Assembly (NCBI GenBank): GCA_020072925.1
Contig: JAIQGA010000086.1
Coordinates: forward strand, 1 to 35,070
Origin: Terriglobia bacterium
Lineage (GTDB): Bacteria; Acidobacteriota; Terriglobia; UBA7540
Direction of reading: 5' to 3'
Length of the DNA: 35,070 nucleotides
The notes under the pieces were generated by a model. That model had not been told where the DNA came from. It saw only the letters and a list, made by a program, of their open reading frames with translations, and did no database searches. Positions 1-35,070 of this stretch are shown here, in pieces (the stretch's first letter is position 1; each line of letters begins with the position of its first letter). The position numbers and the translations under genes were made by a program.

Positions 1-552
1 CTCGAGCTCTTCGCGCGCGAAAACCTTGCCGGTAGGATTGTTGGGCGTGTTGAGAATCACCGCGCGCGTTCGAGCGCTGAAGGCCGCGGCGAGTTCCTTC
101 GGATCGATTGTCCAATCGGGAGGATGCAGGCGCACGAAGCACGGCTGGGCGCCGCAAATAATGGCGTCCGGCCCGTAGTTTTCGTAGAAGGGCTCGAAGA
201 CCACCACCTCCTCGCCGGGATTCACGATCGCCAGGAGCGAGGCAATCATCGCTTCCGTGGCGCCGCAACAGACCGTGGTCTCGCGCTCCGGATCGATGGC
301 GAGTCCGGTATCGTGCTCGAAGCGCTCGGCAATGGCACGGCGGAATTCGCGCGCGCCCCAGGTGATGGCGTATTGATTGATGTCGGCGCGAATGGCGCGC
401 ACCGCCGCTTCCTTCACTTCCTCCGACGCAGGAAAATCCGGAAACCCCTGCGCGAGGTTCACCGCGCCGTGCTCGATCGCCAGGCGCGTCATCTCGCGGA
501 TGACCGACTCCGTAAATCGTCCGGCCTTGTCTGATATGCGCGAGTGATCCAT
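1..552 (-). CDS. Class I/II PLP-dependent aminotransferase (5' part, cut by window edge)
   Basis: This is the first 184 codons of a fold-type I aminotransferase; the gene leaves the window at base 1 with its frame open. The start ATG (552-550) gives MDHSRISDKAGRF. It is followed by the LAQGFPDFP segment typical of the kynurenine/methionine aminotransferase (YbdL-like) branch, a GATEAM segment that in this fold sits near the cofactor phosphate, FEPFYENY, and NTPNNPTGK, the substrate-carboxylate/cofactor region of class I enzymes. The PLP-binding lysine should lie further downstream, outside the window. The expected reaction is amino transfer between an aromatic or sulfur amino acid and a 2-oxo acid in the cytoplasm; the exact substrate cannot be read. 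About 195 bases with two hairpins separate it from the upstream transglycosylase, so it may have its own promoter. Confidence 0.9.
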   Translation of the reverse strand, partial: MDHSRISDKAGRFTESVIREMTRLAIEHGAVNLAQGFPDFPASEEVKEAAVRAIRADINQYAITWGAREFRRAIAERFEHDTGLAIDPERETTVCCGATEAMIASLLAIVNPGEEVVVFEPFYENYGPDAIICGAQPCFVRLHPPDWTIDPKELAAAFSARTRAVILNTPNNPTGKVFAREELE

Positions 553-593
553 AAAGAGTTGCCACTTTAGCACGGGCGCCCGATGCGCGGTAG

Positions 594-676
594 GGGAGCA
601 CCTTTATGGTGCTCCCGCGCTTGCGGACAAATGGAGGTGGCGGCCTCATGCACGGGAGGGCCATGTGGGCCCTCCC
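594..676. repeat. Two hairpin repeats between transglycosylase and aminotransferase
   Basis: There are two perfect 9-bp stem-loops. The first has GGGAGCACC at 594-602 and GGTGCTCCC at 608-616 with loop TTTAT. The second has GGGAGGGCC at 654-662 and GGCCCTCCC at 668-676. They share the GGGAG...CTCCC core but differ inside. Neither is followed by a T-run on either strand, so they do not look like simple intrinsic terminators. They could act as mRNA processing or stabilising elements, or be members of a dispersed palindromic repeat family. The second lies about 70 bases beyond the abnormal end of the transglycosylase gene. Confidence 0.75.
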
Positions 677-746
677 TTACGTGAGAAGAGGCGCGCGGGG
701 TCGTACCGCGGGCATCTCGCCCGTGCGCACTACCGAGACGGCCGTG

Positions 747-2768
747 TTAGCCATCGAATTCCTTCAACATATCGCGCAAATAGGCGCAGCCGAGACGCAC
801 GTTGTACACGGGATTGTAAAGTCGCCGCCCTGCGGCGCGCACCCTTGCAGGGCGCGAGCTGTGGCTGGCGGTCTTGGGCAGAAGCTGCATGAGGCCGCGG
901 GCATCGGCGCTGGAAGTCGCGCGCGAATCGAAGCCCGACTCCTGCCGGATCAATCCCATCACCAGATACGGGTCGAGGCGATTGAGGCGCGCGTAGCGCT
1001 GCACCAGCGCCCAATAGGGACGCGGATAGAGCAGTCCCCAGATCTCCCGGGGCAACGTGGCAAAATCCACCTCGGGATATTGCGGAACCGCTCTCACCAT
1101 CGCCAGCAAGGCACGGTTCGTATTGCCCTGCGCGGCTTCCAACCGGCTCAAGGAGAGGCGCAAGTCGGAGGAGGCGGGACGCTCCGCGAGGGTCGTCCGA
1201 AGATAGTCAAGCGCCAGGTCAGGCAGGCTCAGCGCGCGCAAGGTGGCAGCGGGCTCCACCATTTTCGCCGGGGGGTCCGCCGCGCACAAAGAGGCCTGGG
1301 GAAGTTGTGGAGGCGGGATCTTGACCGTCAGGGCTGCAACAGGCGAGTCGGCGGCGTCCTCTGCGGCCTGACCCTCCGAAGACGGGCGGGAAGGAAGCGC
1401 CCGCGCCCGTTGCGCCGCCTGCAGCGCATAGTAGCTGTGTACGAAACGTTTTCGAACCAGGGCATAGAAACCTCGCGCATCCTCGGTCCTGCTTTGCGCC
1501 TCGGCGGTTCTTCCCAGCCAATAGAGCGCCGCCGGCGACTGGGGAGAGTCGGGATAGCGCGTCATGTAATCGCGGAAAGCCTGGCGCGCGCGGTCCAGGT
1601 CCTTTCCCTGGTAATACGCCCACGCGATGCGCCAATTGGCGGTTTGCGCGTTGCCGATCTGCGGAAAGGCCTCGAGGAGGGTTTTGTAACATTGCGCCGC
1701 GTTCGTCCAGTCAGCCTGATTCAAATAGAAGTTGCCCGCGGCGAATAACGCATCGGCGTACGAAGGCGACTGCGCATAGAGCGATTGGAGCTGCGCGAGC
1801 GCCTGGGCGACGCCCGTGGCATCATTCTCCCGATCGTGCGCCTGAATCAGCAGCGCCAGTCGCTCCGCATCGCTGGTGGCGATGGCCATGGTCGGCGTGA
1901 GCGCCTGTACTGCGTCGGAAGCGCGACGCAAGCGCAGCAGGCAACGTGCCCTCCCCAATCGCCAGCGATCGGTCAGTGCGCTATTTGGCGAAACGGAAAT
2001 GAGCGCCTTGTATTCGTTCAGCGCCTTCTCGAATTCTCCGGCTTTGAAGAGCAGGTCGGCGCGGGCGGTCTGGATTTCTTCCGTTGGCAGGGGAAATTCA
2101 CCTCCCAAGATCAGCCGCAACCGGTCGAGGGCTTCGGCCGCGACTTTCGCTTGGGGGGTTGCGGGGAAAGCGTTATGCACCTCCTGGAAGGCCCGCGCCG
2201 CGTCCAGGTTCTGCTGCGCCTGGTCGTAGGATTGGGCCAGAAGCAACGCCAGCTCGGGGCGCTGGCGCACGCGCGACTCGGCGGCGGTCAGCGCTTGAAC
2301 CGCCTCCGCCGGCCGCTGGGCGGCAAGCAGAGCTTCGGCGCGAAGCTCCAGAGCGCGGGCGCGCAACGGGCTCTCGGGAAACCGCGTGGAAAAATCCGCC
2401 AGGGCTTGCGCAGCCTGGAGGGAGTCTCCCGCCTTCAGCGCCGCGGCGGCGAGATAGTACGCAGCGTAGTCGGCGAGGGAGAAGCCGGTCGTGGGACAAT
2501 CCTCGAGGTCGCGCGCCGCGGCGGCAGCGTCCCCAGAGACAAACTCGCGATAGCCCAGAACGAACCGCGCCAGACCTTGCAGTTCGGGATCGCGCGCTCG
2601 CGAAGCATAGCGCCGCAAACCCGGCCAAGCCGAGGGTTTGGCCGAAGCAGCGGCAAGCTGGCGCAATGCCGCCGGCAAGGGTTCAGCCGCTTGAAGCGCG
2701 CCACTCAGCCCCGTCGCGCAGACGAAGACGGCGCACCATCCCAGAACCGATTTGGAAGGGGATTTCAC
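747..2768 (-). CDS. TPR-containing lytic murein transglycosylase, C-terminally truncated
   Basis: This 673-residue envelope protein would cleave the MurNAc-GlcNAc bond of peptidoglycan to form 1,6-anhydroMurNAc ends, as Slt70-type enzymes do. It starts with a GTG (2768-2766) overlapping the previous stop (GTGA). A signal peptide is visible at about residues 1-27. A long series of TPR-like helical repeats follows (about 30-470), then the SLT domain from about 595. The catalytic glutamate is Glu610 in RQESGF, and ARGLMQLLPKTA and YNPVYNVRLGCAYL are intact. The protein stops at EFDG, where the family normally goes on for some 50-60 residues with an AYNAG motif. No AYNAG-like sequence is visible in the alternative frame immediately downstream. 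The gene is therefore clipped, and activity is doubtful. It is co-transcribed with the GAF-like gene upstream. Confidence 0.88.
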   Translation of the reverse strand: MKSPSKSVLGWCAVFVCATGLSGALQAAEPLPAALRQLAAASAKPSAWPGLRRYASRARDPELQGLARFVLGYREFVSGDAAAAARDLEDCPTTGFSLADYAAYYLAAAALKAGDSLQAAQALADFSTRFPESPLRARALELRAEALLAAQRPAEAVQALTAAESRVRQRPELALLLAQSYDQAQQNLDAARAFQEVHNAFPATPQAKVAAEALDRLRLILGGEFPLPTEEIQTARADLLFKAGEFEKALNEYKALISVSPNSALTDRWRLGRARCLLRLRRASDAVQALTPTMAIATSDAERLALLIQAHDRENDATGVAQALAQLQSLYAQSPSYADALFAAGNFYLNQADWTNAAQCYKTLLEAFPQIGNAQTANWRIAWAYYQGKDLDRARQAFRDYMTRYPDSPQSPAALYWLGRTAEAQSRTEDARGFYALVRKRFVHSYYALQAAQRARALPSRPSSEGQAAEDAADSPVAALTVKIPPPQLPQASLCAADPPAKMVEPAATLRALSLPDLALDYLRTTLAERPASSDLRLSLSRLEAAQGNTNRALLAMVRAVPQYPEVDFATLPREIWGLLYPRPYWALVQRYARLNRLDPYLVMGLIRQESGFDSRATSSADARGLMQLLPKTASHSSRPARVRAAGRRLYNPVYNVRLGCAYLRDMLKEFDG

Positions 2769-4138
2769 ACCGAAGGACCGGGATAATCTGGACCGAGGAG
2801 CGCCGCATCGCTCCCCGCCAGCGTCTTGACAACCTCGTCGTGGAAATAATCAAACTGTCTCCCGACCGTCTTTCCGAAGCGCTTCTCGTAGGTCTGGCGG
2901 CTGCGATCGATGTCGGACTTCAGGCGCTTGTAAAGGTCTCTGCCCTTGCGCCCGTCGGCAACCTTGGTTTTGTTGTAGAGCTCGATTTCTGAGACCAGCA
3001 GCTTGGCAAAGCGCTTGGCATCCTTGTGGATTTTCTGATCCGCATCGCTGAGTTGCGAAAGATCGAATTTTGCAGGTGCGGGAGGCGCGGGGGCTGCGAC
3101 CTCGACGGGGGCAGGAGCGGCCTCCGCGACAGGTTCCGGCGACGGCGCCGCAGGCGGCTCAATTGCGGGGGCTTCAACCACCGGCTCAGGAGCGGCCTGT
3201 GCGGCAACAGGATGTTCTTCAACCACCGGTTCCGCCTCAACAGCGGCACTCGTGGACGCAGCGCCGGCCGCAGCCGCCATACCCGAAGGTTGCTCGACGG
3301 GTTCAGGCGCGGGGGGCGCAGGCTCCGCCACTTCCACGGCGGGCGCGGTCTCGACGACCGCCTCGGCTTCCACGGCTTCCGGCTCGACCGACGCGGGAGT
3401 TTCCGCAGGGGTACCGACAACGCCGCTCAATGCCATCAACCGATCAAGTTGGGCGCCGGCAAACTCGGTAAGTATCCCGAGCGCCTCACCGGGCAGAGGT
3501 TTTCCCTTCTCTGCCGTGTCCGCGTAGAATATCGCGGAGACGGCGCCAGCGGAGCGAATCGGCAGAAGCAGGATGGGTTCGCCAGCCGCGGGCTTGAGCC
3601 GGTCGAGCAGGTTGCGATGCCTCCGCAGGGTTTCCGGACTGGCATCTACGGGGCCAGCGGTCTCGAAGACCTTGCGGAACGGCCCTTCCTGGTTAAGGGG
3701 AATCACCAACCCGTGCAAGGCCTTGTCGCTAAGCGGCATTGCGAAACCGCCCGCCGACGAGCCCCATGCGGCGCGGCCACGCACGTCGAATACCACGGCA
3801 CGCACACCCAGTTGCTGCGCCTCCTGGGTGAGCACTTCGAGAACTTGCTCCGGCAGCATCGCGGCGATGAGGTTCCGCACGCCCCCCAAGACCTTCTCCA
3901 GAGAATTGTCCACGACCGGAGGCGGCGGTGCAGGAGGCTCGAACTTCTCGAGCGTTTCGAGTTGCTGATTCATTGCCCCTTCGAGTTGCTGGTGACGCTC
4001 GTGTAACTCCTGGAGACCCTTCTCGACGCTCTTCTCGAGCCCCTGCAATTGCTCCGCGTACGACTGCAACTCTTGAGTCACGCGTGCGCGCGCCTCACGA
4101 ACCAATTCCGCAAATGGATTCTGCTGGGTATCGGCCAA
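2765..4138 (-). CDS. GAF-like cytoplasmic protein with Ala/Pro/Glu-rich linker, function unknown
   Basis: I chose the TTG at 4138-4136 (giving MADTQQNPF) because GAGGTG lies 6 bases upstream. An ATG in the same frame at 4207 would add 23 residues that look non-coding. The 457-residue product has a predicted coiled coil at about residues 15-65. A GAF-like alpha/beta domain follows at about 85-240, with segments such as VRAVVFDVRGRAAWG, PILLLPIRS and AGAVSAIFYAD. Then comes a low-complexity Ala/Pro/Glu/Val linker at about 250-365, and a charged conserved C-terminal helical domain with KRFAKLLVSEIELYNK and FDYFHDEVV. No catalytic motif is visible. I read it as a sensor or scaffold protein with no known job. 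Its stop overlaps the transglycosylase start by 4 bases, so the two are translationally coupled. Confidence 0.75.
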   Translation of the reverse strand: MADTQQNPFAELVREARARVTQELQSYAEQLQGLEKSVEKGLQELHERHQQLEGAMNQQLETLEKFEPPAPPPPVVDNSLEKVLGGVRNLIAAMLPEQVLEVLTQEAQQLGVRAVVFDVRGRAAWGSSAGGFAMPLSDKALHGLVIPLNQEGPFRKVFETAGPVDASPETLRRHRNLLDRLKPAAGEPILLLPIRSAGAVSAIFYADTAEKGKPLPGEALGILTEFAGAQLDRLMALSGVVGTPAETPASVEPEAVEAEAVVETAPAVEVAEPAPPAPEPVEQPSGMAAAAGAASTSAAVEAEPVVEEHPVAAQAAPEPVVEAPAIEPPAAPSPEPVAEAAPAPVEVAAPAPPAPAKFDLSQLSDADQKIHKDAKRFAKLLVSEIELYNKTKVADGRKGRDLYKRLKSDIDRSRQTYEKRFGKTVGRQFDYFHDEVVKTLAGSDAALLGPDYPGPSV

Positions 4139-4218
4139 GTGTGTCACCTCAACTGCCTGGGTTTTGCAGGCTATTATGGTACAAGCGTGGGCAGCGCGCA
4201 ATGACAATGTTCAGAATG

Positions 4219-4432
4219 GTAGGCGGTAGACGGCATACGGCAGACAGGGGAGAACAAAAGGACCAAGGAAGATGGAAGGGGGACGACACAAGTCCCCAGC
4301 CATGGAAATCTTCAACGCCGTCCGGACTTTCCCACGCCCTACTTATCCCGAGTACGTTGCACCTGCCGTCTTTCACTCGAGACCCGTCACCTAGGTTCTG
4401 TCCCCGTCTACCGTATGCCGTCTACCGTCTAC
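4219..4432. repeat. Long imperfect inverted repeat upstream of ssrA
   Basis: The arms at 4219-4255 and 4395-4432 are reverse complements at about 34 of 38 positions. They are built on the unit GTAGACGGTAGACGGCATACGG. The 139-base interior holds a small hairpin (GGGGAC 4279-4284, GTCCCC 4292-4297) and no convincing gene. The structure could be a MITE-like insertion or a degenerate intergenic repeat. Together with the flanking bases it accounts for the 360-base spacer between the GAF-like gene and the tmRNA. Confidence 0.65.
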
Positions 4433-4458
4433 TGATTCCTGACTTCTGCCTCCTCCGC

Positions 4459-4487
4459 TTGACACGATTTTCTACGCGCCGTAAGCT
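4459..4487 (+). promoter_or_regulatory. Probable sigma-70-type promoter of ssrA
   Basis: There is a perfect TTGACA -35 box at 4459-4464. After 17 bases comes a weak -10 box TAAGCT (4482-4487), with an overlapping TAGAAC at 4487-4492. The mature tmRNA starts at 4501, at the right distance for a short leader. The -35 box is strong evidence; the choice of -10 box is uncertain. Confidence 0.5.
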
Positions 4488-4500
4488 AGAACTTGAACAT

Positions 4501-4867
4501 GGGGGCGTTCCGGTTTCGACGGGAGCCCTTGCGCTTAGGAGGCATGCCGGGGGTCCACACCACCCGTAATCGGAGTGGGTCAAAGACAACTGCCAACACG
4601 CAGTATGCCTACGCTGCCTAATTAATTAGGTGGCCGTCTCCTCCTTCAGGCCCGCATGATGGAACGAGGCGTCGATTGGCGGGCTAGTTCGGGATTCAAC
4701 GCTTCGGGATTCCGGGCGAGATCCCCGCGAGGGGAAGGAGGCTAGCCGGCGGTCCGTTCTTGCCCGTTCCTGAGAACCGCGGGCGAAAGCAAGAAGCGAA
4801 TGGGCTAAGCATGTAGGCTTCTCTGCGTAAGACTCTTCGGACGGGGGTTCGACTCCCCCCGCCTCCA
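4501..4867 (+). ncRNA. ssrA: Transfer-messenger RNA (tmRNA)
   Basis: This one-piece tmRNA rescues stalled ribosomes with SmpB and tags the nascent peptide for proteolysis. The 5' end GGGGGCG (4501-4507) pairs with CGCCTCC (4860-4866), with one G-U pair, to form the acceptor stem. The T-arm GGTTCGACTCC lies just before it, and A4867 is the discriminator. The terminal CCA is not encoded. The 5' TTCCGGTTTCGACGGG segment is the usual D-arm-like start. The resume codon is GCC at 4592, and the tag reads ANTQYAYAA followed by TAA at 4619-4621. A tag of this kind is consistent with Acidobacteriota. Only the order of the main parts was checked, not every pseudoknot. Confidence 0.97.
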
Positions 4868-4961
4868 CGTTAGTTCTTTATAATCAATGCCATAGCTCGA
4901 TTTTTCAGGCTCAAAAATAGGCCTAACTCCAGAGGCATTTCCTTGGTCAATTTGCAATAGG

Positions 4962-5117
4962 CTACGCTGTCGCAAACGCGCTGCTGGCCTGCGCCCCACC
5001 TTCTGCGATCGGCATGTCGGCGATGAGCGTTATGACGACGAACTGCAGTCCGATCAGAGCGCCGGCAGACGAGCCGACGATTACGCAAAAGTTCTCCCAT
5101 CCCGCGAGGGCTGTCAT
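4962..5117 (-). pseudogene. 5' fragment of a multi-helix membrane-protein gene
   Basis: An ATG at 5117-5115 opens 51 codons beginning MTALAGWENFCVIVGSSAGA and ending at a TAG at 4964-4962. It matches the start of the intact membrane protein at 9782-10321 (MTAFNGWENFYVIVG...). At DNA level, 5015-5117 and 10219-10321 agree at 90 of 103 bases by my alignment. After about 50 codons the similarity stops and only one transmembrane segment remains, so I call it a truncated paralogue. It lies about 95 bases beyond the tmRNA 3' end. The stretch between them (4868-4961) shows no gene and no clear terminator. Confidence 0.75.
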
Positions 5118-5141
5118 GCCATCACCTAGTCTCTTGCATGA

Positions 5142-6122
5142 TCAATCCACAGTCCGAGTTGGGTCAGACCAGAGTCGAGTATCTTGACGCAATCTGGCGA
5201 TGTCCTTGGTCGGCGCACTCCCGAAGAAGCGGCTGTATTCTCTGCTGAACTGCGAAGCGCTTAGATATCCCACGCGCTGGCTAGCAGTACCCGCGTCCAT
5301 CATTGTGGACAACATGAGACGCCTCGCCTCTTGAAGGCGCACCACCTTTTGATAGTGCAGCGGACTCATCGAAGTGACTGACTTAAAGTGCTCGTGGAAA
5401 GAGGAAACACTCATGTGCACCAGTTCGGCCAGCTCTTCGACTCTCATGGGTTGAGAGAAGTTGGCGCGTAGCCAGGAAATCGCCTTCGCAAGTCGGTGCA
5501 CGCTGGATTCTGCAAAGCCCATTTGAGCCACGCGTACACCTATAGGGCTGCGTAGTAGTCGGATCAAAATCTCATCGACCACAAGTGGGGCAAGCAGTTC
5601 AGCGTCTCCGGGCTGCGCTAGACACTCCACTAACCTCGTCGCGGCGTTGACAATGTTCACGTCGACCGGAGTGATGTAAACAGCGCTCCTCTCTTGAACT
5701 GGAGGCAGTCCGTGCGGATACACCCTCAAGACCAGCTCGGCAATCTTGTGCGGGTCGAGGTCCAGCCTTAGAGCCAGGTAAGGCTCGGAATGACTGGCTT
5801 GCGTGATCTGGGCAGCAATGGGCAGCGCAACGGAGAACACGATCATGCGCGACGCGTCGTACTCGTAGACCTCCTGCCCGACGATGACGGTCTTGGCTCC
5901 TTGTGCGACGATGCACAACGAGGGCAACCGGAGGGCATGCACACACTCCCTGTTGATTCGTGAAAAGCGACTGGCGTGCACACCAGGGATGCGTAGCTCA
6001 AAACTACCGTCGTGAGGGGCATACGCAGCAATGCAGCGGGCCAACTTAGCCGTGTCTGGTTCGTTTGGGCCCGCAACCCTGTCTGCCCGCCGCGGAGACG
6101 CAGTTTTGCCGTTGATCTTCAC
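5142..6122 (-). CDS. AraC-family transcriptional regulator
   Basis: This 326-residue DNA-binding protein starts with a GTG (6122-6120) that overlaps the stop of the preceding decarboxylase-like gene by 4 bases. Residues about 35-190 match the AraC-type N-terminal domain ([49 protein letters not shown]). Residues about 210-310 hold the paired helix-turn-helix: [32 protein letters not shown], then [25 protein letters not shown]. Relatives with this N-terminal domain often sit beside small oxidoreductase or carboxymuconolactone decarboxylase genes and respond to reactive small molecules. That is family knowledge, and the ligand here is unknown. Translational coupling suggests that it controls its own operon. 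Confidence 0.93.
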
Positions 6123-6439
6123 GCCTTCGAGAATACCTCTTTTGCAATCATAACGGCGGTCATTGCGTTGGGCCAGCCTGAATAAAACGCCAGATGAGTG
6201 ATTACCTCGATCAGCTCCTCTTTCTTAAGTCCATTGTCCAGCGCTTTATTGAGGTGAAACCGCAACTGTTCCGGGCGATTCAAAGCAATCAGCGCCGCCA
6301 CCGTAATCAGACTACGGTCACGCTTTGATAGCTCTGGGCGTTCCCAAACATCACCGAAAAGCACGCGGTCAGTTAATTCAACCAGCTTGGGCGCGAAGTC
6401 ACCGATCATCTTTTTGGCCGCTGAGGGCTCTTTACTCAT
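6119..6439 (-). CDS. Carboxymuconolactone decarboxylase family protein
   Basis: I chose the ATG at 6439-6437 because GAAGGAG lies 8 bases upstream; another ATG 6 bases earlier sits too close to that ribosome site. The product has 106 residues. It carries the AhpD/CMD fold signature: [43 protein letters not shown], then [20 protein letters not shown]. The family's redox-active CxxC pair is absent, so an AhpD-type peroxidase role is unlikely. The sequence is closest to the 4-carboxymuconolactone decarboxylase-like small proteins of unassigned function. It is coupled to the AraC regulator and follows the nucleotidyltransferase after 74 bases. Confidence 0.9.
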
Positions 6440-6513
6440 GCTCATTACTCCTTCACATGCGGTGTTGCAATGCCGGACAGAAAATTGATCCGAATCAGAT
6501 GGTGTCGCTGATT

Positions 6514-7029
6514 CTATTTCTTGAACTGAGCGAATGATTCCGGCAACTCGATGGTGAACTTTTTGCACAAGGCGGAGACGTCCCGAAAGTCCTTCTCCTG
6601 GAGTTTGTAGCCGCTGTGAAATTTGACCATCCATTCAGGCGATATGCATCTGACAATCCGGCCATTTATCGAGCCAATTCCTGTCAATGAAGCCGCCGGG
6701 TACATCTCGCCCTTTTCTTTCGGCCCATACAATCCGTTTCCGTGATCATCAAGCACGATGATGTGAAAGTCGATTTCTCTGCCATTTTCATCACCCAAAA
6801 CAAAGTTCCATGGTCTGGCTTCCTCCAGTTTTATGTCTCTGAATCCCCGCTGCTGCAGCAGCTGACGCAGCCTTGGTACATCTCTGTCCTGGATGGCTAT
6901 GTCCAGGTCCTGGTGAGGTCGGGTTTGCTCACCAAGGAGAGCGTCAACGCCCCACCCGCCATCAATCCAGACTTTGATCTTCAAGGTTTCCAGTTCGGTG
7001 TAAAGGCTGTTTACATCGGCGCCAGTCAT
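6514..7029 (-). CDS. Lincosamide/aminoglycoside-type nucleotidyltransferase
   Basis: This 171-residue protein shows the minimal nucleotidyltransferase fold of the LnuA/ANT(2'')-like group. Residues about 20-45 read IDGGWGVDALLGEQTRPHQDLDIAI, with the Gly-Gly-Trp-Gly turn and the Asp-x-Asp metal pair (DLDIAI). REIDFHIIVLD at about 85-95 gives the third acidic position. Such enzymes transfer AMP to hydroxyls of lincosamide or aminoglycoside antibiotics, but many chromosomal homologues have no proven resistance role. The ribosome-binding site before the ATG is weak. The gene begins 75 bases from the left REP element of the RAYT relic and stands head-to-head with it. The region has an accessory character. 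Confidence 0.85.
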   Translation of the reverse strand: MTGADVNSLYTELETLKIKVWIDGGWGVDALLGEQTRPHQDLDIAIQDRDVPRLRQLLQQRGFRDIKLEEARPWNFVLGDENGREIDFHIIVLDDHGNGLYGPKEKGEMYPAASLTGIGSINGRIVRCISPEWMVKFHSGYKLQEKDFRDVSALCKKFTIELPESFAQFKK

Positions 7030-7104
7030 ATAGTTCAGCTTCGCAAAGCGTGTGGCGCAGAGTCTTGCCCTTTAAGACTGTGCGACACTCCAATGATTGA
7101 AGCA

Positions 7105-7144
7105 GTAGCGCGGACCGCCGATTTTGCGGTCCGCGTCTTTTCCG
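7105..7144 (+). repeat. REP-type palindrome, left copy flanking the RAYT
   Basis: A 10-bp stem (7109-7118 with 7126-7135) encloses the loop CGATTTT and is followed by GTCTTTTCCG. The 40-base unit recurs in inverted orientation at 7757-7718 with 37 identities. Two of the three differences form a compensatory G-C to A-T pair within the stem. This is the expected arrangement of REP palindromes around a REP-associated tyrosine transposase. Confidence 0.88.
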
Positions 7145-7161
7145 TAGTTATTATCGCCACC

Positions 7162-7701
7162 GTGCCGAATTCTATCGCGGTGTCGAAACTCCGGCGTCCT
7201 TTTCTTTCCGATCGATATTTCTTTATCGTCGTGCGCCTGCTCAGGCGGCGAGAGAAATTCACCGAGCCTGATTTCGCCCTGCTGGCGCGAGCCTTCAACC
7301 GAGCGCGGGCACTGCACCCTTTTCACCTGACAGCTTGGGTCTTTCTCCCCGACCACTGGCACTGCATTTGCGCGCCGGTGTATCCGGTAACGATTTCACT
7401 GGCCATGAAGTCGGTGAAGCAGAGCTCGATGAGCGCGGTCAACCAGTGCCGGGGCACCGACGGCGAACTCTGGCAACCCAGGTTCTTCGACCGCGCCCTG
7501 CGCAGCGTCAAGGAATACAACGAAAAGGTCGAATACATTCACCTAAACCCGGTCAGGGGCGGTTTGGTCAGCCGCCCCGAAGATTGGCGATGATCAAGTT
7601 ACAACGAATACGCTGGCATGAGCGCCGACGAACAAAACGAACGCTGCGGTTTGATCGTCGACCGTGTGAGAATGCCCTCCGATCCGCGCGCACGAATCTG
7701 A
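7162..7701 (+). pseudogene. REP-associated tyrosine transposase (RAYT, Y1 HUH), interrupted by TGA
   Basis: The reading frame from GTG 7162 encodes an IS200-like Y1 single-strand transposase. It has the HUH metal motif in FLPDHWHCI, the KSVKQSSMSAVN helix, LWQPRFFDRALRSVKEYNEKVEYIHLNPVRGGLV with the candidate catalytic tyrosine, and RPEDWR. A TGA at 7591-7593 stands where relatives have Trp (the WRWSSY motif). The frame then continues SSYNEYAGMSADE to a second stop at 7699-7701. A single TGG-to-TGA change therefore explains the break. The first product would be 143 residues against about 179 for the full frame. It keeps the catalytic motifs but loses the tail, so partial activity cannot be excluded. 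RAYTs mobilise their flanking REP palindromes. The start codon is uncertain, since the same frame stays open upstream. Confidence 0.87.
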
Positions 7702-7717
7702 TCGGTCCACCACGGGG

Positions 7718-7757
7718 CCGAAAAGACGCGGACCACAAAATCGGTGGTCCGCGCTAC
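7718..7757 (-). repeat. REP-type palindrome, right copy flanking the RAYT
   Basis: This is the inverted partner of the repeat at 7105-7144. The 10-bp stem is 7727-7736 with 7744-7753, the loop is AAAATCG, and the CTTTTC tail points inwards towards the RAYT. It lies 5 bases from the stop of the Fe-S aldo/keto reductase, so that gene's transcript probably ends in this hairpin. Confidence 0.88.
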
Positions 7758-7762
7758 CCCCT

Positions 7763-8995
7763 TCATGCAAACAACTCCTGCGCGCGCCGGAGTCGTGGCG
7801 CGACTTGGACCCCGTAGGGACACTGGACGGTGCAGTGCTCGCAATCGGCGCAGCGCACCACTGCGACTTCGGGCCCCAGCTTCAAGAACTGCTCGCGGCC
7901 CAAGGCAAACTGGCCGTAGCCTTCGGCATACGTCAGGAATCGAAGCACGTCCGGAACAGGGATGCCCTTCTCGCAAACACCACCGCAGGCGCCGCACATC
8001 CGGCAGTACTTCGGGCCGATGTCGACGAGTTGCGCGGTCAGCAACTTCTCGTCCTTCTCGGTGTACGGTTCCGCCATGGCGCGCACGTTTTCTTCGAACT
8101 GATCGTGACTCGTCATGCAGACGATGGCGGTGTCGACCGACTCGTTCTTGAGGGCACATCTAATCGCGGCAACCGGAACGCCCTCCTGGCCGAGCCGCGT
8201 GCTCAAAGCCTGCGGATTGGCTCCGTAGAGCCGGTCGCCACGCTGCACACGGGCGACGCCGCCCGCGAGGGTCTTCATGACCACGATCCCCAGGCCGGCC
8301 TTCCGCGCCGCCCGGATGGCTGCCGTCATGTCCGTCTTCGGCGCGTCCGGATTCGTGTTCGCGCCGGCATCCACCGACCGCATGGCGAAATTGTAAGTGG
8401 TCAGCACGACGTCCGTCTGGCCGAGTTTCGCCAGGTGCTCCAGCATCCTGTCCATGTTGAAATGCGTGCTGACGCCGGCAAAACGAATTTTCCCGTTCTG
8501 CTTTGCAAGGCGCTGCGCCTCCAGCAGGTCCTCGGTCACCTGCTCCGGCTCGTTTTTCATATGGAGATACCAGATATCCAGATAGTCGGTTCCCAGTTCG
8601 CGCAGGCTGGTGTCGAGGTCGGCAAGAACTTCTTGTTTTGTCTTGCCCGCGCTCTTGCTGGAGATGATTACCTTCGGCCGCACCTTCTTGAGAGCGGCGC
8701 CGACCATCCGCTCGTTGTTTCCGTTCTGATAAACGCGGGCCGTGTCGAAGTGATTGATACCGAAATCCGCGGCCCGCTCGATCACGGACGGATCGGAGGT
8801 CGTCATGCAGCCGAAAGCAAGCGATGTCACCTTCAAGCCGGTTTTGCCCAACATGCGATAGTCCAGCCGGGCGGATTCGGGCTTGGCTTGGCCGACGGCA
8901 AGAGGAAGAGACGAGTCGGAAGAAGTGCGAAGGCCGGCGGCGGGAAGAGCCAGGCCGGCCGCCAGAAAATCACGGCGAGAGCAATTGGGTTTCAT
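7763..8995 (-). CDS. Tat-exported aldo/keto reductase with two [4Fe-4S] motifs
   Basis: This 410-residue protein has a strong ribosome site (AGGAGG) 6 bases before its ATG. The N-terminus carries a Tat motif (SRRDFLAAGLALPAAG), so export folded is likely. The aldo/keto reductase barrel spans about residues 42-310: YRMLGKTGLKVTSLAFGC, INHFDTARVYQ with the catalytic Asp and Tyr, ISSKSAGK with the Lys, and YLDIWYLHM. The C-terminal part has CRMCGACGGVCEKG and CADCEHCTVQCPYG, two ferredoxin-type four-cysteine sets. The barrel-plus-clusters layout is known in uncharacterised anaerobe and Acidobacteriota reductases. The electron donor and substrate are unknown. No partner redox gene adjoins it except the dinucleotide-binding protein upstream. 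Confidence 0.92.
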   Translation of the reverse strand: MKPNCSRRDFLAAGLALPAAGLRTSSDSSLPLAVGQAKPESARLDYRMLGKTGLKVTSLAFGCMTTSDPSVIERAADFGINHFDTARVYQNGNNERMVGAALKKVRPKVIISSKSAGKTKQEVLADLDTSLRELGTDYLDIWYLHMKNEPEQVTEDLLEAQRLAKQNGKIRFAGVSTHFNMDRMLEHLAKLGQTDVVLTTYNFAMRSVDAGANTNPDAPKTDMTAAIRAARKAGLGIVVMKTLAGGVARVQRGDRLYGANPQALSTRLGQEGVPVAAIRCALKNESVDTAIVCMTSHDQFEENVRAMAEPYTEKDEKLLTAQLVDIGPKYCRMCGACGGVCEKGIPVPDVLRFLTYAEGYGQFALGREQFLKLGPEVAVVRCADCEHCTVQCPYGVQVAPRLRRAQELFA

Positions 8996-9066
8996 TGTTG
9001 CCTCCTGCGTCTGTTTCGGTCCATTCTCCGAATTCCTTCACCTAGCTGCCTTCTTGTGTGGTCATT

Positions 9067-9711
9067 CTATCTCCCAAACCGCTCGAACCGATACGCCAAC
9101 TCCGGCCCTCCTTCGCCCTCGTAGGCGAGTTGGGCGACGAGCAGCGCGAACGGCTCGGTGTAACGGGCGATCCGTAAGGGGCCAGCATCCACCGGATCGA
9201 AACCTGCGTCGCGGATCAGCTCGGCAGCCACCGCTTTGCCGCTCTTGTCGTCGCCGCAGTACACCAGGCTCGGCCGAGTTTCTTTGTCTTTGGATTCGAA
9301 TACTCCGAACAGCACTTCGCTGGGCACGGTTTGGAATGCCGCGACTACGCGAGACCGTGGAACTTTCTCTGCGAGTTCCTCGGCTCCTGACGTCGTGGTG
9401 CCAATGATGAGTTTCGTGTTGCCAGCGTCCATCGGGAGACAGCAGGTTAAGATCACCTTGCCCGACAAGTCGCCCGCCTGATTCAGCACGTCCTCGATTC
9501 GGGACCAGTGCACGGCCAGCAATATCGCGTCCGCTTCCTGCGCGGCCTCACGCGGTGTGCCCGCCCGCGCCTTGCCCTTGGCCTCCCCCGCCAGTTTCTT
9601 TAGTTTATCTGTGCTGCGCGCATAGCTGAATACCACCTCATGTCCGGCACGCGCAAAGATCGTCCCGAGTTTGCCGCCCATCAACCCCGAACCCAAAATG
9701 CTAACTCGCAT
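9067..9711 (-). CDS. NADPH:F420 reductase-like dinucleotide-binding protein
   Basis: The ATG at 9711-9709 follows GAAGGAG by 4 bases and gives a 214-residue protein. The N-terminus is a Rossmann fold (MRVSILGSGLMGGKLGTIFARAGHEVVFSYAR). The Ser/Arg after the second strand favours NADP. DAILLAVHW and KVILTCCLPMD follow the pattern of the F420-dependent NADP reductase/ketopantoate-reductase-like family (the F420_oxidored type). It would pass hydride between NADP and a flavin- or deazaflavin-like partner. No F420 biosynthesis gene is in the window, so an F420 role is not supported locally. The C-terminal half carries PSEVLFGVFE and YEGEGGPELAYRFER. It is 70 bases downstream of the membrane-protein gene. 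Confidence 0.85.
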   Translation of the reverse strand: MRVSILGSGLMGGKLGTIFARAGHEVVFSYARSTDKLKKLAGEAKGKARAGTPREAAQEADAILLAVHWSRIEDVLNQAGDLSGKVILTCCLPMDAGNTKLIIGTTTSGAEELAEKVPRSRVVAAFQTVPSEVLFGVFESKDKETRPSLVYCGDDKSGKAVAAELIRDAGFDPVDAGPLRIARYTEPFALLVAQLAYEGEGGPELAYRFERFGR

Positions 9712-9781
9712 GCTACTCCTTCGATGCGAAGGTGTGCCTGCACCTGCAAGAGCTACCTTTCTCTTTGTAGTCGATGGCTTC

Positions 9782-10321
9782 TCACCGATGCCGCTCAGCC
9801 TCCGGCTGTTCCCCTCTCTTGATGAAGACGTGATACGTGACGGCGTCCCAGGCATTGTGAATACCAACAAAGAGGAGCAGCAGCGTCACAGCGCCTACCA
9901 CGAACAGGGCTGGGCGTGCATGGGAGCGAGCCACGCATGCCGATCCAGCCAGCATTGCGTATGCCACAAATGGAAGCAGAACATGAAACAACCAGTCCTC
10001 AAATACGGGCTGGTAAGTGGTTTGTACTTTCATGCGCCGAGCGACGAGGACGCCGTATACAATCCCAAAGAGGCCCACTAAGCCCCAAAGAACTGCGACA
10101 GTGGCGATTCCGTTCCATGGAATGCTTACAATCGCTGACAGCAACAGCACGACTCCGAAATGAACGACGCTCGGCGTGGCAAATGCGGCGCCAGCCTCCG
10201 CCGTAGCTAGCGCCGGTCTGTCGGCAATGAGCGTAATGACGACGAACTGCAATCCGATCAGGGCGCCGGCAGACGAGCCGACGATGACGTAGAAGTTTTC
10301 CCATCCATTGAATGCTGTCAT
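9782..10321 (-). CDS. Five-helix integral membrane protein, function unknown
   Basis: I chose the ATG at 10321-10319 (MTAFNGWENF) because the related fragment at 4962-5117 starts at the same place. An upstream in-frame start would add 8 residues. The 179-residue protein shows about five hydrophobic segments: YVIVGSSAGALIGLQFVVITLIA (about 9-31), FGVVLLLSAIVSIPW, VAVLWGLVGLFGIVYGVLVA, HVLLPFVAYAMLAGSACVA and LFVVGAVTLLLLFVGIHNAW. A basic cytoplasmic tail ends it. I recognise no family and no catalytic residues. The gene lies between the dinucleotide-binding protein and a pair of palindromic repeats. Confidence 0.8.
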   Translation of the reverse strand: MTAFNGWENFYVIVGSSAGALIGLQFVVITLIADRPALATAEAGAAFATPSVVHFGVVLLLSAIVSIPWNGIATVAVLWGLVGLFGIVYGVLVARRMKVQTTYQPVFEDWLFHVLLPFVAYAMLAGSACVARSHARPALFVVGAVTLLLLFVGIHNAWDAVTYHVFIKRGEQPEAERHR

Positions 10322-10411
10322 ATCATCGCTCGACCTCATTACCAAGAATGCCAGCTCGCCTGCTGCTCCTTCCTCGCCTTTTCTTTACTCAGATTTGAGA
10401 GAAGCGGGCAG

Positions 10412-10489
10412 CCACGGCATGCTTTCTATGCCGTGGGTTCTTTCCGTCGCGACATCGAAAAAGCCCACGGCAGAAAAACCGTGCCGTGG
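10412..10489. repeat. Pair of CCACGGCA/TGCCGTGG palindromes
   Basis: Two stem-loops share the same stem sequence. The first pairs CCACGGCAT (10412-10420) with ATGCCGTGG (10428-10436) around a 7-base loop. The second pairs CCACGGCA (10465-10472) with TGCCGTGG (10482-10489) around a 9-base A-rich loop. The arms can also pair between the two hairpins. They fill the spacer between the aldo/keto reductase at 10508 and the membrane-protein gene. The family differs from the REP elements around the RAYT and from the hairpins at 594-676. Confidence 0.7.
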
Positions 10490-10507
10490 ATACCAGCATT
10501 TTGCCGC

Positions 10508-12037
<1,530 letters not shown>

Positions 12038-13780
12038 CTAACCCCGAACGAAGGCGGCAAGCTCGTTAGCTCGACGGATGACTTCGCTGCGGTCCATGTC
12101 GCGGTATTTTTGGGGCAAGAGGCTCTTGCTGGTGCATTCCAGGACCGCGGCCAAGTTCTGCAGCTCGATCTCGGTAGGATAGGAAGGGGGAATGAAATCC
12201 TCGAGGGCTGCCTTAAGATCGTCCAGGTCCACGGACGCCTCGTTTTCCAGCGCGCTCTTCATGCGCGCGCGCGTCAACACGGCTTCGATGTCGGCGCCGG
12301 AGAGCCGGCCTCCATACTCCAGAAAAAACTTCTCGGCCTCGGGCGAACCCAACTGTGTCCCCGTCTTCTTTTGCATGGCTCGCAGCATCGCCAGACGCTC
12401 TTCGTCGGTTTCAGGATAAAACAAAGCCAGATGCTCCTCGGCGCGTCCTTGACGCTTAAGGTCCACGGGGAGCAGGTCGGGCCGGCAAGTCAACAGGAAC
12501 CAGATCACCTTCCCGCGCAGCTCGGTGTTCCCCATGAATTGCGCGATCTGCGCGAAGACGCGGTTCGAGACTCCGCTGTCGCCGGAGCTGGACCGGTTGC
12601 CAAGCTGCGCGTCGGCTTCATCCACGATGACCGCGATCGGGCTCATGGCTTTCAGCAGATTGAGCACTCGTTCGAGGTTGCCCTCCGTGACGCCTTGCCA
12701 CATGCTCCGAAAATTCTTTAGCACTACGGCTGGAATGCCCACCTCGCCAGCAAAGCAAGTGGTCAGGAATGTCTTTCCGGTGCCGACGGGCCCGCAGATC
12801 ACATATCCCATGGGCAGCACATCCGTCTTTCCGGCACGAATGGCCGCCGCAGCGTTCTGGAGCTTCTTCTTCGCCTGCTCGCTTCCCGCTACCATCGACA
12901 AATCGAAGCGGCTCTGAACGAACTCCAGCAATCCGCCGGATTCCGCCTCGATGAGCTCTTTCTTCCGCTGTGCCAGGAATTTCTGGGTGAGCGGCTGACG
13001 GTTCTGGACGGCCTGGGAAATCAAGCTCTGGAGTTGGACGCGCTTCAAACCCGCGCTCAGCTTGGCCAGCGTCGGGGCGGTGACATCGGAGCCGGGAGGC
13101 AAGGGCGTGTCGCCCAACTGTTGCAGGATGAATTCCAACCGCTCGTTTTCCTCCGGCAAGGGAATGGCAATCGTGGCCACGCCCGGATGTTGCGCGATGC
13201 CTTGATGGAGTTCGATTTGGTTTTCGGCGATCAAGCAAAGGGTCACATCGGCGCGAAGAAAGGCGGGATTAAGGGCCCAGCGCTTAAGAATCACCAGGGA
13301 GTTCCGGTCCTCGGCGGACATACCGGAGACTTCTCCCGCGGGGGCGATCGTCTCTGCGAAATCGATGACCAGCGCAATCTTCTTCCCGTCGCTGATGCGG
13401 AGGCGCAAATAGTTGTCCAGGAGGTTTAGCACCCCGTCGGGATTGCGCGGCAGGCCGGCGGCGTAATTGGTGCCATGGAAGCTGTCGTATCCCGCCAAGG
13501 CGCGCGTGAAATCGCTCTGCATCTCGGGGGCGGCAAACGCGAGCCCCCCGCCGCGGTCGTAACTCATGACCAGATCGCGTTGCCCGAACAGGGCTTCATT
13601 CAAGAAGCGTGCGAGAGGAAGAAACTCAATTGTGTCGCCACGCTTGAGCGGGACCAAGTCCCGCACATTTCCGCACAGCACGAACAGCGCGATGGTCCGT
13701 GAGTAGTACTTTTCGGAGAGCTGCTGTGCCCAGGCCGGCAACGATTCGAGACGCGTCGTTCTGGCAGGATTCACGGTCAT
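12038..13780 (-). CDS. AAA ATPase, last gene of the PspA/ABC operon
   Basis: This 580-residue cytoplasmic protein has an N-terminal, degenerate ATPase-like half (about 1-290; VIDFAETI and CLIAENQIELH resemble decayed Walker B and sensor 1 strands) and a C-terminal active AAA module. Walker A is GPVGTGKT (330-337), Walker B is VIVDEAD (384-390), and sensor 1 is FLLTCRPD. Arginines 443 and 446 in LKRQGRAEEH are candidate Arg fingers. GRLSGADIEAVLTRA is the usual sensor-2/lid helix. The layout, a dead N-half and a live C-half, resembles Ycf46-type AAA proteins. It would remodel a protein complex at the cost of ATP; given its neighbours, the target may be at the envelope. It starts 4 bases after the previous stop. 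Confidence 0.88.
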   Translation of the reverse strand: MTVNPARTTRLESLPAWAQQLSEKYYSRTIALFVLCGNVRDLVPLKRGDTIEFLPLARFLNEALFGQRDLVMSYDRGGGLAFAAPEMQSDFTRALAGYDSFHGTNYAAGLPRNPDGVLNLLDNYLRLRISDGKKIALVIDFAETIAPAGEVSGMSAEDRNSLVILKRWALNPAFLRADVTLCLIAENQIELHQGIAQHPGVATIAIPLPEENERLEFILQQLGDTPLPPGSDVTAPTLAKLSAGLKRVQLQSLISQAVQNRQPLTQKFLAQRKKELIEAESGGLLEFVQSRFDLSMVAGSEQAKKKLQNAAAAIRAGKTDVLPMGYVICGPVGTGKTFLTTCFAGEVGIPAVVLKNFRSMWQGVTEGNLERVLNLLKAMSPIAVIVDEADAQLGNRSSSGDSGVSNRVFAQIAQFMGNTELRGKVIWFLLTCRPDLLPVDLKRQGRAEEHLALFYPETDEERLAMLRAMQKKTGTQLGSPEAEKFFLEYGGRLSGADIEAVLTRARMKSALENEASVDLDDLKAALEDFIPPSYPTEIELQNLAAVLECTSKSLLPQKYRDMDRSEVIRRANELAAFVRG

Positions 13781-13784
13781 AGGC

Positions 13785-14729
13785 TTAATTCCTCAGGCGC
13801 GTCCGCGCCGGGGACTGGGCGGCGGACTCCGAGGATCCGGAGGGCACCGGCGCCAGTGTTTCACCCATGTCAGGCGCGGCCATCTCGAAGATCGCTTCTA
13901 CTTCCCGGACGGTCTCTTCGGTTTGCTCCACATCGTGCACCAGACTCTCCAACTGGTCACTGACTTGTTGGGGGTCGCGCATGGTGACGGACTGGTCGCG
14001 GATCAGGGCAAGAACGTCCTCAATGGCCGCGCACTGCGCGTCGACCACTTTCTCGTTCTCGCGCACTTTGTCGAATTTCTCCAACCGCTTGGTAAGAATC
14101 TCGATGCGCCGGCGGTTGATCTCCTGCACTTTGGGCGGATCGGACTCGACTGCTTTTTGCAGCTTCGTCAGGTCGCGCTTGATCGACTCCGGGTCGGTGG
14201 TCCGCAAGTACTCACTGTGCTGAAAGGCCGCGTAAAGCAGGCGGACGTGGGAATTGAGCAGACCGTCCAGCCGCTGCTGCATCTGTTCCAGGAACATCTG
14301 CGAGGTGGACGACAAGCGGCTGTAATTGGCGCGAATCGTGCCGCAGATCGCCGCCAGGGTGGCATAACGCTTGCGCATTTCCGGAGGAAGCTCGTTGAAC
14401 ATGGTGCTCAGTTTCATCTCCCGCTGGCGCTTCTCCTCGGCGTACTTCCAGGAACGCACCAGGCGGCGGAAAGCGCTGCTTTGGGGCACCAAGCTCAGGT
14501 AGATCAGTTCCAGCCCGGCGGCCAGGACCAAGGGGAGGCCCGTGCCTGACACCAAAGCGAAAAGCGCGGCGCCTGCCAGTCCAATCCAATTGTACTGCCA
14601 GCGGAGGGCCTCTTTGACGAAATTGATCTGGTCCAGGCCGAGTTCATGGGCTTCGCGCTCGACCGCGCCACGCAACATGGAAACGGGCTTTTGGGGACCG
14701 CCTTGTTGGGGAGGAGTCTCCTCAGGCAT
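13785..14729 (-). CDS. Membrane-anchored coiled-coil protein, function unknown
   Basis: The ATG at 14729-14727 overlaps the stop of the ABC ATPase gene by one base (TGATG), so the pair is coupled. The 314-residue product has a hydrophobic hairpin at about residues 45-80 (NWIGLAGAALFALVSGTGLPLVLAAGLELIYLSLV). A long, mostly helical, charged region follows with coiled-coil character at about 85-275 (for example NRRRIEILTKRLEKFDKVRENEKVVDAQCAAIEDVLALI). The low-complexity tail is Ser/Pro/Ala-rich. I recognise no named family. Its place directly before the AAA ATPase gene makes it a reasonable membrane adaptor or substrate for that ATPase, by inference from gene order only. Confidence 0.8.
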   Translation of the reverse strand: MPEETPPQQGGPQKPVSMLRGAVEREAHELGLDQINFVKEALRWQYNWIGLAGAALFALVSGTGLPLVLAAGLELIYLSLVPQSSAFRRLVRSWKYAEEKRQREMKLSTMFNELPPEMRKRYATLAAICGTIRANYSRLSSTSQMFLEQMQQRLDGLLNSHVRLLYAAFQHSEYLRTTDPESIKRDLTKLQKAVESDPPKVQEINRRRIEILTKRLEKFDKVRENEKVVDAQCAAIEDVLALIRDQSVTMRDPQQVSDQLESLVHDVEQTEETVREVEAIFEMAAPDMGETLAPVPSGSSESAAQSPARTRLRN

Positions 14730-15553
14730 CAGACACCCACTCGGACCTGCCCGCGCCCGGGCGCGCGTCGCAGGCAAGCCAGGACATAGTCCTGGAGCTC
14801 ATGGAAATCCTGGCGCTGCTTCATGGCCGGCTCGCGCGGGCGGCCGAACGGAACCGGGACATCCTCCACAATAGTACCCGGTCGGGCGCTGAGAATAAAG
14901 ATGCGGTCGGCGAGATAGATGGCCTCCTCCACATCGTGCGTAACAAATAGCACGGTGCAGGCGGTCTCGTCCCAAATGCGCAGCAATAGATGCTGCATAT
15001 CGGTTCGAGTCTGGGCGTCCAGCGCCCCGAAAGGCTCATCCATTAAGATGACCTCAGGCCGGACGGCGAGCGTGCGCGCGATCGCTAAGCGCTGCTGCAT
15101 GCCTCCGGAGAGGGTGTCGGGATAGACTTTCTCAAAACCCGCTAGACCCACGGCCTGGATGAGGCGCGCCACCGTCTCCTTCCGCTCTGCTGCGGGGACG
15201 TCATTGATCTTCATGCCGTAGGCAACGTTCTCGGCGACCGTCAGCCACGGGAAGGAAGTGTATTTCTGAAAGACCATGCCCCGGTCGCGGCCCGGTCCTT
15301 CAACGGGCCTGCCGTTGACCAGAATCTGCCCGCTATCCGGCCGGTCCAAGCCTGCAATCATCCTTAGAATCGTTGACTTGCCGCACCCCGAGGGCCCAAG
15401 CAGGACGCGGAATTCGCCCACGTCGCGCCCCTCGGGCGAGAAGGCGTCTTCGACCTCCACGCTCACGTCGTGGACGGCCTCGATCTTCTCACCCGCCGGG
15501 CTCCGAAAAGTGCGGGAAACGTTCTGAAGGCTGACTTTGATTTTATTTGGCAT
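14729..15553 (-). CDS. ABC importer ATP-binding protein, nitrate/sulfonate/taurine type
   Basis: The ATG at 15553-15551 lies inside the end of the permease gene (11-base overlap), which fixes the start and gives 274 residues. Walker A is GPSGCGKS (53-60), the Q-loop is FQKYTSFPWLTV (about 95-106), the signature is LSGGMQQR (148-155), and Walker B is VILMDEPFGALD (168-179). The switch histidine is H206 in VTHDVEEA. This is the SsuB/TauB/NrtD pattern. It energises uptake of small oxyanion or sulfonate-like solutes through the adjacent permease. A 10-residue insert before the Walker A strand (DAFSPEGRDV) is slightly longer than usual. The substrate is unknown. Confidence 0.94.
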   Translation of the reverse strand: MPNKIKVSLQNVSRTFRSPAGEKIEAVHDVSVEVEDAFSPEGRDVGEFRVLLGPSGCGKSTILRMIAGLDRPDSGQILVNGRPVEGPGRDRGMVFQKYTSFPWLTVAENVAYGMKINDVPAAERKETVARLIQAVGLAGFEKVYPDTLSGGMQQRLAIARTLAVRPEVILMDEPFGALDAQTRTDMQHLLLRIWDETACTVLFVTHDVEEAIYLADRIFILSARPGTIVEDVPVPFGRPREPAMKQRQDFHELQDYVLACLRRAPGRGQVRVGV

Positions 15554-16397
15554 GGGCCTTTGCTTTCGCCGGAGCACTGGCCCCGACCGCGGCGACGGGC
15601 TCGCTTGCACCTCGCACCGCGCGATGCCAGGGGAACAGGCGACGCTCCAAAAACGTCAACAGCCATCGAAACAGGAAAGCTGCAAATCCGATCGCAATGA
15701 TGCCCGCGTATACTCTCTCGAAATCGAGGACCTTGCGCGCCGCCTCCACCATGTAGCCGACGCCTTTGCGGGCATTCACCATCTCGGCCAGGATGACGTA
15801 CGTCCAGCCGATGTCATAAAGAATCCGAAAGGAGCTGAAGATGCCCGGGAACGAGGCTCGAAACATCAGCCACAAAGCGTTGCGGCGTTTGGCGCCCAAC
15901 GTATAAGCCGTTTCCAGCAGGCTGTCATCAACCTTGTTGACTTCCTCCACCACCACGGCCAGCAGATAGAAAAACATGCCGAACCAAAGGAAGGCCACTT
16001 TCATGGTCTCGTCCATGCCGAACAAGGCGATGAAGGCCGGCAAGAAGGCCGTGATGGGCATGGCGCGCATTGGCGCCGCCACGGGATTGACCAGATCGTG
16101 CACCCACCGAAAACTCGCCATCAACAGGCCCAGCGGAATCGCGATGCACGCGCACCAAAAGAAGGCCTGAGCGATCCTCCACCAACTCTGGAGCACGTTC
16201 CCCAAGAGGTTATATTCGCTCCAGAGCCGCCCAAACGCTCGTATGACCCCGATGGGCCGGGGGAGAACAAACGGCGGCAGGAAATCCCAATGGGTCAGGA
16301 CGAACCAGGCGACAATGATTAGGCCCCAGATAAGGAAAGCCAGGCCCAGCCGCTGGCGCGGGGAAATTTCCTTGCGGATTGCGAACCAGTTCGCCAT
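15543..16397 (-). CDS. ABC importer permease, nitrate/sulfonate/taurine type
   Basis: This 284-residue inner-membrane protein has about six transmembrane segments, the first being LGLAFLIWGLIIVAWFVLTH. The cytoplasmic EAA loop reads ETAYTLGAKRRNALWLMFRASFPGIFSSFRIL and would dock the ATPase. The order LPPFVLPRPIGVI near the N-terminus, then PMRAMPITAFLPAFIALFG, is that of SsuC/TauC/NrtB permeases. The C-terminal tail is Ala/Lys-rich (about 25 residues) and non-conserved. It starts 20 bases after the solute-binding/OmpA fusion gene and overlaps the ATPase gene, so the three form one transporter unit. A single permease gene implies a homodimer. Confidence 0.94.
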   Translation of the reverse strand: MANWFAIRKEISPRQRLGLAFLIWGLIIVAWFVLTHWDFLPPFVLPRPIGVIRAFGRLWSEYNLLGNVLQSWWRIAQAFFWCACIAIPLGLLMASFRWVHDLVNPVAAPMRAMPITAFLPAFIALFGMDETMKVAFLWFGMFFYLLAVVVEEVNKVDDSLLETAYTLGAKRRNALWLMFRASFPGIFSSFRILYDIGWTYVILAEMVNARKGVGYMVEAARKVLDFERVYAGIIAIGFAAFLFRWLLTFLERRLFPWHRAVRGASEPVAAVGASAPAKAKAHAK

Positions 16398-16417
16398 CGG
16401 CTAACCGCGCGAGCGCG

Positions 16418-17989
16418 TTATGCCCCCGGGTTTGGATACACTTTGATGTCGGTACGGCGATTCTTCTCGCGGCCTTCCGGAGTCGTGTTGGTATCCATGG
16501 GATTGTCAGGGCCGTTCCCCCGGGTCCGCATGCGGGCGGCGGGATAGCTGTACTTCTCCATCAAAAACTGCTTGACGGCATCCGCGCGTTCCTTGGAAAG
16601 CTGCATGTTATAGGCGCGCGAGCCCGTGGAATCCGTGTTGCCTTCGATATCTACGATGGTGTTTTCATAGGCCCGCATGAAGCTGCCGATTTCGTCCACG
16701 ACCGCGCGCGAATCAAGACTCATCTTCGACGAGTTCGTCTCGAAGTAGATCGAGCGATGTTGGGTGGCAATTGGCGTGGCGCCCTTGGGGGGCGCTTTGT
16801 ACTCGATGGGCGCTTCGGAGGGCGTGGTCGGGAACTTGCCGTTCAAGGCCGCGATGTAACGCCGGTCTATGGTCGCTTCGGGGTCCGCAATGCTTCGGAT
16901 GAGCCGCTCCTGGCGGTACATTTCCTGAGCCATCTTGAAGATGTTGGAGTAATCCGAACCGGAATCTCGCGATCCAAAGAAGTTCAGGTTATCGGCATAG
17001 TCCGCCAGCCGCACGCCGCCGAGCATGGTCTTCGCCAAATCGGAAGGAATGTTGAAATCCTTGATGGTGCCGATCAGCGTGTAGGCACGGGCGGGCTGTT
17101 CGTTGATGAAGGTGACTCCCTCCAACCAGCCTTGCGCGAACTTGACAACCGTTTGGGGATTACGAGCCGCAAAGGCGTCGCTAACCACCAGAATATCGGC
17201 GATCAGCCGGTTGGCCACATGCGTGTCATAAATCTTCTTCGAACCGGGGCGCTTGGACACGGCATCGCTCATGTCGGGGTCCCAGGCCACCGCGGCATCA
17301 ACCTTCTGCTGCGCGAAGAGGGTGGCCGGCTCGATGCCGTCCTTCGTGTGCACGGCCTTGGCGAATATTTCGTTGCGCTGCTCGGTGCCCAATCCCGAGC
17401 TCATCAGCCCGTTCCAAAGCAGAAAATGCGAGGGCGTGTAAGGAGCGAAGGCCACGGTTTTTCCCGCCAGGTCTTCGATGCTGTTGATCCCCTGACGGCC
17501 GATGAGGCCGTCCGCGCCGCGCGACCAATCCACCATATAGAAAGCGTGCGAGCCAAAACCTTTGTCCTGGAATTGGGCGTAGTCCTTTGCCCAAACGTCC
17601 ACGGTGGTCAGCATCACATCGACGTTATTGGTGGCCAAGGCCGCGGCGCCCTCCGTCCAGTCGTCAATGATCTTGAAAGACACTTTCAGCCCCTTCTTGT
17701 CGTAAATGGAGCCGGGGGCCGTGTCGAGCCCGCCGTTTGCCACGAGGCCACCCACGCATCCCACCCAGATATTCACGCGGACGCGCACGTCGCTCGTCTC
17801 CGCGGTTTCTGCGGCGGGCAGCACAAGTGGCTTCGAGGTGTCCACAACCGGGCCTGAGGTGCGCCCAGACCGGCCGCTAAACAACTTGTGGAAGTTGACC
17901 ACGCCGTACCTGTCGAGGCTGTACACCACCAGCCCCAGTCCGATGAGGAAAATAAGAGTCCAGCCGCCCTTTTCGATTTTGACTGCCAT
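16418..17989 (-). CDS. Membrane-anchored solute-binding protein fused to OmpA peptidoglycan-binding domain
   Basis: The 523-residue protein starts with GGAGG 6 bases before its ATG. Residues 10-24 (WTLIFLIGLGLVVYS) form a transmembrane anchor, not a cleavable lipoprotein signal. A Ser/Pro linker follows. Residues about 67-375 are a NMT1/SsuA-like two-lobed binding domain (NIWVGCVGGLVANGG, VDVMLTTVDVWAKDY, VAFAPYTPSHFLLWNGL, VDAAVAWDPDM, DILVVSDAFAARNPQ). Residues about 412-519 are an OmpA/Pal domain (SIYFETNSSKMS, DIEGNTDSTGSRAYNMQLSKERADAV, REKNRRTDIKVYP). Asp452 and Arg511 match the diaminopimelate-binding pair of OmpA domains. The protein should span from inner membrane to cell wall and feed the adjacent ABC permease. 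The fusion is unusual; the ligand is unknown. Confidence 0.92.
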   Translation of the reverse strand: MAVKIEKGGWTLIFLIGLGLVVYSLDRYGVVNFHKLFSGRSGRTSGPVVDTSKPLVLPAAETAETSDVRVRVNIWVGCVGGLVANGGLDTAPGSIYDKKGLKVSFKIIDDWTEGAAALATNNVDVMLTTVDVWAKDYAQFQDKGFGSHAFYMVDWSRGADGLIGRQGINSIEDLAGKTVAFAPYTPSHFLLWNGLMSSGLGTEQRNEIFAKAVHTKDGIEPATLFAQQKVDAAVAWDPDMSDAVSKRPGSKKIYDTHVANRLIADILVVSDAFAARNPQTVVKFAQGWLEGVTFINEQPARAYTLIGTIKDFNIPSDLAKTMLGGVRLADYADNLNFFGSRDSGSDYSNIFKMAQEMYRQERLIRSIADPEATIDRRYIAALNGKFPTTPSEAPIEYKAPPKGATPIATQHRSIYFETNSSKMSLDSRAVVDEIGSFMRAYENTIVDIEGNTDSTGSRAYNMQLSKERADAVKQFLMEKYSYPAARMRTRGNGPDNPMDTNTTPEGREKNRRTDIKVYPNPGA

Positions 17990-18047
17990 GAATGGCCTCC
18001 GGGAATTTCCACAAGACCGCCCGCATCGGGGCGGAATCTACCACACG

Positions 18048-19018
18048 CTACTTGGCGAGGGAGGTGGCAAGTTTCCAATCCACGCTGGCCCCGGGGTCGG
18101 AAGGGGCGCCCTTCAGGACTCCCGCCTCGTGGTACATCTGCTGGGCTGACTTGAATACTCGAACGTAGTCCGAAGTCGCGCCCTGCGCACCAAAGAAAGC
18201 CTTGTGCTGATTGGCGTCGGCCAGCAGGACTCCGCCGAGCATGGTCTTGGCCAAGTCGGTGGGAATGTTGAAGTCCTTGATGCTGCCGATCAGTGTATAG
18301 GCCCGCGCGGGCTGTTCGTGGATGAATCGCACGCCCTCCAGCCAGCCCTGGGCAAAGGTGATGACGGTCTGAGGATTGCGCGCCGCAAAGGCGTCGCTTA
18401 CCACAAGGATGTCGGCGATTAAATTCTGCGCCGTGTGCGTGTCGTAGATCTTCCGCGAGCCGAGGCGCTTGGCGACCGCGTCGCTCATATCGGGGTCCCA
18501 CGCGACCGCCGCGTCCACTTTTTGCTGCGCAAAGAGCGTGGCGGGCTCGATGCCATCTTTGGTATGAATTCCATTATCGAAGATGGCATTGCGCTGTTGG
18601 GGGCTCAAGCCCGATTCTCGTAGGCCCGTCCACAAAAGAAAATGCGACGGCGTGTAAGGCGCGAAAGCCACTTTCTTTCCCACCAGGTCCTTCAGGCTGT
18701 TGATGCCTTGAGCGGCAATGACGCCGTCGGCGCCGCGCGACCAGTCCACCAGTTCGTTGCCAGCGCCGCCGCGCCGTCCGTCCAATCATCAATAATCTTG
18801 AATGAGACCTTCAGACCCTTCTGGGCGTAAATAGAACCGGGAGCGGTGTCCAGGCCGCCATTCGCCACCAGTCCGCCCGCGCAGCCGACCCAGATGTTGA
18901 CGCGGACGCGCACCTGGTTGGCCTCCGCCCCATAGGCCTGGGACAGTGTGAAACCAGGCTCCCACAGCCCGAGAAGCAGGGCCAGAACGCCACATCGCCT
19001 CTTCCATGTTGAAGCCAT
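18048..19018 (-). pseudogene. Paralogous periplasmic solute-binding protein, broken by a 91-base deletion
   Basis: A good start (ATG 19018, GGAGG 6 bases upstream) and a signal peptide of about 31 residues (LALLLGLWEPGFTLSQAYGA) lead into NIWVGCAGGLVANGGLDTAPGSIYAQKG. This frame continues to ALATN near base 18755. It then shifts, and the rest of the domain (VDWSRGADGVIAAQGINSLKDLVGKK to SVDWKLATSLAK) is read in another frame to the stop at 18048. In the fusion paralogue 31 codons separate the two points; here only 2 bases do, a net loss of 91 bases that breaks the frame. Apart from that the two are closely similar, but this copy ends without an OmpA domain. It is probably inactive unless the deletion is an assembly error. 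Confidence 0.85.
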
Positions 19019-19020
19019 CT

Positions 19021-19058
19021 CTCACCTCCGTAATCGGTCAGTCGAACCTGACCGTGAG
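19021..19058 (-). promoter_or_regulatory. Stem-loop in the pspA-SBP spacer, overlapping the ribosome site
   Basis: A 7-bp stem (CGGTCAG 19035-19041 with CTGACCG 19048-19054) has a 6-base loop. An outer CTCAC (19021-19025) can pair with GTGAG (19054-19058). In the minus-strand transcript the outer arm falls on the GGAGGTGAG ribosome site of the binding-protein gene. The inner and outer stems share base 19054, so they may be alternatives. The element could reduce translation of the downstream gene or mark an mRNA processing point; this is inference. There is no T-run. Confidence 0.4.
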
Positions 19059-19103
19059 CCTCCCCACGATCTTCACCCACAAGGTAGCGACGGGGTTTGC
19101 GGC

Positions 19104-19835
19104 TCAGGAAGTCTTCTGCGCTTCCTTTCCGCCGATCGTCTTCTCCGCGGCGGGGGCGGCGGGTTCGGGTGTGAGCAGCCCCATTTCCACCTTGAATTGC
19201 TTGACGAGTTCATTGGCGCGGATCTTTTCGGCTGCCTCTTCGACCTTGAATTTTTCCTGGTCCACATTGCCCAGCGCCATCTCCATGCGGGCTTCGTTGA
19301 CGGCGGTTTCCTCCTCGATCCTGCGCACCATTTCGTCGTGCGTCTGGCTGATTCCCGCGACCTCGAACTGCTCCATGGCGTCCGCGACCTTTTTCTGCCA
19401 CTGGCCGCGGCGATAGTCGCGGATGGCGTTCAGCGCCTCTTGAGTCTTCCGCTCCTTCTCGCGAAGGAAAGCCTGCTTGACCATCATCGCTTTCTCAAAA
19501 GCGGCGCGGGCGGTGGCAAGTTGGCCCTGGTTTCGCGCCATCGCGCCGCGGACCTGCTCGAGTTGGGTGGCGAAACTCCCCGCCAAATCATCGCGATTCG
19601 CCTGGATCGCTGCCTTGACCTTCGCCGTCAGGTCATTGATGTCGGACTTGTATTTCGCTTCTTCTTTTTCCAGGAGGGTCACGTTCGCCTTCACCATGGC
19701 GATACTTTCGTTCATCCGCGGGACCTGGTCATTCATATCGCGGATGTTCTGCTCAAGAATGATCTCCGGATTTTCTGCGGCGGAAATGAAAAAGCCGATA
19801 AAGGAACGCACCATGCGCGTCAGGCGTCTCCACAT
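19104..19835 (-). CDS. PspA/IM30 (Vipp1) family protein
   Basis: This 243-residue, almost wholly helical protein begins 12 bases after the previous stop with GAGAGGAG 5 bases before its ATG. The N-terminal amphipathic helix (LTRMVRSFIGFFISAAENPEIILEQNIRDM) is typical of PspA/IM30 and binds the inner membrane. The coiled-coil hairpin runs from about residue 30 to 205 and contains VPRMNESIAMVKANVTLLEKEEAKY and TARAAFEKAMMVKQAFLREKERK. The tail (LTPEPAAPAAEKTIGG) is disordered. Family members assemble into ESCRT-III-like rings or rods that maintain the membrane under stress. No PspF, PspB or PspC gene is adjacent, so the partners here are non-canonical. Confidence 0.9.
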   Translation of the reverse strand: MWRRLTRMVRSFIGFFISAAENPEIILEQNIRDMNDQVPRMNESIAMVKANVTLLEKEEAKYKSDINDLTAKVKAAIQANRDDLAGSFATQLEQVRGAMARNQGQLATARAAFEKAMMVKQAFLREKERKTQEALNAIRDYRRGQWQKKVADAMEQFEVAGISQTHDEMVRRIEEETAVNEARMEMALGNVDQEKFKVEEAAEKIRANELVKQFKVEMGLLTPEPAAPAAEKTIGGKEAQKTS

Positions 19836-19847
19836 AAGAACTCCTCT

Positions 19848-20549
19848 CTAGGGCTTCGCCCCCTGCGGTTTCGTGCTCGGAGGTGGTTCCGTAGGGTGGC
19901 CGCTGGTGGTAATCGGATTCTCCGTCACGAAGTATGAAACCGCTTCGTAGATCTTCTGCTCTTCCTGTTGTTTCTTGAGCCGCCAGCCGAAGAAGCGTTC
20001 TTTTTCCTTGGCGACCTCATCGTTGTTCTTTTGCATCCGCGCCTGGTGCTCGGCGACCAAGCGGTCCAGTTCGGCCTGGATCTGACGATTGTCCTGTGCC
20101 TTGCGCGTTTCGAGTTCGTGCAGAGCCGACTCCTGCACGCGTTCGAAAGTGTCGAGGGCGCGGTCGCGCCGCACTGCGTCTTCGATGACTTCCTGCAACT
20201 TCACACCGGCGGCATCGAGGGCCAGCAGGATGGAACTCCGTTTGACCGTGGGCGCCAGACTGCGGATGTGCTCGTTCTGGAGCATCTCCGAGACTTTGAG
20301 AATCGTGTATCCGTGGCTGGCATCGGGGATTTCCGCCGCCCGGTAGATTTCCTCGAACGAGCTCGGGTTATTAACCGGCGTCGTGAATTTAGGATCTACA
20401 GCCGCGGCCGCAGCGATTTCCGCTACCGTCTGCGCCGCGCTGAGGGGCACCTTGGGAGGTGGTGCGGATTCGGGGGCGGGCACCTGCTCCGAACCGCTAC
20501 CGGCAGGCTGGTCCACCGAGAGAATAAAGTTGTACCATTTCTTTCCCAT
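19848..20549 (-). CDS. Coiled-coil protein, first gene of the PspA/ABC operon, function unknown
   Basis: I chose the ATG at 20549-20547 (MGKKWYNFILSVD) over a GTG 21 bases upstream; the ribosome site is weak for either. The 233-residue product has a Pro/Ser/Ala-rich segment at about 15-45. A small helical domain follows at about 45-120 (FEEIYRAAEIPDASHGYTILKVSEMLQNEHIRSL, then KRSSILLALDAAGVKLQEVIEDAVRRD), then a coiled coil at about 120-200. The C-terminal tail is Pro/Thr-rich. No transmembrane segment is visible. The domain with LDAAGVKLQEVIEDAVRRDRALD occurs, as far as I recall, in uncharacterised proteins next to pspA genes. It probably works with the PspA homologue immediately downstream. 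Confidence 0.8.
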   Translation of the reverse strand: MGKKWYNFILSVDQPAGSGSEQVPAPESAPPPKVPLSAAQTVAEIAAAAAVDPKFTTPVNNPSSFEEIYRAAEIPDASHGYTILKVSEMLQNEHIRSLAPTVKRSSILLALDAAGVKLQEVIEDAVRRDRALDTFERVQESALHELETRKAQDNRQIQAELDRLVAEHQARMQKNNDEVAKEKERFFGWRLKKQQEEQKIYEAVSYFVTENPITTSGHPTEPPPSTKPQGAKP

Positions 20550-20636
20550 GGCCACCCCCGCGGCAAGCACGCAGCGGTACAGGTATGCCCGTTCTAGCTC
20601 GCTCAGGCTCTTTCAAGAGACCGCCAATGTCGGGAA

Positions 20637-20665
20637 AAGTTATGACACTACCCCGGCAAAGTCAA
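20637..20665 (-). promoter_or_regulatory. Likely sigma-70-type promoter of the PspA/ABC operon
   Basis: Read on the minus strand, TTGACT (20665-20660) and TAACTT (20642-20637) are 17 bases apart, about 90 bases before the first gene's start. Both boxes are good matches to consensus and nothing else in the spacer competes. No sigma-54 GG/GC pair was seen, unlike PspF-driven pspA promoters in enterobacteria. Confidence 0.6.
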
Positions 20666-21030
20666 GCCCGCTACCCCTCTCATTGATAACCTGATCTTCA
20701 CTCCACGCGGGAAAATACAAAGAGGCGACTCAAAAAGGCACCGCGCGGGTGGGCGAGCTTTCGATGGATGGCACTCCGACTGTCCTGCTGGCGAAATCTT
20801 CTCGGGACGCGCTCGCAGGAGTTCGCCCAATCGGCGCCCAAGCTTTCACCGTATTTGAAGCCGCGATCAAGGAAGAGCCTTCTGACAAGTGAAGTCTCCA
20901 ATGCAGTTGAGGGGGGCTTTCCCGCGCGACGAACTGCCGCGAGAAGATCTCGACGGCTGCTTTATACGTTCTGCTTTCTGAATTCTGATTTCTACATACC
21001 ACCTTCCGCCTGCTGCCTTCCGCTTTCTGC
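20666..21030. other. Spacer between divergent-looking units, with degenerate pyrimidine-rich repeat
   Basis: No gene is supported. From about 20955 to 21045 the plus strand is made of imperfect CTGCTTTCTGAATTCTG and CCTTCCGCCTGCTGCC units, a degenerate tandem repeat that runs into the last codons of the dehydrogenase. A similar run (TGATTCCTGACTTCTGCC) lies at about 4433-4455. The remainder (20700-20950) has short open frames without coding features and may be gene debris. Confidence 0.45.
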
Positions 21031-21843
21031 CTACCGAGTCGGCCTCTGCGGTCCCGCCCAACTCATGCGACTTTGATTTGTGGCGAAGTGCAGGACGGGG
21101 CGCGGCAGAATGCGTAGCAGGACCCAAAGAAGCTTGTACTGCCATCCTGGCACGACAAACAGCTTGCCTTGATCGAGGCCCTTCAGTGACGCGGCCACAA
21201 CATCCTCGGCGGACATCCAGAGGCTTTTCGGCACCACTTTCCGGTCGACGCCCATAACATCGTGGAATTCCGTGTAGGTAAACCCCGGGCACAGCGCCTG
21301 CACGCGGACCGGCGAGCGAGCGCTCTTGAGCTCGAGGTAAATCCCCTCCGTAAAGCAATTCATCCAGGCTTTCGAGGCGTAATAACTTGTGTTGCCCGAG
21401 CGCGGCGCGAAAGCGGCGAGGGAAGAAACATTGATGATGGCGCCCTTCTTCCGAGCCACCATCGCGCGCAGCGCCGCGTGGGTCAGGCGCAGAGTGGCCA
21501 TCACGTGGAGGCGATGCATGGCTTCCTGCGGGCCCAGATCGGAGCGACAAAACGGGGCCGCGACGCCGAAGCCCGCGTTGTTCACCAGGAACTCGAGGTC
21601 TGCCGCCCGCGCGATGTAGTCTTCCACGACCTTCAAGGCGTCTTCCTGGATGAGATCCGCGACGAGCGTGTCCGCCTGCACCTTATGCTGGCGCTGGAGC
21701 TCGACCGCCAACGCTTCCAGGCGCTCCCGTCGCCTCGCCACCAGCACCAGGTCGAACCCGCGCGCGGCGAGTTGCCGCGCGAACTCCGCTCCCAGGCCCG
21801 CCGATGCGCCTGTGACCAGCGCCTTAGGCCGCACCTCTGCCAT
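21031..21843 (-). CDS. Short-chain dehydrogenase/reductase
   Basis: This 270-residue NAD(P)-dependent oxidoreductase has GGAGG 4 bases before the ATG. The Rossmann motif TGASAGLG (11-18) is followed by VARRRERLEAL, in which the arginines favour NADP. NNAGFG, NVSSLAAF (catalytic Ser) and YYASKAW (Tyr and Lys) are all present. The overall sequence is that of the classical SDR group annotated YqjQ/DltE-like, which acts on carbonyls or hydroxyls of unknown substrates. The last 15 or so residues lie in the degenerate pyrimidine-rich repeat, so the natural C-terminus may have been altered. It appears to be transcribed alone. Confidence 0.93.
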   Translation of the reverse strand: MAEVRPKALVTGASAGLGAEFARQLAARGFDLVLVARRRERLEALAVELQRQHKVQADTLVADLIQEDALKVVEDYIARAADLEFLVNNAGFGVAAPFCRSDLGPQEAMHRLHVMATLRLTHAALRAMVARKKGAIINVSSLAAFAPRSGNTSYYASKAWMNCFTEGIYLELKSARSPVRVQALCPGFTYTEFHDVMGVDRKVVPKSLWMSAEDVVAASLKGLDQGKLFVVPGWQYKLLWVLLRILPRPVLHFATNQSRMSWAGPQRPTR

Positions 21844-22072
21844 GTTCCCTCCTCTTCCCTTCTGCCCCGCGCGCGATTATGCCATGCGAACCGCAAAATG
21901 GGATGTCAATTCGCGGCGGCGGCGTAGACCCTTGCACGGCCGTCAGCCACGGATTGCAGGAGCCGAGCCCTTCTATAGCGCGGAGGGCAACCTGCTTGGC
22001 AGCTTGGCGTCGCCTTGCAATGTAACCATTCCGATACTACCCTAGCGTTGGCCCCTCGCGGGAGTGCCGACG

Positions 22073-23965
22073 ATGTCCAAACCTCTCCGTTTGCTTCTGC
22101 CCCTGATTCTCGGTTCTTGGGGGTTCCTCACTTCCTGCGGCGGAGGCAGTTACTCCGCGCCACCCCCGCCAGCGCCGATCGGCGTGAGTCTCTCGGTAAG
22201 CTCGGTGACGATCTACCAGGACGGCACGCCGGGGTCGGTGGATGTCACGATTACCCGGCCGTCAGGCAATTCCAACAACGTGACGCTCACCGTGCAGCCC
22301 GCGGTCAATCTCCTCACCGCGACGATCCAATCTCCCGGCACGGGCAACACGGGTCAGGTCACCTTTACGACCGGCGGGCCGGTTCCTCTGCCCGGACAAG
22401 GAATTGCGGCAACGGAGTCGACGCCATCAGGGACATACAACCTGAACATCCACGCCAGCGACGGGACATCGAGCGGGAGCGCGCTCCTGGCGCTGACAGT
22501 GGGGATCGCCGCCCGTGTGGGCACCGCTATAGATTTGAGTCAAGGCGTCAACGGGCGGCTTCAGGAAGCGATGTCCACGTCGTTCCAGCCCGCTTCGTGG
22601 TCCGATGGATTCTTCGTGCAGAATCCCTCCGCCACCACACCGCTCGCGAACCTGCTGCCTCATCACATTCGCCTCCAGGCGCTGGAGCGGGACATACCTG
22701 AAACCGCGCCGCGAGCCTGGGACTTTACCCATCTGGATGCCGTGGTGAGCCCCGTAATGACCGCCGGCGACCACAGCCCGGAATTCCAGATCGCCAAGGC
22801 TCCGGCCTTTATGTACGACGCCTCGGGGAATTTCCTCGATTCGAGTTTCGACACCTTCGCCGGCTACGCGGCGGATCTGGTGAGATATTACAACACGCCC
22901 GCGGGGATTCTTGACGCGGCTTCCTGCAGCAAGAGTCCTTGTGTCTCCACTCCGCCCAACGGCGTGGGCCGCGTGGACTATTGGGGCATCTACAACGAGC
23001 CGAACATCAACGACGAGTTCAATGACAGCACCCAGAACCCGCAGGGCCCGCAAAACTATGTGGATATGTACAACGTGGTCGTGCCGCAGATGCAGGCCGT
23101 CGACCCCAGGATCAAGTTCGCTGCCGTCGAGCTTGCGGACTTCGGCAACGAGGCGACCAACTACATCCCCGCGTTTATACAGGGTGTGAACCAGCGGGTC
23201 GATGTTCTCGCCACGCACTTCTACGCCACCTGCAACCAGAAAGACTCCGACCAGCAACTCTTCGACGCCATCGACCAGTTCGTCCCGCACATTCAGTATC
23301 TCTACTCTCAGCTTCGCACCAAGCCCGCCCTGGCCAGTGTGCCGGTGTGGATGACCGAGAGCAATGTCAACGCCGACTATGACAAGGGCGCCGGTATCAG
23401 CGCCTGCAATGGGACGCTGTTTGTAACCGATCTGCGCGGCTCCAGCGCCTTTTTCGCCGCCTGGCGGCCGACGGCCTTCTCCAAGTTCGGCAAGGTGGGG
23501 CTGCAGGCGATGTATCACTGGGATTTCCCCGCCGACGCGCAGTTCGGCGAAGTCAACGACTCGAACGCGGCGCTCCAGTTGAGCTACTGGGTGGACTATT
23601 GGCTGGGCCGGTATTTCCCTTCCGACCCGGATGTTACCCCGACGGGAGCCGAAATCCTGCAGCTCGGCGTCAGTGAAGACTCGAGCGTCGAAACCCTGGC
23701 CGTGAGAAACGCGGATGGCAGCGTCGTGGTGATGGTCGCCAATCACGCCGTGCATTCGAGCACCGATAACAACGGCCCGGGCGATCCACGCGTCGTCGCG
23801 GTTGACCTCTCGGGGCTGGGGACGTTTTCCTCGGCATCTTTGCTCACCATCGACAAGAACTCCAGCGTGGCCAACGGGCCCGCAGCCGCGCCGGTTACCC
23901 CCGCGGCACAAATGACAATTCAGTTGGGAGGTTACGGCGTGGCGTTCCTGAAGCTGATTCCCTGA
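22073..23965 (+). CDS. Secreted lipoprotein glycoside hydrolase-like protein (clan A, GH39-like)
   Basis: The ATG at 22073 has CGGGAG 8 bases upstream; a GTG 9 bases earlier is possible. The 630-residue product has a lipoprotein signal with lipobox LTSC (Cys22). A Gly/Pro linker and an Ig-like beta domain (about 35-150; SLSVSSVTIYQDG, VDVTITRPSGNSNNVTL) follow. The catalytic barrel (about 150-520) carries YWGIYNEPNIN with the acid/base Glu309 in the clan-A NEP motif and PVWMTESNVN with candidate nucleophile Glu429. A C-terminal beta domain (about 530-630) ends with MTIQLGGYGVAFLKLIP. The layout suggests a cell-surface glycosidase of the GH39/GH5-like type with unknown specificity. It stands alone on the plus strand, about 230 bases from the dehydrogenase start. 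Confidence 0.85.
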   Translation: MSKPLRLLLPLILGSWGFLTSCGGGSYSAPPPPAPIGVSLSVSSVTIYQDGTPGSVDVTITRPSGNSNNVTLTVQPAVNLLTATIQSPGTGNTGQVTFTTGGPVPLPGQGIAATESTPSGTYNLNIHASDGTSSGSALLALTVGIAARVGTAIDLSQGVNGRLQEAMSTSFQPASWSDGFFVQNPSATTPLANLLPHHIRLQALERDIPETAPRAWDFTHLDAVVSPVMTAGDHSPEFQIAKAPAFMYDASGNFLDSSFDTFAGYAADLVRYYNTPAGILDAASCSKSPCVSTPPNGVGRVDYWGIYNEPNINDEFNDSTQNPQGPQNYVDMYNVVVPQMQAVDPRIKFAAVELADFGNEATNYIPAFIQGVNQRVDVLATHFYATCNQKDSDQQLFDAIDQFVPHIQYLYSQLRTKPALASVPVWMTESNVNADYDKGAGISACNGTLFVTDLRGSSAFFAAWRPTAFSKFGKVGLQAMYHWDFPADAQFGEVNDSNAALQLSYWVDYWLGRYFPSDPDVTPTGAEILQLGVSEDSSVETLAVRNADGSVVVMVANHAVHSSTDNNGPGDPRVVAVDLSGLGTFSSASLLTIDKNSSVANGPAAAPVTPAAQMTIQLGGYGVAFLKLIP

Positions 23966-23985
23966 GAACGCGCCAATCAAGCCGC

Positions 23986-24089
23986 TCAGACCTTAGCGGG
24001 TTCCGTTGAAGAAGGTATGAGGATGGCAGGGGCCTCGACGGTCTTCGGCTTCGAGCGCGGCTCGACTTTCCAGAAGTGCAGCAGGCTCA
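23986..24089 (-). pseudogene. Duplicated 3' end of gltB
   Basis: The minus strand reads LSLLHFWKVEPRSKPK, then TVEAPAILIPSSTEPAKV and a stop (23988-23986). This is nearly the C-terminus of the full gltB product (LSLLRFWKVEPRLKPK...). The bases 23990-24089 and 24855-24954 agree at 87 of 100 positions by my alignment, in the same orientation. Similarity ends abruptly at both ends. It is not a gene, only a copy of the last 34 or so codons, on the far side of the toxin-antitoxin pair. Confidence 0.88.
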
Positions 24090-24110
24090 CGGCACTTCCC
24101 CCGCGCGATT

Positions 24111-24500
24111 TCACCAACTTCTTGCTTGCAAGCCCTCGATTTCCTTAAAGTGGTCGTCGCGAGTCAACAAGGTCAGTCCATACTGCTCTGTCAGAGCCGC
24201 GATCCAGACATCATTTTCGGGGATAGGCCGTCCCCGCTGCCGCAAGAAGTCCTTGATCCGCCCATAGTGTTTTGCCGTGATTGCATCGCACTGTTCAATC
24301 GCCATGTGCCCGACAAACTCATCGATCTTGGCCAAGTTTGTTTCCGCGCGTGCTGATTTGCGCGCCCCGAAATAGAGTTCGCCGACAACTATGCAGGGGA
24401 TGCTTACGAGATCAGCAGCACTTAAGAGGGATTGGAGGCTTCTGTCATTCGACCAGAGGGCGATAACAGCATTGGTATCAAGGAGGAATCTACCATTCAT
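24111..24500 (-). CDS. VapC-like PIN-domain toxin
   Basis: This 129-residue protein is a PIN-domain RNase. FLLDTNAVIAL holds Asp8, VVGELYFGA holds Glu41, PENDVWIAAL holds Asp97, and LLTRDDHF holds the fourth acidic position (Asp115/116), which together would bind Mg2+. VapC toxins cleave tRNA or rRNA when their antitoxin is degraded. The start overlaps the antitoxin gene by 11 bases, the usual coupling. All key residues are present, so the toxin is probably functional. The target RNA is not predictable from this sequence. Confidence 0.93.
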   Translation of the reverse strand: MNGRFLLDTNAVIALWSNDRSLQSLLSAADLVSIPCIVVGELYFGARKSARAETNLAKIDEFVGHMAIEQCDAITAKHYGRIKDFLRQRGRPIPENDVWIAALTEQYGLTLLTRDDHFKEIEGLQARSW

Positions 24501-24720
24501 TCAGGTCGGTCCGTTCACACTCTTCTTGAATCACTTTCTCCATCTCTTTGAGGTCCGCCGTGTCGAACATCCCCGCGAAGCGAAGTATTTCCTTGCCCGG
24601 AACCCCTACAGCTTCGCCTGATGCCAAGGTGCGAACAAATTCCAAAACACGGCGCTGCTGATCGACAGGCAACCTACCAAGTTGTTCGAAAATTTCTCTG
24701 TGGAGGCTCGGATCCACCAT
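24490..24720 (-). CDS. VapB-like antitoxin
   Basis: The ATG at 24720-24718 follows AGGTGAGG closely and gives a 76-residue acidic protein. It overlaps the toxin gene by 11 bases. The N-terminal part (LHREIFEQLGRLPVDQQRRVLEFVRTLA) resembles the DUF2281-like antitoxin domain in which LP..QQ..VL..V is conserved. The acidic C-terminal part (EMEKVIQEECERTDLNEW) would bind and block the PIN toxin. The N-terminal domain should bind its own promoter, giving conditional autoregulation (family knowledge). No operator palindrome was identified upstream. Confidence 0.85.
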   Translation of the reverse strand: MVDPSLHREIFEQLGRLPVDQQRRVLEFVRTLASGEAVGVPGKEILRFAGMFDTADLKEMEKVIQEECERTDLNEW

Positions 24721-24850
24721 TGTCCTCACCTGCCTTTCAGCGCGCTGGCAGCCTTGTTCAATCTGCACCTAGCCCACTGCAAAGTCAACCCGAAATCAGG
24801 CGTGGGTTGCAAACGAAGTAGTAGTCAGCGAAGATTGCATAGCTACGTAG

Positions 24851-27800
24851 TCACACCTTGGCGGGCTCAGTGGAAGAAGGCATGAGGATGGCGGGGGCTT
24901 CCGCGGTCTTGGGTTTCAAGCGCGGCTCGACTTTCCAGAAGCGCAGCAGGCTCAAGCCCCAGTATTCGAGGATGTCCCAGGCGTGGGCGCTCGCGGTTTT
25001 GCGCGCGTGCTCGAGCACGAGTTCGCGGAGGAAGTGCGAGTCCCCGGGCTCGATGAGACGTTCGATTTTGATCAACTCGGGATTGTAACGGTGCTCAAAT
25101 CTGTTCTCGGGGTCATAGACATAGGCGACGCCATTCGTCATGCCGGCGCCGAAGTTGCGCCCCGTATCGCCCAGAATAACGGCCACGCCTCCGGTCATGT
25201 ACTCACAGGCGTGGTCGCCCGTGCCTTCCACGATCGCGGTGGCGCCGCTATTGCGCACGCAGAAGCGCTCGCCGGAGCGTCCCGCGGCAAACAGGCGTCC
25301 TGCCGTGGCGCCATAGAGCACGGCGTTCCCCATAATCACGTTTTCTTGCGAGGCGAAGGCGCTGCCCTGTGGCGGCCGGAGAATAATCTCGCCCCCACCC
25401 ATGCCTTTCCCCACGTAGTCGTTGGCCTCGCCCTCCAGGATCAGGCGAATCCCACCCGTGAGAAACGCGCCGAAGCTCTGCCCCGCGCTTCCCCGAAAGC
25501 GGAACTCTGCCGTCGTGCCCGGCAAACCGTTGTTGCCGCGGCGCAACGCGACTTCGCCCGCGGCCCGCGCGCCAATCGTGCGATTCGTATTGTGGATCGA
25601 ATATTCACGCACGATGGACCGGCCCTGTTCGAGCGTGAGCTTCACGTCCTCCGTCATCCGCAGGGCTAATTCATCAGCGTGACGCGCGCGGCGCCGTGCC
25701 GGCGCCCGGCCCTGCGAATCGGCCCGCACCAGGAGCGGTTTCAAATCCAGTTGCCCGCGGCGGTCCGGAACGCGATAGGTCAGCGGCTGAAGCAAATCCG
25801 CGCGACCCCGAATCTCCTCGAGCGACCGGAAGCCAAGCTGCGCGAGCAGTTCACGCACCTGCTGGGCGACGTAGCGCAGATAGTTGATAAGCCGTTCGGG
25901 TTCGCGGGGAAAACGCTTGCGCAGGTCCTCGCGCTGCGTGGCCACGCCGACCGGGCAGGTGTTCAAATGGCACTGCCGCGCCATCACGCAGGCCAGCGCC
26001 ACCAGCGCCGCCGTGCCGAACCCGAACTCATCCGCGCCCAGGAGCGCGGCAATCACGATGTCGCGGCCCGTCTTCATTCCGCCGTCCGCGCGCAGCCGCA
26101 CGCGGTCGCGCAGGCCGTTGACCACCAGGGCCTGGTGCGCCTCGGCTAATCCCATTTCCCAGGGCGATGCCGTGTTTTTGATCGAGCCCAGCGGCGAGGC
26201 GCCCGTGCCGCCGTCATGCCCGCTGATCAACACCACATCGGCATTGGCCTTCGCCACGCCCGCCGCCACGGTCCCCACTCCCGCCTGAGACACAAGCTTG
26301 ACGCCGATACGCGCTCGGGGATTAATTTCACGCAGATCGTAGATGAGCTGCGCAAGGTCTTCGATCGAATAGATATCGTGATGGGGCGGCGGCGAAATCA
26401 GCGAGATGCCCACCACTGCGCGGCGCACGCGGGCGATCATCGCCGTCACCTTGTGCGCGGGTAGCTGCCCGCCCTCGCCCGGCTTCGACCCCTGCGCCAT
26501 CTTGATTTCGAGTTCCTGCGCGCGCGCCAGGTACTGTGGCGTCACGCCAAAGCGCGCCGAAGCCACCTGCTTGATCTTGTTCTCCGCCGAATCGCCGTTT
26601 TCGACGTCAAAGTAAACTTCCGGGTCTTCCCCGCCCTCGCCGGTATTGGAGCGCCCGCCGATACGGTTCATGGCAGTGGCCAGCGTGTGCTGCGTCTCGG
26701 GGCTCAGCGCGCCCAGCGACATCGCCTGAGTCGAAAAGCGCTTCCAGATTTCTTCCACTGGCTCGACCACTTCAATGGGAATCGGCGTGGTGGAACGGAA
26801 GCGCAACAGATCGCGTAGCGTCATCGGCTCGCGCTCTTCCACTGCCCGCGCGAAGTCTTCGTAAGCTTTCAGGTTGTCTTCTTTCGCGGCCTTCTGGAGA
26901 TTTCGCACGACCTCGGGACTGAAAGCGTGCCGCTCGAAACCCTTGCGATAGCGGTAAAAACCCGAAAACTCGAGTTTCTCCGCGGGCGCGCCGAACGCGC
27001 CGCGGTGGCGGTCCAGAACGTCGTGGGCCAGGTCCACGAGCTTGCGTCCGCCCACCAGCGAGCGCGTGTCGGGGAAGAACTTCTGCACCACGTCCGAATC
27101 GAGCCCGATGATTTCGAAAAACTTTCCGCCCAGGTAGCTGGCAAGCGTCGAGATTCCCATCTTCGACATGATCTTCTTGAGCCCCGCCTCGACCGCGCTG
27201 CGGTAATTCTGAATCGCTTCCGCCACGGAAATCTCGCCCAATTCTCCGCGGCGTGCGAGGTCGGCGACGGCTTCGAGGGCAAGATAAGGATTCACCGCGG
27301 CGGCGCCGTAGCCCACCAGGCAGGCGAAGTGGTGCGACTCCCAAGCCTCGGCGGTCTCGATGACCAGGTCCGCCTTGTTCCCGACGCCGGCTTCGATGAG
27401 ATGCTCGACCACGGCGCTGACCGCCAGCAGCATGGGCACCGCCGCATACTGGGCGTCCACGCCGCGGTCGCTCAGAATCAGAATCGAGCTGCCGCGCTTC
27501 ACCGCCTCCGCGCATTCGCGGACGATGCGGCTGATGGCGCGCGTCATGCCTTCGGGGCCCTGGCTCGCTTCGAACAAAGTGGAGATCACCACGGGCTGGA
27601 AATTCGCCTTAGCCATCTCCCGCAATTCCGCCAGCTCGGCGTCCAATAGGAAAGGCGACTCGAGACGAATCATGCGCGCGTGCTCCGGCGTCTCGACCAG
27701 CACGGAGTGGCGCGGCCCGAGATAAAGGTTAAGCGAGATCACCAACGCCTCACGCAGGGGATCGATGGGCGGGTTCGTAACCTGCGCGAACATTTGCCGG

Positions 27801-29371
27801 AAGTAATGGAAGAGCGGACGCGGCCGGCGGGAGAGCGCCGCCAGCGGCGTATCGTCGCCCATCGAGCCAATGGGCTCTTTCTTTTCGCCCGCCAGGGGCT
27901 TGAGCAGCAACTCGAGATCTTCCTCGGAGTAGCCCGCGGCCCGCTGCGCGGCGATGAAAAGGTTTCGATCGCGCGCGACGAGGGTCTGGCCCCAGGTCTC
28001 AGCGCGCGTCCGGGAAGTGTCCACGGGCTTGTGCCGCGGCAGGAAAATCATGTTGCGGCTGATCCACTTGCGATACTTCGTGCCATGCGAAACCTGCCGC
28101 TTTACCTGCTCGTTCTTGAAGATCTTCTGGTGCTTAAGATCCACCAGGAAAATCTGACCCGGTCCCAACCGACCTTTTTCCTGCACGCGTTCGGGCTCGA
28201 TCTGAAGGATGCCGACCTCCGAGCCCAACACCACAAGACCATCGCGCGTGATGGTGTAGCGCGCCGGTCGCAGGCCGTTGCGGTCGAGCGCCGCGCCCAC
28301 CAGGTGTCCATCCAGGAACGCCATCGCGGCGGGGCCATCCCAGGGCTCCATCAGGCAGGAGTGATAGTGGTAAAACGCTTTGACGTCGGCGGGGATTTCC
28401 ACGGAACTGTCCCACGCCTCCGGGATCATCATGAGCAACGCGTGGTGAGCGGTGCGACCGGAACGCGTGAGCAGCTCGAGCACATTATCGAATGCCGCCG
28501 AGTCGCTGCCACCCGGCTGGACAACAGGCTTCAGCCACTCGACGTCGTTTCCCCATACGGGATGTTCGAGCACCGATTCGCGCGCGCGCATCCAGTTCCG
28601 ATTGCCCAGCAGCGTGTTGATCTCACCGTTGTGCGCGACGATGCGGAAGGGCTGCGCCAGGAACCAGCTCGGCGAGGTATTCGTGCTGTACCTCTGATGG
28701 AAAAGCGCCGCGGAGGCCACAAAATTGGGATTGGCCAGATCCTTGTAGAAAACGCCCAACTGCGAGGGCGCGAGCAGGCCCTTGTAAACAATATTGTGAG
28801 ATGAGAATGAGGGAATATAACAGCCCGCGAGGCCGGCTTCGACCATGCGGCGCTCGATTTCCTTGCGCGCCAGGTAGAGAAGCTGCTCGAACTCGCGCTC
28901 CTGGTCGGCGGGCTGCGCGATGAGCATATGCCAGATGGCGGGCTGCGTCTCACGCGCCTGCGGCCCCAGCGCGCCTTCGTCGAGCGGGACCTGCCGCCAG
29001 CCCACGTGCACCAGACCGCGGCTGTGCACGACTTCTTCCGCCGTGAACATGGCGCGAGCGCGCGCGATTCCATCTTGAGGAAAGAAGAAAACCCCGACGC
29101 CGATCTTCCAGTCCGGCTTGAACCCGGCATTTAAGCGGCGCGCTTCCTGGGCAAAGAACTCCCGAGGAAGTTGCACGGAGATCCCCGCGCCGTCGCCGCT
29201 GGCGCCGTCCGCGTCCACGCCGCCGCGGTGAGTCAGGCACTGGAGGCACTCCAGTGCCTGCTCGACCACGCGGTGCGAGGGAGGCGCGTCCAGTTGCGCT
29301 ACGAAGCCGGTTCCGCAAGCGTCATGCTCTTCGCGCCGGTAAAGCCCGAACTCACTGTCAGATAAGGCCAT
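24851..29371 (-). CDS. gltB: Glutamate synthase large subunit
   Basis: This 1506-residue enzyme makes glutamate from glutamine and 2-oxoglutarate. The ATG at 29371-29369 places 18 residues before Cys19 (HDACGTGF), the class II amidotransferase nucleophile exposed by removal of a propeptide. The GATase domain spans about 19-420 (RYSTNTSPSWFLAQPFRIVAHNGEINTLLGN). A central domain leads to the FMN barrel (about 820-1200) with PGEGGQLPAHKV, SPPPHHDIYSIEDLAQLIYDL and ISGHDGGTGASPLGSIKN. The 3Fe-4S cysteines are Cys1128, Cys1134 and Cys1139. The GXGXG repeat domain is at about 1240-1450. No gltD is adjacent, so whether NADPH or ferredoxin is the donor is open. About 130 bases separate it from the antitoxin gene downstream. 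Confidence 0.97.
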   Translation of the reverse strand: MALSDSEFGLYRREEHDACGTGFVAQLDAPPSHRVVEQALECLQCLTHRGGVDADGASGDGAGISVQLPREFFAQEARRLNAGFKPDWKIGVGVFFFPQDGIARARAMFTAEEVVHSRGLVHVGWRQVPLDEGALGPQARETQPAIWHMLIAQPADQEREFEQLLYLARKEIERRMVEAGLAGCYIPSFSSHNIVYKGLLAPSQLGVFYKDLANPNFVASAALFHQRYSTNTSPSWFLAQPFRIVAHNGEINTLLGNRNWMRARESVLEHPVWGNDVEWLKPVVQPGGSDSAAFDNVLELLTRSGRTAHHALLMMIPEAWDSSVEIPADVKAFYHYHSCLMEPWDGPAAMAFLDGHLVGAALDRNGLRPARYTITRDGLVVLGSEVGILQIEPERVQEKGRLGPGQIFLVDLKHQKIFKNEQVKRQVSHGTKYRKWISRNMIFLPRHKPVDTSRTRAETWGQTLVARDRNLFIAAQRAAGYSEEDLELLLKPLAGEKKEPIGSMGDDTPLAALSRRPRPLFHYFRQMFAQVTNPPIDPLREALVISLNLYLGPRHSVLVETPEHARMIRLESPFLLDAELAELREMAKANFQPVVISTLFEASQGPEGMTRAISRIVRECAEAVKRGSSILILSDRGVDAQYAAVPMLLAVSAVVEHLIEAGVGNKADLVIETAEAWESHHFACLVGYGAAAVNPYLALEAVADLARRGELGEISVAEAIQNYRSAVEAGLKKIMSKMGISTLASYLGGKFFEIIGLDSDVVQKFFPDTRSLVGGRKLVDLAHDVLDRHRGAFGAPAEKLEFSGFYRYRKGFERHAFSPEVVRNLQKAAKEDNLKAYEDFARAVEEREPMTLRDLLRFRSTTPIPIEVVEPVEEIWKRFSTQAMSLGALSPETQHTLATAMNRIGGRSNTGEGGEDPEVYFDVENGDSAENKIKQVASARFGVTPQYLARAQELEIKMAQGSKPGEGGQLPAHKVTAMIARVRRAVVGISLISPPPHHDIYSIEDLAQLIYDLREINPRARIGVKLVSQAGVGTVAAGVAKANADVVLISGHDGGTGASPLGSIKNTASPWEMGLAEAHQALVVNGLRDRVRLRADGGMKTGRDIVIAALLGADEFGFGTAALVALACVMARQCHLNTCPVGVATQREDLRKRFPREPERLINYLRYVAQQVRELLAQLGFRSLEEIRGRADLLQPLTYRVPDRRGQLDLKPLLVRADSQGRAPARRRARHADELALRMTEDVKLTLEQGRSIVREYSIHNTNRTIGARAAGEVALRRGNNGLPGTTAEFRFRGSAGQSFGAFLTGGIRLILEGEANDYVGKGMGGGEIILRPPQGSAFASQENVIMGNAVLYGATAGRLFAAGRSGERFCVRNSGATAIVEGTGDHACEYMTGGVAVILGDTGRNFGAGMTNGVAYVYDPENRFEHRYNPELIKIERLIEPGDSHFLRELVLEHARKTASAHAWDILEYWGLSLLRFWKVEPRLKPKTAEAPAILMPSSTEPAKV

Positions 29372-29402
29372 CTCCGCCTTCACAACTAGACGACACTTCA
29401 CC

Positions 29403-29481
29403 TATCATGCCAATCTGTGCTTTAACATGATCGCCGACCGCCGGGCGAAGTGTTAAATGAATAGTTTTTATATGCATGATA
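29403..29481. promoter_or_regulatory. Nested inverted repeats upstream of gltB
   Basis: Two inverted repeats share nearly the same centre. The outer arms are TATCATGC (29403-29410) and GCATGATA (29474-29481). The inner arms are TTTAACA (29421-29427) and TGTTAAA (29451-29457). They lie 32-110 bases upstream of the gltB start. They could be regulator-binding half-sites or a cruciform-prone element. A TATAAA on the minus strand at about 29464-29473 is a possible -10 box, but no clear -35 box was seen. Confidence 0.4.
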
Positions 29482-29795
29482 AGTTCCGGGCATCGCGACT
29501 TTTCTGTACGGCACGGTATGCCTTGCCCAGGTAAGATGTTCAAACGCGGTAGCGATGTGAGGTTTGTGAGGTTTGAAACTCCAAACTCCATATCCATTCG
29601 CGAGCCCTGCACGTGGAGTCCGCGCCCGGGAGTCTCTCGCGCGGGCAAACTTTGCTCTTTAATCGCAGCGGCTTTGGGGGTACTCTCTCCGCCTGCCGGC
29701 TGACGACCGCCGGCTCGTGCCCGCGAAATCTCTCGCGGGTTTCTCAATCACCTGCCACAGCTTGTCGCCAGCGCGCAGGAAATGCCCGGACGTGA
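29482..29795. other. Spacer between divergent gltB and the Tat glycosidase gene
   Basis: I see no gene here. A GC-rich hairpin (CCCGCGA 29720-29726 with TCGCGGG 29733-29739, then TTTCTC) resembles a weak intrinsic terminator or a leader hairpin of the plus-strand glycosidase. GCCGGC recurs at 29695-29700 and 29709-29714 and can form a second small stem. The plus-strand promoter of the sugar locus must lie in this spacer but was not pinned down. Confidence 0.4.
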
Positions 29796-32417
29796 ATGAT
29801 GCGCAAACCTATCAACCGTCGAAGATTCTTGAAAGATACAACCGCGCTTCTCAGCGCGAGTCCATTGCTCGCAGGCAACGTCGCGCTCGCCGCACAACAG
29901 GCTGCGAAAACGCGACCGGACGCGGCCAGCTCGAGCCTCGAGATGCAGGTGAAGCGCGAACCTTCAGGAGCGGTCTGGATCCTCCTCGAGCCCCCGGCGG
30001 AATTTCAGCAAAGGTTGGCGGGGAGGGAGTTGGCGCGCGGGTTGCGCAATCTCGGCGTGGCGCGCGAGCCCAAGGAGGCGACGCTCCCCGGGGCCGAACC
30101 CCGCGCCCGGGACACGGTGTTCCGGCTGAGGGTCAGCCGCGAATTATCACCCAACCCCGAAGCGTTCGAAATTGCCCAGGCTGACGGCGCGGCAACCCGT
30201 CGTGAGATGATCTTGACCGGCGCGACGCCGCAGGCGGTCCTGCACGCGGTGTTCGAGTTCCTCGAACGCCAGGGCGCTTTTTTCGGCCTCGATGGCGAGG
30301 TCTATCCATTCGAATCCGTTCGGGCGCTCCAACTTCCGCCGCTCGGCGAGCCCTGGCGAGCACGGCCACGCTTCAAGACTCGAGGGCTGGTTCCCTGGCC
30401 CGACTTCCTGAACTGCGTTACGGTCTTCAATCGCGAGGAGTGGCGCGCGTATCTCGAGGCGATGGTGCGCATGCGGTTCAACACGCTGGGCGTCCACGTC
30501 TACTCCGGCCCCAATCAATGGACCGAATCCTTCCTGTCGTTCGAATATGCTGGCGCCGGACACCTGGCGTACACCGATACGAGCGCCACCAATCGCTGGG
30601 GATATATACCGGAACGAACCTCGCGCTACGGCATGGGCGGCGCCGACTTCTACGCGAGTGAAGTCTTTGGCTCGGAAGCCACGACGAAAGCGACCAGTTG
30701 CTGGGAGGCCGAGGAATCCGCCCAGCAACTCTGGGCCGAAGCTTTCCGTTACGCCCGCGACCTGGGCATCCGCACGGGCGTGGGATTCGAGCCTTACCAG
30801 ATACCGGACGAAATCTATCGCGCCACGCCGCCCGAAGCCTACTTCGTCGCCAAGGATCCCAAGATTCCCGGCCCGCGCATTGATCCGGAATCTGTCGCGG
30901 CCCGAGATATTCTCGAGACGCGTCTGGCGCGCCTGCTCGAAGCTTACCCGACGGTGGATTATGTGTGGCTCTGGGAAGACGAGCTCATGGGGTGGAGCAG
31001 CCAGAAGGGCACGGTCCCGCTCTCCGTTACGCCTTTCCAGCAGGCCTATGATTTTCTCAAGCGCCACGCGCCCGAGAAACGCCTGGTGCTTTCAGGTTGG
31101 GGCGGCGTGGTCCGCCATTTCGGGCACTTCCATCGCAATTTGCCGGAAGATGTCATTTTCACTTCGCTGAACGACAACCTCGGCTGGGACCCGGTGAGCG
31201 AGGAATATGGCAAGCTCGGAAGTCGCGAGCGCTGGCCGATTCCCTGGCTGGAAGACGATCCGGCCATGTGGTTGCCGCAATTCCACGTCTACCGCTTCGT
31301 TCGCGACATGGATCTTGCCGAGAAGTACGGCTGCCAGGGCCTGCTGGGAATCCACTGGCGGCACCGAATCATGGATGTTGATGCCGGATTCCAGTCGCGC
31401 TATTCGTGGGACAAAACCCTGAGCCCCACGAGATTCTTCCAGGATTTTGCCGCGGCCCAGGCCCGCGAACCGCGCGCCGCCAAGCTCGCTAAGATTCTCG
31501 ACGACACGGACCGCGATCGGCTCATCCTTTGCTCCTTCACAGGCGAGATCAAAGACGGCCACCATCAAATCCATGAATACTCCGGAGATTATGATGAAGC
31601 CTTCCAATTCTGGAATGGTTATGAGCCTTCGGAAGAGGTCGTCAAGTCGCAGGCCGGCGTGGCGCGGCAATTGCGCGCGCTCACTGATGCCGCCACCGGT
31701 CCCGCGGAACGCGAGCGGCTCAACTACCTCACCCGCCACGTCGAGTTCCTGGTTCCGTATTCCGAGTCGTGGTCGCTCGCCTATCACCTGCATCAAAAAC
31801 TCCAGGCGGCCCTGGAATTAAAGCGCCAGGGTAAACGCGACGAGGCGAAGGCGCTCATCGCCACTGAGGGCGTTCCGCTCTGGCTGAAGCTCGCGCCGCT
31901 GGTCCGCGAAGTCCTGCTCGACTTCCAGGAAATCGTCAGCACGCACAACGACCTCGGCACGCTCGCCTCGATGCACAATAAATACGAGCGGCTGGCATTG
32001 TTCCGCCTGCGCGCGTCGATGAAGGAATTCCTGGGCGAGCTTCCTCCGGAGACCGAGAAGTTGTTCGAGGAAGTCCGCCGCTCCGACCCGAGCGCCACGC
32101 TCCGTGTGTTTGTCCCCACGCGCGCCACGCTGCTTCGCGGCGAAGATCGCGTGCGCATTTTCGCGGTCGTTCCGGCCGCGAGCGACGTCGCGCAGGTCAC
32201 TCTACTCACACGACCCACCGGAGTCGAAAAGTGGTCTGGAATCCGGATGGTACACGCGGGACGCAAAACCTTCGTCGGCGAACTCAAGGCCGCCGGCAGC
32301 CATGCGGCCTTGCTTGATTATTATGTTGAAGCGGAAGTCAGGCGGCAGGGAAAAGCGTCGCGGCTCACTGCGCCTCTGGAGGCTCCGGCACGGTTCTATA
32401 CTGTAACGCGGCTTTAA
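29796..32417 (+). CDS. Tat-exported glycosidase-like protein (GH67/GH20 N-domain type), function unproven
   Basis: The 873-residue product starts at tandem ATG codons (MMRKPINRRRFLK) with a Tat motif at residues 7-13 and a hydrophobic stretch to about 33. Residues about 48-185 resemble the small alpha/beta N-domain shared by alpha-glucuronidases and hexosaminidases (VFRLRV, MILTGATPQAVLHAVFEFLERQGAFFGLDGEVYPFE). A barrel follows at about 190-560 (RFKTRGLVPWPDF, MRFNTLGVHVYSG, DYVWLWEDELMGW at 388-400, with Glu394 and Glu396 as candidate catalytic acids). The last 300 residues are helical, then a beta domain. I cannot name the substrate or family with certainty. The ROK and SIS genes downstream support a role in sugar release. 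Confidence 0.75.
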   Translation: MMRKPINRRRFLKDTTALLSASPLLAGNVALAAQQAAKTRPDAASSSLEMQVKREPSGAVWILLEPPAEFQQRLAGRELARGLRNLGVAREPKEATLPGAEPRARDTVFRLRVSRELSPNPEAFEIAQADGAATRREMILTGATPQAVLHAVFEFLERQGAFFGLDGEVYPFESVRALQLPPLGEPWRARPRFKTRGLVPWPDFLNCVTVFNREEWRAYLEAMVRMRFNTLGVHVYSGPNQWTESFLSFEYAGAGHLAYTDTSATNRWGYIPERTSRYGMGGADFYASEVFGSEATTKATSCWEAEESAQQLWAEAFRYARDLGIRTGVGFEPYQIPDEIYRATPPEAYFVAKDPKIPGPRIDPESVAARDILETRLARLLEAYPTVDYVWLWEDELMGWSSQKGTVPLSVTPFQQAYDFLKRHAPEKRLVLSGWGGVVRHFGHFHRNLPEDVIFTSLNDNLGWDPVSEEYGKLGSRERWPIPWLEDDPAMWLPQFHVYRFVRDMDLAEKYGCQGLLGIHWRHRIMDVDAGFQSRYSWDKTLSPTRFFQDFAAAQAREPRAAKLAKILDDTDRDRLILCSFTGEIKDGHHQIHEYSGDYDEAFQFWNGYEPSEEVVKSQAGVARQLRALTDAATGPAERERLNYLTRHVEFLVPYSESWSLAYHLHQKLQAALELKRQGKRDEAKALIATEGVPLWLKLAPLVREVLLDFQEIVSTHNDLGTLASMHNKYERLALFRLRASMKEFLGELPPETEKLFEEVRRSDPSATLRVFVPTRATLLRGEDRVRIFAVVPAASDVAQVTLLTRPTGVEKWSGIRMVHAGRKTFVGELKAAGSHAALLDYYVEAEVRRQGKASRLTAPLEAPARFYTVTRL

Positions 32418-32494
32418 CGTATCAATCCACGCGTTGACCCGGGTCCTGAGAATTACAGTGGCGGCCCCTCGCTTAACGATCGGAAGCTCACATC

Positions 32495-33469
32495 ATGAGC
32501 CATCGCTTTGTCCTCGGTCTTGACTTGGGCGGCACCAAGATTGCCGCCGGCGTAGTGGATTCGGCCGGCAGATTGCGTAGCGCCGTGCGATTCCCCACGC
32601 CCGCGTCAGGCGTGCGCCGGGATCTCGCAGCGCTCTTCGACGCCGCTCATTTCGCCGTGGCCTCGGCAGGGATTCACTGGGAACAAATCGAGGCAGTAGG
32701 CGTGGGAGTGCCCGGCGCGTTTGACCCCGTGACCGAAACCGTCTGGGCGCCCAATTTGCCGGGTTGGAAGAGAGTCCCGCTCGAGCGACTGCTCGAACGC
32801 TCGCTGGGTCGTCCCGTATTCGTTGAGGGCGACCGCAATGTGCAAGCTTTGGCCGAAGCGTGGCGGGGCGTCGGCGGTAAGCGACGAATTCGAAACCTTG
32901 TCTTTCTCACCGTAGGCACGGGTATCGGCGCGGGGCTCATTGTCGAGGGGCGCGTGGTTTCAGGCACGCGCGGGCTGGCCGGCGCCGCGGGCTGGATGGC
33001 AGTGACTGAGAAATGGCACAGCGACTTTGGCCGCATCGGATGCCTTGAGGCGCTGGGCGCAGGGCCCGCGGTGGCACGCTTCGCCAAGAATGCGCTGCGA
33101 AAAAAGGATCGTGGGTTGATTAATCGGCTCGCGGCTGCCGGCGGCGGCCGCGTGACAGGAGAAATCGTCACTCAAGCCGCGCGGCGCGGCGATCCCGTGG
33201 CGCGCCAAGTGCTCGAACGGATTGGCGAGAATCTCGGCCGCGGGGTCGCGAATATTATCAGCCTGCTGAATCCGGAAGTCGTCGTCCTGGGCGGCGGCCT
33301 CGCCGGCGCCGGAGAGCTCGTGCTCAAGCCGCTGCGGCGGGCCGCCCGAAGGTGGGGGCAACCGCTGGCCACACGCCACGTCCGAGTCATTCGATCGCGG
33401 CTCGGCGAAGAAGCCGGCATTCTCGGCGCGGCGCGTTACGCTTTACTTCAAGGGGAGGAAATGCACTGA
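32495..33469 (+). CDS. ROK-family sugar kinase-like protein with degenerate sugar/zinc motif
   Basis: This 324-residue protein has the ATP-binding DLGGTK (10-15), the catalytic Asp113 in GDRN (where NDAN is usual), and TVGTGIGAGLIV. The C-terminal VVLGGGLAGAG is also present. ROK kinases normally have ExGH and CxCGxxGCxE, which bind the sugar and a structural zinc. Here the first reads AAGW (164-167) and the second keeps only the last cysteine, Cys183 in GRIGCLE. Members with such changes exist as a clade, so it may phosphorylate a different sugar, or act as a non-zinc kinase. The stop overlaps the SIS gene start by one base. It follows the glycosidase gene after 77 bases. Confidence 0.88.
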   Translation: MSHRFVLGLDLGGTKIAAGVVDSAGRLRSAVRFPTPASGVRRDLAALFDAAHFAVASAGIHWEQIEAVGVGVPGAFDPVTETVWAPNLPGWKRVPLERLLERSLGRPVFVEGDRNVQALAEAWRGVGGKRRIRNLVFLTVGTGIGAGLIVEGRVVSGTRGLAGAAGWMAVTEKWHSDFGRIGCLEALGAGPAVARFAKNALRKKDRGLINRLAAAGGGRVTGEIVTQAARRGDPVARQVLERIGENLGRGVANIISLLNPEVVVLGGGLAGAGELVLKPLRRAARRWGQPLATRHVRVIRSRLGEEAGILGAARYALLQGEEMH

Positions 33470-34221
33470 TGTCTGCCGACCAGTATTTTCGAGAAGCCCA
33501 AAAGATTTATGATCGAATTCATGATACGCAAATTCCTAACATCCAAAACGCTGCAGAACTCGCCGCCGCTTCCATCGCCCGCGACGGGCTGGTGCACCTG
33601 TTTGGCAGCGGCCATTCTGTGATTCCGGTGCTCGACGTGTTCCCGCGCTATGGCAGTTTTGCGGGATTCCATCCGCTGATGGATTCGCGCCTGATGTGGT
33701 TCCAGGTGCTGGGCTCGGGCGGTGTGCGGGAATTGCTCAAGCTCGAGCGCACGGAAGGTTACGTTCGCGAGTTCCTCTCCAATATCAAGTTCGAGCCCAT
33801 TGACACCCTGGTGGCCTATTCACACGGCGGCTTGAACGCTGCCGCTATTGACGTGGCCTTGCACGCCAAATCGCAGGGCATGAAGGTGATCGCGGTGACG
33901 TCGCTCGACAACGCGAAGATCTCCGCGGCCACGCATTCCACAGGCAAGAAACTCGCGGATTGCGCCGACGTCGTCATCGATAACTGCTGCCCGCCGCAGG
34001 ATGCCCTGGTGGAAGTAGGCGGCTTCCCCGTCGCCGCCAGTTCCACGCTGGCGGTGATTGTTATCTCCATGGCCCTGGTGGCGGAGACGGCCGCGCGCCT
34101 CGCGAAGCACGGCGTGAAATTCCGCGCCTTCGTCTCCCCCAATGTCACGAGCGTCGGCCCCGATAACAATCGTCAGGTTTTCGACGAGTACATTCGCCGG
34201 CTGGCGCCGCGGCTGCGCTGA
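33469..34221 (+). CDS. SIS-domain sugar (phosphate) isomerase-like protein
   Basis: The ATG at 33469 overlaps the ROK stop (TGATG) and gives 250 residues. The SIS fold is shown by LVHLFGSGHSVIP (residues 43-55; the phosphosugar-binding loop), IDTLVAYSHGGLNAAAIDVALHAKSQGMKVIAVTSL, and DVVIDNCCPPQDALVEVGG. The sequence matches the UPF0309/sugar isomerase domain group (SIS_2) rather than GlmS or MurQ. Proteins of this group sit beside kinases of amino-sugar or other hexose pathways. It probably acts on the phosphosugar made by the adjacent ROK kinase. A Ser/His/Gly loop replaces the usual Ser/Ser of GlmS. No gene follows on this strand in the window. Confidence 0.9.
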   Translation: MSADQYFREAQKIYDRIHDTQIPNIQNAAELAAASIARDGLVHLFGSGHSVIPVLDVFPRYGSFAGFHPLMDSRLMWFQVLGSGGVRELLKLERTEGYVREFLSNIKFEPIDTLVAYSHGGLNAAAIDVALHAKSQGMKVIAVTSLDNAKISAATHSTGKKLADCADVVIDNCCPPQDALVEVGGFPVAASSTLAVIVISMALVAETAARLAKHGVKFRAFVSPNVTSVGPDNNRQVFDEYIRRLAPRLR

Positions 34222-34316
34222 TCCCCTCGCCGTGATGTCGCGACTAAAGCCTGTAAGCAAGCGCGGAGTTCACAACCAGCATCGTGGTCGGATTTCCCGG
34301 CTCTATCGAACGGCGG

Positions 34317-35069
34317 CTATTCCCCGCGCGTCTTCTGCTTCGGGATCGGCACGTATTTTTCCACCTTCACGCTGGTAGGTGCCGCCATTGCGGCGAGGCG
34401 GTCCAGGTCGAAGTATCTGTATAGATCGAGGCAAAAGAGCTCAGGCGCCTCCTGAAAAGTTACGGGAGCTTCCAAAAGAAATGCCAGGGTCGGCATGCCT
34501 TCATGCACGATGATGGACGAAAACAGATTCGGCTCCAGCGCCGCGGCCACCGAGGCCACCACCTGCGAGCGTATGCCGCGGCACTCCAGCCGAACTTTCG
34601 AGACTCCCGCGCGAGCCCGCAGCCACTTCGTGATCTCGATCAACTGTCCAGTCTCCACGCCCAGGGTGCGCTCGCCCACGCTGTCGATGAGTTGCGCGTA
34701 AGAAGCCGGGGCCTCGCCCTTCCAGGCGTCTCCGGTGAACAGCAGATCGACCGCCAGGACCTGCTCGTCACGATTAATGGCGTCGGAGATTTCTGCCGCA
34801 GCCGCCTTCCTCCCGCGATCATCAAGGACGATGGTGACAGGAGTTTGTTCGGGGGTCACGATGCCCTTCAGCCAAACCCCTTCGGCGGACAGCCCGTCCT
34901 TCATTTCGAAAAGGTAAGACCTTGTCTCCACGCCTTCATGCTTGGTGTTGCCGAGCGTCCAGGCGCGCCTCAGGCGAAGGGGCTTGTAGCGCACCACCCC
35001 AAGGAGTTTTCCTCGCTCCACCCCCCAGGCGGACTCGCCCCCACCAGTAGGAGGAGCGGGGCGCGAGAT
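34317..35069 (-). CDS. Alpha/beta-hydrolase-like protein, 3' part (cut by right window edge)
   Basis: The frame is open to the right edge of the window, so about 250 C-terminal residues are seen and the start is missing; an apparent GTG start at 35021 is inside the gene. The visible part has a beta-rich segment (RSYLFEMKDGLSAEGVWLKG), then VTIVLDDRGRK, EQVLAVDLLFTGDAW, and KVRLECRGIRSQVVASVAAAL. These fit the C-terminal domain of the acetylxylan esterase/prolyl-oligopeptidase-like hydrolases seen in Acidobacteriota. The position where GxSxG is expected reads CRGIRS, so the serine nucleophile is not in its usual place. It may be a non-catalytic member. It faces the sugar locus tail to tail. 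Confidence 0.6.
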   Translation of the reverse strand: MSRPAPPTGGGESAWGVERGKLLGVVRYKPLRLRRAWTLGNTKHEGVETRSYLFEMKDGLSAEGVWLKGIVTPEQTPVTIVLDDRGRKAAAAEISDAINRDEQVLAVDLLFTGDAWKGEAPASYAQLIDSVGERTLGVETGQLIEITKWLRARAGVSKVRLECRGIRSQVVASVAAALEPNLFSSIIVHEGMPTLAFLLEAPVTFQEAPELFCLDLYRYFDLDRLAAMAAPTSVKVEKYVPIPKQKTRGE

Positions 35070-35070
35070 T

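Follow-up and report, generated by a model that had tools for sequence, protein, structure and literature searches.

Vps4 is the ATPase that turns over ESCRT-III, and the canonical Psp system is one that protects the membrane. Systems combining Vps4 with ESCRT-III have been described as confined to archaea and eukaryotes (ESCRT survey, PMC10936438), and which ATPase, if any, turns over the polymers of bacterial PspA/Vipp1 is a stated open question: Liu et al. 2021 (PMC8281802) ask whether PspF might act as the Vps4 of PspA/Vipp1, and structural work on PspA from 2024 (PMC11746142) speculates on chaperones or PspF.

A bacterial operon type described by Ravi et al. 2024 (PMC11237479) bears on this question. 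It comprises PspA, a protein with TM segments, a double AAA protein whose N-terminal copy is inactive, an ABC ATPase, a permease and a PBPB-OmpA protein, and its authors – whose main text does not mention a C-terminal motif in PspA – propose an ATP-dependent, ESCRT/Vps4-like membrane remodelling tied to solute transport. The operon discussed here, found in a window of 35,070 nucleotides (the whole stretch of DNA analysed, from a Terriglobia bacterium), is best classed as a member of this published type, since Ravi et al. describe the same gene set and role; the original prediction, made from the sequence alone, had taken the set to be undescribed. What is new here is the link between the PspA tail and the AAA ATPase, together with the apparently exchangeable nature of the importer; the likeness of the AAA pore loop to that of Cdc48 is a further addition.

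The operon and its proteins

The locus is a real operon, consisting of eight closely packed, co-directional genes – g1 to g8 in order of transcription – on the minus strand from 20549 to 12038. Their intergenic spacings of 12, 85, 58, 20, -11, -1 and 4 bases, which rest on the choice of an ATG at 15553 as the start of g6 and of an ATG at 14729 as that of g7, bear out the range of -11 to 85 first read from the sequence. The g6 start overlaps g5 by 11 bases, and the start codon of g7 overlaps the stop of g6 (TGATG). The single promoter-like site once placed in front of the operon found no support: its -35 hexamer TTGACT (20660..20665, minus strand) is weak, and a consensus promoter scan of positions 9000-23000 gives no minus-strand sites at all, while the two that it gives on the plus strand are fewer than the 3.3 that chance would yield. 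Rfam finds no RNA elements in the operon, and Pfam finds neither a transcriptional regulator nor a histidine kinase, PspB or PspC.

Families were assigned with Pfam and NCBIfam, which upheld the PspA, SBP, OmpA, permease, ABC ATPase and AAA assignments made earlier. The product of g2 (19104..19835, minus strand, like all the genes that follow) matches PspA/IM30 (PF04012, 4e-18, above the cut-off) and is the sole PF04012 protein found in a search of this genome; the profile of its family matches Vipp1/PspA structures over positions 1-223, and by sequence the protein belongs to the ESCRT-III superfamily (PspA/Vipp1).

The AAA ATPase encoded by g8 (12038..13780; 580 aa; AAA, 4e-19) has a divergent N-terminal half without a Walker A motif and a C-terminal half that is a Cdc48/p97-like AAA domain, predicted from its intact motifs to be active. 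The pore-loop-1 motif reads WQG here and WVG in most relatives; the original prediction called the protein Ycf46-like, and the solved structures nearest to the AAA profile are of the Cdc48/p97 type, the alignment running through the Cdc48 pore-loop segment SKWVGESE. The two halves of g8 align with each other weakly (141 columns, E 0.027, probability 1.8%), so that the inactive N-terminal AAA copy of Ravi et al. was not recovered with confidence, and Pfam finds no MIT domain in the protein, whose N-terminal ~280 residues form a different, larger domain.

Two further proteins, both predominantly helical and without a Pfam match, accompany this pair. The first, encoded by g1 (19848..20549; 233 aa), has a disordered start and a small helical domain followed by a single helix of ~88 residues, with an 'NPITT' motif near the C-terminus that is conserved in one subgroup (family alignment A3). 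A search with its predicted model (pLDDT 76.9, pTM 0.50) gave no match above Z 6 and none that was convincing, and a profile comparison with PspA found no homology. The second, the TM-hairpin coiled-coil protein encoded by g7 (13785..14729; 314 aa), combines an N-terminal hydrophobic hairpin with a cytoplasmic helical bundle (alignment A2; model pLDDT 76.7). Its fold search, in alignments of about 150 residues, returns BAR/F-BAR/arfaptin-like bundles with Z 9 to 11, ESCRT-III chains not being among the matches listed; as these Z values lie in the chance range of unrelated helical bundles, a BAR-like role for g7 is a guess. Because a profile comparison with PspA likewise detected no homology (hhalign 6%), the label 'Snf7 with TM', applied to this protein by Ravi et al., was not reproduced.

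The remaining genes belong to an ABC importer and its binding proteins. The 523-residue SBP-OmpA fusion encoded by g4 (16418..17989; NMT1/SsuA and OmpA matches) is intact and consists of an N-terminal membrane anchor – a segment that looks uncleaved – followed by a SsuA/TauA/NMT1-type binding domain and a C-terminal OmpA peptidoglycan-binding domain (PF00691, 5.5e-20). In the latter, D453 and R468 do not vary among 13 diverse members (alignment A1); the conserved Asp and Arg of OmpA-like domains serve diaminopimelate. The SsuC/TauC-type permease encoded by g5 (15543..16397; PF00528, BPD_transp_1, 1.9e-19; TauC, 1.9e-30) and the SsuB/TauB-type ATPase encoded by g6 (14729..15553; ABC_tran), in which the Walker A, signature and Walker B motifs are all intact, look transport-competent. 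SBP, permease and ATPase are closest to the Ssu/Tau/Sao systems, and as all three score below every curated NCBIfam equivalog cut-off (SsuA/TauA/SaoX, TauC/SaoP and TauB/SaoA models, respectively), the transported solute cannot be named. Searches for anti-phage defence returned weak matches only – IetA through the AAA domain and ZorB through OmpA – because these domains are shared.

The first binding-protein gene, g3 (18048..19018), of the SsuA/TauA type and without an OmpA domain, is broken; the original prediction took it to be intact. Two pieces, 18692-19018 and 18048-18785, make up its split reading frame, which is shifted because 91 bases near 18750 are missing inside the gene, as seen by comparison with an intact orthologue (L006:970-2031) and with its paralogue g4 in the same operon; in this copy g3 is either a pseudogene or the result of a faulty assembly. 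A g3-type extra SBP is missing from most relatives, and the OmpA-less duplicate was seen intact only in L006/L060 and L008/L079 (L006:970-2031; L008:5250-6365).

A recurrent gene order and a PspA tail that tracks the AAA

A sample of 396 genomes of the phylum contained the g4 protein in 31 cases, and a scan of 84,980 species genomes yielded 473 relatives. The best 80 of these 473, which were kept, come from Acidobacteriota, Myxococcota and Latescibacterota, plus one contig assigned to Methylomirabilota, perhaps through misbinning. Among 51 loci with enough flank, the exact order g1-PspA-SBP/OmpA-permease-ATPase-TM-AAA is found in 31, with five more lacking only g1. Such recurrence across phyla exceeds chance: at least five of the eight genes stand together in distant genomes (Acidobacteriota, Myxococcota, Latescibacterota), the order is not confined to close relatives, and the original proposal of one functional system is thereby strongly supported.

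PspA and the AAA protein travel together. Both are present in 40 of the 51 loci and both are absent from six, leaving five with one alone; moreover, both are encoded somewhere in all 18 genomes tested, a set picked so that loci missing PspA or the AAA were represented. PspA, the TM protein and the AAA seem to form the core of the system, and the importer looks like an exchangeable attachment, since PspA-TM-AAA occurs without any importer at two loci (L174 and L175) and with another ABC transporter at a myxobacterial one (L255), where PspA, g7 and the AAA surround an FtsX-type permease (PF02687) and its ABC ATPase; a frame resembling protein kinases is also present at L255. In one family of Acidobacteriota (f30), PspA-g7 is retained and the AAA is absent.

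The PspA proteins of the system share a characteristic ending: a variable linker, then K-T-(I/L/M)-G and a few residues, or K-T-M at the very end. In g2 the C-terminal tail is EKTIGGKEAQKTS. When a single pattern – defined after seeing the sequences and widened once, by extending the last position from G to G/A and allowing D at the second – is applied to the last 20 residues, it is found in 93 of 94 distinct operon PspAs (the sole exception ends in QKTL) and in all six from a related clade in which the genome also encodes the AAA, giving 99 of 100. The same pattern is found in none of 26 other PspAs, ten of which are same-genome paralogues of operon PspAs, and in none of the seven from the AAA-less family; among shuffled tails it turns up in 3%. 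A stricter version missed the KTIA and KDMG variants. In four of the seven AAA-less PspAs a degenerate stretch, KQI.(A/S)G or RQIEAG, persists at a greater distance from the C-terminus; decay would be expected to leave such remnants, yet their presence is also a caution.

A PspA tree from which the last 25 residues were left out places the AAA-linked PspAs in two lineages and requires three changes of the tail label, a count whose exact value is unsure because of the long branches; the link between tail and AAA rests on only about three independent changes. As the pattern is post hoc and was widened once, we regard this link as a hypothesis with a strong control and not as proof. Nonetheless, the restriction of the tail to where the AAA is present hints at how the latter might grip PspA.

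A possible mechanism and its rivals

We propose that the operon encodes a bacterial module that remodels membranes in the manner of ESCRT-III/Vps4 and is coupled to an ABC importer tethered to the wall, a reading to which we give an even chance. PspA would polymerise on the cytoplasmic face of the inner membrane, and the AAA encoded by g8 would bind the conserved C-terminal tail of PspA (K-T-I/L/M-G or K-T-M) and pull subunits through its pore, resulting in an ATP-driven turnover of PspA coats. This role for the AAA is the simplest reading of three things combined: a Cdc48-like pore loop, a polymer of the ESCRT-III superfamily and a tail that occurs along with the AAA. The hairpin protein encoded by g7 may anchor PspA, the AAA or both at the membrane. 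In the same membrane patch, the SBP-OmpA protein, held by its membrane anchor and by peptidoglycan, would hand a small organic solute to the SsuBC-type importer, which the activity of PspA and the AAA might sustain or by which it might be triggered. The original prediction of a wall-bound SBP feeding a PspA-backed importer comes near to the proposal of Ravi et al. 2024; it gave the AAA-PspA pair no role.

The importer could instead be the whole point of the operon, with PspA and the AAA stabilising or quality-controlling the permease of a specialised system for a sulfonate-, taurine- or urea-like solute, without any ESCRT-like turnover. The proximity of SBP, permease and ATPase to Ssu/Tau/Sao proteins and the conservation of their motifs favour this, as do some genomes that encode PspA and the AAA away from the SBP locus and keep g1, SBP, permease, ATPase and TM protein grouped. 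We nevertheless consider it unlikely, because a core that is found with no importer, or beside another ABC transporter, does not seem devoted to this one. Less likely still is an envelope-stress sensor, in which SBP-OmpA would monitor periplasm and wall and the ABC pair would act as a signalling transporter that recruits PspA. That PspA is a classic stress effector, and that membrane and wall both hold the SBP instead of leaving it freely soluble, would suit such a sensor; the transport-competent look of both ABC ATPase and permease would not, and the operon has neither a histidine kinase nor PspB/PspC. A sensor with transcriptional output is not supported, as the operon contains no regulator.

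It could also be asked whether the operon does much at all in this lineage, given that the 91-bp frameshifting deletion in its first SBP might signal decay and that presence among relatives is patchy (5 of 61 genomes). As the broken gene is an extra copy, and the other operon genes are all intact – for example, 84-96% identical to those of L006 – we regard a degrading operon as highly improbable. Under the preferred reading, a remodelling module coupled to an importer, the operon would be a case in which bacteria of soils and sediments link membrane remodelling genetically to the uptake of nutrients.

Comparison with known systems

With the SsuABC, TauABC and Sao importers, the operon has in common the families of its binding domain, permease and ATPase; unlike in those systems, the SBP forms a single protein with a membrane anchor and an OmpA domain, and scores under the equivalog cut-offs. 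With canonical Psp systems (pspFABC, liaIH) it shares PspA, whereas PspB, PspC, PspF, LiaI and a Toastrack protein are all missing, as had been noted at the outset. Closest is the operon type of Ravi et al. (PMC11237479), whose PspA, TM-segment protein, AAA, ABC ATPase, permease and PBP-OmpA fusion are all found in this operon, to which the locus described here adds g1 and the second, broken SBP.

Compared with Vps4, g8 has no visible MIT domain, is divergent in its N-terminal half and is closer to Cdc48/p97. What the operon has in common with the ESCRT-III/Vps4 (CdvB/CdvC) systems is a polymer of the ESCRT-III superfamily that ends in a short C-terminal tail, accompanied by an AAA whose pore loop is of the WVG type. 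A dedicated AAA partner, along with a PspA tail that tracks it, makes the question of the ATPase a testable one. Somewhat more tentatively than for the module itself, we suggest that some bacteria may own a true functional counterpart of ESCRT-III/Vps4, in which a dedicated Cdc48-like AAA would recognise the conserved K-T-I/L/M-G or K-T-M tail of its own dedicated PspA, with a membrane-hairpin partner completing a core that is plugged into different ABC transporters.

Loss and divergence of the AAA ATPase

In genomes of the acidobacterial family f30 (L177–L182), the Cdc48-like AAA ATPase is absent and the pair formed by PspA and the membrane-hairpin coiled-coil (TM) protein is retained; here, the AAA partner of PspA–TM has been lost naturally. 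In these same loci, the PspA tails – the C-terminal K-T-(I/L/M)-G or K-T-M found on PspAs from genomes with the ATPase – have decayed. Four other genomes (G065, G080, G084 and G123; loci L199 and L204–L206) encode a more divergent AAA relative, scoring 380–430 bits, together with a PspA that lacks the tail or with no PspA match; this relative probably represents a different subfamily with another client.

A different transporter in myxobacteria

PspA, the TM protein and the ATPase flank a different ABC transporter in two myxobacterial genomes (L255 and L256), with the SBP/OmpA importer encoded elsewhere in the same genomes, without PspA. In L255, the permease of this transporter is of the FtsX type, and the neighbours also include a protein-kinase-like frame.

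The genes g1 and g3

Near its C-terminus, the helical protein g1 (19848–20549, minus strand) carries a short conserved motif, NPITT, in one subgroup of its family alignment (A3). In one acidobacterial genome, a separate TPR–AAA protein (L193:47–1264) is encoded immediately upstream of g1–PspA. The duplicated binding-protein gene g3 (18048–19018, minus strand) has a 91-bp deletion that shifts its frame; two relatives have an intact gene.

Genes outside the operon

The window also contains a tmRNA gene (4501–4868, plus strand; tag peptide ANTQYAYAA). At 24111–24768 (minus strand), a PIN-domain protein and the small overlapping protein encoded upstream of it form a VapBC-like toxin–antitoxin pair.
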